Positions 1 to 64,000 of a DNA stretch of 64,000 bases are shown piece after piece (the first letter of the stretch is position 1; the number at the start of each line of letters is the position of its first letter). Location of the stretch: the NCBI RefSeq assembly GCF_000941055.1, contig NZ_CP007202.1, positions 1,174,001-1,238,000 of the forward strand, read 5' to 3'. Made by a program: the position numbers and the translations under genes. The notes under the pieces were generated by a model. That model was not told the origin of the DNA, did no database searches, and saw nothing but the letters and a program-made list of their open reading frames with translations. The stretch is from Siansivirga zeaxanthinifaciens CC-SAMT-1. GTDB taxonomy: Bacteria > Bacteroidota > Bacteroidia > Flavobacteriales > Flavobacteriaceae.

Positions 1-125
1 ACTGGCCTGGTGACATACCTCATGTTCACAGATGGCCTTACGATTATAGTAAGCCAGGACATGATGTCGATTTTGTTCCACAAAACATTCCGTTAAAAGA
101 CGGCGAAGAAGAATTACAGCACTAA
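1..125 (+). CDS. Cytochrome c oxidase subunit I, C-terminal end (partial)
   Basis: An open frame enters the window and ends at the TAA at 123-125 (codons in phase from base 3). The visible tail contains WPYDYSKPGHDVDFVPQN followed by an acidic end. This resembles the cytoplasmic tail of Bacteroidota aa3-type cytochrome c oxidase subunit I, which reduces oxygen in the inner membrane. No catalytic residue is in view, so the call rests only on this tail and on the downstream ruvB, an order I recall from other flavobacteria. A hairpin terminator follows. Confidence 0.55.
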   Translation, partial: WPGDIPHVHRWPYDYSKPGHDVDFVPQNIPLKDGEEELQH

Positions 126-152
126 TTTATTAGTTAACTATATTAAAATAAA

Positions 153-186
153 AAAGCCTTTCTATAATTAGAGAGGCTTTTTCTTT
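153..186 (+). terminator. Rho-independent terminator after the oxidase subunit I gene
   Basis: Stem AAGCCT(t)TCT pairs with AGA(g)AGGCTT around a six-base loop and is followed by a run of T. It separates the oxidase gene from ruvB. Confidence 0.75.
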
Positions 187-235
187 ATATTTGTTTTTAA
201 TGATTTTTATTCCCAATGAATAGGGAATCTAAGCT

Positions 236-1258
236 ATGAATGAAAACCTAGATCCAACAAAAGCAAGTTTTACACCCGAAGAGTTAGATGTCGAAAAGAA
301 ATTAAGACCTCTGGCCTTTAGCGATTTTACAGGTCAAGATCAAGTACTTGAAAATTTAAAAATATTTGTTCAAGCAGCAAACCTGCGTGACGAGGCTTTA
401 GATCACACATTGTTTCATGGCCCACCTGGTTTAGGAAAAACAACTTTAGCACACATACTAGCTAACGAACTTAATGTAGGTATAAAAGTAACATCGGGTC
501 CTGTTTTAGATAAGCCCGGAGACCTAGCTGGTTTGTTAACAAATTTAGACGAACGTGATGTGCTTTTTATTGATGAAATACACCGGCTTAGCCCCATAGT
601 TGAAGAGTATTTATATTCCGCTATGGAAGACTATAAAATCGATATCATGATAGAGTCTGGGCCCAACGCAAGAACCGTTCAAATAAATCTTAATCCCTTT
701 ACATTAATTGGCGCCACAACGCGCTCCGGATTGTTAACAGCACCCATGCGTGCCCGTTTTGGTATTCAAAGCAGATTACAATATTACAACACCGAATTAT
801 TAACAACCATTGTGCAACGAAGCGCTTCCATTTTAAATATGCCCATATCTATGGAGGCTGCCATAGAAATTGCAGGCCGAAGCCGAGGTACACCTCGTAT
901 TGCGAATGCCTTATTGCGTAGAGTTCGAGATTTTGCTCAAATAAAAGGCAATGGAACCATAGATATCGCCATAGCAAAATTTGCCTTAAAAGCGCTAAAT
1001 GTTGACGCTTACGGTCTAGATGAAATGGACAATAAAATACTCGTAACCATTATCGATAAGTTTAAAGGAGGGCCCGTAGGTATAACAACGCTTGCCACCG
1101 CAGTTAGCGAAAGTGCCGAAACCATCGAAGAGGTTTACGAGCCATTCTTAATTCAGCAAGGGTTTATTATGCGTACACCTCGAGGCCGCGAAGTTACCGA
1201 ACAAGCCTATAAACATTTAGGAAAAATTAAAGGAGGCATTCAAGGCGGTTTATTTTAG
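236..1258 (+). CDS. ruvB: Holliday junction branch migration ATPase RuvB
   Basis: RuvB is the hexameric AAA+ motor that, with RuvA, drives branch migration of Holliday junctions in the cytoplasm during recombinational repair. The 340-residue length is normal. Visible motifs are Walker [10 protein letters not shown] (residues 62-70), Walker B LFIDEIH (110-116), the sensor 1 region LIGATTR (157-163), the arginine-finger segment MRARFG (171-176), sensor 2 [12 protein letters not shown], and the C-terminal winged helix ending GGIQGGLF. The partner ruvA lies at 13168-13749, not adjacent. The TAG stop touches an interspersed repeat that fills the whole gap to queG. Confidence 0.97.
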
Positions 1259-1352
1259 GGCATTCCCCAAGGGTCGCGCTTTCGCAAGTCGCTTTTTTGT
1301 AATTAAAAAAAAAATACAAAAAGAGCTCCAACAATTGCTCAATCGCTAATGC
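1258..1352 (-). repeat. Interspersed flavobacterial repeat, copy D
   Basis: Read on the minus strand it starts GCATTAGCGAT and ends AGCGCGACCC, then TTGGGGAATGCCC. It is the most diverged of four copies: the conserved loop of the other copies is replaced by a T-rich stretch. The central stem CTTTTTGTA/TACAAAAAAG is kept with one extra A. It occupies the whole ruvB-queG gap, starting within the ruvB stop codon and ending three bases before the queG start. Confidence 0.7.
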
Positions 1353-1355
1353 AGC

Positions 1356-2276
1356 ATGTACAACAAACAAACAAATACAGAACGTATTAAAACCGAAGCC
1401 AAACGCCTCGGTTTTTTGTCGTGTGGTATAAGCAAAGCAGGTTTTTTAGAAGAAGAAGCACCCCGTTTAGAACGCTGGTTAAATAAAAACATGCACGGGC
1501 AAATGCATTACATGGAAAATCATTTTGATAAGCGTTTAGACCCAACTAAATTGGTAGAAGATTCTAAAAGCGTTATCTCCTTACTAATAAATTATTTTCC
1601 CGAAGACACTCAAACCGACGCCAGTTTTAAAATATCTAAATATGCTTATGGCACCGATTATCATTATGTAATTAAAGATAAATTAAAACAACTATTACAT
1701 TTTATTCAAGAAAACATAGGCGATGTGTATGGTCGAGCTTTTGTAGATTCGGCACCAGTTTTAGATAAAGCTTGGGCTTCTAAAAGTGGTTTAGGCTGGA
1801 TAGGAAAAAACAGTAATTTATTAACGCAGCAAGTAGGCTCGTTTTATTTTATTGCCGAATTAATTGTTGATTTAGATTTAGAATACGATTTACCAACAAC
1901 CAATCACTGTGGTACTTGTGCCGCATGTATAGATGCCTGTCCAACGCAAGCCATTACAGAACCTTATGTGGTAGATGGTAGCAAATGTATTTCTTACTTT
2001 ACTATAGAATTAAAAGAAAATATTCCAACCGAATTTAAAGATAAAATGGACGATTGGATGTTTGGTTGCGATGTGTGCCAGGATGTTTGTCCGTGGAATC
2101 GATTTTCTAAGCCTCATAAAGAGCCACTTTTTAATCCGCATCCCGAATTACTTTCCATGACTAAAAAAGACTGGGAAGACATTACCGAAGATGTTTTTAA
2201 AAAAGTATTTAAAGATTCGGCAGTAAAACGTACTAAGTTTTCTGGGTTAAAACGAAATATCGATTTTTTAAAATAA
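1356..2276 (+). CDS. queG: Epoxyqueuosine reductase QueG
   Basis: QueG reduces epoxyqueuosine to queuosine in the wobble position of GUN-anticodon tRNAs, using cobalamin and two [4Fe-4S] clusters. The 306-residue protein has a DUF1730-type N-terminal half, the catalytic Asp region [13 protein letters not shown] (Asp131), and two ferredoxin-like cluster motifs: [12 protein letters not shown] (Cys185/188/191/195) and Cys211 with CDVCQDVCP (Cys238/241/245). It lacks the C-terminal HEAT-like extension of longer homologues. It follows ruvB across repeat copy D. A queuosine-precursor transporter is encoded at 62173-62877 in the same window. Confidence 0.93.
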
Positions 2277-2299
2277 AATATCTTACAACTTGTTTTTTT

Positions 2300-2381
2300 G
2301 CGTTAGGGATAGCAGCGTAAAGCCCACAGCGAGGTACGAGCGCGGACTTGCAGCGTATAGCCCGACCCTTGTGGTAACGCC
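2300..2381 (+). repeat. Interspersed flavobacterial repeat, copy B
   Basis: Plus-strand copy starting GCGTTAGGGATAGCAGCG, with the loop GAGGTACGAG and the right end TATAGCCCGACCCTTGTGG then TAACGCC. The central stem is GC-rich and imperfect (AAGCCCAC against GCGGACTT). It lies between the convergent ends of queG and the LacI-type regulator gene and may serve as a 3' boundary for both. Confidence 0.8.
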
Positions 2382-2389
2382 ATAATAAT

Positions 2390-3424
2390 TTAAGATACGG
2401 TTTTTGTAGATTCGCGTTTTACGAGGTCGGTGTCTAAAACAATGTCTTTAAAAACCACAGGTTTGTTATTTTTTCGTTGTTTAATTTCTTTGTAAAGTTG
2501 CTTAAAGGCTGTTTTGCCCATTAAGTAACCGGGTTGGTCTATGGTGGTTAGGGTTGGCGAAATTACCGAAGACATAAACCAGTTGCTAAACCCTACAATG
2601 GCGATGTCGTCGGGCATTTTTACGCCTTGTTTGTTAAATTCGGTCATGGCGCCAATGGCAACCAAATCGGTGTTTATAAAGATGCCATCGACATCGTTGT
2701 GGTCTTTAAGTAATTGTTGGGCATTTTTTTTGCCTTCTTCAAAACTCATATCGCCACACTCGCAAATGTAAACCAGCGAGGGGTCGTAGGGCATATTATT
2801 GTCTAAAAGGGCTTTTTTATACCCTAAAAACCGATCGATAGAATTTTGTGGCAACAAAGCACCCCGAAAATGGGCGATGCGTTTACAACCGGTATCTATT
2901 AAATGTTGTGTAGCTATGTAAGCCGCTTTACGGTCGTCTATGATAACTTTTGAGCATTTTACAATTTTTGCAATTTTATCGAACATGACTAGTGGTTTGT
3001 CTTGAGCAATAACTTCGTTTAAGTGATTAAAGTTGGCGGTACCGTTGGCCAATGAAATGAGTATGCCATCGACACGATGACTCATTAGTAAATCGATTTG
3101 CTTTTTTTCTAATTCGTACGATTCATTCGATTGCAGTATGATAACCAGATACCCTTTTTTTTCTGCCTGTGATATGATACCTTTAATAACACTCGAAAAA
3201 AAGTGATGAACAATAACGGGTATTATTAACCCTATGGTTTTAGATTCTTTGGTGCGTAAATTAACGGCAAAGGCATTGGGTTTATAGTTTAAAGTCTTAG
3301 CAAGTTCTTTAACAAGCGCTTTTGTTTTTGGGCTTACATCGGGATAATCTTTTAACGCTTTAGAAACGGTTGTTACAGAAATGTTTAAGTGCTCTGCTAT
3401 TTGTTTTAGGGTAACGGGTTTCAT
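2390..3424 (-). CDS. LacI-family transcriptional regulator of the sugar locus
   Basis: A 344-residue DNA-binding repressor of the LacI/GalR family. The N-terminal helix-turn-helix and hinge (VTLKQIAEHLNISVTTVSKA, residues 4-23, hinge to about 60) precede a periplasmic-binding-protein-like sensor domain. Examples of the latter are KTIGLIIPVI near 62-71, VDGIFINTDLVAIG and IAIVGFSNW. It is divergent from the TonB-dependent receptor gene. Two operator-like palindromes with a central CG lie between them, so it probably represses the import and catabolism genes until a sugar binds. The ligand is inferred to be sucrose or a metabolite of it from the neighbours, not from the protein. Confidence 0.9.
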   Translation of the reverse strand: MKPVTLKQIAEHLNISVTTVSKALKDYPDVSPKTKALVKELAKTLNYKPNAFAVNLRTKESKTIGLIIPVIVHHFFSSVIKGIISQAEKKGYLVIILQSNESYELEKKQIDLLMSHRVDGILISLANGTANFNHLNEVIAQDKPLVMFDKIAKIVKCSKVIIDDRKAAYIATQHLIDTGCKRIAHFRGALLPQNSIDRFLGYKKALLDNNMPYDPSLVYICECGDMSFEEGKKNAQQLLKDHNDVDGIFINTDLVAIGAMTEFNKQGVKMPDDIAIVGFSNWFMSSVISPTLTTIDQPGYLMGKTAFKQLYKEIKQRKNNKPVVFKDIVLDTDLVKRESTKTVS

Positions 3425-3471
3425 TTAAAAATTATAATTTAATGTTTAAATATATAATAAAATTTGGTTTT

Positions 3472-3485
3472 CGAAAACGTTTTCG
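3472..3485. promoter_or_regulatory. LacI-type operator 1
   Basis: Perfect 14-bp palindrome CGAAAACGTTTTCG with the central CG step typical of LacI/GalR operators. It lies in the 170-bp gap between the divergent regulator and receptor genes. Confidence 0.75.
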
Positions 3486-3492
3486 GTAAAAT

Positions 3493-3506
3493 CGATAACG
3501 TTTTCG
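3493..3506. promoter_or_regulatory. LacI-type operator 2
   Basis: CGATAACGTTTTCG differs from operator 1 at one base. Its centre is 21 bp from that of operator 1, which is two helical turns, so two repressor dimers could bind the same face of the DNA. Confidence 0.7.
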
Positions 3507-3594
3507 GTATTATAATCTTAATTTTTATTAGTTCTAAATGTAAATTGCTCAAGAATTCAACTAAAAAAATATTAAATTAATTAAAATTACTACA

Positions 3595-6222
3595 ATGAAT
3601 ACAATTAAAACTAAATGGAGTGTTTTGTTTCTTTTGTTATTTTCTATAACAGGTATGGTTGCTCAGTCAACTATTTCGGGAACAGTAAAAGACCAAACAG
3701 GTGAACCTCTTGGAGGGGTAAACGTTATTTTAAATGGAACAACTAAAGGGTCGGTTTCAGATTTTGATGGAAATTTTTCTATTACTAATGTAGAAAACGG
3801 AACTTACGATTTAAAGGCGACATTTTTAGGTTATAAAACCTTTTCTAAAAGCATAACCGTAAATGGTGCCGATGTAACAGTTGATTTTACAATGCAAGAA
3901 GATGCCGCTTCACTAGATGAAGTTGTTGTTACGGGTGTTGTAAATCCGAAATCTAAAATAGAATCGAGTGTTTCGGTTTCTACCATGGATGTAAAACTTA
4001 TTGAACAAGCATCGCCAAGAAGTGCTGGTGAACTTTTTAGAAATGTACCTGGTATTCGTGCCGAGTCTTCGGGTGGTGAAGGTAATGCTAACTTTAACGT
4101 ACGTGGTGTACCGGTATCGTCTGGAGGATCTAGATATTTTCAAATACAAGAAGATGGTTTACCTTTAAATTTATTTGGTGATACGTCTTTTGGAAATTCT
4201 GATAACTTTTTGCGTATCGATTCTAATATAAGCCGCGTGGAGGCTATTAGAGGGGGTTCTGCTTCTACACAAACATCTAACGGACCAGCGGGAATTATAA
4301 ACATGATTAGTAAAACTGGACGTACCGAGGGTGGATCGATTGGAGCAACTTACGGTTTAGATTTTCAAAGCAGCCGATTAGATTTTGAATACGGAACACC
4401 CATAGGAGATGGTTTATTTTACCATATTGGAGGTTTTATGAGAACAGGTGAAGGACCTAGAGACATTGGTTACCAAGGAAATAAAGGTGGACAAATAAAA
4501 GCAAATCTTACCAAAGAATTTAAAAATGGTTACGTGCGTACTTACTTTAAATTTTTAAATGATAAATCGGTTATGTATTTACCAATGCCTATGTTATTAA
4601 AAGGCGATAATGCTAACCCAAAGTTTGCAAACTTACCTGGATTCGATATTACTAATGATGCAGTACAATCGGCTTACTTACAACAAAGTGCAGGAACTTC
4701 TCCTTTTAATGGCGGTGGAACTCATGTTAATGATGTTAGAAATGGAAACAATCCGAAGTCTACTGCTATTGGAGCCGAGTTTTCTTTTGATTTAGGTGAC
4801 GATTGGAAAGTGAATGGTAAAGCAAGATATTCTAATAATTCTGGAGAATGGGTTGCACCATTTACAGCTGCCGTTGGAACAGTTTCTGAAATTGAAACGA
4901 CTGCAAGAACAGCTGCTAACGCTACAGGTGCTTTAGTTTATAGCGATGGCAACAGAGAAGCTTTCAATCCAGATAACGGATTAGCACAGATTATACACAT
5001 GTTTGATGTTACTATAGACGATTTAAGTAACTTCTTTAGCGATGTGAAAATATCTAAAAAACTTACAGACAATATTGGTGTAACTGCTGGTTTATTTAGT
5101 GCTACTCAAAATACAAAAATAGGATGGCAATGGAGTTCATTCCTTTCTGAAGTAAAAGGTGGCGGTCAGGCTCGTTTAGCAGATTTCGATGGTTTCTCTA
5201 GAAACGGACAATATTCTTACGGGACACCAGTTTGGGGTAACTGTTGTCAAAGAAAATATAACACTGTACATAATGTAAATTCTCCATATGTTGGTTTAGA
5301 TGCCGATATTACCGATAAATTAAATTTTGATGGTAGTATTCGTTTTGAAAATGTTAAAGTAACAGGTAACATTCAAGGTGGTCCAACAAGTCAAGGTAAT
5401 TACGATTATGATGGCGATGGAGTAATTCAAGGTATTGAAGAAAGTGTGCCAGTAATTACAGGGAATGCAGGACAAATAGTAAACGATAAATACAATTTCG
5501 TATCGTATTCTGCGGGTCTTAATTACAAATTAAATGAAGGTGCTGCTGTTTTTGCTAGATATAGTTCGGGTGCTTCAGGACGTGCTGCCGATAGAAATAA
5601 TTATGGTTTAGATGGTAAAGCCGATGTACAATACGATGAGCTTTCTCAATTAGAAGTTGGTTATAAAAAGAGACTAAAAAATGGTATTCTTAATTTAACT
5701 GGATTTATGAGTAAAACAGAAGAAGGTTTAAGTAACGAATTAAACAGAACAGTTGGTAATTCTTTTAAAGCTGTTGGTATCGAGGCTGAAACTGGACTAA
5801 CTTATGGTAATTTCGATATTAACGGGTCGGTAACTTGGACCAAAGCAGAAATTGATGGTGGTGCAAATAAAGGAAATACACCAAGAAGACAAGCCGATTT
5901 TGTATATAACGTATCACCAACATACAGCTACGGTAAAACGAAACAACACATACTTGGTTTAAGTGTTTTAGGAACTTCTAAATCGTATGCTCAAGACGAT
6001 AACGCATTAGTAATGCCAGCGTATGCTTACTTTAACTTATTTGCTAAAATTGGTTTAACTGAAGGATTATCTCTAGGATTTAACGTTAACAACCTGTTTG
6101 ATACTGTAGGTATTACAGAAGTAGAAGGAAATGGCGATGGTGCTTTTGGATCGGATCGTTTAGTTAGAGCAAGATCAATTAGTGGTCGTTCTACAACCAT
6201 GTCTTTACAATATAAATTTTAA
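3595..6222 (+). CDS. TonB-dependent outer-membrane receptor of the sugar locus
   Basis: An 875-residue outer-membrane transporter. A signal peptide (residues 1-24, ending GMVAQ) is followed by a carboxypeptidase-regulatory-like domain (about 25-100). Next comes a TonB-box-like DEVVVTG at 108-114, a plug to about 235, and a 22-strand-type barrel ending in Phe (LQYKF). It is shorter than SusC proteins and no susD gene follows, so it should work as a single-component TonB-dependent transporter. Adjacent cysteines (WGNCCQRKYN) sit in a predicted loop. Neighbours suggest uptake of sucrose or a related glucoside. A strong terminator follows at 6260. Confidence 0.9.
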   Translation: MNTIKTKWSVLFLLLFSITGMVAQSTISGTVKDQTGEPLGGVNVILNGTTKGSVSDFDGNFSITNVENGTYDLKATFLGYKTFSKSITVNGADVTVDFTMQEDAASLDEVVVTGVVNPKSKIESSVSVSTMDVKLIEQASPRSAGELFRNVPGIRAESSGGEGNANFNVRGVPVSSGGSRYFQIQEDGLPLNLFGDTSFGNSDNFLRIDSNISRVEAIRGGSASTQTSNGPAGIINMISKTGRTEGGSIGATYGLDFQSSRLDFEYGTPIGDGLFYHIGGFMRTGEGPRDIGYQGNKGGQIKANLTKEFKNGYVRTYFKFLNDKSVMYLPMPMLLKGDNANPKFANLPGFDITNDAVQSAYLQQSAGTSPFNGGGTHVNDVRNGNNPKSTAIGAEFSFDLGDDWKVNGKARYSNNSGEWVAPFTAAVGTVSEIETTARTAANATGALVYSDGNREAFNPDNGLAQIIHMFDVTIDDLSNFFSDVKISKKLTDNIGVTAGLFSATQNTKIGWQWSSFLSEVKGGGQARLADFDGFSRNGQYSYGTPVWGNCCQRKYNTVHNVNSPYVGLDADITDKLNFDGSIRFENVKVTGNIQGGPTSQGNYDYDGDGVIQGIEESVPVITGNAGQIVNDKYNFVSYSAGLNYKLNEGAAVFARYSSGASGRAADRNNYGLDGKADVQYDELSQLEVGYKKRLKNGILNLTGFMSKTEEGLSNELNRTVGNSFKAVGIEAETGLTYGNFDINGSVTWTKAEIDGGANKGNTPRRQADFVYNVSPTYSYGKTKQHILGLSVLGTSKSYAQDDNALVMPAYAYFNLFAKIGLTEGLSLGFNVNNLFDTVGITEVEGNGDGAFGSDRLVRARSISGRSTTMSLQYKF

Positions 6223-6259
6223 GAAAACTTAATTAATAGCGATTTTTAAGTGTGAAATT

Positions 6260-6298
6260 AGGGTTGGTTTTAATTGTAAAATGAGCCAACCCTTTTTT
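6260..6298 (+). terminator. Terminator or attenuator between the receptor and downstream sugar genes
   Basis: Stem AGGGTTGG (6260-6267) pairs with CCAACCCT (6286-6293), followed by TTTTT. It would reduce transcription of the intracellular genes relative to the receptor. An upstream in-frame ATG at 6281 lies within the structure, which argues against that start for the next gene. Confidence 0.75.
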
Positions 6299-6313
6299 AA
6301 AATTTTATTACAT

Positions 6314-6658
6314 ATGAAATATTGGTCTCTTTTACTGTTTTTGTTAGTGGCAATACATACAAGTGCGCAAGTGCAAAATACGACTGTCGATTCTAAAAAG
6401 CCTTCTAAAATTATTGTTTACGGAAGTGATACCTGTCATTTCTGCATAGATACTAAGGCTTATTTAAAAGCACATAATGTTGCATTTGTTTATTATGATG
6501 TAGATGTTAATTTGCCAAAACAGAATGAGATGATACTTAAATTGACTAAAGCAAAAATTGATGTTTCTCAATTAAGCTTACCTGTAATAGATAAGGATGG
6601 AGAGGTGTTTACTAACAGTATAGATTTTGAGAAATTTCTTGAAAAAATCATTCAATAA
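6314..6658 (+). CDS. Secreted glutaredoxin/thioredoxin-like protein
   Basis: A 114-residue protein from this start. The signal peptide MKYWSLLLFLLVAIHTSAQ is followed by a small glutaredoxin fold with the redox pair in DTCHFCIDTKAYL and a cis-Pro region LSLPVID. It is predicted to be periplasmic or lipid-independent secreted, where it could reduce or isomerise disulfides. An ATG at 6281 is in frame but lies in the terminator hairpin and would put a non-hydrophobic stretch before the signal peptide, so 6314 is preferred. Its role in a sugar operon is unclear. The preceding receptor has vicinal cysteines that could be a partner, but this is only a guess. Confidence 0.8.
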   Translation: MKYWSLLLFLLVAIHTSAQVQNTTVDSKKPSKIIVYGSDTCHFCIDTKAYLKAHNVAFVYYDVDVNLPKQNEMILKLTKAKIDVSQLSLPVIDKDGEVFTNSIDFEKFLEKIIQ

Positions 6659-6678
6659 ATCCTAAAAAAAAAGGCATT

Positions 6679-8001
6679 ATGATAGGCAAGGTAAAGTTAA
6701 GTTTTTGGCAAATTTTGAATATGAATGTTGGCTTTTTTGGAATCCAATATAGTTTTGGATTACAACAAAGTGCCGTAACGCCCATTTACGATTTTTTAGG
6801 CGCCAGCCCAGATCAAATTCCTATTTTACATCTTGCTGGTCCAGTAACCGGTTTGTTAGTACAACCCATTATTGGCGCATTAAGTGATAAAACCTGGAGT
6901 CCGAGATTTGGAAGAAGAAAACCTTTTTTTCTAATCGGTGCCATATTATGCAGTTTAGCATTATTAGCTTTTCCTTTTAGTAGTTCTCTATGGATGGCCG
7001 CTGGGTTATTATGGATTTTAGATATTGGAAACAACACCGCCATGGAACCTTACAGAGCGTTAATAGCAGATAAGCTAGATGAAGAACAACAACCGCTCGG
7101 TTTTCAAATGCAAAGTTTTTTTACGGGATTAGGGCAAGTTTTGGCTAACGTTTCGCTTTTTGTTTTTCCCATCATTTTTATTGGAGCAACAGGCTCGCTA
7201 CCTACGTGGGTATATGCGTCTTTCTTTTTAGGGGCTATTTGTTCTGTTGGAACTATTTTATGGAGTATCAGCAAAACCAAAGAGAATCCGCCAACGCCTC
7301 AAGAGTTATTAAAACTTCAAGAGAAACGAAGTGTTTTAGAACCTTTATTAGAAATTTTTTCAGCCATAAAATTTATGCCTAAAGTAATGTGGCAACTGGC
7401 TTTGGTTTATTTATTTCAATGGTATGCTTTGTTTTGTTACTGGCAAAATTCATCTAAAAGTGTAGCGCTTTCTGTTTGGAATGCTACGCCTGTTAATAAA
7501 GAAGCTTACAGCGAAGCGGTGGGTTGGACAGGTTTGGTTAATGGTTGGTATAATGTTGTTACTTTCTTGGTGGCTTTTGCTCTTGTAGGTTTTGCAAAAA
7601 AATACAGTGCTAAAAAAGTACATGCTTTTTGTTTGTTGCTTGCAGCAATAGGTTTTTTAGTGTTCCCTCATATCGAAAATAAAAACTTATTATTTTTTGC
7701 AATTACCGGTTTTGGTATTGGATGGGCGAGTATGATGGGCATTCCATATTTAATGGTTGTTTCAGATATTCCTAAAGAGCGCTACGGGGTTTACATGGGC
7801 ATAATTAATATGATGATTGTTATTCCTATGATTTTACAAACCGTATCCTTTGGTTACATTTTAAAGCATTTTTTAAATAACGATCCCAGAAATGCTATAA
7901 CATTTGCGGGTGTACTTTTGTTATTAAGCGCAATTTTAACCCTTTTTATTAAAAGTAAAAAGGTTGCCGATGATGTGAAATTTGTTTCTACAGTTCACTA
8001 A
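6679..8001 (+). CDS. MFS sugar transporter, GPH/SLC45 (SUT-like) type
   Basis: A 440-residue inner-membrane protein with about 12 hydrophobic segments. The cytoplasmic loop 2-3 motif RFGRRKPF (residues 76-83) after GALSDKTWSP is the signature of plant sucrose/proton symporters and their bacterial GPH relatives. It probably imports an intact disaccharide with protons, which fits the downstream phosphorylase and fructokinase. It lies 20 bp after the glutaredoxin gene and 20 bp before the kinase gene, so it is operonic. Maltose or another glucoside remains possible as substrate. Confidence 0.88.
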   Translation: MIGKVKLSFWQILNMNVGFFGIQYSFGLQQSAVTPIYDFLGASPDQIPILHLAGPVTGLLVQPIIGALSDKTWSPRFGRRKPFFLIGAILCSLALLAFPFSSSLWMAAGLLWILDIGNNTAMEPYRALIADKLDEEQQPLGFQMQSFFTGLGQVLANVSLFVFPIIFIGATGSLPTWVYASFFLGAICSVGTILWSISKTKENPPTPQELLKLQEKRSVLEPLLEIFSAIKFMPKVMWQLALVYLFQWYALFCYWQNSSKSVALSVWNATPVNKEAYSEAVGWTGLVNGWYNVVTFLVAFALVGFAKKYSAKKVHAFCLLLAAIGFLVFPHIENKNLLFFAITGFGIGWASMMGIPYLMVVSDIPKERYGVYMGIINMMIVIPMILQTVSFGYILKHFLNNDPRNAITFAGVLLLLSAILTLFIKSKKVADDVKFVSTVH

Positions 8002-8021
8002 ATCAAACTAATTAAATTATT

Positions 8022-8948
8022 ATGAAAGATATTGACATTTTATGTGTTGGTGAAGTTCTTGTAGATTTTATAGGGCACCAACCCGGAGTGCAAATAAATA
8101 ATACCAGAGATTATCACAGATATTTGGGTGGCTCACCAACAAACGTTGCTATGAACTCAACCCGTTTGGGTTTAAAATCTGTTATGGTTGCTACTGTTGG
8201 TAATGATGGTTTTGGTGAATATATTTTTGAACGATTAAATGCTGTTGGTGTAAATACAAATTATATAAAACAGTTAGATGATAAACCAACCAGCGTAATT
8301 TTTGTTTCCAGAACCGATGGCACTCCCGAGTTTATTCCGTTTCGCGAAGCCGATTGTTTTATTTCAAACGATCAAATTACAGATGCTATGTTGGCTGAAG
8401 CAAAAATATTTCATACTACTTGTTTTGCATTAAGTAAACAGCCTGCACAAACTACAATTTTACAAAAGGCAGAAGCCGCGTTTAATGCGGGATGTAAATT
8501 AAGTATCGATGTAAATTATGCTAAAAAACTTTGGTCTAGTCAAGAAGAAGCTTTTAAAGTCATAAAATCGTATTGCAAATTTAATCCGTTAATAAAAATA
8601 AGCGAAGACGATATGGAACGCCTGTTTGAAAAGTCTTTGCCTCACAGCGAAATTTTTCAATTTTTCCACAATCAAGGTGTCGATGTTGTTTGTTTAACCT
8701 TAGGAAGTAAAGGGGTAAAGTTATCTCAAAAAGGTATTGGTATCATTGAAATGCCAGCCATAAAAGTTGAAAAAATTATGGATGCTACAGGAGCTGGAGA
8801 TGCCTTTTGGTCGGGTTTTCTTTTTGCTTACATAAAAGAAAATGCAATGGAAGATTGCCTGAAGGTTGCCTTAAAATTGGCTGCACTTAAGCTTCAAAAT
8901 GTAGGCAGATTGCCAGATAACATTAATATACTTTCTGAGTTACTATAA
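8022..8948 (+). CDS. PfkB-family carbohydrate kinase, probable fructokinase
   Basis: A 308-residue ribokinase-like sugar kinase. It shows the N-terminal signature GGSPTNVAMNSTRLG (residues 37-51) and the C-terminal ATP/anion-hole motif DATGAGDAFWSGF with catalytic Asp260. It would phosphorylate fructose released by the next enzyme, feeding glycolysis. Within PfkB the substrate cannot be read from these motifs (2-keto-3-deoxygluconate or ribose kinases look similar), so fructose is inferred from the transporter and phosphorylase. Only 9 bp separate it from the next gene. Confidence 0.87.
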   Translation: MKDIDILCVGEVLVDFIGHQPGVQINNTRDYHRYLGGSPTNVAMNSTRLGLKSVMVATVGNDGFGEYIFERLNAVGVNTNYIKQLDDKPTSVIFVSRTDGTPEFIPFREADCFISNDQITDAMLAEAKIFHTTCFALSKQPAQTTILQKAEAAFNAGCKLSIDVNYAKKLWSSQEEAFKVIKSYCKFNPLIKISEDDMERLFEKSLPHSEIFQFFHNQGVDVVCLTLGSKGVKLSQKGIGIIEMPAIKVEKIMDATGAGDAFWSGFLFAYIKENAMEDCLKVALKLAALKLQNVGRLPDNINILSELL

Positions 8949-8957
8949 AGTGCTGCT

Positions 8958-10697
8958 ATGAAAAAAGAAAATTCTACAATACAAGGTAACGGCGTTATGT
9001 TAAATGCCTATCCAGACAGTATAGGTCGTAATTTAAGTGATATGGTTACCATGCTTAAAATGCCCGAATTTGAAAATGCATTTTCATTGTTTTATGTATT
9101 ACCAACCTTTTTTAATAGTGATTTAGACAGGGGTTTTTCTGTAATAGATTACAATTTAAATACAGATTTGGTTTCTAAGCACGATTTAGATGCCTTAGAA
9201 GCTTTAAACATAAAATTAAAATTTGATATTGTTTTAAATCATTTGTCGGTGGCTTCACCTCAATTTAAAGATTTACTTAAACACGGAAATAAATCGAAAT
9301 ACAAAGATTTCTTTATTAATTGGAATTCATTTTGGGAAGGTCATGGCACCATGGGTGAAGACGGTGTTGTAATTCCGAACGAGAATTTTCTAAGTAAATT
9401 GTTTATGAGAAAATCGGGATTACCCGTTCTAAAAGTTCGTTTCCCCGATGGTTCAGAGCAGCCTTATTGGAATACATTTTATCAGCAAATAACCTATAAC
9501 AAAATATCACCTTCAGATTTAGATGCCATTCAAGGCATTAACAAAGTTGAAGCAGCAACTATTTGCGATATTGTAAATAATGCTCTTTCAAATAATGAAG
9601 ACATAAACAAAATAAATTTTCAAGGTTTTGAATCTTTTAAAGATGAAATTTTACACGTTTTAGAACAAAACCGAAGTTACTTAGGTCAGATGGATGTTAA
9701 TGCAAATTCACCGTTGGTTTGGGAATTTTACGAGGAAACACTGAGTAAATTAAACAGGTTCGGTTGTCAGATTTTGCGATTAGATGCTTTTGCCTATCTG
9801 CATAAAGAAATAGGTGAGTCTAACTTTTTTAACAAGCCAGGCACCTGGAATTATTTAGAGCGTATTAAGAGCATTGCCGAAAAAAACAACTTAGTATTGC
9901 TGCCCGAAATTCATGCAGAATACGGTTTAGGATTGCATCAAGAAGTAGCTAACAAAGGCTATTATATTTACGATTTTTTCTTGCCTGGTTTGGTAATTCA
10001 TGCCCTAGAAACAGGAACAAGCCAAGCACTTAAAAAATGGGCCAACGAGATTATCGACAAAAATTACAAAACCGTCAACATGTTGGGCTGTCATGATGGA
10101 ATTCCAGTGTTAGACTTAAAAGGAAAAGAAATAAATAATACATATAATAAAGGTTTGTTAGAAGATAGCGATATCGAACATATTATGAGTGTTATTATTA
10201 ATCGTGGTGGTCGTGTTAAAAATTTATATGATGCCTCAGGAAATAAAATATCCTATTATCAGGTAAACGCAACCTTTTTTAGTGCCTTAGGCGAGAATGA
10301 ACAAAAATTATTATTGGCCAGAGCTATTCAAATGTTTATGCCAGGAATTCCGCAAGTTTGGTATCTCGATATTTTTGCAGGTAAAAACGATTATAAAGCT
10401 GCCGATCAGGCTGGAAGTGGTGGGCATAAGGAAATAAACAGAACCACCTTGTCTATGGATGATGTCGCATCAGGATTAAAGTCGGAAATTGTAAAAAATC
10501 AACTTCAGCTTATAAAATTAAGAAACACTTTAGATGCCTTTTCAGGTAAGGTAACTATTAAAGATTCAACCGAAAACGCACTTGAAATTCTTTGGGAACA
10601 CAACGACAGTTTTGCTTGTTTATCAGCAAATCTTCAAACATTAAAATTCAAAATTACTTATCAGCAAAGCGAAAAAATTGAGAATTTACAATTTTAA
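8958..10697 (+). CDS. GH13 subfamily 18 phosphorylase, probable sucrose phosphorylase
   Basis: A 579-residue GH13-type TIM-barrel enzyme expected to split sucrose with phosphate into glucose 1-phosphate and fructose. Region I is FDIVLNHLS (Asp90, His95). The nucleophile is Asp276 in RLDAFAY, the acid/base Glu317 in LLPEIHA, and the third acid Asp380 in GCHDGIPVLD. The stretch WNTFYQQ and the C-terminal AGKNDY region resemble lactic-acid-bacterial sucrose phosphorylases. Two features are odd: about 65 extra residues (about 178-243) in domain B, and GCHDGIP where the usual enzymes have DTHDGIG. Glucosylglycerate or glucosylglycerol phosphorylase activity is the main alternative. It is cytoplasmic and is the last gene of the locus. 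Confidence 0.85.
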   Translation: MKKENSTIQGNGVMLNAYPDSIGRNLSDMVTMLKMPEFENAFSLFYVLPTFFNSDLDRGFSVIDYNLNTDLVSKHDLDALEALNIKLKFDIVLNHLSVASPQFKDLLKHGNKSKYKDFFINWNSFWEGHGTMGEDGVVIPNENFLSKLFMRKSGLPVLKVRFPDGSEQPYWNTFYQQITYNKISPSDLDAIQGINKVEAATICDIVNNALSNNEDINKINFQGFESFKDEILHVLEQNRSYLGQMDVNANSPLVWEFYEETLSKLNRFGCQILRLDAFAYLHKEIGESNFFNKPGTWNYLERIKSIAEKNNLVLLPEIHAEYGLGLHQEVANKGYYIYDFFLPGLVIHALETGTSQALKKWANEIIDKNYKTVNMLGCHDGIPVLDLKGKEINNTYNKGLLEDSDIEHIMSVIINRGGRVKNLYDASGNKISYYQVNATFFSALGENEQKLLLARAIQMFMPGIPQVWYLDIFAGKNDYKAADQAGSGGHKEINRTTLSMDDVASGLKSEIVKNQLQLIKLRNTLDAFSGKVTIKDSTENALEILWEHNDSFACLSANLQTLKFKITYQQSEKIENLQF

Positions 10698-10792
10698 CAG
10701 TAAAAATGAATTTAATATTATAATACTAAAAAAATGTTAAGATAGTACTATCAAAAAGTAATAAGTATAAGTCATTCATCGAATAGGATTGT

Positions 10793-10800
10793 TATCTTTG
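10793..10800 (+). promoter_or_regulatory. maeB promoter, -7 element
   Basis: TATCTTTG matches the Bacteroidota -7 consensus TAnnTTTG and predicts a start about 20 bases before the maeB ATG. No clear TTG is seen at the -33 distance. A perfect palindrome GATAGTACTATC lies upstream at 10741-10752 and could be an operator. Confidence 0.55.
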
Positions 10801-10826
10801 CTTGATAATGTTAATAAATATTACTC

Positions 10827-13118
10827 ATGAGCGAAGATAGTAAACGCAGAGAGGCTTTAATATACCATGCCAAGCCAACTCCAGGAAAAATAAAAGTAGT
10901 TCCAACAAAAAAGTATGCCACCCAAAGAGACTTGTCTTTAGCATATTCCCCTGGTGTTGCAGAACCATGTTTAGAAATAGAAAAAGATAAAAATAACGCC
11001 TATAAATACACAGCTAAAGGAAATTTAGTTGCTGTTATCTCTAATGGTACAGCCGTATTAGGTCTAGGAAATATTGGTCCTGAAGCCTCAAAACCCGTAA
11101 TGGAAGGGAAAGGCTTGTTATTCAAAATTTTTGCAGATATAGATGTTTTTGATATTGAAGTTGATACAGAAAATGTTGATGCTTTTATTGAAACGGTTAA
11201 AAACATAGCTCCAACTTTTGGAGGGATTAACTTAGAGGATATCAAAGCTCCTGAAGCATTCGAAATTGAGCGTCGTTTAAAGGAAGAATTAGATATTCCT
11301 GTGATGCACGACGATCAACATGGTACAGCCATAATATCGGCTGCTGCTTTAATCAATGCTTTAGAGATTGCTAAAAAGAAAATTGAAGAAGTAAAAATAG
11401 TTATAAGTGGCGCTGGAGCTGCTGCCATTTCTTGCTCACGATTATATCAGGCTTTTGGAGCTAAGCGTGAAAATATGGTGATGTTAGATAGTAAAGGTGT
11501 TATTAGAGACGACCGAGAAAATCTTTCTTCAGAAAAAGCCGAATTTGCTACACATTTAAAAATAGATACGCTTGAAGAAGCCATGAAAGATGCCGATGTA
11601 TTTATAGGTTTATCTATGGCAAATATCGTATCGCCAGAAATGTTGCTTTCTATGGCAAAAACACCTATTGTGTTTGCTATGGCAAATCCAGATCCAGAGG
11701 TTAAATACGATATAGCGATTGCCACTCGAAAAGATATTATCATGGCTACAGGCCGAAGCGATCATCCTAACCAGGTTAATAATGTTTTAGGATTTCCGTT
11801 TATTTTTAGAGGTGCTCTAGACGTTCGTGCTACAAAAATTAATGAAGCTATGAAAATGGCTGCGGTTGAAGCCCTTGCACGATTAGCTAAAGAACCGGTT
11901 CCAGAACAAGTTAATATTGCTTACGGCGAAACCAGACTAACCTTTGGTAAAGAATATATTATCCCAAAACCATTCGACCCGCGTTTAATTGCCGAAGTAC
12001 CACCGGCAGTAGCAAAAGCAGCGATGGAAAGTGGCGTGGCTCAAGAGCCTATAACCGACTGGGAAGCTTATAAAGATAAGTTAAGAGAGCGTTTAGGTTC
12101 CGATAATAAGCTGGTAAGACTACTGTTAAACCGTGCAAAATTAGCTCCAAAACGTGTGGTTTATGCAGAAGCCGATCAACTAGCTGTTTTAAAGGCCGCT
12201 CAAATTGTCTATGAAGAAGGTGTTGCTATTCCTATTTTATTAGGTAGAAAAGAAACTATTAAAAGTTTAATGGCAGAGATTGAATTTGATGCCGATGTTT
12301 TAATTATCGACCCAAAAACAGAGGAAGAAAACGAAAGAAAAAACAAATATGCACAAGTTTACTGGGAGCAACGCAAGCGTCGTGGTGTAACCCTATATGC
12401 AGCTCAACGTTTAATGAGAGAGCGTAATTATTTTGCTGCCATGATGATAAACGAAGGAGATGCCGATGCTTTAATTTCTGGTTACTCAAGAAATTACCCA
12501 TCGGTTGTAAAACCTATGTTAGAGCTTATTGGTATGGCTAAAGGCTCGGCAAGAGTAGCAACTACCAACGTAATGATGACCAAACGTGGTCCATTGTTTT
12601 TAAGTGATACTTCTATTAATATTGACCCAGATTCTAAAGAGTTAACTAAAATTGCTCAAATGACATCTCATGTGGTTAAAATGTTCGGAATGAACCCTGT
12701 TATGGCTATGATTTCATATTCTAACTTCGGTTCTTCAGCAAATCCAAGAGCATCAAAAGTGCGTGATGCTGTAGCTCATTTACACCGTTATTACCCAGAT
12801 ATGATAGTTGATGGTGAGCTTCAAACAGACTTTGCTTTAAACCCTGAGATGTTAAAAGAGAAATTTCCATTTTCTAAATTGGTTGATAAAAAAGTAAATA
12901 CTTTAATTTTTCCAAATTTAGATTCGGCGAACATAACGTATAAATTACTTAAAGAATTAAACGAAGCAGAATCCATTGGACCTATCATGATGGGTATGCG
13001 TAAACCTGTTCACATTTTACAATTAGGTGCTAGTGTAGACGAAATTGTAAACATGACTGCCATTGCGGTTATTGATGCCCAACAAAAGGAAATGCTGGAA
13101 AAGGAAAATGCAAAATAA
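10827..13118 (+). CDS. maeB: NADP-dependent malic enzyme with phosphotransacetylase-like domain
   Basis: A 763-residue MaeB-type enzyme converting malate to pyruvate and CO2 with NADP. The malic-enzyme catalytic half includes YSPGVAEPC (residues 40-48), MHDDQHGTA (160-168) and the Rossmann loop SGAGAAA (194-200). It ends near residue 420. The rest is a PTA/PTB-like domain (MISYSNFGSSANPRASKV region), which in MaeB is usually regulatory, sensing acetyl-CoA, rather than catalytic. It has its own promoter and is followed after 49 bp by ruvA. Confidence 0.96.
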   Translation: MSEDSKRREALIYHAKPTPGKIKVVPTKKYATQRDLSLAYSPGVAEPCLEIEKDKNNAYKYTAKGNLVAVISNGTAVLGLGNIGPEASKPVMEGKGLLFKIFADIDVFDIEVDTENVDAFIETVKNIAPTFGGINLEDIKAPEAFEIERRLKEELDIPVMHDDQHGTAIISAAALINALEIAKKKIEEVKIVISGAGAAAISCSRLYQAFGAKRENMVMLDSKGVIRDDRENLSSEKAEFATHLKIDTLEEAMKDADVFIGLSMANIVSPEMLLSMAKTPIVFAMANPDPEVKYDIAIATRKDIIMATGRSDHPNQVNNVLGFPFIFRGALDVRATKINEAMKMAAVEALARLAKEPVPEQVNIAYGETRLTFGKEYIIPKPFDPRLIAEVPPAVAKAAMESGVAQEPITDWEAYKDKLRERLGSDNKLVRLLLNRAKLAPKRVVYAEADQLAVLKAAQIVYEEGVAIPILLGRKETIKSLMAEIEFDADVLIIDPKTEEENERKNKYAQVYWEQRKRRGVTLYAAQRLMRERNYFAAMMINEGDADALISGYSRNYPSVVKPMLELIGMAKGSARVATTNVMMTKRGPLFLSDTSINIDPDSKELTKIAQMTSHVVKMFGMNPVMAMISYSNFGSSANPRASKVRDAVAHLHRYYPDMIVDGELQTDFALNPEMLKEKFPFSKLVDKKVNTLIFPNLDSANITYKLLKELNEAESIGPIMMGMRKPVHILQLGASVDEIVNMTAIAVIDAQQKEMLEKENAK

Positions 13119-13138
13119 TATATTGTAAATAATTTTAT

Positions 13139-13146
13139 TACTTTTG
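13139..13146 (+). promoter_or_regulatory. Possible ruvA-sprA promoter, -7 element
   Basis: TACTTTTG fits TAnnTTTG 21 bases before the ruvA ATG. The nearest upstream TTG (13123) is too close for standard spacing, so the site is tentative. Confidence 0.4.
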
Positions 13147-13167
13147 GTCGTATAACCAGTTACAATC

Positions 13168-13749
13168 ATGATTACACATATTCAAGGGAAACTTGTAGAA
13201 AAAAATCCAACCGATGTTGTTATTGAATGTAATGGAGTAGGTTATATACTTAACATTTCCTTACATACATATTCGCAAATTCCTCATAATGAATTATTAA
13301 AATTATATACGCATTTACAAGTTAAAGAAGACTCCCATACGTTGTATGGGTTTTCTTCTTTGGTAGAACGCGAAGTTTTTAGGCTTTTAATTTCTGTAAG
13401 TGGGATAGGCGCAAGTATTGCACGCACGATGTTGTCGTCTTTAACGCCAAAACAAGTTATTGAAGGCATTGCAAGTAATGATGTTGCATTAATTCAATCT
13501 ATCAAAGGAATTGGAGCAAAAACAGCACAGCGTGTTATTATAGATTTAAAAGACAAAGTTTTAAAAATCTACGATTTAGATGAAGTTTCTGTCTCTAAAG
13601 GCAATACCAATAAAGATGAAGCGTTATCTGCTTTAGAGGTACTTGGATTTGTAAGAAAACAGGCAGAACGTGTCGTTGAAAAAATAATCATATCAGAACC
13701 AGAAGCTTCTGTTGAAACCATTATAAAACAGGCTTTAAAAAATTTATAA
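13168..13749 (+). CDS. ruvA: Holliday junction DNA helicase subunit RuvA
   Basis: A 193-residue protein that binds four-way junctions and loads RuvB. The N-terminal OB fold (MITHIQGKLVEKNPTDVVIE) is followed by two helix-hairpin-helix motifs around LISVSGIGASIARTML and IQSIKGIGAKTAQRVI. A flexible linker and the C-terminal three-helix RuvB-binding domain (EALSALEVLGF) complete it. Length and order are normal. The TAA is followed six bases later by the TTG start of sprA, so the two genes are very likely cotranscribed. Confidence 0.96.
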   Translation: MITHIQGKLVEKNPTDVVIECNGVGYILNISLHTYSQIPHNELLKLYTHLQVKEDSHTLYGFSSLVEREVFRLLISVSGIGASIARTMLSSLTPKQVIEGIASNDVALIQSIKGIGAKTAQRVIIDLKDKVLKIYDLDEVSVSKGNTNKDEALSALEVLGFVRKQAERVVEKIIISEPEASVETIIKQALKNL

Positions 13750-13755
13750 TAGATT

Positions 13756-16700
13756 TTGAATATAACTAACCTTATTTCTTATAAATCGAATTCAAGATAT
13801 TACGCAAAGCGCAATATAATTGCGTTTATATTACTCTCAATTTTTACTTCATTAACTACTTGGGGACAACAAATACCAGTGCAAGATTCAGTTAAAACGG
13901 GATTTAGTCTTGGTAAAATTAAAACACCAAATCCAAACAGTGTAGAATCGAAATACACCTACGATGCGGTAACAAACAGATATATTTATACCGAGAAAAT
14001 TGGCGCATTTAATATTAACTACCCCGTTATTTTAACACCAAAAGAGTATTATGCATTGGTGGCTAAAGAAAACATTAAATCGTATTATAAAGAAAAAATT
14101 AATGCTTTCGACGGTAAAAAAGAAGGGGCAGAAGATGCACAAAAAAACCTTTTACCCGAATTTTATGTGAATTCTGGTTTTTTTGAAAGTGTTTTTGGTG
14201 GTAATACTATAGAAGTTATCCCTCAAGGTTCGGTAGAAATGGATTTAGGAATCTTGTTTTCGAGACAAGATAACCCATCGTTTTCACCAAGAAACCGAAG
14301 TAATTTTACATTCGATTTCGATCAAAGAATTAGTTTAAGCTTACTAGGAAAAGTAGGAACTAGGTTGCAAGTTACAGCCAATTATGATACGCAGTCTACT
14401 TTCGATTTTCAAAATCTTATAAAATTAGAATACACACCTACCGAAGACGATATTCTACAAAAAATTGAAGTTGGTAATGTGAATATGCCTCTAAATAGCT
14501 CACTTATTACCGGTGCACAAAGTTTATTTGGGGTTAAAGCGCAATTACAGTTTGGAAAAACCACGGTAACAGGTGTTTTCTCTGAACAAAAATCACAAGG
14601 TAATACTGTTATCGCCCAAGGCGGAGGTACTGTTGAAGAATTTGAACTTTTTATTAGAGATTACGACGAAAATCGCCATTTCTTTTTAGCTCAATATTTT
14701 AGGGATACCTATGATTCGGCACTTAAAAATTATCCTTTTATTAATAACAAAGGTCTTCAAATTACCCGACTAGAAGTTTGGGTAACCAATAGAAGCAATC
14801 GCACCGAAAATGTAAGAAATATTTTAGCATTACAGGATTTAGGTGAGGCCGATTTAATTGGTTTGCAAAACCCTCCCGCAGGATTTGTTAATGTTAGTCC
14901 GGGTGCGATCCCCGACAACAAAAATAATGACTTCGATCCCACAAATATTGGTATTGGAGATTCAAAATTAACTACAGCCGTTCGAGACGTATCAACCGTT
15001 CAAAACGGTATTTTAGTTCCTAATGTAAACGAAGGTTTCGATTATGCAAAATTAGAAAATGCCCGAAAATTAGTTAATGGTCAAGAATATACTCTAAACT
15101 CAGATTTAGGGTACATTTCCTTAAATCAACGCTTAAATAACGACGAAGTTTTAGCTGTAGCATTTCAATATACTTTGGGCGGAAAAGTTTACCAAGTTGG
15201 TGAATTTGCAAACGATGGTGTTAACGCTACCGATGTTACTACCAATGGTAGCGGGCAAGTAACTGGTGTTGTAAACAGCAACTTAGTTTTAAAGATGCTA
15301 AAAAGTAGTATCACTAATGTAACGCAACCTGTGTGGAAGTTAATGATGAAAAACATTTACGACACAGGTGCTTTTAATTTAAGTCAGGAAGATTTTAAAC
15401 TAAATATTTTTTATAACGAAGCATCACCCTTAAATTTTATAAAACCCGTTGGAGGAAGCTTTCCACTTGATGTTAATGGAAACCCTGTTTCTAGTAATAC
15501 TGAAGACAGAGATTTAATACAAAACTCACCACTTTTAAGAGTTTTTAATTTAGATAAATTAAATTACAATAACGACCCACAGCTAAGAGGCGATGGATTT
15601 TTCGACTTTGTCCCTGGTATTACCGTGATTCCTCAAAACGGTAAAATTGTATTTACAAGTGCCGAGCCTTTTGGTGAATATTTATTTAATGTTTTGGGTG
15701 GTGGTAATTATGATAATGAAGCTTCTTATAACGACAATCAGAAAAAATATGTATTCGATGTGCTTTATAAAAGCACCAAGGCAAGAGCATTGGAATTTCC
15801 AGAAAAAAATAAATTTAAATTAAAAGGACTCTATAAATCTACTGGCAGTGATGGTATTCCAATTGGTTCTTTTAACGTGCCAAGAGGTTCTGTTAAGGTT
15901 ACTGCAGGTGGTCGTGTTTTAGTAGAAGGTATCGATTATACAGTAAACTATCAGTTAGGGCGCGTTCAAATATTGGATGAAGCCTTAAAAGCATCCAACA
16001 CACCCATTGAAGTCTCTACCGAAAACAACGCAATTTTTGGTCAGCAAACCAGACGTTTTACAGGAATTAACATAGAACATAAATTTAATGAGAATTTCCT
16101 TTTAGGAGCCACCTTATTAAACCTAAACGAACGTCCTATTACTCAAAAAGCAAATTACGGTACCGAACCCATTAATAATACCATTTTTGGTTTTAATGGT
16201 AATTATGCAACAAAAGTTCCTTTTTTAACACGATTTGCAAACATGTTGCCAAACATAGATACCGATGTGGAATCTAATTTATCGCTACGTGGTGAATTTG
16301 CTTATTTGGCTCCAGGAGCGCCAAAAGGCACTAGTTTAAATGGTGAGTCAACGTCTTATATCGATGATTTTGAAGGTTCTCAAAATGCCATCGATTTAAA
16401 ATCTCAACAATCTTGGTTTTTATCGAGTAGGCCACTAGAAATTAACGGTACAACAGCATTCGACGATAACGGTATTGAAAACGGATATAATAGAGCCATG
16501 TTAAACTGGTACAATATAGATCCTATTTTTTATACTGGGCAACGCCCTAACGACATATCAGACAACGATATATCTAGTTTGTATACCAGCCGTGTATTTA
16601 TTAATGAATTGTTTCCAGAGCGCGATTTAGTTCAAGGTCAGAATTCAGTTTTAAATACTCTAGACTTAGTATATTATCCTGGCGAAAGAGGGCCTTATAA

Positions 16701-19700
16701 TTTCGACCCTTCCACTGTAAACGATGTTATTACCAATCCTCAAGAGTCATGGGCAGGTATTACACGTCAGTTAACATCAACCGATTTTGAGCAACAAAAT
16801 GTCGAGTATATCGAGTTTTGGTTACAAGATCCTTTTCAGGAAAATCCAAATAACCCTGGAGGTAAACTGGTTTTCAACTTAGGAAACATTTCAGAAGATA
16901 TCCTTAAGGATGGTAAAAAAATGTACGAAAACGGATTGCCAAAAGATGGTAATGTGAGTTTGTTAACACCTACAGACTGGGGTTCTGTAGTACCATTAAA
17001 TCAATCGTTAATTTACGCATTCGATAGTACTGGTCAAGAACGTACCAATCAAGATGTTGGGTACGATGGTTATAACGATGTCGAAGAAATTGCAGCTTTT
17101 GGTTCTAATTTTGGGGACGACCCTTCAAAAGATAATTATACATACTTTTTAAACGCAGAAGGCGATATTTTCGAGCGTTATAAAAAGTATAATGGTGTGG
17201 AAGGAAATACGCCCGAGACATTTACAAATACAGATCGTGGTGCCAATACCCAGCCCGATGTTGAGGATATTAATCGCGACAATACCATGAACACGATTAA
17301 TAGTTATTTCGAATATACCTTAGATATAAGAAGACAAAATTTACCAGAAACTCGTGAAGCCTTCGATAATCTGCCTGCTGGAAGTCCATTAAAAGAATTT
17401 TTAACAGATATTAAAATTGAACCGCGCGCGCTGCCAAACGGTCAAACAGAGCAGGTAAGATGGTATCAAGTTCGAATTCCTATAAATGTACCATTAGATA
17501 AGTTTGATGATAATGCATTTCCAGAATACAAACGTTACGGAGGTATTACAGATTTTAGATCCATTCGATTTGCTCGTATTTATTTAAAAGAGTTTACACA
17601 AAATACTATTTTCCGTTTTGGTACTTTAGATTTAGTTAGAAGTGAATGGAGACGTTATACGCAAGCTTTAGATAAAAACGATCCAACACCAGATGATGTT
17701 GATACAGAATTTTCAGTAGGCGTTGTTGGTACATTAGAAAATGAAGGTAGCTACCAAAGACCTCCTGGCATTGAGCCTGAAGAGTTGTTTAATAACAACA
17801 CGGTTATTCAACAAAATGAACAATCATTGGTAGTAAATGTGTGTAACCTAGAATCGCAAGATTCTAGAGGGGTTTACAAAAACATTAGCTTAGATATGCG
17901 CCAGTTTAAGCGTTTACGAATGTTTATGCACCTAGAAGAAGAGGCGACAGGTATTCCTAACCAAAATACCGTAGTTGGTTTTATTAGAATGGGTAACGAC
18001 CTTACCGAGAACTATTATCAAATAGAGATACCATTAAAAATTTCAGAGTCTCGAACGCGTGAAGGGCTTTGGCCAAAAGAAAATGAAATTGATTTGCCGC
18101 TAGATGTTTTAGGACAAATTAAAGCTTTAGGTATCGCTAATACGACGTTAAGCAACGAAGATCCTACCTTTTATAATGTAAATGATGGTGTTTTAGATGA
18201 TACACCCGTAGCTGAATTCTCAGATTATACCTTAGGTCAACACAGAATAGCCATTAAAGGAAATCCAAATTTTGGTGATATTAGAACTTTAATGGTAGGT
18301 TTAAAAAACGGTATTGGAAACAGTGCTACCGATGCGCCACCAATAATTTCGCCCGTTTGTGCCACAGCTTGGTTTAATGAATTACGCTTATCAGACATGG
18401 ATAACGAAGGTGGTTGGGCTGCCGTTGTAAGTATGGACACCAATATTGCCGATTTTATGAATATAAGTGCCACTGGAAGACAAAGTACCTCTGGTTTTGG
18501 TGGTATCGAGCAAGGGCCAAGTCAACGTAGTTTAGAAGATGTTAAACAATATGATGTAGTAACCAATGTAAATGTTGGGCAGTTGCTTCCAAAAAAATGG
18601 GGCATTCAATTACCATTTAATTATTCGCAAAGTGAAGAATTAATAACGCCTAAATACGATCAATTTTACGAAGATTTAACTTTAGACTCTCGCATTGAAG
18701 CCGCAACAAGCAATGCCCAACGCGAACAAATAAAACAACAATCGGAAGATTATACCAAGCGTCAAAGTATCAATTTTATTGGAGTAAGAAAAACAAGAAC
18801 AAGCGATGCTAAACCTCGTTTTTACGATGTTGAAAATCTAACTTTAAATTATTCATACAATAAAGTATTTCACAGAGATTTTGAAATTGAAAATTCTGTA
18901 AATAAAACGATAAGAGCAGGTGCAAATTATGCCTATAACTTTGCGCCTTTAAAAATAGAACCATTTAAAAAGAACGACTCTTTATTTACAGGAAAATACT
19001 GGCGATTAATTAAGGATTTTAATCTTAATTTACTGCCTACTAGTTTTGCTCTTAATACCGATATTAACAGACAATTTAATAGTCAGCGCTTTAGAGAAGT
19101 CGAATTGGGTGGAGGTAATATTGGACTAGAGGAATTATTTAGAAGAAATTACACTTTCGATTTTCAATATACTATTAACTACAACTTAACCGATGCCTTA
19201 AGTTTAAATTTTACAGCTTCAAATAACAATATTGTTAGAAATTATTTTAAAGACAATATTATTAATGGAGAACAAGACGAAACACTAGATGTTTGGGATG
19301 GCTTCTTTGATGTGGGCGATCCAAACCGACAAACACAAAACTTAGGAGTTACCTACAAGCTTCCATTCAATAAACTCCCTATGTTAAATTTTATTGATGC
19401 CACTTATCAATACAACGGGAATTTTCAATGGCAAAAGGGATCCGACTTATATGGAGAATTAGAGGTAGATGGTAATACTTTCGATTTAGGAAATACCATT
19501 CAAAACTCCAATACACATAATATCAATTCAAGTTTAGACATGAATAGATTTTATAAATACATTGGCTTAGTTAAAAAACCAATTTCACGGGCACGAGCAA
19601 ATCAAGGTTCGGCAGGAAGACCACCAGCACCAAATCAAGACAATGGTAAACCAGCAAAATCAAAGAATCAATCGACTACAAAATTGTTAAATGCAGGTGT

Positions 19701-21063
19701 AGATATTCTAACTAGTATTAAACGCATTCAGTTAAATTATTCCGAGAATAACGGAACTTTTTTACCAGGATATCTACAAACACCTGGTTTTATAGGAACC
19801 ATGAGGCCAACTGTAGGATTTACATTTGGTAGCCAAAGTGATGTTAGATTTTTAGCTGCAAAACGTGGTTGGTTAACCTTATTCCAGGAATTTAATCAGC
19901 AGTATACCACTACAAACACAAAACAATTAGATCTTTCGGCTAGTTTAGAACCTGTAAGAGATTTAAAAATCGATTTAATTGGAAACAGAGCCTATTTCGA
20001 AAACTATACCGAGAATTACAGAGTTAATAACAACGCAGGTGAATATGAGTACGAATCGCTAACACCTAACACGTTTGGTAATTTTAATATTTCAACCATA
20101 TTAATAAAAACGTCATTTAGTAAAAGCGACGAAACAACTTCTGAAGCCTTTAATGAATTTAGATCGAACCGTTTAACAATTGCGCGTAGATTGGCTCAGG
20201 CCAACGGCGTTAATATTACAGATGTAGATGCTGAAGGATACCCAAAAGGATTTGGTAAAAACAGCCAAGCCGTTTTATTACCAGCATTTTTAGCAGCATA
20301 TTCTGGTCAGGATGCTAGTAAGGTTAAAACATCGGCGTTTAGAGATGTTCCTTTACCAAACTGGGATTTAAAATACTCAGGTTTCATGAAGTTTAACTGG
20401 TTTAAAAAACGTTTCAAACGTTTTTCATTAACTCATGGCTATCGATCAACTTATACCATCAATCAGTTTCAGTCTAATTTAGATTATGTTCAACCCGATT
20501 TTAATAATCCTTACGATAATCAGCCTACAGAGGTAAGAGATCAATCTGGAAATTATAAAAATGAAACACTTTTTAGTAATATTAATTTAACAGAAATGTT
20601 TAGTCCTCTGGTTAGAATAGATTTCGAGATGAAAAATTCGGTAAAAATTTTAGCTGAAATTAAAAAAGACAGATTGTTATCTTTAAGCTTCGATAATAAT
20701 TTAATGACCGAAGTTTTAGGTAACGAATATGTTGTTGGTTTAGGTTATAGAATTAAAGATTTACGAATTCGATCTAATTTGGCTGGGCCAAGTAAACGTA
20801 TTGTGAGTGATTTAAACATGAAAGCAGATATTTCAATTCGCGATAATAAAACCATTATTCGTTATTTAGATTTAGAAAACAATCAAGTTACCTCGGGTCA
20901 AACCATTTGGGGACTTAAATATTCGGCCGATTATGCTTTTAGTAAAAACTTAACAGGTATATTTTATTTTGATTATACATTCTCAGAATATGCCATATCA
21001 ACAGCATTTCCACAAACAACTGTTCGTTCGGGAATTACTATAAGATATAATTTTGGCAATTAA
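13756..21063 (+). CDS. sprA: Type IX secretion translocon / gliding protein SprA
   Basis: A 2435-residue outer-membrane protein. SprA forms the giant 36-strand barrel through which type IX cargo crosses the outer membrane, and it is needed for gliding in Flavobacterium johnsoniae. A TTG start fits: no ATG precedes the signal sequence (residues about 19-38, hydrophobic, ending TTWGQQ), and TTG lies six bases after the ruvA stop. The mature N-terminus has the family-like SKYTYDAVTNRYIYTEKIG, and the C-terminus ends in a barrel strand (ITIRYNFGN). The length is as expected. The downstream TonB and RemB-like genes belong to the same surface-machinery neighbourhood. Confidence 0.96.
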   Translation: MNITNLISYKSNSRYYAKRNIIAFILLSIFTSLTTWGQQIPVQDSVKTGFSLGKIKTPNPNSVESKYTYDAVTNRYIYTEKIGAFNINYPVILTPKEYYALVAKENIKSYYKEKINAFDGKKEGAEDAQKNLLPEFYVNSGFFESVFGGNTIEVIPQGSVEMDLGILFSRQDNPSFSPRNRSNFTFDFDQRISLSLLGKVGTRLQVTANYDTQSTFDFQNLIKLEYTPTEDDILQKIEVGNVNMPLNSSLITGAQSLFGVKAQLQFGKTTVTGVFSEQKSQGNTVIAQGGGTVEEFELFIRDYDENRHFFLAQYFRDTYDSALKNYPFINNKGLQITRLEVWVTNRSNRTENVRNILALQDLGEADLIGLQNPPAGFVNVSPGAIPDNKNNDFDPTNIGIGDSKLTTAVRDVSTVQNGILVPNVNEGFDYAKLENARKLVNGQEYTLNSDLGYISLNQRLNNDEVLAVAFQYTLGGKVYQVGEFANDGVNATDVTTNGSGQVTGVVNSNLVLKMLKSSITNVTQPVWKLMMKNIYDTGAFNLSQEDFKLNIFYNEASPLNFIKPVGGSFPLDVNGNPVSSNTEDRDLIQNSPLLRVFNLDKLNYNNDPQLRGDGFFDFVPGITVIPQNGKIVFTSAEPFGEYLFNVLGGGNYDNEASYNDNQKKYVFDVLYKSTKARALEFPEKNKFKLKGLYKSTGSDGIPIGSFNVPRGSVKVTAGGRVLVEGIDYTVNYQLGRVQILDEALKASNTPIEVSTENNAIFGQQTRRFTGINIEHKFNENFLLGATLLNLNERPITQKANYGTEPINNTIFGFNGNYATKVPFLTRFANMLPNIDTDVESNLSLRGEFAYLAPGAPKGTSLNGESTSYIDDFEGSQNAIDLKSQQSWFLSSRPLEINGTTAFDDNGIENGYNRAMLNWYNIDPIFYTGQRPNDISDNDISSLYTSRVFINELFPERDLVQGQNSVLNTLDLVYYPGERGPYNFDPSTVNDVITNPQESWAGITRQLTSTDFEQQNVEYIEFWLQDPFQENPNNPGGKLVFNLGNISEDILKDGKKMYENGLPKDGNVSLLTPTDWGSVVPLNQSLIYAFDSTGQERTNQDVGYDGYNDVEEIAAFGSNFGDDPSKDNYTYFLNAEGDIFERYKKYNGVEGNTPETFTNTDRGANTQPDVEDINRDNTMNTINSYFEYTLDIRRQNLPETREAFDNLPAGSPLKEFLTDIKIEPRALPNGQTEQVRWYQVRIPINVPLDKFDDNAFPEYKRYGGITDFRSIRFARIYLKEFTQNTIFRFGTLDLVRSEWRRYTQALDKNDPTPDDVDTEFSVGVVGTLENEGSYQRPPGIEPEELFNNNTVIQQNEQSLVVNVCNLESQDSRGVYKNISLDMRQFKRLRMFMHLEEEATGIPNQNTVVGFIRMGNDLTENYYQIEIPLKISESRTREGLWPKENEIDLPLDVLGQIKALGIANTTLSNEDPTFYNVNDGVLDDTPVAEFSDYTLGQHRIAIKGNPNFGDIRTLMVGLKNGIGNSATDAPPIISPVCATAWFNELRLSDMDNEGGWAAVVSMDTNIADFMNISATGRQSTSGFGGIEQGPSQRSLEDVKQYDVVTNVNVGQLLPKKWGIQLPFNYSQSEELITPKYDQFYEDLTLDSRIEAATSNAQREQIKQQSEDYTKRQSINFIGVRKTRTSDAKPRFYDVENLTLNYSYNKVFHRDFEIENSVNKTIRAGANYAYNFAPLKIEPFKKNDSLFTGKYWRLIKDFNLNLLPTSFALNTDINRQFNSQRFREVELGGGNIGLEELFRRNYTFDFQYTINYNLTDALSLNFTASNNNIVRNYFKDNIINGEQDETLDVWDGFFDVGDPNRQTQNLGVTYKLPFNKLPMLNFIDATYQYNGNFQWQKGSDLYGELEVDGNTFDLGNTIQNSNTHNINSSLDMNRFYKYIGLVKKPISRARANQGSAGRPPAPNQDNGKPAKSKNQSTTKLLNAGVDILTSIKRIQLNYSENNGTFLPGYLQTPGFIGTMRPTVGFTFGSQSDVRFLAAKRGWLTLFQEFNQQYTTTNTKQLDLSASLEPVRDLKIDLIGNRAYFENYTENYRVNNNAGEYEYESLTPNTFGNFNISTILIKTSFSKSDETTSEAFNEFRSNRLTIARRLAQANGVNITDVDAEGYPKGFGKNSQAVLLPAFLAAYSGQDASKVKTSAFRDVPLPNWDLKYSGFMKFNWFKKRFKRFSLTHGYRSTYTINQFQSNLDYVQPDFNNPYDNQPTEVRDQSGNYKNETLFSNINLTEMFSPLVRIDFEMKNSVKILAEIKKDRLLSLSFDNNLMTEVLGNEYVVGLGYRIKDLRIRSNLAGPSKRIVSDLNMKADISIRDNKTIIRYLDLENNQVTSGQTIWGLKYSADYAFSKNLTGIFYFDYTFSEYAISTAFPQTTVRSGITIRYNFGN

Positions 21064-21130
21064 CATTTTATTATGTTTGAATTTAGCTTTTGAATAAATA
21101 CATTTGTTGCTTAAAACTAAAATTAATTAA

Positions 21131-21511
21131 ATGAACATCCCATCAGAATTAAAGTATACTAAAGATCACGAATGGATTAGTATAGACGGAGAGATAGCTA
21201 CCATAGGTATTACAGATTTTGCACAAAGTGAATTAGGTGATATCGTTTATGTTGAAGTTGAAACAGTCGATGAAACCTTAGCAGCAGAAGAAATTTTTGG
21301 TACTGTGGAAGCTGTAAAAACGGTTTCTGATTTGTTTTTACCGCTATCGGGAGAAATTATAGAATTTAATGAAACGTTAGAAGACGATCCAGAAAAGGTT
21401 AATAACGACCCTTACGGCGATGGTTGGATGATTAAAGTAAAATGTTCAGACTTGTCTGAGGTTGATAACTTATTGTCTGCAGACGAATATAAAGCCCTAA
21501 TAGGTGCTTAA
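21131..21511 (+). CDS. gcvH: Glycine cleavage system H protein
   Basis: A 126-residue lipoyl carrier that shuttles the aminomethyl group between the P and T proteins of the glycine cleavage system. The lipoylated lysine is Lys63 in [11 protein letters not shown]. The conserved start ([10 protein letters not shown]) and the [10 protein letters not shown] region are present. It is a full-length single-domain protein. No gcvP or gcvT gene is nearby. The end overlaps the start of the next gene by 8 bases. Confidence 0.97.
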
Positions 21512-21878
21512 AAAAGGGTTATTTTTAATAACAATGGCTTATACTGTTGCATTAACAGTTGCATGCCTTGTTAATATTAATAAATTCCCAAAAGTTGACA
21601 TATCTTTTTTCGATAAAATATTTCATAGTATTACATATTTGGTATTAACCCTCCTTTGGTTTAGTACCTTTTTTTTTAACTTTAATTACAAAAGAAGCAA
21701 GGCATTATTGTATGCAGCTGGTTTTTCTTCTGTTTTTGGTATAATTATTGAAGTATTACAAGGGGTGTTAACGGTTAATAGATCGGCAGACATTTATGAT
21801 GTTTTAGCCAATTCACTAGGCGTTCTATTGGCCGGATTATTTATAATATTAAAACGAAAAACAGCTATTAAAAATTAA
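21504..21878 (+). CDS. VanZ-like integral membrane protein
   Basis: A 124-residue protein with about four hydrophobic segments and the VanZ-family pattern: [13 protein letters not shown] near residues 35-47 and [20 protein letters not shown] near 82-101, then [10 protein letters not shown]. The best start is GTG at 21504 overlapping gcvH; an internal ATG at 21534 is the alternative. Function is unknown in Bacteroidota. VanZ itself gives low-level teicoplanin resistance in enterococci, but that role should not be assumed. It is probably translationally coupled to gcvH. Confidence 0.8.
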
Positions 21879-21942
21879 TAAAGACTTGCTTAATTGATAA
21901 ATAAATAGTTATTTTAGCAATCTTGAAAAACGATTAAAAATT

Positions 21943-22665
21943 ATGGAACCTAAAAAAAATCCTCAAGCTAACGTTGGACGTAACAGTTCACTTTATTTTG
22001 CAATTGGATTAGCATTAATGCTTTTCTTAACTAATTTCGCTATTAATTACAAAACATACGATAAAAAAGTAGTGGATATAGGTGAATTAAATCTTCAAGA
22101 AGAATTTGAAGAAGAAATCCCTTTAACACAACAGTTGCAAACACCACCACCGCCACCACCACCACCAGCTGCTCCTGAGCAAATCGAGATTGTTGAAGAT
22201 GAGGTAGAGGTAGAAGAAACTGTAATTGAGTCTACAGAAGTAAATCAAGAAACTGAAATAGTAAAAGTTGAACACGTTGAAGCCGTTGAAGCTGTAGAAG
22301 AAGACGTTGAGGTTCCTTTTGCTGTAATTGAAAACGTACCTGTTTTTCCAGGATGTGAGAAAGGTAATAATCAACAGAAAAAAGATTGCATGTCTAAGAA
22401 AATCTCTGAGTTTGTTGGTAAAAAATTCAACACAGAACTTGCTAGTGACTTAGGATTATCTGGAAGACAACGTATCAATGTTATTTTTAAAATTGACAAA
22501 ACAGGTTCTATTACTGGTATTAAAGCAAGAGCTCCGCATCCAGGTTTAGAAAAGGAAGCTGCGCGTGTAATTGGTTTATTACCTCAAATGAAACCAGGTA
22601 TGCAACGTGGTAAGCCAGTAACTGTACCTTACTCATTACCAATAGTTTTTCAAGTACAAGATTAA
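21943..22665 (+). CDS. TonB-family energy transducer, poly-proline and acidic spacer
   Basis: A 240-residue inner-membrane-anchored protein with one transmembrane helix near residues 16-34. A periplasmic spacer follows with eight consecutive prolines (about 68-75) and then a Glu/Val-rich acidic stretch. The TonB C-terminal domain begins at VPVFPGCEK and ends YSLPIVFQVQD. Such proteins transfer proton-motive-force energy to outer-membrane partners. The acidic linker is unusual compared with the Lys/Pro-rich linker of enterobacterial TonB. It lies downstream of sprA and upstream of a paralogue, and a strong terminator follows. Confidence 0.9.
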   Translation: MEPKKNPQANVGRNSSLYFAIGLALMLFLTNFAINYKTYDKKVVDIGELNLQEEFEEEIPLTQQLQTPPPPPPPPAAPEQIEIVEDEVEVEETVIESTEVNQETEIVKVEHVEAVEAVEEDVEVPFAVIENVPVFPGCEKGNNQQKKDCMSKKISEFVGKKFNTELASDLGLSGRQRINVIFKIDKTGSITGIKARAPHPGLEKEAARVIGLLPQMKPGMQRGKPVTVPYSLPIVFQVQD

Positions 22666-22702
22666 ATTTTAGGCCTTTTTAAAAGGAGCTTATTATAAAT
22701 TA

Positions 22703-22740
22703 AAATCCCGTTACAGTTTTTGTAACGGGATTTCTTTTTT
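22703..22740 (+). terminator. Terminator after the first TonB gene
   Basis: A perfect 13-bp stem (AAATCCCGTTACA / TGTAACGGGATTT) with a five-base loop is followed by CTTTTTT. It also shows that an apparent TTG start at 22739 for the next gene cannot be real. Confidence 0.9.
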
Positions 22741-22792
22741 GGTATGCTTATTGAGACTTTATCATAATATTAACATTTTAACTATAACTATT

Positions 22793-23596
22793 ATGAGTAA
22801 TTTAAAGAAAACTCACGAACTCATTCGGGAAAATGAGCAAATCGTGAAAAAATCACAAAAGCATGAAGCGAATTTACAAAAAAACTCCACCATTTATTTT
22901 CAAGTGGGTTTAATTGTTTGTTTGTTATTTGTCTATGGATTGTTGGAAATGAAATTTAAATCGCCTATTCCAGAAGATTATGGCGATTTGTATTTCCCTG
23001 ACAAGAATACCGAAATTAGCATCGAAAATTTTAAGGTTTATGTAGAGCCCAAGGAACAAATGCCTCAACCAAAATCAACAAAATCTGTTGTTTTAACTAA
23101 AACCCCTGAAATTATTCCAGACGATGTTTTAGAGCCTAATACTTTAGATATTATTACCGCCGAACAAAACACAACTTCAAATGTGCCGCTAGGTGTTGGC
23201 GATATAGGCGTTATTGATGATGTCGATGATCCTGTTGAATTTGATTTTATAAGAGTAGAACAAGTGCCTATTTATCCCGGTTGTGAAAACAAGAAAACCA
23301 ACCAAGAACGAAGCAAATGCATGTCCGATAAAATAACAAAATTAGTACAATCTAAATTTGATACTAGATTGGGAGGCGACTTAGGTCTTACGGGTAAGCA
23401 AGTTATTCGAACTCAATTTAAAATTGATAAAACGGGGCGGGTTATAGATGTTAAAGTTCGCGCTCCACATCCCGATTTGGAAAATGAAGCCAAGCGCGTT
23501 ATTAAATATATTCCAGATATGACACCCGGGAAACAACGCGATAAAAATGTTGGCGTTATATATTCTCTACCAATAGTTTTTAAAGTTGAAAATTAA
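22793..23596 (+). CDS. TonB-family energy transducer paralogue without poly-proline linker
   Basis: A 267-residue paralogue of the upstream TonB protein. It starts MSNLKKTHELIRENEQ and has one transmembrane helix near residues 38-57. A non-repetitive spacer leads to a C-terminal domain (VPIYPGCEN ... VRAPHPDLENEAKR ... YSLPIVFKVEN) nearly superimposable on its neighbour. The longer open frame begins at a TTG inside the preceding terminator's T-run, so the ATG at 22793 is chosen. Both paralogues keep the Cys pair PGCE...CMS(K/D)KI, which may form a disulfide. It is flanked by terminators on both sides and so is probably transcribed alone. Confidence 0.87.
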   Translation: MSNLKKTHELIRENEQIVKKSQKHEANLQKNSTIYFQVGLIVCLLFVYGLLEMKFKSPIPEDYGDLYFPDKNTEISIENFKVYVEPKEQMPQPKSTKSVVLTKTPEIIPDDVLEPNTLDIITAEQNTTSNVPLGVGDIGVIDDVDDPVEFDFIRVEQVPIYPGCENKKTNQERSKCMSDKITKLVQSKFDTRLGGDLGLTGKQVIRTQFKIDKTGRVIDVKVRAPHPDLENEAKRVIKYIPDMTPGKQRDKNVGVIYSLPIVFKVEN

Positions 23597-23617
23597 AACC
23601 AAAATATAAGTTAATTT

Positions 23618-23651
23618 AAGCCGTTATTTTTTAGAGGATAACGGCTTTTTT
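23618..23651 (+). terminator. Terminator after the second TonB gene
   Basis: A 10-bp stem AAGCCGTTAT / ATAACGGCTT is followed by a T-run. Confidence 0.85.
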
Positions 23652-23676
23652 AATGACTGCATTCTTAAAAATATAG

Positions 23677-23684
23677 TATCTTTC
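23677..23684 (+). promoter_or_regulatory. Possible promoter of the RemB-like gene, -7 element
   Basis: TATCTTTC is one base from TAnnTTTG, 30 bases before the ATG and just after a terminator, where a new promoter is expected. Confidence 0.35.
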
Positions 23685-23713
23685 CACTCAAAATCAATTC
23701 AACTTTTAATTTC

Positions 23714-25813
23714 ATGAAGAGATTCTTAGTGATACTTTTCGTTTTTGTGCAAAGTTTTAGCTTCTCGCAAAGTAAAATGTTTTTTGAAAAACCACCAGTT
23801 TTTTCCAATTGTGACTCGGTCGCTGTTAAAGATTTACAATCTTGTTTCGATACTCAAGTTTTTAAGCTTATTCACGAAAATTTTAAAACCCCCGAAAAAG
23901 TTTTAAAAGATGATTACCGTGGCGAATTACGCGTGCTTTTTGATGTAGACACTACCGGCGTATTTCATATTATATATGTAAATTCGGTTTACCAAGAGCT
24001 AAAAGACGAGGCGAAACGTGTGTTTTCAAATTTTCCAAAGGTATATCCATCAACTTATAATGGCAGGAAAATAGATAAACAGTATACGGTTACTATTAAA
24101 ATTCCTTTAGAAGAAAATAATTATACAAACAAGCCTGTCGATGAAATAAAGAAAGTAAATAACATTGAAGCGCATGCTAAGGCTGAAATGGATAGTATTA
24201 ATACCTCGATAACGGCGTATGAAAATAAAGCCTTTTCCAGTCAGTTAAACGTGCCTTTTACTCATGCCGATTATTATAAGTTTGACCGACAAATGAATGT
24301 TATTGGTGCTAACAGTCACACGGCCTCTAAGCCCTTTGTGTACGAGGAAGTCTCCCGATATTATGATTTTGATTTAGAAACTAAGAAACTACAAAAAACC
24401 ACAAGTACTTGGGGCGGTAGAAAGTTATGGAATGAACATTTAGTGCAAATTCAAACGAAGGATTATTGGTTTACCTTCGATCCAATTCTAGATTTAGAAC
24501 TTGGAAAAGATACAGAAGCCGATTTTAATTACACGTTTAATAATACGCGCGGTATAAAAGTTCAAGGGGGGTTGGGTAGTAAACTTAACTTTTATGCTAC
24601 CGTTTTTGAAAGTCAGGGGCGTTTTGCACAGTATGTAAACACATACGCCGAAAGTTTAAAGGCTTTCGGGCCAGATCCTGCTATTGTTCCAGGGCGAGGC
24701 ATTGCCAAGCGTTTTAAAACCGATGCTTACGACTATCCGGTTGCAGAGGCTTATTTGTCGTTTGCTCCAACTAAGTTTATGAATATTCAGTTTGGGCATG
24801 CCAAGAATTTTATTGGCGATGGTTATCGGTCGTTGTTATTGAGCGATGTTGCTAGTCCGCACCCATTTTTAAAACTCAACACTTCTTTTTGGAAAATAAA
24901 ATACACGAATACCTGGATGTGGTTAAAAGATGTTAGGCCAGAAGTACAGGAAGATGGTGCGTTTTTAACTAAATACATAGCAAACCACTATTTAAGTTGG
25001 AATGTATCTAAACGCTTTAATTTAGGATTGTTTGAATCGGTGATATGGACAAACTCGAATAACCGAGGTTTTGATGTTAATTATTTGAATCCGATTATTT
25101 TTTATCGCGCCATAGAGTTTGAAACGGGTCAAGATGCCGGAAATGCTATTTTAGGCGCAACAGCTAAGTATAAATGGAATGATTGTGTTAATGTTTACGG
25201 ACAATTTATTTTAGATGAGTTTTCCTTAAGTGATGTTAAGGCAGGGGAGAAAAGTTGGAAAAATAAATTTGGCTATCAATTAGGCGCAAAATATTTTAAT
25301 GCTTTTAATGTTGAAAATTTAATGTTACAGTTTGAATATAATCGTGTGCGACCCTACACATATTCTCATAACACCATTGCTACCAATTATGGTCACAATA
25401 ACCAATCGATGGCACATTTGTGGGGTGCCAATTTTAGTGAAGCGATTTTAATTGGGCGCTATTATTTAGACCGTTGGTTTGCAAATGCGAAATTGATTTT
25501 TGGTGTTCGAGGTTTAGATTTTAATGATGGTGTGGATGATTTTAGTTACGGTAGCGATGTATATAGAAACTATAACGACCGTCCGTTTGATAAAGGTGTT
25601 GAAGTAGGGCAAGGCAATAAATCGAAGGTATTTAATGGGAACTTACAAGTTGGGTATTTAATAAATCCGGCTTCTAACTTGAAGATTTTTACCGATATTA
25701 CGTATAGGAATTTTAACCCAGAAGCCCAAACTTTAACAGCTTTTAAAAGCAATACGGTTTGGTTTAATTTTGGTGTAAGAACCGATTTGTTTAACTGGTA
25801 TTTCGATAATTAA
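23714..25813 (+). CDS. RemB-like gliding-associated outer-membrane protein
   Basis: A 699-residue exported protein with signal peptide MKRFLVILFVFVQSFSFSQ. Residues about 27-133 (PPVFSNCDS ... YTVTIKIPLE) resemble the C-terminal domain of the two upstream TonB proteins. The rest looks like an outer-membrane barrel rich in alternating aromatic strands, with a Wzi/capsule-assembly flavour, ending VRTDLFNWYFDN. In F. johnsoniae I recall remB in the same place downstream of sprA, where it affects gliding and phage sensitivity. The name is therefore by family and synteny; a biochemical role is not established. Repeat copy C follows the stop. Confidence 0.7.
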   Translation: MKRFLVILFVFVQSFSFSQSKMFFEKPPVFSNCDSVAVKDLQSCFDTQVFKLIHENFKTPEKVLKDDYRGELRVLFDVDTTGVFHIIYVNSVYQELKDEAKRVFSNFPKVYPSTYNGRKIDKQYTVTIKIPLEENNYTNKPVDEIKKVNNIEAHAKAEMDSINTSITAYENKAFSSQLNVPFTHADYYKFDRQMNVIGANSHTASKPFVYEEVSRYYDFDLETKKLQKTTSTWGGRKLWNEHLVQIQTKDYWFTFDPILDLELGKDTEADFNYTFNNTRGIKVQGGLGSKLNFYATVFESQGRFAQYVNTYAESLKAFGPDPAIVPGRGIAKRFKTDAYDYPVAEAYLSFAPTKFMNIQFGHAKNFIGDGYRSLLLSDVASPHPFLKLNTSFWKIKYTNTWMWLKDVRPEVQEDGAFLTKYIANHYLSWNVSKRFNLGLFESVIWTNSNNRGFDVNYLNPIIFYRAIEFETGQDAGNAILGATAKYKWNDCVNVYGQFILDEFSLSDVKAGEKSWKNKFGYQLGAKYFNAFNVENLMLQFEYNRVRPYTYSHNTIATNYGHNNQSMAHLWGANFSEAILIGRYYLDRWFANAKLIFGVRGLDFNDGVDDFSYGSDVYRNYNDRPFDKGVEVGQGNKSKVFNGNLQVGYLINPASNLKIFTDITYRNFNPEAQTLTAFKSNTVWFNFGVRTDLFNWYFDN

Positions 25814-25827
25814 TAGCCTGTTATTTT

Positions 25828-25911
25828 GCGTTAGGGATAGTAGTGGAAATCCTTTTTGAGAGGCACGAACAAAAAGATTGTAACGTATAGCCCGACCTTT
25901 AGGGAACGCCC
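25828..25911 (+). repeat. Interspersed flavobacterial repeat, copy C
   Basis: Plus-strand copy starting GCGTTAGGGATAGTAGTGG, with central stem CTTTTTG/CAAAAAG around a loop containing AGGCACGAA. The right end is TATAGCCCGACCTTTAGGG then AACGCC. It begins 15 bases after the RemB-like stop codon and ends before the ctaB promoter. Confidence 0.8.
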
Positions 25912-25956
25912 TGAAAATTTCTGTAAAAATCTCGTTTTAATTTACTTGTAAAAGCA

Positions 25957-25987
25957 TTGCTAAAAATGGTTTTATGAAGTATCTTTG
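25957..25987 (+). promoter_or_regulatory. ctaB / cytochrome oxidase operon promoter
   Basis: TTG at about 25957, a spacer of about 20 bases, then TATCTTTG at 25980-25987. This matches the Bacteroidota TTG(N19-20)TAnnTTTG promoter. It overlaps the first codons of the longest possible ctaB frame, so translation should begin downstream. Confidence 0.7.
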
Positions 25988-26024
25988 CACTCGCTATTTA
26001 AAAGCGATTAAGGAAATAGAAAGA

Positions 26025-26918
26025 TTGGGGAATACAAAGACGTCATTAGCAACACCTTCGGTTGTTTCAGATTTTAAGGAAATTACAAAAATGCGTTTGG
26101 CGTTAAGTGTGGTTTTCTCGTCTGTTGCAGGCTATTTATTGGGTGTTGATACCGTAAATTATAAGACTTTAATTTTGTTAGCATTGGGCGGCTATTTTAT
26201 GGTTGGTGCATCGAATGCTTTTAATCAAATTATTGAGAAAGATTTAGATGCTCTAATGCATAGAACTAAAAACAGACCGGTTCCTGCTGGACGCTTATCG
26301 GTAACTTCGGCTTTTGTTATAGCCAGTGTTTTTACTTTGTTAGGCATTGTTATCTTGTATACCATAAACAAGCAAACAGCGATGTTTGGTGCCATTTCTA
26401 TTTTTTTATATACCTGTGTTTATACCCCTTTAAAAACTAAAACGCCTTTGGCTGTTTTTGTAGGTGCTATTCCGGGAGCGATTCCGTTTATGTTAGGTTG
26501 GGTCGCTGCTACAGATAATTTTGGTATTGAACCGGGTACGTTATTTGCTTTGCAGTTTTTTTGGCAATTTCCGCATTTTTGGGCTATAGGTTGGTTTTTA
26601 TACGACGATTATAAACGTGGTGGTTTTTATATGTTACCAACCGGAAAACAAGATAAGGGAACAGCGGTGCAAGTTGTTATGTATACCATCTGGACTATTA
26701 TTATTTCTGTGTTGCCTGTTTTTGGTTTTACGGGAACTTTGCATTTGTCTGTTGTTGCGGCCGTTGTGGTTTTTATTTTAGGTTTAGTTATGCTTAATTA
26801 CGCGATTCGTTTATTTAAAGATATGACGGTAAAAGCGGCGCGAGTTTTAATGTTAGTAAGTGTTTTGTATATAACACTTGTGCAAATTGTATATGTAATT
26901 GATAAATTTATAAGATAA
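26025..26918 (+). CDS. ctaB: Protoheme IX farnesyltransferase (heme O synthase)
   Basis: A UbiA-family inner-membrane prenyltransferase that adds a farnesyl chain to heme b to make heme O for aa3/bo3 oxidases. The Asp-rich active-site motif NAFNQIIEKDLDALMHRT is followed by NRPVPAGRLS, and a second loop by VYTPLKTKTPLA and WQFPHFWAIGW. About eight to nine membrane helices are visible. The longest frame starts at ATG 25974, but that codon precedes the predicted transcription start. TTG at 26025 gives a 297-residue protein of usual size and is preferred, though the exact start is uncertain. Two bases separate it from the next gene. Confidence 0.93.
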   Translation: MGNTKTSLATPSVVSDFKEITKMRLALSVVFSSVAGYLLGVDTVNYKTLILLALGGYFMVGASNAFNQIIEKDLDALMHRTKNRPVPAGRLSVTSAFVIASVFTLLGIVILYTINKQTAMFGAISIFLYTCVYTPLKTKTPLAVFVGAIPGAIPFMLGWVAATDNFGIEPGTLFALQFFWQFPHFWAIGWFLYDDYKRGGFYMLPTGKQDKGTAVQVVMYTIWTIIISVLPVFGFTGTLHLSVVAAVVVFILGLVMLNYAIRLFKDMTVKAARVLMLVSVLYITLVQIVYVIDKFIR

Positions 26919-26920
26919 CC

Positions 26921-27502
26921 ATGGATTTAACTCAAGGTACTGCAGAGGAAAAAAATAACCGAGCAAAAAAAATGATGCTTTGGTTTGGTATTATTTCGTT
27001 AGTGATGTCTTTCGCTGGTTGGACGAGTGCTTTTGTTGTAAGTAGCTCTAGGCCCGATTGGTTAAAAGATTTTCAATTGCCTAACGCGTTTATTATTAGC
27101 ACGGTAGTTATTATAATTAGTAGCTTAACCATACTGTTAGCTAAAAGCGCACTTAAAAAAGGTAATAGGAATGCAACGACTATGTGGTTGCTTGCAACTC
27201 TAGTTTTAGGAGTTGTTTTTATTTTTAATCAGTTTTCTGGTTTTCAACAAATAATAAATTTAGGATATAATTTTACAGGGCCAACAAGCAATGTAACGAT
27301 GTCTTATATTTATTTAATCGCGGTGGTTCATATTTTACATGTTGTGGTAGGGCTTATTTGTTTGCTGGTTGTAATTTATAATCATTTTAAACTACGTTAT
27401 AGCGCAACTCAAATGCTAGGCTTTGAGCTGGCTTCAACGTTTTGGCATTTTATTGATATTCTGTGGGTGTATCTCTTTTTGTTCTTATATTTTGTAAGAT
27501 AA
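26921..27502 (+). CDS. Heme-copper oxidase subunit III family protein (short)
   Basis: A 193-residue protein with five predicted membrane helices, the compact form of cytochrome oxidase subunit III. Typical features are MMLWFGIISLVMSFAGWTSA at residues 18-37 and the C-terminal FELASTFWHFIDILWVYLFL, where HF.D..W is the subunit III signature. It directly follows ctaB. A longer paralogue is downstream. Bacteroidota commonly carry two such genes in their oxidase clusters; whether both enter the same complex cannot be told from sequence. Confidence 0.9.
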   Translation: MDLTQGTAEEKNNRAKKMMLWFGIISLVMSFAGWTSAFVVSSSRPDWLKDFQLPNAFIISTVVIIISSLTILLAKSALKKGNRNATTMWLLATLVLGVVFIFNQFSGFQQIINLGYNFTGPTSNVTMSYIYLIAVVHILHVVVGLICLLVVIYNHFKLRYSATQMLGFELASTFWHFIDILWVYLFLFLYFVR

Positions 27503-27603
27503 ATTTTATTTATATTTCATAAAAAATTGTAATGTATTGAATGGCATTTGTTTATCCTTTTTAAAAATTACTGTTGTATATTTCATTAGATAAATAAAAT
27601 GAT

Positions 27604-27611
27604 TATTTTTG
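27604..27611 (+). promoter_or_regulatory. Possible promoter before the long subunit III gene, -7 element
   Basis: TATTTTTG lies 28 bases before the ATG in the 137-bp gap between the two subunit III genes. No well-spaced TTG was found. Confidence 0.4.
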
Positions 27612-27639
27612 TCCAACTTAAAAAAAACAACCAACATAT

Positions 27640-28620
27640 ATGAGTACTACAGTTGCAACTACTGAAATAGCAGGTAAAACTTGGGCGGGAGGTAACGAAC
27701 CTTTAAAAGCAAGTTACGGTAAGATGATGATGTGGTTTTTCATCGTTTCTGATGCTTTAACGTTTTCTGCGTTTTTAGCTGCCTACGGATTTTCTAGATT
27801 TAAATTTATGGATGCGTGGCCTATAGCTGATGAAGTTTTTACCCACGTTCCTTTTTTACACGGACAAGAGCTACCAATGATTTATGTGGCTTTTATGACA
27901 TTTATTCTTATTATGTCTTCTGTAACAATGGTTTTAGCTGTTGACGCTGGTCATCATTTAAATAAAGCAAAGGTTACTATTTATATGTTTTTAACCATTA
28001 TTGGTGGTTTAATTTTCGTTGGTTCTCAGGCTTGGGAATGGGCAACTTTCATTAAAGGTGATTTTGGAGCTGTACAAACAAAAGGTGGAAACATTTTACA
28101 GTTTGTTGATACAGATGGTCACCGAGTAGCTTTACGTGACTTTGTGGTTGCTAATGAAAAAGAGCGTGTTCAACATGAAAGCAGAAAAGGTATCTGGTAT
28201 TTAAGTGAAGGTACGTTGCCAACATATACCATAGATGAAGTTATTCATGGTTTAGAGGCGCATCCAAATGTTTTGGTTAGAACCCAATTACTTAATGAAG
28301 AAGGCGAGAAAACAGTATTGTCTAGAGAAGCTTCTTTAGCTAAACTTAAAAAAGATGGAAAATTAGTTGTTGAAGGAGCTAATTTACATGTAAATGAATA
28401 TGGTTCGCCATTATTTGCAGACTTCTTTTTCTTTATTACTGGTTTTCACGGATTTCACGTATTTTCTGGAGTTGTACTTAATATCATTATTTTCTTTAAT
28501 GTAGTTTTAGGAACTTACGAGAAAAGAAAAAGCTACGAAATGGTAGAAAAAGTTGGTTTATACTGGCACTTTGTAGATTTAGTTTGGGTATTTGTATTTA
28601 CATTCTTCTACCTAGTATAA
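27640..28620 (+). CDS. Cytochrome c oxidase subunit III with soluble insertion
   Basis: A 326-residue subunit III. Membrane helices begin at KMMMWFFIVSDALTFSAFLA (residues 28-47), with GLYWHFVDLVWVFVFTFFYL near the C-terminus. Between the third and fourth helices there is a hydrophilic insertion of about 100 residues (roughly 146-250, from DFGAVQTKGG to ANLHVNEYG). This is absent from the short paralogue and from mitochondrial-type subunit III. The insertion explains the length and probably faces the periplasm. It is followed after 21 bases by the subunit IV gene. Confidence 0.93.
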   Translation: MSTTVATTEIAGKTWAGGNEPLKASYGKMMMWFFIVSDALTFSAFLAAYGFSRFKFMDAWPIADEVFTHVPFLHGQELPMIYVAFMTFILIMSSVTMVLAVDAGHHLNKAKVTIYMFLTIIGGLIFVGSQAWEWATFIKGDFGAVQTKGGNILQFVDTDGHRVALRDFVVANEKERVQHESRKGIWYLSEGTLPTYTIDEVIHGLEAHPNVLVRTQLLNEEGEKTVLSREASLAKLKKDGKLVVEGANLHVNEYGSPLFADFFFFITGFHGFHVFSGVVLNIIIFFNVVLGTYEKRKSYEMVEKVGLYWHFVDLVWVFVFTFFYLV

Positions 28621-28641
28621 TTTTATTAAAAAGCATTTAAA

Positions 28642-29031
28642 ATGGCACACGAACATAAATTAGAAATATTTAGAGGTACATTAAAGTTTAAATCGAATAC
28701 TCAAAAAATTTGGGGTGTTTTAATCTTTTTAAGTATTGTTACAAGCGTAGAAGTTGTATTAGGTATTTATAAAGCCGATTTACCTTCTTTCTTCTCTGAT
28801 CACATTTTAGGGATGAAAGTTTTAAACTGGATTTTTATTATTCTTACTTTAGTAAAAGCTTATTATATTACTTGGGATTTCATGCACATGCGTGATGAGA
28901 CTACTGGTTTAAAACGTGCTGTAGTTTGGACAGCTATCTTCTTAATTCTTTATTTAGTATTTATTTTACTGCAAGAAGGTGGTTATGTATTTAGAGTTTA
29001 TGATGATGGATTTATTAAAAGAGACTTTTAA
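28642..29031 (+). CDS. Cytochrome C oxidase subunit IV family protein
   Basis: A 129-residue protein with three predicted membrane helices (about residues 25-42, 57-76, 92-111). The family-like pattern is IWGVLIFLSIVTSVEV plus VKAYYITWDFMHMRDE. It is a small accessory subunit of the aa3-type oxidase or a quinol-oxidase-like variant. It is the last structural gene of this block; a terminator follows 26 bases after the stop. Confidence 0.88.
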   Translation: MAHEHKLEIFRGTLKFKSNTQKIWGVLIFLSIVTSVEVVLGIYKADLPSFFSDHILGMKVLNWIFIILTLVKAYYITWDFMHMRDETTGLKRAVVWTAIFLILYLVFILLQEGGYVFRVYDDGFIKRDF

Positions 29032-29056
29032 TAAATTATAGTTAAATAGAAATATT

Positions 29057-29083
29057 AAGGCGGTTTTTAAACCGCCTTTTTTT
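29057..29083 (+). terminator. Terminator after the subunit IV gene
   Basis: A 10-bp stem AAGGCGGTTT / AAACCGCCTT with a minimal loop is followed by a T-run. The T-run continues into a promoter-like -7 element. Confidence 0.88.
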
Positions 29084-29090
29084 ATTTTTG
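29083..29090 (+). promoter_or_regulatory. Possible promoter for the SCO-like gene pair, -7 element
   Basis: TATTTTTG immediately follows the terminator and is 26 bases before the next ATG. Termination and re-initiation would be nested within about 40 bp. Confidence 0.45.
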
Positions 29091-29115
29091 CAACGAAATA
29101 AATACAGGATATTTA

Positions 29116-29838
29116 ATGGATTATAAAAAAGCGGGTCGCTATCTAGTTTTAGGAATTTTATTTTTTCTACCTGTTATGTTTTTATTGTTATTATACCCAG
29201 CTACACATAACTACACACCACTTGATATAGTAAATGAATCTGTTTTAGAACTTGATGGATTTAAATCTAACAAAGAAACTCCTGTACAATTAAAAGACCA
29301 TATTACTATTTTGGGATTTTTGGGAAAAACGCCCATGAATCACGTTATTGCGGCATCGAATTTAAAGGAGTTAGTTTACGATAAATTTAAAGGCTTTAAA
29401 AAGTTTCAAATTGTAATTGTAGTTGAAAATGGCACCGATGCAGAAGTTGAAAAATTAAAATCTGAAATAAATAAGTATGAAGATATTAGATTCTGGCATT
29501 TTGTATATGGCAATACGAACCAAATTGAAAATCTATATAATAGTTTAAAATTCAAAACGCCTTTAAAAGCCGACCTTTCAACAAATAGTATTTTTATAAT
29601 TGATAAAGATTTATACCAAAGAGGTCGCTTAGACGATAGAGAAGATAATGAAATAGAAACGAATACACCAGTTTATAAACTGTATGCCTACGATTGTATT
29701 GAAGTAGCAGAAATAAAGAATAAATTAAGTGACGATTTACGTATTTTATTCACAGAGTACAGACAAAAACGTAAAGGTGAATTCGATTCTTCAACCAGAC
29801 GTGCAGACGATTTAAAAAATAATAATGAAAAAGAATAA
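29116..29838 (+). CDS. Membrane-anchored thioredoxin-fold-like protein lacking the CxxxC site
   Basis: A 240-residue protein with an N-terminal membrane anchor (about residues 9-29) and a periplasmic domain. The order of predicted elements resembles a SCO/thioredoxin fold: HITILGFLGKTPMNH where the metal or redox motif would lie, then a central domain, then IFIIDKDLYQRGRLDDR, comparable to FALIDKNGFIRSRKD in the next gene product. Only one Cys is present, so it cannot do SCO-type copper or thiol chemistry. It overlaps sco1 by 14 bases and is probably translated with it. No named function is recognised; an assembly role for oxidase is inferred from position. Confidence 0.75.
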   Translation: MDYKKAGRYLVLGILFFLPVMFLLLLYPATHNYTPLDIVNESVLELDGFKSNKETPVQLKDHITILGFLGKTPMNHVIAASNLKELVYDKFKGFKKFQIVIVVENGTDAEVEKLKSEINKYEDIRFWHFVYGNTNQIENLYNSLKFKTPLKADLSTNSIFIIDKDLYQRGRLDDREDNEIETNTPVYKLYAYDCIEVAEIKNKLSDDLRILFTEYRQKRKGEFDSSTRRADDLKNNNEKE

Positions 29839-30565
29839 TTATTCATACATAGGCATAGCTTTTACCATCTTGGTTTTTGGAATTATTTTCGTTCCAAAAA
29901 TTGTCGATCGTATTACTAATAATGATATTACCAGAAATGAAAGCCGAAGCGATTTTGCTAACAAAAACGGTGTAGAATCAGATTTAGCTTTTATTAAAAT
30001 TAATGGGGAAGCTAAAAAAGTGCCTCTATTTTCATTTACCGATCAAAACGGTAAACTCATAACAAATAAAGATTATGAAGGTATAGTGTATGTTGTAGAA
30101 TTCTTTTTTACAACGTGTCCGACCATTTGCCCTAGAATGAATGCGAATTTAATACAGATACAAAATACCTTTAAAGATTTTGATAATTTTGGTGTTGCGT
30201 CTTTCACTATTAATCCTGCGTACGATACCCAAGAGGTTTTGAAAGCTTATGCCGAACAATATGGTGTAACAAATCCAAATTGGCATTTAATGACAGGCGA
30301 TAAAGATGCTATTTATAAATTATCTAACGAAGGTTTTAATTTGTACTCAGCTCAAGCCGAAGAAGTAGCTGGTGGGTTTGAGCATTCTGGTAATTTTGCC
30401 TTAATAGATAAAAACGGTTTTATACGCTCAAGAAAAGACCAGTACGGAAATCCAATTATTTATTATAGAGGTATTGCTTCAGAATCTGAAAAAATGGACG
30501 ACGATGGTGAAGTGGAACAAATAAGTGCTTTAAAAGAAGATATTAAAAAGTTATTAAATGAGTAA
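29825..30565 (+). CDS. SCO1/SenC-family oxidase copper-assembly protein
   Basis: A 246-residue protein with one N-terminal membrane anchor (about residues 8-25) and a periplasmic thioredoxin-like domain. It carries the copper/redox motif TTCPTICPRM (Cys98, Cys102) and the distal His187 in GGFEHSGNF. SCO1 proteins deliver copper to, or reduce, the CuA centre of cytochrome oxidase subunit II. It lies between the degenerate paralogue upstream (14-base overlap) and the DUF420 gene downstream (8-base overlap), a tightly coupled assembly set. Confidence 0.93.
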   Translation: MKKNNYSYIGIAFTILVFGIIFVPKIVDRITNNDITRNESRSDFANKNGVESDLAFIKINGEAKKVPLFSFTDQNGKLITNKDYEGIVYVVEFFFTTCPTICPRMNANLIQIQNTFKDFDNFGVASFTINPAYDTQEVLKAYAEQYGVTNPNWHLMTGDKDAIYKLSNEGFNLYSAQAEEVAGGFEHSGNFALIDKNGFIRSRKDQYGNPIIYYRGIASESEKMDDDGEVEQISALKEDIKKLLNE

Positions 30566-31094
30566 GTTAAATCAAGTTTCAGACGATAAAAAGTACAATA
30601 AATTAATAGTAATTTTATCGGTTGCTATTCCTATTGTAGTGGCTATTTTATTTCGAGTTAGAATTCCTAACGTAGAACCATTATCTTTTTTACCTCCAAT
30701 ATATGCCACCATAAATGGTATAACAGCCTTGCTTTTATTGATAGCATTTTGGGCTATTAAAAATAAAAAAATAGTATTACACGAAAATTTAATGACAACC
30801 TCCTTATGGTGTTCGGTGATGTTTTTGGTTATGTATGTGGCATATCACATGACAAGCGATTCCACAGCTTTTGGTGGTGAAGGTGTTATTAAATATGTGT
30901 ATTATTTTATTTTAACTACACATATTTTATTATCGGTCGTTATCATTCCTTTTGTTTTAATAACCTATGTAAGAGCGATTACAAATAATATTGAAAAACA
31001 TAAAAAAATAGCACGTATTACATTTCCTTTATGGTTGTATGTTGCTGTTACAGGTGTTGTAGTTTACTTAATGATTTCTCCGTATTATAGTTAA
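30558..31094 (+). CDS. DUF420 membrane protein, probable oxidase assembly factor
   Basis: A 178-residue protein with about five membrane helices and conserved histidines (LLIAFWAIKNKKIVLHENLM, then VAYHMTSD, then TTHILLSVVIIP). This is the DUF420 (CtaM/YozB) pattern. In Staphylococcus aureus a DUF420 protein, CtaM, is required for aa3 oxidase activity, so a role in heme or oxidase maturation is likely here. It overlaps sco1 and is followed after 11 bases by a small CxxC protein. Confidence 0.88.
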   Translation: MSKLNQVSDDKKYNKLIVILSVAIPIVVAILFRVRIPNVEPLSFLPPIYATINGITALLLLIAFWAIKNKKIVLHENLMTTSLWCSVMFLVMYVAYHMTSDSTAFGGEGVIKYVYYFILTTHILLSVVIIPFVLITYVRAITNNIEKHKKIARITFPLWLYVAVTGVVVYLMISPYYS

Positions 31095-31105
31095 ATCGAA
31101 TTTCT

Positions 31106-31324
31106 ATGAAGTTTAAAATGGCGTCTATTATATTAGCTTGTGTTTGTTTTTTAGAAACAAATGCACAATGCGCTATGTGTCGTGCTGTTTTAGAAAGCTC
31201 TGAAGGAAAAACTGCAGCAGAGGGTATAAATGATGGTATTGTATATCTTATGGCGATTCCATATATACTAGTTGCGGGAATAATATTCTTTATTTATAAG
31301 AAATTCAATACGTTAAAAAAATAA
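31106..31324 (+). CDS. Small exported CxxC membrane protein of the oxidase cluster
   Basis: A 72-residue protein. An N-terminal signal sequence (MKFKMASIILACVCFLETNAQ) is followed immediately by CAMCRAVLESSEG. One membrane helix comes next (about residues 46-65) and a basic C-terminus (KKFNTLKK). The mature N-terminus would display a CxxC pair on the periplasmic side. I recall similar small proteins in Bacteroidota oxidase clusters, but no function is known to me. A copper- or heme-handling role is only inference. It ends the cluster. Confidence 0.75.
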   Translation: MKFKMASIILACVCFLETNAQCAMCRAVLESSEGKTAAEGINDGIVYLMAIPYILVAGIIFFIYKKFNTLKK

Positions 31325-31413
31325 TAAAAGTTTTTTTTACACTTATTTGTAACATTTCTTTGTCTTGTTAGTCTTACTAGCGTAGCTAAGCTTCATTAAA
31401 TCTACCAAGAAAA

Positions 31414-32115
31414 ATGTTAGAAATTCGAAAATTACACAAATCCTATCCCATAGGAAATTCCAGTTTGCATGTTTTAAAAGGTATTGATCTTTCGGTGAAA
31501 GAAGGAGAAATGGTTGCTATTATGGGGTCTTCGGGCTCTGGGAAATCGACATTATTAAACATTATTGGCATGTTAGATGAAGCAGACGAAGGCGATTATA
31601 TTTTAGATGGTTTACCCATTAAAAATCTTACCGAAAAAAAAGCAGCTATTTACAGAAACAAATTTCTTGGTTTTATTTTTCAATCTTTCAATTTAATAAA
31701 TTACAAAAACGCCTTAGAAAATGTAGCACTTCCTTTGTATTATCAAGGCATGAAACGGAATCAGCGACTAGAGTTGGCTATGTACCATTTAGAAAAGGTT
31801 AGTTTATCAAATTGGGCACATCACTTGCCAAAAGAACTATCTGGGGGTCAAAAACAACGTGTGGCGATCGCAAGAGCATTAGCTGCTAATCCGAAATTAC
31901 TTTTAGCCGATGAGCCTACTGGAGCACTAGATACAAAGACTTCTCACGAAATCATGGCTTTTATTCAACAGTTAAATGACGAAGGAAAAACTATTTTAAT
32001 GGTAACTCATGAAGAAGACATTGCGAATATGTGCAAGCGTATTGTGCGTTTAAAAGATGGTGTTATTATGGAAGATAAAGTAGTAAACCAAATAAGAGCC
32101 GAGCAATATGTTTGA
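31414..32115 (+). CDS. ABC transporter ATPase, MacB/LolD type
   Basis: A 233-residue cytoplasmic ATPase. It has Walker A GSSGSGKST (38-46), Q-loop FIFQSFNLI (88-96), signature LSGGQKQRV (142-150), Walker B LLLADEPTGALD (162-173) and the switch His199. Length and motifs fit the mechanotransmission ABC class (MacB, LolD, FtsE). It overlaps the first permease by 8 bases and heads a five-gene exporter operon. The cargo is unknown. Confidence 0.95.
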   Translation: MLEIRKLHKSYPIGNSSLHVLKGIDLSVKEGEMVAIMGSSGSGKSTLLNIIGMLDEADEGDYILDGLPIKNLTEKKAAIYRNKFLGFIFQSFNLINYKNALENVALPLYYQGMKRNQRLELAMYHLEKVSLSNWAHHLPKELSGGQKQRVAIARALAANPKLLLADEPTGALDTKTSHEIMAFIQQLNDEGKTILMVTHEEDIANMCKRIVRLKDGVIMEDKVVNQIRAEQYV

Positions 32116-33337
32116 TTTAGACCTTTGGCGCGAAATATTCCAAAGCATTAATAAAAACCGTACCAGAAGTTTATTGTCTGGGTTTACGGTTGCGTTTGCT
32201 ATTTTATTATTTGCCATTCTTTTTGGTATTGCCAATGGTTTAAAAAATACTTTTAAAGAAGCCTTTGGTACCGATGCTAATAACTCCATAAGAATTTATG
32301 CCGGAAGAACCACCAAAGCTTATAAAGGACTTCAAATAGGCAGACAAATTCAGTTTAAAAATGAAGACAGAGATTTTATTTTAGATGAGTTTGGAGATAA
32401 AGTACAATACATAACATCTAAGGTTAATAAAAGTGTCAATGCATCCTATAAAGGTGAAAAAAACACCTACGAAGTTCGTGGCGTTTATCCTGAATATATG
32501 TATATCGAAAACAATAAAATAAAGGATGGGCGCTACATAAACCAGGGAGATATTGTGAACCGTACTAAAATCGTTGTTATTGGTAAAAAGGTTGAAACCG
32601 ATTTATTTTTTAAGGAAAATCCCCTTGGTAAATATATAAATCTTAGTGGAATTCAATATAAAATTGTGGGCGTTTTTACAGACGATGAAGGTGAAAGCGA
32701 AGAAAGTGTTATATACATGCCTATTAGTACGACACAATTTATATATGGCAATAATGATTTTGTCGATATGATGCACCTAACGTATAATCCTAGTATGAAT
32801 TCAGACCAAGCTTTAGCCTTTGGAAATTCTATTACAACCAAGTTAAAGCAAAAATTCTCGGTGGCAGAGAGCGACCAACGTGCCATCAGGCTTTTTAATA
32901 TGGCACAAGGCACTAAGCAAGTCGATATCATGACTGCCAGTTTAACGGGTATTATACTCGTTATTGGTTTTGGAACCCTAATCGCTGGCATTGTTGGTAT
33001 TAGTAATATCATGATTTTTATAGTTAAAGAACGTACCAAAGAAATTGGTATTAGAAAGGCATTAGGGGCATCGCCAGCATCTATAGTTTCAATTATTTTA
33101 TTAGAATCTATTATCATAACAGCTATCGCCGGTTATGTTGGTTTGCTTATAGGTGTTGGTGTATTAGAGTTAATAGGGCCTAGTTTAGAAACCTATTTCA
33201 TAAAGGACCCGGGTGTAAGTAATAGTTTAGTTGTTGGTGCTACCATCACCCTCATTATATCGGGAGCCATTGCAGGTTATTTACCAGCTAAAAAAGCGTC
33301 TCAAATTAAACCCATAATAGCCTTAAGAAACGATTAA
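32108..33337 (+). CDS. ABC transporter permease, MacB/FtsX type (first)
   Basis: A 409-residue permease. One N-terminal membrane helix (about residues 23-42) is followed by a MacB-type periplasmic core domain (about 45-260). Three C-terminal helices follow, starting with IILVIGFGTLIAGIVGISNI, and the coupling loop VKERTKEIGIRKALGASP touches the ATPase. The ATPase is a separate gene, unlike classical MacB. It is paralogous to the next gene, suggesting a heterodimeric permease. Confidence 0.93.
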   Translation: MFDLDLWREIFQSINKNRTRSLLSGFTVAFAILLFAILFGIANGLKNTFKEAFGTDANNSIRIYAGRTTKAYKGLQIGRQIQFKNEDRDFILDEFGDKVQYITSKVNKSVNASYKGEKNTYEVRGVYPEYMYIENNKIKDGRYINQGDIVNRTKIVVIGKKVETDLFFKENPLGKYINLSGIQYKIVGVFTDDEGESEESVIYMPISTTQFIYGNNDFVDMMHLTYNPSMNSDQALAFGNSITTKLKQKFSVAESDQRAIRLFNMAQGTKQVDIMTASLTGIILVIGFGTLIAGIVGISNIMIFIVKERTKEIGIRKALGASPASIVSIILLESIIITAIAGYVGLLIGVGVLELIGPSLETYFIKDPGVSNSLVVGATITLIISGAIAGYLPAKKASQIKPIIALRND

Positions 33338-33338
33338 T

Positions 33339-34583
33339 ATGTTTAAATTTTTATTTGATAAAGATACATGGCAAGAGGTTTTTGATAGTTTAAGCAAAAA
33401 TAAGCTTAGAACTATTTTAACCATGGTTGGTGTTTGGTGGGGTATTTTATTACTTATTGGATTATTGGGTTCTGCAAGAGGTTTAGAAAACTCATTTAAC
33501 AGATTGTTTGGCGATTTTGCTACAAATAGTGTTTTTATTTGGGGACAAAGCACCAGTATGCCGTTTAAGGGCTTTCAAGAAGGACGAGAGGTTAAACTAA
33601 CACTTTCTAATGCTAAAAAAATAGAAGAAAACGTTGAAGGCATTGAATTTGTTTTACCAAGAAGTCAAAAAAGTGTCGTTGCTACACGAAATTTTTTATC
33701 ATCTGGACTTAGTATGGCAGGCGATTATCCGCTTCTAGATCAACTACAAAAGAAAAAATTAATAAATGGCAGATTTATCAATCAAAACGATATTGATAAC
33801 AATAAAAAAGTTGTTGTTATTTCAGAAGATGCTTATAAACAACTATTTGAAAAAGATGAAAATGCTATTGGTAAGTACATAGACATTAACGGGATTAATT
33901 TCACCGTTGTAGGTGTTTTTGAAGTTGGCAACATTAATATGGGACCTTCTCAAGATATGCACATACCATTTACTACGTTTCAGCAAATTTACAACAGAGG
34001 CGATAGGATTGGATGGCTCATGATAACAGGAAGACAAGAATACAACATCAAACAAATAGAAACCGATGCCAAATTGTTGCTTAAAAATTTAAATAATATT
34101 CATCCTGAAGATAACCGAGCCTTTGGTAGTTTTAATTTAGGTAAAGAATTTGCGAAAATAACAGGCTTTTTAACCGGAATGCAGTTTTTAACATGGTTTG
34201 TAGGTATTGCAACCCTAATCGCCGGAGTTTTTGCCATAGGAAATATTCTTTTAATAACCGTTAAAGAACGTACCAAGGAAATAGGTGTGAGACGTGCCTT
34301 AGGAGCAACGCCGTTTGAAATTAAACGTCAAATTGTAGTTGAAGCCGTTTTTTTAACCTTAGTGGCTGGGCTCTTTGGTATTATAACAGGCGGATGGATT
34401 TTAATAGCCATCGATCATTTTTTTGGTCAAGGGCCAGAGGCAGCCATCGTTAATGCGTCTGTCTCCATTTTAGTGGTGTTTATCGCATTATTTATATTAG
34501 TCATTTTAGGAACTTTAATTGGGTTAATACCTGCATTTAAAGCCACAAGCATAAAACCAATAGAAGCATTAAGAGAAGAATAA
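33339..34583 (+). CDS. ABC transporter permease, MacB/FtsX type (second)
   Basis: A 414-residue paralogue of the preceding permease with the same topology: an N-terminal helix near MVGVWWGILLLIGLLG (27-42), a periplasmic MacB core, then three helices. The coupling loop is VKERTKEIGVRRALGATP. It starts 1 base after the upstream stop codon. The two are clearly related but diverged, which fits a heterodimer with the shared ATPase. Confidence 0.93.
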   Translation: MFKFLFDKDTWQEVFDSLSKNKLRTILTMVGVWWGILLLIGLLGSARGLENSFNRLFGDFATNSVFIWGQSTSMPFKGFQEGREVKLTLSNAKKIEENVEGIEFVLPRSQKSVVATRNFLSSGLSMAGDYPLLDQLQKKKLINGRFINQNDIDNNKKVVVISEDAYKQLFEKDENAIGKYIDINGINFTVVGVFEVGNINMGPSQDMHIPFTTFQQIYNRGDRIGWLMITGRQEYNIKQIETDAKLLLKNLNNIHPEDNRAFGSFNLGKEFAKITGFLTGMQFLTWFVGIATLIAGVFAIGNILLITVKERTKEIGVRRALGATPFEIKRQIVVEAVFLTLVAGLFGIITGGWILIAIDHFFGQGPEAAIVNASVSILVVFIALFILVILGTLIGLIPAFKATSIKPIEALREE

Positions 34584-34679
34584 TCAATTAAAAAACAAAC
34601 CTTTTTAAATCGATCGCAATGTCTTAAATCAAAATGATAACCCGGCATTCGACGAAATAGAAACTATTAGAACAATCAA

Positions 34680-35798
34680 ATGAAAAAATCAGTTAAAATT
34701 ATTTTAGGAATCGTCTTTTTAATTCTACTGTTAGTAGTATTGAAATATTTTAAAGATTCTAATTCTAAATCTATAGAAGATTTTAAAGTTGAAGAACCAT
34801 TTTACACTTCAATAAATTCCAAAGTGGTTGCAACAGGAAAATTAAATCCAGAAGAAGAGATTGAATTAAAACCACAAATTTCGGGGATTGTAGATAAAAT
34901 TTTTGTTGAAGAAGGCGATGTAGTTAAAAAAGGCGATTTAATAGCTAAAATTAGAGTAGTGCCTAACGAACAAAGCATGGCAAGTGCAAAAAGTAGAATA
35001 GCCTCGTCTAATTTATCGTATAAAAATGCCGAAACACTATATAAAAGAAATAAAGCATTGTTTGAAAAAGGGGTTATTTCACAACAAGATTTCGAAAACA
35101 GCGAGTTATCTTTTAATCAAGCAAGAGAAACTTTAAATCAGGCACAAAACGATTATCAAATTATTAAGCAGGGGTCTTTATCTGGCGGAAGTTCGGCAAA
35201 TACCAACATTGTCGCTCAAATACAGGGAACTATTTTAGAGATTCCTGTGCGTGAGGGCGACCAGGTAATTGAAAGTAATAATTTTAATGCAGGAACCACT
35301 ATTGCTACCATTGCAGATATGAGTTTGATGATTTTTGAAGGAAAAGTTGATGAAGCCGAAGTTGGTAAAATTAAAGAAGGTAAAGAAATTAAAGTTGTTT
35401 TGGGTGCCATTTCCGGACAAGATTTTCCAGCAAAATTAACCTTTATAGCTCCTAAAGGTGTCGAAGAAAATGGCGCCGTACAGTTTACAATTAAAGCCGA
35501 TGTAAAAGTTGAAACAGCAAAAAATATCCGAGCGGGTTACAGTGCCAATGCCGAGATAGAAATTGAAGCGAAAGACAGCGTTCTTGCTATTCGTGAGGCA
35601 TTATTGCAGTACAATAGAATTACCGAAAAACCTTTTGTTGAAATTCAAGAAGGTGATGGAAAATATAAAAAAGTGGATGTCGAGTTGGGTCTGTCTGATG
35701 GTATAAATGTTGAAATTACTGAAGGTGTTAAAAAAGGAGACAAAATAAAAGTTTGGAATAAGGCCTCTGAAGACGACGATAAAAATGAAAATAATTAG
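34680..35798 (+). CDS. Periplasmic adaptor of tripartite exporter (HlyD/MacA type)
   Basis: A 372-residue membrane-fusion protein. It has an N-terminal anchor (about residues 5-23), a lipoyl half-motif (VDKIFVEEGDVVKKGDLIAK, near 71-90) and a short alpha-helical hairpin (about 95-165). The second lipoyl half is ILEIPVREGDQVI, followed by beta-barrel and membrane-proximal domains. It links the permease pair to the outer-membrane TolC-like channel encoded next. A 96-bp gap precedes it, the longest within the operon, without a clear promoter. Confidence 0.93.
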   Translation: MKKSVKIILGIVFLILLLVVLKYFKDSNSKSIEDFKVEEPFYTSINSKVVATGKLNPEEEIELKPQISGIVDKIFVEEGDVVKKGDLIAKIRVVPNEQSMASAKSRIASSNLSYKNAETLYKRNKALFEKGVISQQDFENSELSFNQARETLNQAQNDYQIIKQGSLSGGSSANTNIVAQIQGTILEIPVREGDQVIESNNFNAGTTIATIADMSLMIFEGKVDEAEVGKIKEGKEIKVVLGAISGQDFPAKLTFIAPKGVEENGAVQFTIKADVKVETAKNIRAGYSANAEIEIEAKDSVLAIREALLQYNRITEKPFVEIQEGDGKYKKVDVELGLSDGINVEITEGVKKGDKIKVWNKASEDDDKNENN

Positions 35799-35831
35799 GC
35801 ATAACGCTAGAATTTAAAAGCATTAAATATT

Positions 35832-37145
35832 ATGAAACAATTTTTAATAATGATACTATGCATTAGCGCTAGCCTTCAAGCTCAAGAAAATATTTGGACA
35901 TTAGAAGCCTGTGTGAATCATGCGTTAGAAAACAACATAACCATTAAAAGAGCCGAAAATACTTTGCTAAGTAATGAACAAGATGTTATTGCATCTCGAG
36001 GTAATTTTTTACCATCGTTAGGAGCAAATGTATCGCAGTCGCTTAGTTTAGGTCAGTCTGAAGTCTTTGCTGGAAATTTTGTAAACAGAACATTTCACTC
36101 AACAAATGCCAGTATTAACGTGTCTCAAAGTGTTTTTAACGGATTTAGAAATACGTATCTATACAAGCAATCTCAGTTAAATTTAGAAACCAATACGCTC
36201 GAATTACAACGTATTAAAGACGATATTTCCTTAAATGTTGTAAATGCTTATTTAAACGTTTTGTTTAATAAAGAAAACCTGGAAACAGCTAAATTTCAAT
36301 ATGAGTTCAGCAAAAAACAGCTGGAACAAGTTAAAAGTTTAGTGGATGCTGGCGTACAACCTAGAGCCAATATTTACGATACCGAAGCAACCTTGAGTAA
36401 TGATGCACAAAATCTAACAGTTGCCGAGAACAACGTTAATTTAGCGCTGCTTACCTTATCTCAATTATTACAAGTTCCTTTTGAAGGTTTCGATGTGAAA
36501 CTTATAGAAGTAGACAGCCCATCTGAAGCCATTTTATATAACAATGTAAAACCCGTTTTAGAGTATGCTTTACAAAACAGAAACGAGGTTAAAGTAGCCG
36601 AAAAGCAGGTAGAAAATGCCGAAATTGGTACGCAAATATCAAAATCTGGGTATATGCCATCTGTGTCTTTTGGTTACGGATTTAACTCGGGAGCAAATTT
36701 TTCAAATCTTACTAATTCTGCTTCATTTTTTAGTCAGATTAACGAAAATAAAGGACATAGTTTTAATCTGGGTGTCAATATTCCTATTTTCTCCAGATTT
36801 CAAAATAAAACAGCCGTAGCAAAATCTAAAGTTCAAGAAGCTAATAGTAAACTTAATTTAGAACAGGCGAAATTAGATTTAGAATCTAATATTCAACGTG
36901 CTTTTACCGATGCACAAGCTGCTTTTAAAACTTTCGATGCTTCTAAAAAATCGTTAGCAGCACAGGAATTAGCATTTAAAAATTCAACAGAGCGCTATAA
37001 CATTGGTAGTATGACGTCTTTTGATTTAGATCAGGCGAGGGTTCGACTTATAAATGCTCAGTCTTCTTTAATTAAAGCGAAGTATGATTTTGTTTTTAAG
37101 ACAAAAGTTTTAGACTTTTACATGGGAAAATCTTTAACTAATTAA
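35832..37145 (+). CDS. TolC-family outer-membrane efflux protein
   Basis: A 437-residue protein with signal peptide MKQFLIMILCISASLQAQ and the two-repeat TolC pattern (LEACVNHALENNITIKRAE near the start, LDFYMGKSL at the end). Long periplasmic helices contain regular heptads. It supplies the trimeric exit duct for the upstream ABC exporter. tsaB begins 2 bases after its stop. Confidence 0.93.
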   Translation: MKQFLIMILCISASLQAQENIWTLEACVNHALENNITIKRAENTLLSNEQDVIASRGNFLPSLGANVSQSLSLGQSEVFAGNFVNRTFHSTNASINVSQSVFNGFRNTYLYKQSQLNLETNTLELQRIKDDISLNVVNAYLNVLFNKENLETAKFQYEFSKKQLEQVKSLVDAGVQPRANIYDTEATLSNDAQNLTVAENNVNLALLTLSQLLQVPFEGFDVKLIEVDSPSEAILYNNVKPVLEYALQNRNEVKVAEKQVENAEIGTQISKSGYMPSVSFGYGFNSGANFSNLTNSASFFSQINENKGHSFNLGVNIPIFSRFQNKTAVAKSKVQEANSKLNLEQAKLDLESNIQRAFTDAQAAFKTFDASKKSLAAQELAFKNSTERYNIGSMTSFDLDQARVRLINAQSSLIKAKYDFVFKTKVLDFYMGKSLTN

Positions 37146-37147
37146 TT

Positions 37148-37819
37148 TTGGCTTTAATTCTTAGCATAGAAACAGCAACAACCAATTGTTCGGTAGCAAT
37201 CTCGAAAGACGGAAAAACCATCGTCTTAAAAGAAGATAATAACAAAAACTACTCGCATGCCGAAAGTTTACACGTTTTTATCGATTCGGTTTTAAAGGCA
37301 TCAGATATAAACCCTAAAGCTTTAGATGCGGTTGCGGTAAGCAAAGGTCCGGGGTCTTATACGGGTTTGCGTATTGGTGTTTCGGCAGCAAAAGGCTTGT
37401 GTTTTGCGTTAAATAAGCCGTTAATTTCGGTTTCTACATTGCATGCTTTGGCGCATCAGGTAAAGAATCCCGATGGGGTTATAGTATCGATGTTAGATGC
37501 TCGTAGAATGGAAGTTTATTCTGCTATATACGATTCAAATTACAATGAAATTAGAGCCATAGAAGCTCAGATTTTAGATGAAAACGCTTTCGCGGAATAT
37601 CTCAATCAAGGTAAAGTTTATTTTGTTGGTAATGGCGTTGAAAAAACGAAAGCAATTATAAACCACCCAAATGCTGTTTTTTTAGATAATACATTGCCAT
37701 CGGCTAACGAAATGAGTGCCTTGGCATTTAATAAATATAAAATAAGCGACACCGAAGATGTCGCTTATTTTGAACCTTATTATTTAAAAGATTTTGTGGC
37801 TTTAAAATCTAAATCTTAA
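37148..37819 (+). CDS. tsaB: tRNA threonylcarbamoyladenosine biosynthesis protein TsaB
   Basis: A 223-residue ASKHA-fold protein that partners TsaD and TsaE in making t6A37 on ANN-decoding tRNAs. Recognised by ALILSIETATTNCSVAIS at the N-terminus and KGPGSYTGLRIGVSAAKGL at residues 66-84. TTG is the only start that preserves the first beta strand, and it lies 2 bases after the TolC-like gene. Its stop overlaps that of the convergent mscS-like gene: both stops share TTAA at 37816-37819, and no terminator lies between them. Confidence 0.94.
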   Translation: MALILSIETATTNCSVAISKDGKTIVLKEDNNKNYSHAESLHVFIDSVLKASDINPKALDAVAVSKGPGSYTGLRIGVSAAKGLCFALNKPLISVSTLHALAHQVKNPDGVIVSMLDARRMEVYSAIYDSNYNEIRAIEAQILDENAFAEYLNQGKVYFVGNGVEKTKAIINHPNAVFLDNTLPSANEMSALAFNKYKISDTEDVAYFEPYYLKDFVALKSKS

Positions 37820-38640
37820 GCATTTTTTCTTATTTCAACTTGGTGCGGATACGGAATTTCAATTCCTGCTGCATCCAGAGCTTCTTTAATATTTTCGGTA
37901 GTTTCGAAGTAAACAGTCCAGTAATCTTCACTTTTACACCAAGGTCTTACAGCAAAATTTACAGAGCTATCTGCCAGTTCTAAAACATTTACGGTAGGAG
38001 CAGGTGTGTCAATAATTTTAGGGTTAGATGTAAGTACATTCATTAACACATCTTTAGTTTGCTTAATATTAGCATCGTAACTAACACCAATAACTAAATC
38101 TACACGGCGTGTACCTTCGGTTGTGTAATTAACAATATTACCATTTGAAAGCGACCCGTTAGGTATTATAATTTCTTTGTTAGAAAGTCCTGTTAGTTTT
38201 GTTGTAAAAATTTCAATTTGTTTTACCACACCAATTTCACCTTGAGCTTCAATTAAATCGCCAATTTTAAAAGGTTTAAAAATCATTAATAAAACACCAC
38301 CAGCAAAGTTTCCTAGAGAGCCCTGTAGTGCTAAACCAACCGCTAAACCAGCAGCTGCAATAATAGCGGCAAAGGATGTTGTTGGAACGCCTAAGGTGCC
38401 TAAAAGCGTAATAATTAATAAAATTCTTAACCCCCAACCTAAAAGGTTTGTTAAGAATTTTTGAAGACTTTCATCGTAATTAGCCTTACTCATTATTTTT
38501 TTGGAACCCTTCAAAATATATTTTATTAACCAGGTACCAATTATCCAAATAAGAATCGCTCCAATAATTTTTAATCCATATTCAGTTGCTAATGCAATCC
38601 ATTTTTCAGAGTCCATGTTTTCTAAATTCATAAGTTTCAT
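37816..38640 (-). CDS. Small-conductance mechanosensitive channel, MscS family
   Basis: A 274-residue minimal MscS protein with three N-terminal membrane helices. The pore-lining third helix is Gly/Ala-rich (FAAIIAAAGLAVGLALQGSL, about residues 89-108). It is followed by the beta domain (FKIGDLIEAQGEIGVVKQI) and a C-terminal alpha/beta vestibule ending PYPHQVEIRKNA. It opens on membrane tension to release solutes in hypo-osmotic shock, useful for a marine or brackish bacterium. It is transcribed alone; a TATTTTTG -7 element lies just upstream. Confidence 0.95.
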   Translation of the reverse strand: MKLMNLENMDSEKWIALATEYGLKIIGAILIWIIGTWLIKYILKGSKKIMSKANYDESLQKFLTNLLGWGLRILLIITLLGTLGVPTTSFAAIIAAAGLAVGLALQGSLGNFAGGVLLMIFKPFKIGDLIEAQGEIGVVKQIEIFTTKLTGLSNKEIIIPNGSLSNGNIVNYTTEGTRRVDLVIGVSYDANIKQTKDVLMNVLTSNPKIIDTPAPTVNVLELADSSVNFAVRPWCKSEDYWTVYFETTENIKEALDAAGIEIPYPHQVEIRKNA

Positions 38641-38655
38641 ATTTTTTATTTACTT

Positions 38656-38663
38656 CAAAAATA
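38656..38663 (-). promoter_or_regulatory. mscS promoter, -7 element
   Basis: TATTTTTG on the minus strand, 15 bases before the ATG. No TTG at suitable spacing was seen. Confidence 0.4.
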
Positions 38664-38754
38664 TTAACTATAATAGACTTTATTAAGGAAAACGCAAGAA
38701 AATATTTCAATTTTCAATTTTACAGCTCTAATTATATTTTAAAATTTGAATTTT

Positions 38755-38791
38755 TTACAAAAAAAAATAGCGCTTAATTTAAGCGCTATTT
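38755..38791 (-). terminator. Terminator after nfu
   Basis: An 11-bp stem AAATAGCGCTT / AAGCGCTATTT is followed on the minus strand by a long T-run. Confidence 0.87.
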
Positions 38792-38811
38792 AAATTTTAA
38801 AATACGGAATA

Positions 38812-39714
38812 TTATCCGTTTATAGCTTCTACGGTTTCAACTTTTCCATGAAGCATTTCTTTTAACATGTTTTCAATACCACTTTTTAAGGTATAGGTAG
38901 AAGATGGACAGCCACTACAAGCACCCTGAAGCATAACGCTTACATTTTTACTTTCGGCATCGTAAGAAATAAACTGGATATTACCACCATCGCTGGCAAC
39001 AGCTGGTTTAACATATTCTTCCAGAATATTTATAATTTCTTTAGAGGTGTCGTCTAAACTTTCAAAATGGCTATCTATCTGTTCTGTCGATTTCTTTAAA
39101 GTTTCGGCAGCTTCGGGTAATACAATATCTTTGCCTTGTTCAATAAAAACTTTAATAAATTCACGTAATTCTATGGTTATGTCTTGCCATTCAGCAATGT
39201 CATATTTTGTAATAGACACGTAGTTTTCTTCAATAAAAACACTTTTAACAAAAGGAAAGTGAAATAATTCTGTTGCCAGTGGCGATAATTTAGCTTCGTC
39301 GATAGAAGTAAATTCAAAAAGCGTGTTTACAATTTTTTTGTTAGCAACAAATTTCATTACAGAGGGGTTTGGGGTGCTTTCTGCATAAACAGTTACAGGT
39401 ACTTTTTTAGGCTGCGCGGCTTCTTCTATTATAATGCCACCATCGTTTAAGTAAGCCTCTATTTGTTCGGCAACTTCATCTTGAACTTCTGGCCATTCTA
39501 CAATATTATATCGCTCTACAGCTATAAAATTTCCAGAGATATAAACCTTTTTTACAAAAGGTAAAAAGAATAACTGTTGCGCTAACGGAGCAGATTTTGC
39601 TTCGTCGATATTGTTAAATTCATAACTTTCGTGTTTAGTTATAAACTGGTTAATTTCAAATTTAACAATACTATTATTGGTGGTTTCTCTAACCGAAACT
39701 TTGAAACTTTTCAT
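38812..39714 (-). CDS. NifU/Nfu-type iron-sulfur scaffold with two N-terminal Nfu domains
   Basis: A 300-residue Fe-S carrier. Residues about 5-92 and 107-195 are two related Nfu N-terminal domains. Each contains a (D/E)EAK(S/L)(A/S)PLA segment followed by FPFVK or LPFVK and a later E.(Y/N) element. The C-terminal NifU domain carries the cluster-binding pair in QGACSGCPSST (Cys266, Cys269). It probably delivers [4Fe-4S] clusters to client apoproteins in the cytoplasm. The tandem duplication of the N-terminal domain is the notable feature; single copies are usual in mitochondria and many bacteria. Confidence 0.92.
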   Translation of the reverse strand: MKSFKVSVRETTNNSIVKFEINQFITKHESYEFNNIDEAKSAPLAQQLFFLPFVKKVYISGNFIAVERYNIVEWPEVQDEVAEQIEAYLNDGGIIIEEAAQPKKVPVTVYAESTPNPSVMKFVANKKIVNTLFEFTSIDEAKLSPLATELFHFPFVKSVFIEENYVSITKYDIAEWQDITIELREFIKVFIEQGKDIVLPEAAETLKKSTEQIDSHFESLDDTSKEIINILEEYVKPAVASDGGNIQFISYDAESKNVSVMLQGACSGCPSSTYTLKSGIENMLKEMLHGKVETVEAING

Positions 39715-39730
39715 TTTAGCTAATTTTTTA

Positions 39731-39738
39731 CAAAAATA
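39731..39738 (-). promoter_or_regulatory. nfu promoter, -7 element
   Basis: TATTTTTG on the minus strand, 17 bases before the nfu ATG. No matching -33 TTG was evident. Confidence 0.4.
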
Positions 39739-39880
39739 CTAAAAGAAAACTTTAGATATCCATATATTTGATAATTGTTGCCTTTTTAAGGTTTAAATAA
39801 CAGTGTCGTTATTTTATTAATTATGAAATTTTTTAATAAATAAAACGTTTGTTGTAATACAAACATTTTGAGTCGTATTT

Positions 39881-40885
39881 ATGAAATTTAAAAACATATT
39901 TTTAACAGTTATAGCCATAATAAGTGCTCAAATTGTAACGTCTCAGGAGGGACTACCTATTTACACAGATTACCTTACCGATAATTATTATTTAATTCAC
40001 CCATCAATGGCTGGAGCTGCCAATTGTGCTAAGGTTCGGTTAACAGCCAGACAGCAATGGTTTGGTCATGAAGATGCACCAAGATTAATGACATTAAGTA
40101 TTAATGGCCGTATAGGCGATACGCCATCGGCAGTTGGAGGTATTCTTTTTAAAGATAAAAATGGGTATCATTCTCAAAATGGGGCTTATGTAACTTATGC
40201 ACATCATTTAATGTTTTCCCGAAGTGAAGTCGATTTAAATATGCTGTCTTTCGGATTAAGCGCGGGCGTTATACAATACCGCTTAGACGAAACAACATTC
40301 CCATCAGACGGGTTCGACCCGGGAATTGACGGTATTGTACAAAATGCTACAAATTTTAATATGGATTTTGGGTTTTCATACCAATATCTCGATTTTTATG
40401 CCCACGGAACCATAAAAAATGTATTAAAAAATTCTGGCGTTAATAACGATATTGAAATAACTAGCAATCTTAGACGCTTTTTGCTTTCTCTAGGTTATGT
40501 TTACAGTAAATTTGGTAGCGAATGGAGTTACGAACCGTCAATAATGTATCAATATAAAGATGGTACAAAAGAATCTTCAATCGATTTAAATGCCAAGGTT
40601 TATAAACAAATGGATTTCGGAAAAATCTGGGGCGGTTTATCCTTTAGAAAAAGTTTCGATGGCGCCGAGTATTTTAATGATTCTGGTTCAATCGAGAGCC
40701 AGAAACTACAACAAATAACACCCATACTTGGCGTAAATTACAATCAATTTATGTTCGCTTACAATTATACCTACCAGTCTAATGCCATAGTTTTTACAAA
40801 CGGCGGCTTTCATCAGTTCACTTTAGGATATAATTTTGGCTGCAAACGCGAAAAATACAGTTGTAATTGCCCTGCAGTAAACTAG
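39881..40885 (+). CDS. PorP/SprF family type IX secretion membrane protein
   Basis: A 334-residue outer-membrane barrel protein. Signal peptide (1-21, ending IVTSQ) and the PorP/SprF opening GLPIYTDYLTDNYYLIHPSM, then FSFGL/GFSYQ-type strands, ending in a Cys-containing tail (GCKREKYSCNCPAVN). SprF-type proteins deliver specific cargo to the type IX machinery or anchor it. They are usually encoded next to a large adhesin with a sorting domain. Here no such adhesin neighbours it, so it may be a stand-alone paralogue. A carbonic-anhydrase-like gene follows after 19 bp. Confidence 0.88.
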   Translation: MKFKNIFLTVIAIISAQIVTSQEGLPIYTDYLTDNYYLIHPSMAGAANCAKVRLTARQQWFGHEDAPRLMTLSINGRIGDTPSAVGGILFKDKNGYHSQNGAYVTYAHHLMFSRSEVDLNMLSFGLSAGVIQYRLDETTFPSDGFDPGIDGIVQNATNFNMDFGFSYQYLDFYAHGTIKNVLKNSGVNNDIEITSNLRRFLLSLGYVYSKFGSEWSYEPSIMYQYKDGTKESSIDLNAKVYKQMDFGKIWGGLSFRKSFDGAEYFNDSGSIESQKLQQITPILGVNYNQFMFAYNYTYQSNAIVFTNGGFHQFTLGYNFGCKREKYSCNCPAVN

Positions 40886-40904
40886 AACATTTTAAATTTT
40901 TATT

Positions 40905-41420
40905 ATGCCTGTTATAAAACCTGTAAACGGAATCTCTCCAGAACTTCCAGACGATTGTTATATTGCCGAAAACGCTACCATTGTTGGTAATGTAAAAGCT
41001 GGCTCACAATGTAGTGTATGGTTTAATGCGGTCATTAGAGGCGATGTAAATTCAATTACCATGGGCAATAAGGTAAATGTTCAAGATGGCGCTGTAATTC
41101 ATGCCACCTATTTAACCGCGCCTACAACCATTGGAAACAACGTTTCTATTGGTCATAATGCCATTGTTCACGGTTGCACCATACACGATAATGTTTTGGT
41201 GGGCATGGGCAGTATTATCATGGATCATTGCGTTATAGAAAGTAATAGTATTATCGCAGCAGGAGCCGTAGTTACGCAAAATACGCGAGTAGAATCTGGC
41301 AGCATTTATGCAGGCGTACCAGCAAAAAAAGTAAAGGATATTAGCGAGGAACTCATCTCCGGACAAATAGATAGAATTGCCAATAATTATATAAAGTATT
41401 CAAGCTGGTTTAAAGAATAG
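40905..41420 (+). CDS. Gamma-class carbonic anhydrase family protein (PaaY/YrdA-like)
   Basis: A 171-residue left-handed beta-helix (hexapeptide repeat) protein. The metal-ligand histidines are visible in VIHATYL, SIGHNAIVHGCTIH and following hexads, and the C-terminus is amphipathic (YIKYSSWFKE). Such proteins form trimers with Zn at subunit interfaces. Some hydrate CO2 and others act on CoA thioesters, so the exact activity is uncertain. The TAG stop is the first base run of repeat copy A. Confidence 0.88.
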   Translation: MPVIKPVNGISPELPDDCYIAENATIVGNVKAGSQCSVWFNAVIRGDVNSITMGNKVNVQDGAVIHATYLTAPTTIGNNVSIGHNAIVHGCTIHDNVLVGMGSIIMDHCVIESNSIIAAGAVVTQNTRVESGSIYAGVPAKKVKDISEELISGQIDRIANNYIKYSSWFKE

Positions 41421-41500
41421 GGCGTTACCACAAGGGTCGCGCTTTACACTATATCTTTTTCTCGTACCTCAAAAAAGGATGCCGTTTCAATCGCTAACGC
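41420..41500 (-). repeat. Interspersed flavobacterial repeat, copy A
   Basis: Read on the minus strand it starts GCGTTAGCGATTGAAACGG and has the loop GAGGTACGAG flanked by CTTTTT and AAAAAG. It ends AAAGCGCGACCCTTGTGG then TAACGCC. It abuts the stop codon of the upstream gene and lies in the convergent gap before murI. Confidence 0.8.
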
Positions 41501-41514
41501 AAATGCGAGTACCA

Positions 41515-42294
41515 TTAAAATTTTAAATATTCAACAAGATATTTATTACCCAATAAGCTAGCCATTACTTCAGGATTTCCATTTGTAAAAAATTTATTTT
41601 CAGAAGGTGTTAAACGGGTATTTAATAATACATGTCTCTCTAAAATAGCTTTGGTTTGTCGCGCCACAGCTTCACCAGAGTCTATTATTTTTACATGTTT
41701 TGGTAGCAATTCTAATAAAATAGGCATTAAATAGGGGTAGTGTGTACAACCTAAAACCAAATAATCAATATGAGCATCAATCATAGGTTTTAAATAGACT
41801 TTTAAAAGGTTTTTTAAAGCATCAGAGAATAAGTTGCCACTTTCAATAAGTTCTACAATACCATCTCCAACTTGTTCAATTACTTTTATATTATTGGTAA
41901 ATAAGCTGGAAGTTTTAGAAAACAATTCGCTGCTTAAAGTACCTTTGGTTGCTAAAATACCAATAGCTTGAGTTTTACTTTGTAACGCAGCGGGTTTAAT
42001 GGCTGGTTCTATGCCAATAAAAGGGATGTTATAGTTTTCTCTTAAAATACTTATAGCGTTTGTTGTTGCTGTGTTGCAGGCTACAACAATGAGTTTGCAA
42101 TTTTGCTTTATAAGGTATTCGGTGTTTTTAATGCTTAAATTAATAATAGCCTCTTTACCCTTTGGACCATAAGGCGCATTGGAACTATCGGCCAAATAAA
42201 TACAATTTTCATGGGGTAGTAATGCATGGATTTCTCTCCAAATAGAAGTGCCACCAACACCAGAATCGAAAATGCCAATAGGTTGTGTATTCAT
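41515..42294 (-). CDS. murI: Glutamate racemase
   Basis: A 259-residue cytoplasmic enzyme making D-glutamate for peptidoglycan. The two catalytic cysteines are in VVACNTATTN (Cys73) and LGCTHYPYL (Cys183). The substrate-binding IGIFDSGVGG (Asp10, Ser11) and ADSSNAPYG are present. It is a standard-length cofactor-independent racemase. It is transcribed toward repeat copy A and separated from the upstream OmpH operon by a terminator. Confidence 0.96.
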   Translation of the reverse strand: MNTQPIGIFDSGVGGTSIWREIHALLPHENCIYLADSSNAPYGPKGKEAIINLSIKNTEYLIKQNCKLIVVACNTATTNAISILRENYNIPFIGIEPAIKPAALQSKTQAIGILATKGTLSSELFSKTSSLFTNNIKVIEQVGDGIVELIESGNLFSDALKNLLKVYLKPMIDAHIDYLVLGCTHYPYLMPILLELLPKHVKIIDSGEAVARQTKAILERHVLLNTRLTPSENKFFTNGNPEVMASLLGNKYLVEYLKF

Positions 42295-42304
42295 AGTTTA
42301 ACAA

Positions 42305-42340
42305 AAATAAAAAAGCTGCCTTTTAAAAAGCAGCTTTCTA
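42305..42340 (-). terminator. Terminator after the OmpH genes
   Basis: An 8-bp stem AAAGCTGC / GCAGCTTT is followed on the minus strand by TTTTTTATTTTT. It ends the porG-uppS-bamA-ompH direction of transcription before murI. Confidence 0.78.
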
Positions 42341-42361
42341 TATAATTTATTTGTGTTTAAA

Positions 42362-42868
42362 TTAGATGCCTAAAGACTTCTTAACATCGTCAAGTAAGTT
42401 TTTACCATCTGCTAAAATAGTTACACCTTGAGCAGAATCTAAAACATAATCAAAACCTTGAGCTCTAGCAACTTTTAAAATAGCAGCTTTAGCTTTTTCT
42501 GTAATTGGTTTTAATAAATCAAGTTCTTTTTTTTGTAAATCTTTTTGAGCGTCTGCTTGAAATTGTTGAATACGTTGTTGTTTTTCTTGAATTTCCTGAC
42601 CTCTTTTAGCATTTTCTTCCTCTGTTTTCGTAGGAGCTTCTGCTTCGTATTGTTTTAATAAATTTTGAAACTCTGTAACAGAATTTTGAATATCTGTTTG
42701 ATACGTTTTACTTAAAGTTTCTAATTGTGCTTGAGCCGCTTTCATTTCAGGCATAGCAGTAATTAATTCTTGTGTATTTATATGCGCAACTTTACTTTGA
42801 GCTGTTGTAAAACTAACAGATCCAATAATTAATGCTGTAGCTAATAAAAGGGTTTTTAATTGTTTCAT
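42362..42868 (-). CDS. OmpH/Skp-family periplasmic chaperone (short)
   Basis: A 168-residue exported protein. Signal peptide MKQLKTLLLATALIIGSVSFTTAQ, then the Skp core VAHINTQELITAMPEM, a long coiled-coil arm (about residues 35-125) and a final beta segment (FDYVLDSAQGVTILADG). Skp trimers hold unfolded outer-membrane proteins for BamA. It lies directly after a longer OmpH paralogue and downstream of bamA, the classical bamA-skp order. Confidence 0.93.
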   Translation of the reverse strand: MKQLKTLLLATALIIGSVSFTTAQSKVAHINTQELITAMPEMKAAQAQLETLSKTYQTDIQNSVTEFQNLLKQYEAEAPTKTEEENAKRGQEIQEKQQRIQQFQADAQKDLQKKELDLLKPITEKAKAAILKVARAQGFDYVLDSAQGVTILADGKNLLDDVKKSLGI

Positions 42869-42905
42869 TTTTAAATAGTGTTAATGTGTGTTATAAATTG
42901 TTTTT

Positions 42906-43907
42906 TTAATTGTTTATAGTGTCTTTTGCTTTTTGTCTTGCGTCTAAAATAGCTTGTTTTCTTGCTTCTAATTCTTTTTTTCTGGCCTCGCGTTCGGCTA
43001 ATTTTTTAAGTCTGTTCTCTTCAATTAACTGTGCTCTTGTTTTTGTTGGTTCTGCATCGGTTTTAGAAGTTTGGGTAGCAGTGTTTTCTACTGTACCTGC
43101 TTCTGTTTCGCCTTGTGTTACAGAATTTCTAGCATCTAATTTCGCTTGTTTAGCTTTTTCGCGTTCCTCTAATATTTTTAATCTTCTAGCCTCGGCTTCT
43201 TGTTTTTTAGCTTCACGAGCATCTAAAATTTCTTGTCTTCGTTTTTCTATAGCACTCTCGCGTTCGGCTTTTTTAGCTTCTAATGCTTTTTCGCGTTCTT
43301 CTAATTCGTAATTAATCTCTGGAATTAATTCTTCAGCTTCTGCAGCTTTTCGTTCTGCTTTATTGGTAACTTGAGTGCGTTTCGATGTTCTTGAAATGCT
43401 TCGTATTATCTGTTCACTTAAATCGAAGCGTTTTTCAGAATATAACATCACTGCATCCGATGATTTATCAAAAATAAAATCATATTGTTTTTTTGATGCA
43501 ATGTCTTGTACCGCAGCAAAAATTTGATCTTGTATGGGCTGCATCAGTTGTTTTTTCTGTAAAAACAAATCGCCATTTGGACCAAAACGTTTTTGTTGAT
43601 AGTCCAATATCTCTTTTTCTTCAAAAGCAATATCTTCATCACGCTCATCAATCAATTCCTTTGTTAAAAGGGCTTTCTCGTTACTTAAGTCTTTTCTTTT
43701 TTGCTCTATAGCACTTAATTTCGAGTCTATTTCGTTTTTCCATTTAACAGCTTTGGCATTTAATTGGGCGGTGGCTTCTTGGTATTCTGGAACGTTCTCT
43801 AAAATATACTCGGTATCTATATAGCCAATACGAACGCCTCTTTGAGCATGCGATGTTAGGCTTATTAAGGAAATTAAAGTCAGTAAAAAAAGAACGTTTT
43901 TTTTCAT
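42906..43907 (-). CDS. OmpH/Skp-family chaperone with long charged C-terminal helix
   Basis: A 333-residue protein from the ATG at 43907, which gives the signal peptide MKKNVLFLLTLISLISLTSHAQ; the frame extends upstream to 43997 but without signal character. Residues about 25-175 form an OmpH core (RIGYIDTEYILENVPEYQEA ... YDFIFDKSSDAVMLY). The rest is an Arg/Lys/Glu/Ala-rich tail. It contains repeated units of the form (E)ARxxxILxARxxxK, likely a long single helix or coiled coil, with a Thr/Glu-rich break in the middle. The tail is absent from the next-door short paralogue. The function of the tail is not known. Confidence 0.9.
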   Translation of the reverse strand: MKKNVLFLLTLISLISLTSHAQRGVRIGYIDTEYILENVPEYQEATAQLNAKAVKWKNEIDSKLSAIEQKRKDLSNEKALLTKELIDERDEDIAFEEKEILDYQQKRFGPNGDLFLQKKQLMQPIQDQIFAAVQDIASKKQYDFIFDKSSDAVMLYSEKRFDLSEQIIRSISRTSKRTQVTNKAERKAAEAEELIPEINYELEEREKALEAKKAERESAIEKRRQEILDAREAKKQEAEARRLKILEEREKAKQAKLDARNSVTQGETEAGTVENTATQTSKTDAEPTKTRAQLIEENRLKKLAEREARKKELEARKQAILDARQKAKDTINN

Positions 43908-44157
43908 GTGTTTAATCATATTACTACTAGTTATCACACGAAACTTACAATTATTAGGCTTTTTTATATTTAATGTTTTTAATAATGTTCGTTTCATCTG
44001 TTTAAATTCTGTTGGTTATAATTTCTTAAAACGACGATTAATAAGATTTATTCTGTCTATTCAAGGAATTATGTTTTCAAAATTAACGAATTTTATTATT
44101 AAATTTTTATTTCTTTCCTAATACTCAAATTAATATTAGAAAATATCGTGCCAAAAA

Positions 44158-46722
44158 TTAAAATTGTTGTCCAATAATAAAATGTGTTTGCCAACCACTC
44201 TTAACAGTGTCTCCAGGAACTGGGTCGAAACCATGACCAAAATCGATACCTAGTAAACCAAATGCAGGCATGAAAATACGAATACCTAAACCTGCAGAAC
44301 GTTTAAGATTAAACGGATTATAATCTCTAAAACTGTTGTAAGCAGTACCACCTTCTAAAAAGCTTAAAGCATATATTTTAGCCGATGCTTTTAAGGTAAT
44401 AGGATATCTTAACTCTAATGAGAATTTGTTATAAATAGTTGCACCATCGTTTGAAACTTGTCCAGTTATACTATTTATAGGCTGAATAGATTGGTTTGGA
44501 TACCCGCGTAAAGCAATAGCTTCACGACCATCAATACTAAAATTTCCAAGACCATCACCTCCTAAAAAGAATCGTTCGAAAGGAATAACACCTCTAGCAT
44601 TGTTATAAGCTCCTAAAAAACCAAATTCTACACTAGGTCTTAAAACTAAATCTTTTGCTACTTGTGTATACCATTCGCCTTTAAAGTTTACTTTGTAAAA
44701 TTCTAACCATTTATAGCGCTCTTGATCGATACGAGCAACCTCTTCGAAATCACCATTTGTATCTGCTATAGCTCTGTCTTCTTCTAATTGATCGTAATCT
44801 TCACCATCAAATAATGAATATGGTAACGACATTTTCGCGGTTACACTAAATCTAGAACCTCCTGTTGGATAAATAGGGTCGATGTTGGTGTTATCTCTAC
44901 TTAATCCTACGGTATAGGATAAATTGTTAGCATAACCATCACCAAATGTAAATAAACCTGTGTTATAATTATTTAAATCGTAACGCTGGAAGCTTAAAGC
45001 TTGCGACAAAGTAAAATAATCGTCTGGTACTCTTAAACGTTTGGCTAAACCTACAGTTACACCTGTAATATTAAAACTTTTAGATTTATCAGCATTACCA
45101 GTTAAACCATCAAATAGAAACTGTTTTGTGTGCGATATAGATGTCGAGAACTGTACTGGGCGTTTACCTCCTAACCAAGGTTCTGAGAACGAAAAACTAT
45201 AAGTTTGAAAAAAGCGGCTTGCCTGTAATCGTAATGCTAGTTTTTGACCGTCTCCCATAGGGATTGGTTTATAGGCATCTTTTTTGAAAATGTCTTTTAT
45301 AGAAAAGTTATTAAACGACAAACCTAAAGTACCAATAAAACCACCACCACCGTAGCCTCCTTGAAGCTCTATTTGGCTCGATCCTGTTTCTTTAACAGAA
45401 TATTGCATATCGATAGTTCCTTCGTTTGGATTAGGGTTTATAAAGTCTGGTGAAATTTCTTGAGCATCAAAAAATCCTAGTTGCCCTAATTCACGTACCG
45501 TACGAACAACCATGGCTTTGCTGTATAACTGCCCCGGGCGTGTGCGTATTTCACGATAAATAACATGGTCGTTGGTTTTATCGTTACCAACTACCGATAC
45601 ACTATTAAAATATGCCGGTTTACCTTCGGTTATTCTAATTTCCATATCGATAACATTGTTATCGGCACTTACTTCAACAGGGTTAATACTAGAGAATAAA
45701 TACCCGTTATTTTGATATAAGTTGGTTATGTCGTCTCCGTCTGGTTTTGTTTGGTCTGCTAAGCGTTTTTGTAAAAGTACCCCATTATAGGTGTCTCCTT
45801 TATTAATACGCAGCATACGTGTTAGTTGCTGATTTGTATAAACGGTGTTTCCAATAAAATTGATGTTTCCAAAAGTGTATTTTTCTCCTTCTTCTAAATT
45901 GATTTTAAGCGTAATGCTTTTATCATCGTTTACAATAATACTATCAGAAATAACACGAGCATCTCTATAGCCGTTTTCTTTGTATCTATCTATTAAACTA
46001 ACTAAATCTTCTTTGTAGTCTGCTTCAATATATTTCGATCGTTTTAAGAGTCTAATAGGATTTTTTTGTTTGGTGTTTTTCATACTTTTTCTAAGCTTTT
46101 TCTCACTTAAAATTGTATTTCCATCAAATATAATATGATCAATTTTTACTTTTTCACCTTTATCAATATTTAATACCATGTTAACTCGCGATGTTTGTAC
46201 AGAGTCTTTAACATCGATGGTATTTATATAAACTTTAGCATTATAGAAACCTTCTTTTTTGTATTTATTGGTGAGGTAGTTTTTTGTAGTTGTTATAAGG
46301 TTTTCGGTAACTTTAACCCCTTTATCAAGTTTATTGTCTTTAATGATTTCTTCAAATTTAGATTTTTTTACCCCATTAATTTTAAGTTCGTTAAGTTGGG
46401 GTAAGTCTGAAAGTCTTATTTCTAAAAAAGCAACATCACCTTCAATTTTAGTGATGTAAACTTCAATATCACTAAACAGTTTAGAGTTCCATAATTTTTT
46501 AATGGCAGCCCCGATATCTTCACCGGGAATATTCATTTCGGCACCTTTTCTTAATCCAGAATAAGTAATGATGGTTTGTTCGCTAAATGAAGTATTTCCT
46601 GCTACTGTAATATCTCCTAGTGTATATTTTTTACCATTACTATAAGGTAAGTCTTGTGCAGTGGTACTAATGCTAACAGCTAAAAGCAATAGTGTTAAGC
46701 AGTGTTTTAAAAATTTTGTCAA
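44158..46722 (-). CDS. bamA: Outer-membrane assembly factor BamA
   Basis: An 854-residue Omp85 protein that inserts beta-barrels into the outer membrane. The signal sequence (TKFLKHCLTLLLLAVSISTTAQ) is followed by POTRA domains (YTLGDITVAGNTSFSEQTI; VKIDHIIFDGNTILSEKKL; YTFGNINFIGNTVYTNQQL) and a 16-strand barrel. The barrel includes RGY/RGYPN in loop 6 and a terminal Phe (IIGQQF). The frame stays open upstream into uppS. A TTG at 46722, 10 bases after the uppS stop and just before the signal peptide, is the best start. It is followed 250 bases later by the OmpH genes. Confidence 0.95.
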   Translation of the reverse strand: MTKFLKHCLTLLLLAVSISTTAQDLPYSNGKKYTLGDITVAGNTSFSEQTIITYSGLRKGAEMNIPGEDIGAAIKKLWNSKLFSDIEVYITKIEGDVAFLEIRLSDLPQLNELKINGVKKSKFEEIIKDNKLDKGVKVTENLITTTKNYLTNKYKKEGFYNAKVYINTIDVKDSVQTSRVNMVLNIDKGEKVKIDHIIFDGNTILSEKKLRKSMKNTKQKNPIRLLKRSKYIEADYKEDLVSLIDRYKENGYRDARVISDSIIVNDDKSITLKINLEEGEKYTFGNINFIGNTVYTNQQLTRMLRINKGDTYNGVLLQKRLADQTKPDGDDITNLYQNNGYLFSSINPVEVSADNNVIDMEIRITEGKPAYFNSVSVVGNDKTNDHVIYREIRTRPGQLYSKAMVVRTVRELGQLGFFDAQEISPDFINPNPNEGTIDMQYSVKETGSSQIELQGGYGGGGFIGTLGLSFNNFSIKDIFKKDAYKPIPMGDGQKLALRLQASRFFQTYSFSFSEPWLGGKRPVQFSTSISHTKQFLFDGLTGNADKSKSFNITGVTVGLAKRLRVPDDYFTLSQALSFQRYDLNNYNTGLFTFGDGYANNLSYTVGLSRDNTNIDPIYPTGGSRFSVTAKMSLPYSLFDGEDYDQLEEDRAIADTNGDFEEVARIDQERYKWLEFYKVNFKGEWYTQVAKDLVLRPSVEFGFLGAYNNARGVIPFERFFLGGDGLGNFSIDGREAIALRGYPNQSIQPINSITGQVSNDGATIYNKFSLELRYPITLKASAKIYALSFLEGGTAYNSFRDYNPFNLKRSAGLGIRIFMPAFGLLGIDFGHGFDPVPGDTVKSGWQTHFIIGQQF

Positions 46723-46732
46723 AGGTATTATA

Positions 46733-47473
46733 TTAACTGAGTTGTTCACTTGTTTTCCCAAATCGTCGTTCTCTTTTTTGATATTCAATAATAGCTTCGT
46801 ATAAATGCTGTTTGGTAAAATCGGGCCATAAAATGCTCGTAAAATACAATTCAGCATATGCAATTTGCCAAAGTAAAAAATTACTTATGCGTTGCTCTCC
46901 ACTAGTTCTAATAAGCAGGTCTACATCTGGTAAATTTTGCGTGTAAAGATGCTCATTTATAATTGATTCATCAATTATTTCGGGCGAAATTATATTATTT
47001 TTAACTTTAATACTAATCTCTTTAACAGTATTTATTAATTCTTCCCGAGATCCATAGCTTAAAGCCAGCGTTAAAGTCATTCTATTATTTTGGCTGGTTT
47101 GGTCCATTACCTCATGGAGTTCTTTAGAAACATTGTTAGGTAAGGTATTTAAATTGCCAATGGCAGAAAGTTTTATATTGTTGTCCTGAAGCGTTTTAAT
47201 TTCTTTTTTAAGTGCAGAAACTAACAGCTTCATTAGGGTTTGTACTTCTAGTTTTGGTCTGTTCCAGTTTTCGGTAGAGAAGGCGTATAAAGTTAAATTT
47301 TCAATGCCTAGTTCGGCACAAGCTTCAACAACTTCTCGAACAGATTTTGTGCCATTTTCATGACCAAAAGCGCGCATCATGCCTTTTTGTTTTGCCCAAC
47401 GCCCGTTGCCATCCATAATTATGGCGATGTGTTTTGGTAATTTATTATCGAGAACGTGTGCTTTTAAATTCAT
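46733..47473 (-). CDS. uppS: Isoprenyl (undecaprenyl) diphosphate synthase
   Basis: A 246-residue cis-prenyltransferase making the lipid carrier for peptidoglycan and polysaccharides. Motifs are IAIIMDGNGRWA (Asp21), GHENGTKSVREV and the C-terminal RTSGEQRISNFLLWQ. The frame extends to 47506, but the ATG at 47473 lies 1 base after the porG stop and matches usual N-termini, so it is chosen. It is embedded in the porG-uppS-bamA operon. Confidence 0.95.
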   Translation of the reverse strand: MNLKAHVLDNKLPKHIAIIMDGNGRWAKQKGMMRAFGHENGTKSVREVVEACAELGIENLTLYAFSTENWNRPKLEVQTLMKLLVSALKKEIKTLQDNNIKLSAIGNLNTLPNNVSKELHEVMDQTSQNNRMTLTLALSYGSREELINTVKEISIKVKNNIISPEIIDESIINEHLYTQNLPDVDLLIRTSGEQRISNFLLWQIAYAELYFTSILWPDFTKQHLYEAIIEYQKRERRFGKTSEQLS

Positions 47474-47474
47474 T

Positions 47475-48161
47475 TTAATTGAAACAGTAACATGGATTTT
47501 CTCCAAAGGTATAAGTTAAGGTTATTCCTGTAAACATATACCAATCATTATTATTAATATTTCCAAATCTGTACGGTTGGTTTTCTGGTTTACTTGGTAG
47601 GCTTCCGTCTAATTCGTCTGAAAACGTGTAACGGGCACCAATTTCTATACCTAAAATAAAACCTTCCACAAAAGATGTTTTAAAACCTAAGCCCATAGGA
47701 ATTCCAAAGGCCCAGCTAGAGGCATTTTCGTTGGTTTGCACCCCGTTTAAAAAGTAATGGTTGTCGTGGTGAGCACCGGAAATGCCTGCAAATAAATAAG
47801 GTGTTGCTACTTTAGTTCCAGAATGCAAGTTGAAATCTACAAACGTAAATTCCATACCTATTGAAAGTTCTAATATGTTGGAATTAAATTCATAACCACG
47901 TTGAATGCGTCTGGGATCGTCTGAATTTGTATCGATACCTTCTAGTTCACTAAAAATAATCGATGCTCTGTAGGAGTGTCTTTTACTGCGATTCCATTTA
48001 TAAATACCACCAAACGCAAATTGATTGGGAGCAATATAATCGGTAGCGCCCACATCTCCAATAAAGTTACTTCCGCCTAAAAAAACGCCTAGTTCATTTA
48101 TTTGAGAATGACTTATTTGAATGCTTAAAACGCTTAATATCAATACTATTAAATACCTCAT
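47475..48161 (-). CDS. porG: Type IX secretion outer-membrane protein PorG (DUF6089)
   Basis: A 228-residue exported barrel protein. Signal peptide MRYLIVLILSVLSIQISHSQ, then INELGVFLGGSNFIGDVGAT, Gly/aromatic strands, and an ending TFGENPCYCFN. PorG is an outer-membrane component linked to the PorK/PorN ring of the type IX system in Porphyromonas. The position next to uppS-bamA matches the flavobacterial arrangement as I recall it. The paired C-terminal cysteines are noteworthy. Confidence 0.87.
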   Translation of the reverse strand: MRYLIVLILSVLSIQISHSQINELGVFLGGSNFIGDVGATDYIAPNQFAFGGIYKWNRSKRHSYRASIIFSELEGIDTNSDDPRRIQRGYEFNSNILELSIGMEFTFVDFNLHSGTKVATPYLFAGISGAHHDNHYFLNGVQTNENASSWAFGIPMGLGFKTSFVEGFILGIEIGARYTFSDELDGSLPSKPENQPYRFGNINNNDWYMFTGITLTYTFGENPCYCFN

Positions 48162-48178
48162 AAATGTTAGAAAGTTTG

Positions 48179-48186
48179 CAAATATA
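48179..48186 (-). promoter_or_regulatory. Possible promoter of porG-uppS-bamA, -7 element
   Basis: TATATTTG on the minus strand, about 18 bases before the porG ATG, in the 99-bp gap after nadK. No clear TTG at -33. Confidence 0.4.
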
Positions 48187-48260
48187 ATAAATATGATGAG
48201 CCTAAGGCCATTTGATTTAAATTGTATTAGTGTAAAACTAAATTTATAAGGAAATATTGT

Positions 48261-49145
48261 TTAATTTCTGTTGTCTTCACCCCAAAGCAGCTTTTTTCTT
48301 AGCGTGCCCAAGAAACTTTCATTTAAAAGGTCTATCATTTTAATTTTAAAATCGGCTTTTTTAATGGTAATTAAAGTACCATTATCTAGGGTTGCAATGC
48401 GAGAATCTAATGAAACCAAGTGGTTGTCTTCGCGGCCTGAAACACGTAGTTTTATTTCTGTAGAATCGGGTATTATTAAAGGTCGCGCACTTAAGTTGTG
48501 TGGTGCAATTGGCGTTAATATAAAACTATTGGTATCTGGCGTTATAACGGGGCCACCGCAACTTAAGGAGTATCCGGTAGAGCCCGTTGGAGTAGAAATT
48601 ATGAGTCCGTCGCTCCAATACGATGTTAAATACTCATCGTTTAAATGCGTTTCTACGGTAATCATCGAGGTTGTATTTTTACGGCTTACAGCAATTTCGT
48701 TTAAGGCAAAGTTTAATTCTGTTATTGTTTCGTTCTCGGGCGATGTTTCTATAGATAATAAACTGCGCTCTGATATTTTATATTTACCATCAATTATATT
48801 TTGAATGGCTTTTTCAATTTGATCGACTTGTATGGTAGCTAAAAAGCCGAGGCGCCCGGTATTAATTCCAATAATGGGAATGCCTATATCTTTAACAAAA
48901 ACTATAGCTCTTAAAATAGTACCATCGCCACCAATACTTACCAAAAGGTCGAAAGATTTATCTAAGGTATCGAAGGTTTTAAACGCGCGGTAATCGTCAA
49001 TATTTGGTGATTCTTTTTTAATGATGTTGAAAAACTCTGTTTCAATGTAGGCATCAATATTTTTTTCTAGTAAAAAACTAAATAAACGTTCTACAGATAT
49101 GGTTGTAGTTGCATTGTAAAATCGACCAAATACGGCAATCTTCAT
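48261..49145 (-). CDS. nadK: NAD kinase
   Basis: A 294-residue enzyme phosphorylating NAD to NADP. The catalytic/ATP-binding GGDGT (residues 72-76) and the following NTGRLGFLA are present. So is the NE motif in FALNEIAVSR, and GSTGYSLSCGGP of the Gly-rich NAD-binding loop. It starts 3 bases after the CBS-domain gene, so the pair is cotranscribed. Confidence 0.96.
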   Translation of the reverse strand: MKIAVFGRFYNATTTISVERLFSFLLEKNIDAYIETEFFNIIKKESPNIDDYRAFKTFDTLDKSFDLLVSIGGDGTILRAIVFVKDIGIPIIGINTGRLGFLATIQVDQIEKAIQNIIDGKYKISERSLLSIETSPENETITELNFALNEIAVSRKNTTSMITVETHLNDEYLTSYWSDGLIISTPTGSTGYSLSCGGPVITPDTNSFILTPIAPHNLSARPLIIPDSTEIKLRVSGREDNHLVSLDSRIATLDNGTLITIKKADFKIKMIDLLNESFLGTLRKKLLWGEDNRN

Positions 49146-49148
49146 AAA

Positions 49149-49808
49149 TTAAATGTTTAAATATTTGTTTAGGTAATCCGATCGGTCTTTTAAACTCTCG
49201 ATATAGCTATCTTCTTCATGTTCAGAAATGATGTTATAACTGTAGCGTCTTAAGTGTTGAATGATCTCGTTTAGGCCTAAGCTTCCAATTTTTAATGTAA
49301 TTTGAACCAAATCGGAAGTCATATTAGAAATAAAAGCGCCTAATAATTTTCCGTTGTTCGATTCTACAATCTGGCTAATTTCACTAAATGAGTAATCATT
49401 AATACCTTTTTCTACCACAATTACACCGCCAGCTTCCGCAAAAAACGGTGTTTCGCTAAATAAACTAATAATATCATTAAGTTCGAAATAGCCTAAATAT
49501 TCGTTTTTATCGTTTAAAACAGGAAGAATATTTGTCGAATTCTTCGCAAAGGCTTCAATAACATCTAACCATTGTGTTGTATCCCTAACAAAAAAATCTT
49601 CAATAGCATATTGGTATTCTGCAAGCGATTTGTTACTCTCGAAACAATGGGCATCGGTTTCAGAAAAACTACCCATAAAAACATTATTGCTATCTTTAAT
49701 AGGAATATGGGTAAACGTAAGCTGATTAAACAAAAGTTGTAAATCACTTATTTTACTACTTCTGTCAAGTGGTTTTATATCGTTAATAATGTATTCAGAT
49801 AAATTCAT
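49149..49808 (-). CDS. CBS-domain protein
   Basis: A 219-residue cytoplasmic protein with two CBS-type units (about residues 5-60, with FTHIPIKDSNNVFMGSFSE, and 65-120, with ILPVLNDKNEYLGYFELND). A C-terminal alpha/beta part (about 140-205) has an ACT-like appearance. CBS pairs usually bind adenine nucleotides. Adjacency to nadK with a 3-base gap hints at a nucleotide-sensing role tied to NADP supply, which is inference only. Confidence 0.85.
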   Translation of the reverse strand: MNLSEYIINDIKPLDRSSKISDLQLLFNQLTFTHIPIKDSNNVFMGSFSETDAHCFESNKSLAEYQYAIEDFFVRDTTQWLDVIEAFAKNSTNILPVLNDKNEYLGYFELNDIISLFSETPFFAEAGGVIVVEKGINDYSFSEISQIVESNNGKLLGAFISNMTSDLVQITLKIGSLGLNEIIQHLRRYSYNIISEHEEDSYIESLKDRSDYLNKYLNI

Positions 49809-49872
49809 TATGATCCTTGTTATAGCTATGCAAATTAATCAAAAAAAAAGTACATAAGCCTGTTCTACTTTG

Positions 49873-49880
49873 TATTTTTG
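49873..49880 (+). promoter_or_regulatory. pdxJ promoter, -7 element
   Basis: TATTTTTG, 19 bases before the pdxJ ATG in the 91-bp divergent gap. The -33 region lacks a clear TTG. Confidence 0.45.
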
Positions 49881-49899
49881 TCTTTTAAAACCATAATAC

Positions 49900-50613
49900 A
49901 TGACAAAGTTAAGTGTAAATATTAACAAGATAGCAACTTTAAGAAATTCCAGAGGTGGCGATGTGCCTAATGTTGTGCAGTTTGCAAAAGATGTACAGCG
50001 TTTTGGTGCCGAAGGTGTAACCATTCATCCAAGACCAGACGAACGCCACATTCGTTACCAGGATGCCCGCGATTTAAAACCTGTAGTTTATACAGAATAT
50101 AATATCGAGGGAAACCCAGTAGAATCTTTTTTAAAATTAGTGTTAGAAGTTAAACCTACACAAGTTACTTTGGTGCCAGATGCCGAGGATGCTATAACCA
50201 GTAATGCAGGATGGGATACCATTAAACATAAAGATTTTTTAGTTGATGTTATAAAAGAGTTTCAACAAAACGGTATTAGAACATCCATATTTGTAGATCC
50301 TGTTTTAGAACAAATTGAAGGCGCAAAAGCTACTGGAACCGATAGAATCGAGTTATATACCGAAGCTTATGCACACCAATACGGATTAGGAAATAAACAG
50401 GCAATAACACCTTATTTTAACAGTGCTAAGTTAGCCAACGAATTAGGTTTGGGTATTAATGCAGGGCACGATTTGTCTCTAGAAAATATTAAATTTTTTA
50501 AAGATGAAATTCCTGGATTGTTAGAAGTATCCATAGGGCACGCCTTAATTGCAGAAAGTTTGTACTTAGGCGTTGAAAATGTTATTCAAATGTATTTACA
50601 TAAATTAAAATAA
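49900..50613 (+). CDS. pdxJ: Pyridoxine 5'-phosphate synthase
   Basis: A 237-residue TIM-barrel enzyme joining 1-deoxyxylulose 5-phosphate and 3-amino-2-oxopropyl phosphate into pyridoxine phosphate. Recognised by KLSVNINKIATLRNSRGGD at the start, TIHPRPDERHIRYQD (residues 41-55) and GLGINAGHDLSLENI. The last base of its stop overlaps the ATG of the following hydrolase gene. Confidence 0.96.
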   Translation: MTKLSVNINKIATLRNSRGGDVPNVVQFAKDVQRFGAEGVTIHPRPDERHIRYQDARDLKPVVYTEYNIEGNPVESFLKLVLEVKPTQVTLVPDAEDAITSNAGWDTIKHKDFLVDVIKEFQQNGIRTSIFVDPVLEQIEGAKATGTDRIELYTEAYAHQYGLGNKQAITPYFNSAKLANELGLGINAGHDLSLENIKFFKDEIPGLLEVSIGHALIAESLYLGVENVIQMYLHKLK

Positions 50614-51377
50614 TGCTTTTACATTCAAATATTTTAGGCGAAGGCCATCCATTTGTTATTTTACATGGTTTCTTAGGAATGAGTGATAACTGGAAAACGC
50701 TGGGAATTCAATTTAGTGAAGAAAATTTCGAGGTGCATTTACTTGACCAGAGAAATCACGGACACAGTTTTCACGATGATGCCTTTAGTTATGAAGTGAT
50801 GGTCGAAGACTTGAAACATTATTGCGACCACAACCATTTAAAAGATATTGTTTTGCTGGGACATTCCATGGGAGGAAAAACAGCGATGTTATTCGCTACC
50901 ATGTATCCAGAATTGGTTTCTAAACTAATAATTGCCGATATCTCTCCACGCTTTTATCCTGTGCACCACGACGGTATTTTAAACGGATTAAGTGCTTTAA
51001 ACTTTGATGAAATAAAAAGCCGAGGCCAAGCCGATAAAGTTTTAAGCAATTATGTGCACGATCTAGAAACCCGTCAGTTTTTGTTAAAAAATTTATATTG
51101 GAAAGAAAAAGGAAAGCTTGCGCTACGCATAAATATTGATGTTTTAAAGGATGAAGTAGCCGAAGTAGGCGAACCCTTGCCAAGTTATGCAACTTTTAAA
51201 AAAGACACACTGTTTTTAAGAGGTGACAGGTCTGAATACATAGGAGTTGGCGATGAAAGTATTATAAAAACCCATTTTCCAAAAGCAACTATTGTAACCA
51301 TTGCCAATGCAGGACATTGGTTGCATGCCGAAAATCCAACCGACTTTTTTGATGCCGTGATGGGGTTTGTTCAATAA
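50613..51377 (+). CDS. Alpha/beta-hydrolase, YbfF-like esterase
   Basis: A 254-residue cytoplasmic hydrolase. The oxyanion-hole motif HGFLG is at residues 18-22, DQRNHGHS at 45-52, the nucleophile Ser85 in LLGHSMGGKT, and the terminal His in NAGHWLHAENP. The pattern fits the YbfF/ABHD11 esterase group; the natural substrate is unknown. Overlap with pdxJ suggests coupled translation. Confidence 0.88.
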   Translation: MLLHSNILGEGHPFVILHGFLGMSDNWKTLGIQFSEENFEVHLLDQRNHGHSFHDDAFSYEVMVEDLKHYCDHNHLKDIVLLGHSMGGKTAMLFATMYPELVSKLIIADISPRFYPVHHDGILNGLSALNFDEIKSRGQADKVLSNYVHDLETRQFLLKNLYWKEKGKLALRINIDVLKDEVAEVGEPLPSYATFKKDTLFLRGDRSEYIGVGDESIIKTHFPKATIVTIANAGHWLHAENPTDFFDAVMGFVQ

Positions 51378-51408
51378 ATTCGTATATTACATATTAAAAT
51401 TTTAATAT

Positions 51409-51756
51409 ATGAAACTCATTATCAAACTTTTATTAAATGCCATAGCAGTTTTTGTAATCGCTCATTTTTTATCGGGTGTAACTGTAGATTCTTATGTAAC
51501 AGCTATTATCGTTGCGGTTGTTTTATCAATTTTAAACCTATTGGTAAAACCCATTTTGGTGGTATTAACCTTGCCAATAACCATTGTAACTTTAGGCTTG
51601 TTTTTGCTCATTATTAACGCGCTTATTATTTTGTTAGCCGATTACTTAATTGCTGGCTTCGCTGTTAGTAGTATTTGGGTAGCCATTATCTTTAGTATCC
51701 TGCTTTCTATATTGCATTCCATATTAAATTCGCTTTTAAATGAAGATAAAAAATAG
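51409..51756 (+). CDS. PF04020-type four-helix membrane protein
   Basis: A 115-residue very hydrophobic protein with four predicted membrane helices, matching the group often labelled phage holin superfamily IV or YvlD. Typical strings are NAIAVFVIAHFLSGVTVDSY and LLVKPILVVLTLPITIVTLG. Function is unknown. There is no phage gene nearby, so the holin label should not be read as prophage evidence. Confidence 0.83.
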   Translation: MKLIIKLLLNAIAVFVIAHFLSGVTVDSYVTAIIVAVVLSILNLLVKPILVVLTLPITIVTLGLFLLIINALIILLADYLIAGFAVSSIWVAIIFSILLSILHSILNSLLNEDKK

Positions 51757-51779
51757 CTTAAAATCAAGCAATTAAAAAC

Positions 51780-51818
51780 TTTGTTGGGTGGCAAAAATAT
51801 TGTATTTTTGCCACCCAA
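51780..51818 (+). promoter_or_regulatory. Trigger-factor promoter embedded in a 15-bp inverted repeat
   Basis: TTTG (51780-51783), a 19-bp spacer and TATTTTTG (51803-51810) form a canonical Bacteroidota promoter. The spacer and -7 element are built from a perfect 15-bp inverted repeat (51784-51798 with 51804-51818, loop 5). The same hairpin followed by TTTT could also terminate the upstream transcript. Confidence 0.75.
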
Positions 51819-51893
51819 TTTTGGTTACAAGAATTGGTTTGTTGATTAAACATATTTGTTAAATGCCTCTAAAAAGGCTTTATATCATTTAAA

Positions 51894-53222
51894 ATGAATA
51901 TTACAAGAGAAAACGTTGATGCATTAAATGCTGTAGTAAAAGTAGATATCGCTAAAGAAGATTACAGCGATAAAGTTGAAAAAATATTAGCAGATTACCG
52001 TAAAACAGCTAACATTCCTGGATTTAGAAAAGGGCATGTGCCTATGGGTATGGTAAAAAAGCAATATGGTCAAGCTGTATTGGTTGATGAAGTTAATAAA
52101 CTATTACAAGATGCTTTAAACAAATATTTAACTGAAGAAAAGTTAGATGTATTAGGACAACCATTACCAAAACCTCAAGATCAAATCGATTGGAATGCTG
52201 AGTCATTTTCTTTTGAATTTGAATTAGGTTTAGCACCAGAATTTGAAGTAAGTTTAGATACTAAAGATGCAATTACAGAATATAAAATAATTGCAGACGA
52301 AAAAATGCTTGATGAGCAAGTAGCTAATATTCAAAAACAATATGGTAAGTTAGTCTCTCAAGCTGTTGTTGAGAAAACTAGTGAAATTACAGGTGTTTAC
52401 AAAAATGAAGAGCGCGATATTGAAAACAAAGTAACCCTTACTTTAGATAAATTTGCTGGCGATGCTACCGAAAAACAATTTATAGGAGCTAAAGTTGGCG
52501 ATGTTCTTACTTTAAATACAAAAGGACTTTACAGCGATGATCACGAATTAATGCATGCGTTAAAAATTGGTCACGATGAGGTTCATGGTTTAGATATCGA
52601 AGTAACATTTACAATTTCTGAAATAAACACACGTGAATTAGCAGATTTAGACCAAGAATTATTTGATAAATTATTTGGTAAAGATGTTGTTTCAAATGTA
52701 ACCGAATTAAAAGCTAAAATTAAAGAAGACGCCGAAAGACAATTTGCACAACAAGCAGATCAAAAGCTTTTAAATGATGTTACTGAATTTTTAGTTGAAA
52801 ATACAAAATTCGATTTACCTGCAGAATTCTTACAAAAATGGATGCAAACAGCTGGTGAGAAGCCTTTAGATAGCGATCAAGCAAAAGAAGAATACGAGAA
52901 ATCAGAAAAAAGCTTGCGTTATCAATTAATTGAAAGCAAATTGATTACCGACAATAACATTCAAATTACTATGGATGATATTAGAAATCAAACAAAAACA
53001 ATGATAAAAGCACAAATGGCTCAATTTGGTCAAACAAATCCTTCAGAGAAGGAATTAGACGATATTGCTGCTCGAATTTTATCAAATCAAGATGAAGCGC
53101 GTCGTATTTCTGAACAATTAATTAGTCAGAAATTATTAGCACTTTATAAAGAAAAAGCAAATATTAAAGTTAAAGAATTAAGTTACGAAGACTTTGTAAA
53201 AGAAGTTTACGGAGATAAATAA
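51894..53222 (+). CDS. tig: Trigger factor
   Basis: A 442-residue ribosome-associated chaperone. The N-terminal ribosome-binding domain carries a GFRKGHVPMGMVKKQYG signature (residues 43-59). A diverged PPIase-like region (about 150-245) follows, then the helical substrate cradle. As is usual in Bacteroidota, the FKBP domain is hard to recognise, so isomerase activity may be lacking. It has a strong promoter and a leader of about 75 bases, and precedes clpP and clpX, the standard tig-clpP-clpX order. Confidence 0.93.
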   Translation: MNITRENVDALNAVVKVDIAKEDYSDKVEKILADYRKTANIPGFRKGHVPMGMVKKQYGQAVLVDEVNKLLQDALNKYLTEEKLDVLGQPLPKPQDQIDWNAESFSFEFELGLAPEFEVSLDTKDAITEYKIIADEKMLDEQVANIQKQYGKLVSQAVVEKTSEITGVYKNEERDIENKVTLTLDKFAGDATEKQFIGAKVGDVLTLNTKGLYSDDHELMHALKIGHDEVHGLDIEVTFTISEINTRELADLDQELFDKLFGKDVVSNVTELKAKIKEDAERQFAQQADQKLLNDVTEFLVENTKFDLPAEFLQKWMQTAGEKPLDSDQAKEEYEKSEKSLRYQLIESKLITDNNIQITMDDIRNQTKTMIKAQMAQFGQTNPSEKELDDIAARILSNQDEARRISEQLISQKLLALYKEKANIKVKELSYEDFVKEVYGDK

Positions 53223-53254
53223 TTCCTTACCTTTTAAAGAATAATTCCTTATAT

Positions 53255-53288
53255 TTAGGCGCTTTAATAAATTTATTAAAGCGCCTAA
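53255..53288. terminator. 34-bp perfect palindrome after tig
   Basis: TTAGGCGCTTTAATAAA meets its own reverse complement with no loop. A strong U-tract is missing, so it may act as a terminator, an mRNA 3' protector or a processing site. A second small element CAGGCCTG plus a T-run follows at about 53302-53317. Confidence 0.65.
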
Positions 53289-53398
53289 TTTGTTGAATAA
53301 GCAGGCCTGTTTTTTTTAAAACAGTAAATCTTCCAACATTTAAAATCTCATACAATTGAATATTAAGGAATTAGTTTAAAAACATAACAAGTAACATT

Positions 53399-54073
53399 AT
53401 GGATTACGCAAAAGAATTTGAAAAATTCGCGATAAAAGATCAAGGAATAAGCAGTACATATTACAATAAAATTATAAGTAGTATGTATCCAACAAATTTA
53501 ACACCAAACATTATTGAAGAGCGCCAAATGAATATCGCTATTTTCGATGTGTTTTCTCGTTTAATGATGGATCGTATTATTTTTATGGGAACGGCTATCA
53601 ATGATCAGGTAGCAAACATCATACAAGCACAACTTTTGTTTTTAGAAAGCACCGATGCTAATAAAGACATTCAAATTTATATTAATTCTCCAGGTGGAAG
53701 TGTTTACGCTGGTTTAGGTATTTACGATACCATGCAATTTATTAAACCAGATGTAGCAACTATTTGTACAGGTATGGCAGCCTCTATGGGAGCGGTTTTA
53801 CTTTGTGCAGGCGCTAAAGGAAAACGCAGTGGTTTAACCCATTCTCGTGTTATGATTCACCAACCATTAGGCGGTGCGCAAGGTCAGGCGAGTGATATAG
53901 AAATTACTGCAAGAGAAATCTTAATCTTAAAAGAAGAACTATATAACATTATTAGTAAGCATTCTGGTCAAGATTACGACAAAGTATATGCCGATAGTGA
54001 TAGAGATTATTGGATGAAAGCCGATAAAGCTAAAGAATACGGTATGATTGACGAGATTTTAGCTCGTAATTAA
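53399..54073 (+). CDS. clpP: ATP-dependent Clp protease proteolytic subunit
   Basis: A 224-residue serine protease subunit forming the double-heptamer chamber. The catalytic triad is Ser129 ([12 protein letters not shown]), His154 ([13 protein letters not shown]) and Asp203 (DSDRDYWM). The N-terminus has about 30 residues more than E. coli mature ClpP, likely removed or disordered. It is separated from clpX by a 157-bp AT-rich gap with a nested inverted repeat. Confidence 0.96.
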
Positions 54074-54112
54074 TTATTAATAAAAAAAGTCTAATAATTT
54101 AGATTTGATATC

Positions 54113-54170
54113 AAAAGTGTTTTTTTATTGAAAATGTAATTACATTAATTTTCAATAAATTAGCACTTTT
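54113..54170. other. Nested inverted repeat between clpP and clpX
   Basis: Outer arms AAAAGTG / CACTTTT enclose arms TTATTGAAAA / TTTTCAATAA, which enclose the palindrome TGTAATTACA. The whole 58-bp element is centred in the clpP-clpX gap. It could be a weak terminator, an RNA leader structure or a protein site. Confidence 0.5.
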
Positions 54171-54230
54171 AAATATATAAGCTTAAGCATTAGAAATTGA
54201 AAAGCTTACTTTTACAATTAAATAAGTATA

Positions 54231-55463
54231 ATGGCGAAAGAAGAATTAGAATGTTCATTTTGTGGTCGTAAAAAACCAGAAACTAATTTATTGATAGCAG
54301 GATTAGATGCTCACATTTGCGATAGATGTATTGAGCAAGCACATGGTATTGTTTTAGAAGAATCGAAACAATCCGATTCAGACGATTTATCTGCCGAGTT
54401 AAAACTGCGCAAACCACAGCAAATAAAAGAGTTTTTAGACGAATATATTATTGGTCAGAATATGACCAAAAAAGTAATGTCTGTAGCAGTTTACAACCAT
54501 TACAAACGTTTATTACAACCCAATACCTCAGATGATATTGAAATACAAAAAAGTAATATCATCATGGTTGGTCAAACGGGTACAGGAAAAACATTAATAG
54601 CTAAAACCATTGCTAAAATGTTAAATGTGCCTTTAGCAATTGTTGATGCCACGGTATTAACAGAAGCTGGTTATGTTGGTGAAGATGTAGAAAGCATTTT
54701 AACACGTTTATTACAAGCAGCCGATTACAACCTAGAAAAAGCAGAAAAGGGGATTGTTTTTATTGATGAAATTGATAAAATTGCTCGTAAAAGCGATAAT
54801 CCTTCAATAACTCGAGATGTTTCGGGTGAAGGTGTGCAACAGGCTTTATTAAAATTATTAGAAGGAACGGTTGTAAATGTACCGCCAAAGGGTGGTCGTA
54901 AGCATCCCGATCAAAAGTTTATCGAAGTAAATACCGAAAATATTTTATTTATTGCTGGTGGTGCTTTCGATGGTATCGATCGTGTTATTTCTAGACGTTT
55001 AAATATGCAGGCTGTTGGATATAGTGCTTCCATTTCAGATAATGTAGTAGATAAAAACCATTTACTTCAATATATTATTCCGAAGGATTTAAAAGATTTT
55101 GGATTAATACCTGAAATTATTGGTCGTTTGCCGGTATTAACTTACATGGATCCTTTAGATGCCGATACTTTAAGAGCCATACTTACACAGCCTAAAAACG
55201 CAATTATAAAACAGTATCAAAAATTATTCTCTATGGATGATATTGATTTTAAAATTACCGATGGAGCCTTAGATTATATTGTTGACAAAGCTATCGAATA
55301 TAAATTAGGAGCGAGAGGCTTACGTTCTTTATGTGAGGAAATTTTAACCGATGCCATGTTCGAGTTACCAAGTAGCGACGATACCGAGCTTAAGGTTACT
55401 AAGGCTTACGCCGAAGAAAAATTATCGAAAATAACTTTAAAGAAACTAAAAGCAGTTTCTTAA
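54231..55463 (+). CDS. clpX: ATP-dependent Clp protease ATP-binding subunit ClpX
   Basis: A 410-residue AAA+ unfoldase that feeds ClpP. It has a zinc-binding N-domain (Cys8, Cys11, Cys30, Cys33) and Walker A GQTGTGKT (114-121). The pore loop is GYVG (147-150), Walker B VFIDEID (176-182), and sensor 2 lies in [13 protein letters not shown]. Full length and intact. A strong palindromic terminator follows. Confidence 0.97.
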
Positions 55464-55484
55464 AAAAGAAGATTATTATAATAA

Positions 55485-55520
55485 AAAGAAAGCCACGTAT
55501 ATACGTGGCTTTCTTTTTTT
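55485..55520 (+). terminator. Terminator after clpX
   Basis: A perfect 32-bp palindrome (AAAGAAAGCCACGTAT with its complement) is followed by a T-run. Confidence 0.9.
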
Positions 55521-55750
55521 GTATGGATTTACTAATTAATATAAAATATCGAGAGTGAATTACGAATAATTCGTATTTTAAATTCCTTTAAGGGATTGAA
55601 TTTTAATACCTGAAATAATATTTTTTAAAAACTTGGTTAAAAATAGATGTAATAAAAACTTTGGCAAAGCTTCAAAAGACACTTTTAGACCATAAGGCTA
55701 AATATTCGTTTAAAAACTTTGCGCTTGGTCGTTGGTCGATGTTTTTCAAA
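55521..55750. other. Non-coding gap between clpX and the GH3-like gene
   Basis: About 230 AT-rich bases without a convincing gene. It holds a small palindrome (ACGAATAATTCGT), near-repeats of TAAAAACTT, and the tandem TTGGTCGTTGGTCG at about 55727. A 36-codon frame near its end has no start context. Confidence 0.4.
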
Positions 55751-57265
55751 TTAACCATTCATTTTTAATAATTCTTCAATATAATCGCGTGTATTAGATA
55801 GTCTTGGTACTTTATGTTGGCCACCTAATTTATTGTTTTCTTTTAACCAGTCGTAAAACAAGTTGGTACGGGCAATATTAATTTTTGGTTTGTTTAGCGT
55901 GATGTTGTTATAGCGCTTCGCTTCATAGTCAGAATTTAAAGCCTTTAAAGCATTATCAAATAGTTCATTAAAATAATGAATGTCATTTGGGAGTGTTTTA
56001 AATTCAATTAACCATTCGTGAGCACCTTTTTCTTTACCTTCCATAAAAATGGGCGCTGCTGTATAATCTACTATTTCAGCTTTGGTACGCTTGCATACTT
56101 TTTTTAAGGCATCTTCGGCATTTTCAATTATTAACTCTTCGCCAAATACATTAATGTGATGTTTGGTTCTCCCTGAAATTTTAATTCGGTAAGGACTTAA
56201 TGATGTAAATCGAACGGTATCGCCAATTTTATAGCGCCAAAGTCCGCCGTTAGTGGTAATTATTACCGCGTAATTTTGTTGCAGTTTTACTTCACTTAAA
56301 GGAATGGCGTATTCGCTGGGTGTTGCATAAACATCCATGGGAATAAATTCGTAAAAAATACCATAATCTAACATTAATAAAAGTTCGTTAGAATTATTCT
56401 GATCTTGAATAGCAAAAAAGCCTTCAGAAGCATTATAAATTTCGTAGTACTTAAAATCTTTTTTTGGAAGTATTTTTTTATACTGATTAATGTATGGTGT
56501 GAAACTCACCCCTCCGTGAAAATAAACTTCTAAATTAGGCCATATATCGTGTAGGTCTCTTTTGCCTGTAGTTTCTAACACATTATTTAGCAAGACTAGC
56601 ATCCAGGAAGGTACGCCAGCAAGACTTGTTACGTTTTCATTAATCGTTTCGTCTACAATAGCTTGCATTTTGTGTTCCCAATCGCTCATAAGCGAAACCC
56701 GGTTGCTTGGGGTGCTGCTAAACTCGGCCCAAAACGGCATGTTATCAATTAAAATCGCCGATAAATCACCAAATACGGTTCCGTTTTCTTTAAAAAGTTG
56801 TTTGCTTCCTCCTAAACGCAAGCTTTTGCCTGTAAATAACTGAGACGCTTCATTATTATTAAGATACATACAAAGTAAATCTTTACTAGCTGCGTAATGG
56901 CAATCTTCTAACGATTCTTGACTTACAGGAATAAATTTACTTCTGGAGCGTGTGGTACCACTCGATTTTGCGTACCACTTAATAGGCGTCGGCCAAAATA
57001 AGTTGGTTTCGCCTTTCATGGAACGTTCTATAATGTCCTGCCAACCATCATAATTTTTAATAGGTACGCGCTCTGTAAAGGTTTTATAGTTTTTTATAGA
57101 AGCAAAGTCGTAAGTTCGACCCAACTCTGTATTTTTAGCCATGTCTAAAAGACTAAAAAGCAATTCGTTTTGTACTTCGTTAGGATATTTTAAAAATAAT
57201 TCAATTTGATGAAAACGTTTTTTAAGAAACCAAGAAGCAATCGAATTTACTATAGTGATTGGCAT
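55751..57265 (-). CDS. GH3-family acyl-adenylate/amide synthetase-like protein
   Basis: A 504-residue cytoplasmic protein of the GH3 family, named after plant auxin- and jasmonate-amino acid synthetases. The nucleotide-binding loop is AKSSGTTRSRSKFIP, followed by YNASEGFFAIQD and SGRTKHHINVFGEELI of the C-terminal adenylating-enzyme fold. Such bacterial homologues presumably adenylate a carboxylate and transfer it to an amine. The substrates are not known to me. It is divergent from the DUF2797 gene, with only 42 bp between start codons. Confidence 0.88.
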   Translation of the reverse strand: MPITIVNSIASWFLKKRFHQIELFLKYPNEVQNELLFSLLDMAKNTELGRTYDFASIKNYKTFTERVPIKNYDGWQDIIERSMKGETNLFWPTPIKWYAKSSGTTRSRSKFIPVSQESLEDCHYAASKDLLCMYLNNNEASQLFTGKSLRLGGSKQLFKENGTVFGDLSAILIDNMPFWAEFSSTPSNRVSLMSDWEHKMQAIVDETINENVTSLAGVPSWMLVLLNNVLETTGKRDLHDIWPNLEVYFHGGVSFTPYINQYKKILPKKDFKYYEIYNASEGFFAIQDQNNSNELLLMLDYGIFYEFIPMDVYATPSEYAIPLSEVKLQQNYAVIITTNGGLWRYKIGDTVRFTSLSPYRIKISGRTKHHINVFGEELIIENAEDALKKVCKRTKAEIVDYTAAPIFMEGKEKGAHEWLIEFKTLPNDIHYFNELFDNALKALNSDYEAKRYNNITLNKPKINIARTNLFYDWLKENNKLGGQHKVPRLSNTRDYIEELLKMNG

Positions 57266-57307
57266 ATTTATTTTATATTTAATTTTTTAAAAATAACACT
57301 TTTTTTC

Positions 57308-58102
57308 ATGACCTACCAAGGCGTATTAACAAAAATGGAAACCGAATTTTCGTCACCCATTCAGTATTATTTAGTTTTCGATAATGATTTTATAAATGTA
57401 AATCAATTACTCAATAAAACCATACATATTCAATTTGTAAAATACCAATGTTTAAACTGCGGATTAGATAAAACGATTTACCGACAAGGATTTTGTAAAA
57501 GTTGTTTTTTTGAAATTCCGCAGGCCGCCGATTGGATTATGCATCCAGAGTTAAGCACCGCTCATTTAGATAAAGAAGATCGTGATTTAGAATACGAAAA
57601 GAAAGTGCAGTTACAGCCGCATATTGTTTATTTAGCAAATTCTAGCAGCGTTAAGGTAGGAGTAACCAGAAAAAGCCAAGTGCCAACGCGCTGGATAGAC
57701 CAAGGAGCACACGAAGCCATTGAAATAGTTGAGGTGCCTAATCGGTATTTAGCAGGCATTACCGAAGTTGCGTTAAAAGATTATGTAGCCGATAAAACCA
57801 ATTGGCGTACTATGCTTAAAAATGATATTCAAGATGAAGATCTTCTAGAATGGCGAGCACGCTTAAAACAATACATACCAGATGAAGCTATGCCTTATTT
57901 TATTGAGAATAATAAGGAAACACATCTGGATTTTCCGGTGTTTAAATATCCGCAGAAGCCAAACAGTTTAAATCTTTTAAAGTCTTTAGACTATACAGGA
58001 ACCTTAGTTGGTATAAAAGGACAGTATTTAATATTTGACGATGATACTGTTTTTAATATCAGGTCTAACGAAGGTTTAGTCGTTAATTTAAATATAGCAT
58101 AA
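57308..58102 (+). CDS. DUF2797 family zinc-finger protein
   Basis: A 264-residue protein from ATG 57308 (MTYQGVLTKMET); the frame continues upstream over the GH3-like start but without coding character. Four cysteines in CLNCGLDKTIYRQGFCKSC form a likely zinc ribbon. The segment VYLANSSSVKVGVTRKSQVP-TRWIDQGA resembles a GIY-YIG-like element, as in other DUF2797 proteins. Function is unknown; a nucleic-acid-related role is an inference. A bidirectional terminator separates it from rpsU. Confidence 0.85.
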   Translation: MTYQGVLTKMETEFSSPIQYYLVFDNDFINVNQLLNKTIHIQFVKYQCLNCGLDKTIYRQGFCKSCFFEIPQAADWIMHPELSTAHLDKEDRDLEYEKKVQLQPHIVYLANSSSVKVGVTRKSQVPTRWIDQGAHEAIEIVEVPNRYLAGITEVALKDYVADKTNWRTMLKNDIQDEDLLEWRARLKQYIPDEAMPYFIENNKETHLDFPVFKYPQKPNSLNLLKSLDYTGTLVGIKGQYLIFDDDTVFNIRSNEGLVVNLNIA

Positions 58103-58104
58103 AC

Positions 58105-58146
58105 AAAAAATCCCATCTATAACTTACTGTACAGATGGGATTTTTC
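58105..58146. terminator. Bidirectional terminator between DUF2797 gene and rpsU
   Basis: An 11-bp stem AAATCCCATCT / AGATGGGATTT with A/T runs on both sides lies between convergent genes. Confidence 0.85.
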
Positions 58147-58162
58147 ACAAAGAATTTAAAGA

Positions 58163-58357
58163 TTAAATATCTTCTTGGTCTCTTAAATTTTGTATGTAAG
58201 CTGCTTTTTGTATCTGGCGTCTTCTTTTAACAGACGGCTTGGTAAAAAATTGTGCATCTCTTAAATTTTGCATCACTTTTACATTTCGGTGTTTTCTTTT
58301 GTAACGTTTTAATGCGCGTTCTATATTTTCGCCGTCTTTAATAATAATCTTTAACAT
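58163..58357 (-). CDS. rpsU: 30S ribosomal protein S21
   Basis: A 64-residue basic protein, IIIKDGENIERALKRYKRK at the N-terminus and RRRQIQKAAYIQN toward the end, typical of S21. In Bacteroidota S21 is one of the proteins near the anti-Shine-Dalgarno region of 16S RNA, which fits the weak use of Shine-Dalgarno sequences here. It lies 37 bases after the sigma factor gene in the same direction. Confidence 0.95.
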   Translation of the reverse strand: MLKIIIKDGENIERALKRYKRKHRNVKVMQNLRDAQFFTKPSVKRRRQIQKAAYIQNLRDQEDI

Positions 58358-58394
58358 GTATGAAATTTATATAATTAATCGTGTCGTTTTAGGC

Positions 58395-59258
58395 TTATCC
58401 TAAATACGTTTTTAATACTTTACTTTTTGATGTATGTCTTAGCTTGCGAATACCTTTTTCTTTAATTTGTCTTACACGCTCGCGAGTTAAACCAAATGCA
58501 TCGCCAATTTCCTGAAGACTCATAGGTTGTGTGTTGCTTATGCCATAATAATTACGAATAACTTCAGCTTCATTTAAAGACAGGGTATTTAATGCACGAT
58601 TAACCTCTGTGGTTAGCGAATCGTTCATTAAATTGTTATCTGGTTGCGGTGTTTCGTTCGATTTTACTACGTCGTATAGGTTAGAATCTTCACCTTCTTT
58701 AAAAGGGGCATCCATAGACACGTGTCTTCCTGAAATTTTCATAGACTGCTTAACATCGCTTAATGTTAAATCTAAATTGTTTGCAATTTCTTCGGCACTT
58801 GGCGCTCTTTCATGTGTTTGCTCTAAAAAGGAATACGCTTTATTAATTTTGTTAATAGACCCAATTTTGTTTAACGGTAACCTTACAATTCTAGATTGCT
58901 CGGCTAAGGCTTGCATAATGGCTTGTCTTATCCACCAAACGGCATAAGAAATAAATTTAAACCCTCGGGTTTCATCAAAACGTTTTGCTGCTTTCACTAA
59001 GCCAGCATTGCCTTCGTTAATTAAATCGGGAAGGGTTAAACCTTGATTTTGATATTGTTTTGAGACCGATACTACAAAACGTAAGTTAGCAGTTGTTAAT
59101 TTGTCTAGAGCTTGTTGGTCGCCTTGTCGAATTTTTTGAGCTAATTCTACTTCTTCTTCGGCTGTAATTAATGATATTTTACTAATATCTTGAAGATACT
59201 TATCTAACGACTTAGATTCTCTATTGGTAACTTGTTTCGTAATTTTTAATTGCCTCAT
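58395..59258 (-). CDS. rpoD: Primary RNA polymerase sigma factor, short RpoD/SigA type
   Basis: A 287-residue sigma-70. Region 1.2 is [20 protein letters not shown], regions 2.1-2.4 run through [18 protein letters not shown] and [20 protein letters not shown], region 3 follows, and region 4.2 is [21 protein letters not shown]. Region 1.1 is missing, as is normal for the Bacteroidota housekeeping sigma factor that reads TTTG/TAnnTTTG promoters. It appears co-directional with rpsU. Confidence 0.96.
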
Positions 59259-59369
59259 CTATTTTATTTAAAGTTAAACTAAGTTCAATCTAACTTTTTT
59301 TTCGAGAAATCCTAATTATTTAAGGTTTTTCTTTAAAATAGATAAATTTTCTAATTTTAAAATGCAGTT

Positions 59370-62066
59370 TTATTGCATTTTATTTAATAAAAAGCCAGGT
59401 TGTTTAACCGTGTCTTTTGCTTTCTTTTTACTGCCTAATAAATTACCAAGTACGTTCTTAACTGCATTGGTTGTTGTATTGGTTTTTGTAGAGTCTGTAG
59501 GTGTTTTATTGCCCTCTAAAATGCCACCAAGCACGTTTTTAACCGAGTTGTTTTGTTGTGTTTTTAAAGAATCTGATTTTGTTTTATTCCCATTTATTAA
59601 TCCGCTAAGTAAATCTTTTGCTTTATCTTTTCCTTGGCCTATTAATTTTTGTTTTTCAATTTCAATTAATTGTTTGGTTAAATTAGATACACCACTTGTA
59701 AGATCTGTTTTTACCGATGGACTCGTAAAATTGCCGGTAATGTTTGCGGTAACAGGAATTGAAATATTATTAGCTTCTTTAGTATCTATTTTACCTATAA
59801 GTCTGTTTATTTCGCTACCTAAGTATTTGGCTGGAACATTAAAAACGGCGTTGTAATTTAAAGTTTTATCAAAACCGTGTGAGCCAACCACATCAATAGT
59901 AATATCCTCGTATTTTATTTGGAAAGGTTTTACACTTACTTTTCCGTCTTTAAATTCGAGTTTTGTTTTTAAGTCTTTTAAATTAAGTTTATTAAAATCA
60001 ATAAAATTTAAAGAGCTAGTAAGCTTACTTAACAAGGCGCTTTGGTTTTCGCTTATTTTGGTTGAAAGTAATTCGGCTAAAGCATTACCAGAAACGGTAC
60101 TTAAATTGGGCGTAAAATCGTCTCCTAAATTACCAGATAAGCTAATATTTGTATTAAGTTTTCCTTGAATAAAATTAGCGATAGGAGCCAAACTTTGTAG
60201 TAATTCTAAACCTTTAAAAGATTTTGAAATATCGAAATTATTGGCGCCTAAATTAAAATTAAAAGTAGGTGTTTCGTTTTTAGTAGAAACATCGCCATTT
60301 ATGGCTAAGGCACCATCAAAAATACTCGAAGTTAAATTTGTTATGCTGGCTTGTTCGTATTTAATAGTAAGAACACCTTTAACATCTTTCAAATTTAAAT
60401 TGTCGTAAACAACGGTATTTGCACTCGCATTTAATGTGCAATCAAAAAATGCCGGAATTTTTAAAGCTTCTGTTGGAGTATTGGTTTTATTGGCCGTTTC
60501 GTTGCTTTCTTCAGCCATAAAATCACTTACTTTAAATACATTAGAATTTAAATTAAAGTTTCCTTGCAGTTTGTTATTACTCAATAAAAAGCCCATTAAA
60601 TTTTTAATAGTTCCGGTTGCATTAATATCGCTTTCACCTGTTTTAGCTTTGAAATTATTTAAGGAAACGGTTTCCGGATTAAACGTTAAGCTTGCTTCTG
60701 AAATATTAAAAGGATGCACCATCTCTTCTGAAGTAAATTCGAAATTTGAAAGACTGGCAGCACCGCTGTTTTTTATTCGTGCGTAGGCATTTGTTTCTAG
60801 AGCTTCCATATCGAAAGCGGTATTTAATTTAGCTTTTAAAATGCCGGTTAACCGATGCTCTAAATCAATAGGATATGCTTTTGATAAGTTAGCAAGGTTT
60901 AAAACACCATCGATGTTCGCATTGACTAACATATTTTTTGTGATGTTTTTTAGGGTTGCCGACGATTTAAAAACATCGTTATCAATTTTAAAATTGAGGG
61001 TATTAATATCAATATAAGTATCGTCAACTAATCCCGTGGTGTTTTTTATTGCTGTATTTATAACAATATTTTCAACACGTTTTGGTAAATCTGGATATTT
61101 AAACGAAGCGTTGTTAGATGTTATTTGAATATCCAGCTTGGGTATGGTGGTATCGGTAGACATTCCTTTTATAATACCTTTCACCTTAAATTCGCCAGTA
61201 GTTTCAACCCCATTAATGTTTTTAGAGTAGGTTTCTGGAATCACGGCTAAAAAGTTTTTAAAATCCGATTCCGGATTTTCAAAAGTAATATCAATGTCTT
61301 GTCCGTTTTCAAGAAGCTGAACCCAACCTTTAAACTCTAAAGGCAATTTATTAATAAAACCTTGATTTTTTTTGAATGTGTATTTGCTGTTATTCAGGTC
61401 TAAACCAATGAGTGCATCTAATTTTACCGGGTTATTGTTTAAATAGTTAATACTATCAAATGTAAAACTAACATGAGCCTCGGTTTTTGTGTCTAATTCT
61501 GAATCTTCAGCCGAAAAAATACCGCTTCCAGTATGATTAAGCTCGCTAATGTATAAGGACATTTTTGAAACATCATCAATGTAAGTAATCGCGCTATTAT
61601 TGATGCTGTAATGGTCTATATCGAAAGCAAAACTGCTGGCTTCGGTTGAAGCGTTTGCTTTGTCTTTAGAAATATCGTAATTGGTGTTTCCAAAACTATC
61701 TGTTTTTAAGGTAAGCATGGCCTTATCAACCGTAATAGCATTAACCTCTAAGGGGCCGTCGCTGGCGCTTTTAAATAGTTCTTTAACAGACATGCTAAAA
61801 GCTATGTTTTTGGCACTTACAAGGGTTTGGTCTTTAAAAGGTTCGAAATTGGTAATTAGTAAATCGTTAATACCAACATGTACTTTAGGGAAACTTTTAA
61901 TAAAGCTTAAACTTACATCGCTAAACTCAACTTTTGCATTAACGTTTTCGTTAATAAAACGTTTTACTATATCTTTAATTTGCCCCTGAAAAGCAAAGGG
62001 AAGTGCTAATAAAAGAGCTAAAATAATAAGTATAGAGATGCCGAAAATTTTTAGTGCTTTCTTCAA
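59370..62066 (-). CDS. AsmA-family envelope protein
   Basis: An 898-residue protein with an N-terminal membrane anchor (residues 7-26) followed by an AsmA domain (VEFSDVSLSFIKSFPKVHVG). A long repetitive beta-rich body resembles the bridge-like lipid-transfer fold of AsmA/TamB proteins. The last about 90 residues hold three degenerate repeats built around KNVLGG-IL and DS-KT. It probably spans the periplasm in lipid homeostasis or outer-membrane assembly, which is a family inference. It is transcribed alone. Confidence 0.87.
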   Translation of the reverse strand: MKKALKIFGISILIILALLLALPFAFQGQIKDIVKRFINENVNAKVEFSDVSLSFIKSFPKVHVGINDLLITNFEPFKDQTLVSAKNIAFSMSVKELFKSASDGPLEVNAITVDKAMLTLKTDSFGNTNYDISKDKANASTEASSFAFDIDHYSINNSAITYIDDVSKMSLYISELNHTGSGIFSAEDSELDTKTEAHVSFTFDSINYLNNNPVKLDALIGLDLNNSKYTFKKNQGFINKLPLEFKGWVQLLENGQDIDITFENPESDFKNFLAVIPETYSKNINGVETTGEFKVKGIIKGMSTDTTIPKLDIQITSNNASFKYPDLPKRVENIVINTAIKNTTGLVDDTYIDINTLNFKIDNDVFKSSATLKNITKNMLVNANIDGVLNLANLSKAYPIDLEHRLTGILKAKLNTAFDMEALETNAYARIKNSGAASLSNFEFTSEEMVHPFNISEASLTFNPETVSLNNFKAKTGESDINATGTIKNLMGFLLSNNKLQGNFNLNSNVFKVSDFMAEESNETANKTNTPTEALKIPAFFDCTLNASANTVVYDNLNLKDVKGVLTIKYEQASITNLTSSIFDGALAINGDVSTKNETPTFNFNLGANNFDISKSFKGLELLQSLAPIANFIQGKLNTNISLSGNLGDDFTPNLSTVSGNALAELLSTKISENQSALLSKLTSSLNFIDFNKLNLKDLKTKLEFKDGKVSVKPFQIKYEDITIDVVGSHGFDKTLNYNAVFNVPAKYLGSEINRLIGKIDTKEANNISIPVTANITGNFTSPSVKTDLTSGVSNLTKQLIEIEKQKLIGQGKDKAKDLLSGLINGNKTKSDSLKTQQNNSVKNVLGGILEGNKTPTDSTKTNTTTNAVKNVLGNLLGSKKKAKDTVKQPGFLLNKMQ

Positions 62067-62172
62067 AATAATGAGCGTTTAGAGTTTGTAATTACTTTAT
62101 AAAAAGATATACGCAAAAATGCGACGAAAAGTTTTAATATAAGAATTTACGACGTTAAGTTTTGTATAAAGT

Positions 62173-62877
62173 TTATATGAGGTCTATTTCTTCGTTCACC
62201 TTTAAATTGAAGCGTTTACTAAATAAAAACACACCTAAATATAAAAATGGGGTATCTAAAACGGCAATAATGAGCTTAAATAGAAAACCACTAATAAGCA
62301 GTCCGTTAAAATTGGCCCAATCTATAATACCGAAAAAACATAAAAGGGTTACAATACTAAGGGTATCAACAAATTGAGAAAACCAGGTAGAAAAATTATT
62401 TCTAATCCAGAGATGTTTGCCTTTGGTTACGCGTTTCCAGAAATGATAAATTTGAATATCTACAAACTGTGCAAACAAATAGGTAAGCATACTGGCAAAA
62501 ACAGCGATGGCCGAGTTGCCAAATACGGTGCTAAACATGTCGTCGCTAACATAAGACCAAGAGGTAGCTGGCACATGGCTGGCTGTAAAAACAATTAATA
62601 AAGAGAAAAGTGAAGCAAATATACCAACCACCACAATGTCGTTGGCGCGTTTTTTACCATAAATTTCACTAATTAAATCGGTGATTAAAAAGGTGATAGG
62701 ATAAGGTAAAATACCTACCGATATTTCAAAAAGTTTGCTGCCAAAAATCTCCATATCAAACGGATACCAGTAAAAGAATTTTTGAAAAATTAAATTTGAT
62801 ACCACCAGCGAGGTAATAAACAATCCTCCTAAAAGCAGATAAATACGTTGGGCAGCAAGTTTGTTTTTTAAGGTCAT
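62173..62877 (-). CDS. Queuosine precursor transporter (YhhQ/VUT family)
   Basis: A 234-residue integral membrane protein with about six helices and the family motifs FLITDLISEIYGKKRA (residues 63-78) and RNNFSTWFSQFVDT (158-171). YhhQ imports preQ0/preQ1 for queuosine synthesis. With queG at 1356-2276 the organism has both import and the last reduction step, though the genes are not linked. It is divergent from folK-dNK. Confidence 0.92.
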   Translation of the reverse strand: MTLKNKLAAQRIYLLLGGLFITSLVVSNLIFQKFFYWYPFDMEIFGSKLFEISVGILPYPITFLITDLISEIYGKKRANDIVVVGIFASLFSLLIVFTASHVPATSWSYVSDDMFSTVFGNSAIAVFASMLTYLFAQFVDIQIYHFWKRVTKGKHLWIRNNFSTWFSQFVDTLSIVTLLCFFGIIDWANFNGLLISGFLFKLIIAVLDTPFLYLGVFLFSKRFNLKVNEEIDLI

Positions 62878-62949
62878 GAAATTTTGTGAATAAATAGGCT
62901 TCGTAAATATAAAGGAATAAATTTTGTTTTAGTTATTTTGCCATTACTT

Positions 62950-64000
62950 ATGATGCAACCAACCACATTTTACGTAGCTTTAGGAAGTAATAAAGGCGAT
63001 AAATTTAAAAATCTACAGGACGCTATAGATTTAATTCATTTTAAAATTGGCCACATTACCCTTATTTCTAAAGTGTATAAATCGCCAGCTTTTGGTTTTG
63101 AAAGTGACGATTTTTTTAATTGTTGCCTCATTCTAGAAAGCTATTTAGAACCCCAGGTGGTTTTAGAGTCTTTGCTAAAAATTGAAACACAACTAGGACG
63201 TGTTCGAACAGACCTAAACACATACGAAGCACGTATTATCGATTTAGATATTATTTTGGTTGAAGACCAGATTATAAATACAAACACACTAATAGTACCG
63301 CATCCCGAAATGCAAAAACGAAAGTTTGTTTTGCAGCCATTAAGCGATATTGCATCAAATGTAAAACACCCATTATTACAAAAAGATATTGCGCATTTGT
63401 TAGTTGATTGTGCCGACCCAAGTGTTCTGGAACCTATTAATATTGGGTTAAAAAAACCAAGTAAAGCCATCGATTTTTCTAAATATAGTTTTATTGCTAT
63501 TGAAGGTAATATAGGAGCAGGAAAAACCAGTTTAGCTAACAAAATAGCCAACGATTTTAATGCAAAACTTATTTTAGAACGGTTTGCCGATAATCCGTTT
63601 TTGCCCAAGTTTTATAACGATGCGGTGCGTTATGCTTTTCCATTAGAAATGTCTTTCCTTGCCGATAGATACCAACAAATTAGCGACGATTTATCGCAAC
63701 TTGATTTGTTTAAAGATTTTATTGTTAGTGATTATGATGTTTTTAAATCGCTCATTTTTTCAAAAATAACATTACAAGAAGACGAGTTTAAACTATACAG
63801 AAAGTTGTTTTATTTAATGTATAAAGAGCTTCGTAAACCCGATTTATATGTGTATTTGTATCAAGATACCGAACGTTTGCAGGAAAATATTAAAAAACGC
63901 GGACGCGATTACGAGCAAAATATAGCCAATGAATATCTCGAAAAAATCAATACGGGCTATTTAGAATTTTTAAAAACACAAACCGAATTTAACGTAAAAA
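62950..64000 (+). CDS. Bifunctional FolK (HPPK) - deoxynucleoside kinase fusion, 5' part
   Basis: An open frame from ATG 62950 (a second ATG follows directly) runs past the window end, with 350 codons visible. Residues about 4-150 are 6-hydroxymethyl-dihydropterin pyrophosphokinase: FYVALGSNKGDKFKNLQ, RIIDLDIILVED and VPHPEMQKRKFVLQPL. After a linker, residues about 178 onward are a dNK-type kinase with P-loop GNIGAGKT (186-193), LERFADNPFLPKFY and SDYDVFKSLIF. It joins folate synthesis to deoxynucleoside salvage. I recall this fusion in other Flavobacteriaceae. No frameshift or stop separates the halves. Confidence 0.92.
   Translation, partial: MMQPTTFYVALGSNKGDKFKNLQDAIDLIHFKIGHITLISKVYKSPAFGFESDDFFNCCLILESYLEPQVVLESLLKIETQLGRVRTDLNTYEARIIDLDIILVEDQIINTNTLIVPHPEMQKRKFVLQPLSDIASNVKHPLLQKDIAHLLVDCADPSVLEPINIGLKKPSKAIDFSKYSFIAIEGNIGAGKTSLANKIANDFNAKLILERFADNPFLPKFYNDAVRYAFPLEMSFLADRYQQISDDLSQLDLFKDFIVSDYDVFKSLIFSKITLQEDEFKLYRKLFYLMYKELRKPDLYVYLYQDTERLQENIKKRGRDYEQNIANEYLEKINTGYLEFLKTQTEFNVK

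Follow-up and report, generated by a model that had tools for sequence, protein, structure and literature searches.

We found that the repeat at positions 25828–25911 of the window, the 64,000-nucleotide stretch of DNA analysed here, is or closely resembles an already named family, Flavo-1 (Rfam RF01705). A 2010 study entered Flavo-1 as a probable Bacteroidetes RNA and assigned it no function (Weinberg 2010, PMC2864571), and a survey counts it among the most abundant small RNAs (PMC9029176). For more than 15 years the family has stood as a probable RNA with no known function, but mobile folded DNA explains it better. On balance, we lean towards a mobile element of the REP/MITE kind, active as folded single-stranded DNA and carrying an exchangeable inner hairpin. 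Should Flavo-1 indeed be folded DNA, many flavobacterial genomes carry misleading annotations, and attention shifts to the enzyme responsible for its movement.

Flavo-1 copies in the window and in related genomes

The initial annotation described four copies (A–D) of a hairpin repeat in the window, and all four lie where it implied. They are given here with the genes flanking copy C:

1258–1352, minus strand: copy D, type IV core (GTTGGAGCTC..GCGAC) with apical TTTTTGTA/TACAAAAA; model R1, 23 bits
2300–2381, plus strand: copy B, type III core (GCCCACAGCGAGGTACGAGCGCGGACTT); RF01705, 32.5 bits; R1, 55 bits
23714–25813, plus strand: gene upstream of copy C, 699 amino acids, no Pfam match
25828–25911, plus strand: copy C, type I core; RF01705, 59 bits at 25811–25901
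25860–25869, plus strand: apical loop of copy C, GAGGCACGAA
25974–26918, plus strand: gene downstream of copy C, UbiA family, protoheme IX farnesyltransferase-like, ctaB
41421–41500, minus strand: copy A, type II core (CGGCATCC..GATATAG) with a GAGGTACGA loop; RF01705, 50.1 bits; R1, 78 bits

Copies C and A pass the RF01705 gathering score of 42 bits, copy B falls under it and copy D is absent from the match list. Model R1 also matches copy C on the plus strand, with 75 bits at 25823–25898. Copy C begins about 15 nt after the stop codon of the 699-residue gene, and copy D overlaps the ruvB stop codon.

The window genome, a 3.3-Mb flavobacterium, has 45 RF01705 matches, and a pattern search with the 5′ half of the element recovered seven further copies, a 61-nt short form among them. 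The genome thus holds at least 45 copies, together with short and divergent forms outside the Rfam model. Flavo-1 is present in 123 of 199 genomes of the family, and in another genus copy numbers run from 30 to 115 in most of nine genomes.

A constant frame around variable inner modules

When copies were aligned at their ends, the element boundaries fell at TTT|GCGTTA and GCC|CAAA. The outer stem pairs GCGTTA with TAACGC. Inward of it, the lower stem consists of three pairs, a 1 × 1 A.G mismatch and two pairs, followed by an internal loop of GNA opposite GNA, two more pairs and a second internal loop of 3 × 3. An upper stem with an unpaired C then carries the apical hairpin, which varies between copies, and another small variable hairpin (GACC..GGT) precedes the 3′ end. 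Many relatives have a sister class with the ends TAGCC..AGCT(T/C)C. In copy C, these parts are the GCGTTA outer stem, the lower stem GGGATA/TATAGCCC with its GNA/GNA loops, the apical GAGGCACGA hairpin, the second hairpin and the GGGAACGCCC end. The inner half of the element falls into at least five types:

Type I: GGAAATCC/GATTGTAAC
Type II: GGCATCC/GATATAGC
Type III: GCCCACAGCGAGGTACGAGCGCGGACTT
Type IV: GTTGGAGCTC../GAGCGAC
Type V: AAGCTACCGTGTAGC

The Rfam family shares the lower stem and the variable apical part with the window copies, but models a single core type, filed as RNA, and lacks the GCGTTA/TAACGC outer stem, the second hairpin and core types III, IV and V.

The stems given in the initial annotation are real (CTTTTT/AAAAAG in A, CTTTTTG/CAAAAAG in C, an imperfect GC-rich stem in B and CTTTTTGTA/TACAAAAAAG in D), as is the loop, but together they form just the upper part of a hairpin that extends further. 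The loop was said to be kept while the stems change. This holds for copies A, B and C, each of which contains one of exactly three GAGGYACGAR motifs in the window (0.10 expected from shuffles), but not genome-wide: a GAGGNACGAR loop occurs in many copies, and apart from that motif no part of the element varies more than the tip. The GAGGCACGAA loop of copy C could fold into tandem G.A pairs and a G-C pair closing a GNA triloop, a reading that we draw from its letters.

The loop of copies A–C, GAGGNACGAA, is also found followed by GCAAT at L111:8922-8936, L233:1438-1452 and L244:1416-1473. In these relatives it looks like a separate short hairpin repeat, twice inverted in L244, with a stem that we take, unaligned, to be ATTGC. 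This motif may be a module common to both repeats. At L117:9718-9858, the apical loop of a Flavo-1 copy contains GATTGCTTCGTCCTTCGTCCTCGCAATGACG, like another dispersed repeat, as if the loops of Flavo-1 accepted other repeats.

Covariation in the lower stem

Among 60 copies drawn from many genomes, pairing holds in 98.5% of stem cells, and in 8 of 13 pairs both partners have changed. The covariation score of 0.552 compares with 0.166 after shuffling and no more than 0.133 when the partners are slid. We applied an R-scape-style test (G statistic with average-product correction) with a null in which the inferred substitutions are replayed at random positions along a FastTree tree. Four pairs, 12-80, 13-79, 17-75 and 22-70, exceeded this null (E 0.0025 to 0.005); pairs 27-65 and 28-64 also scored, but are tied to the switch between types I and II. 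The initial annotation had named a lack of covariation above the phylogenetic background as the outcome that would speak against selection on structure; since four pairs exceed the tree null, such covariation is present, in several pairs of the lower stem. Single-sequence folding energies were no better than those of shuffles.

These results support selection on the secondary structure of Flavo-1, as had been proposed from paired changes among copies A–D. Those particular stem differences, however, are not pair-by-pair compensations. Copies A (type II) and C (type I) have closely related cores, and in copies B (type III) and D (type IV) the same frame encloses other inner modules; the differences among A–D are replacements of the whole inner module, and base-level covariation lies elsewhere in the element.

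Pairing in DNA or in RNA

Among Flavo-1 pairs with at least two Watson–Crick types, G-U occupied 3 of 480 cells and A-C none. The same analysis of 6S-Flavo RNA from the same family genomes, a control with few variable pairs (11), gave G-U in 33 of 308 cells. Wobble pairs are normally passed through as RNA helices change, so the near absence of G-U is an argument for pairing at the DNA level. In the GNA loops, the opposed G and A are invariant, or nearly so, on one strand, which argues for a folded single strand and not a double-stranded palindrome. The purine mismatch A.G swaps to G.A.

Copies in the window genome show no strand preference relative to genes (13 with the genes and 16 against, in tandem gene pairs), and the same is true of another genus (11 with and 13 against). 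Nor is there a strand bias between the GC-skew halves of the window genome (about 13:12 and 12:8 by strand, our own count), so that the replichore bias expected of IS200-type elements is not seen. At coarse sampling, GC skew switches near 1.0 and 2.5 Mb; dnaA of the G000 chromosome lies at 3.137 Mb, away from both switches. By contrast with these even counts, the best match per genome in 29 other genera had 22 of 23 tandem copies pointing against the genes, a count in which several orthologous sites recur (sufD–sufS, aroC–transporter, phoH–purC and hgd–hppD, by our own reading of the proteins). A local function is possible at some sites, where one orientation is kept across many genera. In Flavobacterium psychrophilum RNA-seq, Flavo-1 matches lie sense and antisense to transcripts alike, and many are untranscribed (PMC9723704). 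Because G-U pairs are nearly absent and the copies have no preferred strand, we favour folded single-stranded DNA over RNA as the active form.

Genomic placement and mobility

Using ctaB to find the site orthologous to that of copy C in 80 related genomes, we found the site occupied in two, both Mariniflexile; the other 78 had no copy there, some of them with little sequence upstream of ctaB. Twelve further sites, compared in up to six relatives each, were mostly empty. Some empty sites show a clean gap (L204/L287, L014/L293, L008/L301 and L021/L309), with flanks too diverged for target-site duplications to be read. Two short copies, L380 and L381, are identical over 61 nt and have unrelated flanks.

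Copies are rare between divergent genes (3 of 45). Between tandem genes, the nearer gene end is a stop codon in 21 of 29 cases, with a median distance of 24 nt from the upstream stop codon versus 51 nt to the next start. Sites that are mostly empty in relatives and copies that lie beside stop codons together point to REP/MITE-like spread. At L381:1120-1175, a 198-residue gene (ending ELADLRVRD*) takes its final codons and stop from the element, which can therefore overlap gene ends.

Flavo-1 resembles REP/RAYT systems in its many short intergenic hairpins by gene ends, its strand-specific fold and its presence or absence between relatives; like a REP, it is a high-copy intergenic palindrome with such a fold. 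It differs from REPs in its greater length (about 60–150 nt), its modular inner hairpin and the lack of a RAYT in the window genome. Like a MITE, it is short and non-autonomous with imperfect inverted ends (TTTGCGTTA / TAACGCCCAAA), but no parent transposon was found between neighbouring copies in the two gene intervals viewed, both of which hold housekeeping genes, and the conservation of its mismatched internal loops speaks for a folded single strand and not for two terminal repeats. A full-text literature search for flavobacterial MITE or REP repeats returned no paper; a 2025 REP survey gives counts for Flavobacterium and mentions no RAYT or transposase (PMC12306157).

Integron attC sites are also folded-strand hairpins in which one base is bulged, loops are unpaired and the tip varies. 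The end boxes of Flavo-1 are reversed relative to theirs, GTTA..TAAC (GCGTTA, TAACGCC) as against RYYYAAC..GTTRRRY, and no cassette arrangement as in integrons was seen; we therefore rejected this assignment.

Probable exchange of the inner module

Orthologous filled sites have a common frame and different interiors. L001 and L296 share AAGGATAG and an unusual TGTTAAAACGCC end, with a type I core in one, a type II core in the other and unrelated tips; L014 and L306 share the rare GCGTGA/ACACGCC ends and also have unrelated tips. Conversely, the inner hairpin GCTGCCATATATGGC sits on a type I core in the window genome and on a type II core elsewhere in another genus. Linkage between frame state and core type in the window genome was not significant (p 0.06 to 0.29).

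At the sufD–sufS site, compared in the 30 genera whose sufS is closest to that of the query, the frame is present in 26, with 12 type II, 11 type IV and 3 other or degraded cores, typed by eye and including one locus, G162, drawn from a separate set. The inner module has changed repeatedly at this site. On the sufS tree, we counted at least seven type changes (6 to 8 over bootstraps), three of them forced by well-supported branches, and core type was no more clustered than shuffled labels on this tree, which is only partly resolved. To our knowledge, no REP-like element has been described in which the inner module is replaced repeatedly at one fixed orthologous site. In this interval (L406-L435), the element makes up almost the whole 5′ untranslated region of sufS across the 26 genera and lies opposite to the operon.

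Alternative explanations

One alternative, which we regard as possible but doubtful, dispenses with inner exchange: whole elements would be lost, and elements would insert repeatedly at these preferred sites without a change of orientation. At sufD–sufS, pair 17-75 switches along with the module, so that the constant part there shrinks to about 10 nt per side, which leaves room for repeated re-insertion at this site. Re-insertion fits less well with the pairs L001/L296 and L014/L306, which keep their unusual frames while the modules differ. Somewhat less probable is a structured non-coding RNA as in Rfam, either a small RNA or a 3′ or 5′ untranslated-region element, selected as RNA. Loops of the sheared G.A type, common in RNA, would suit it, as would the conservation of sites such as sufD–sufS across genera. 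The earlier listing as a probable RNA also speaks for it (Weinberg 2010), but almost no G-U pairs are seen, neither the window genome nor the other genus shows a strand preference relative to genes, and the F. psychrophilum data lack consistent sense transcription (PMC9723704).

Flavo-1 could also be a REP moved by a RAYT (TnpA-REP), for example of the Bacteroidetes subclass 2.6, which is flanked by atypical structures or hairpins (PMC6006769), with the transposase since lost from the window genome. Dispersed, intergenic hairpins near stop codons are what such a system would leave, and the RAYT subclass exists, but a Y1_Tnp search of the window genome gave no match despite its 45 copies. None of 20 RAYT-like loci in relatives has a Flavo-1 over the gathering score within about 3 kb, one of them (L093) having a single short, weak R1 match about 1.5 kb away, and Y1_Tnp occurs in 19 of 42 high-copy genomes as against 54 of 157 others (our own count). 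The Y1_Tnp search, the flank scans and co-occurrence with copy number thus give the RAYT link no support, and we consider it quite improbable. The closeness to stop codons would equally suit a transcription terminator or a stabiliser of mRNA 3′ ends, but no U-run follows the element and both orientations occur, making this the most improbable of the alternatives by our estimate, with very little chance of being right.

Returning to a mobile element that acts as folded DNA, its fixed outer frame (GCGTTA..TAACGC or TAGCC..AGCT pairing, the lower stem and the GNA/GNA loop) would form on one strand only and would probably be recognised by a putative recombinase or transposase. The inner part would be an exchangeable hairpin module of the types I–V. 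New copies would settle beside stop codons, and at an occupied site the inner module would later be replaced by another while the frame stays, perhaps through repair from other copies after hairpin cleavage or through template switching, routes that we guess from general knowledge. A more far-reaching idea, which we put forward only tentatively and think rather unlikely, is an as yet undescribed form of single-stranded DNA recombination in Flavobacteriaceae, in which the hairpin frame would dock modules swapped repeatedly by a dedicated putative enzyme.

Other features of the window

The window contains a very long open frame of 2435 amino acids at 13756–21063. At 55446–55555, a strong GC-rich palindrome, AAAGCCACGTATATACGTGGCTTT, is flanked by A/T runs on both strands and gives weak Leu_leader hits; it is probably a bidirectional terminator.
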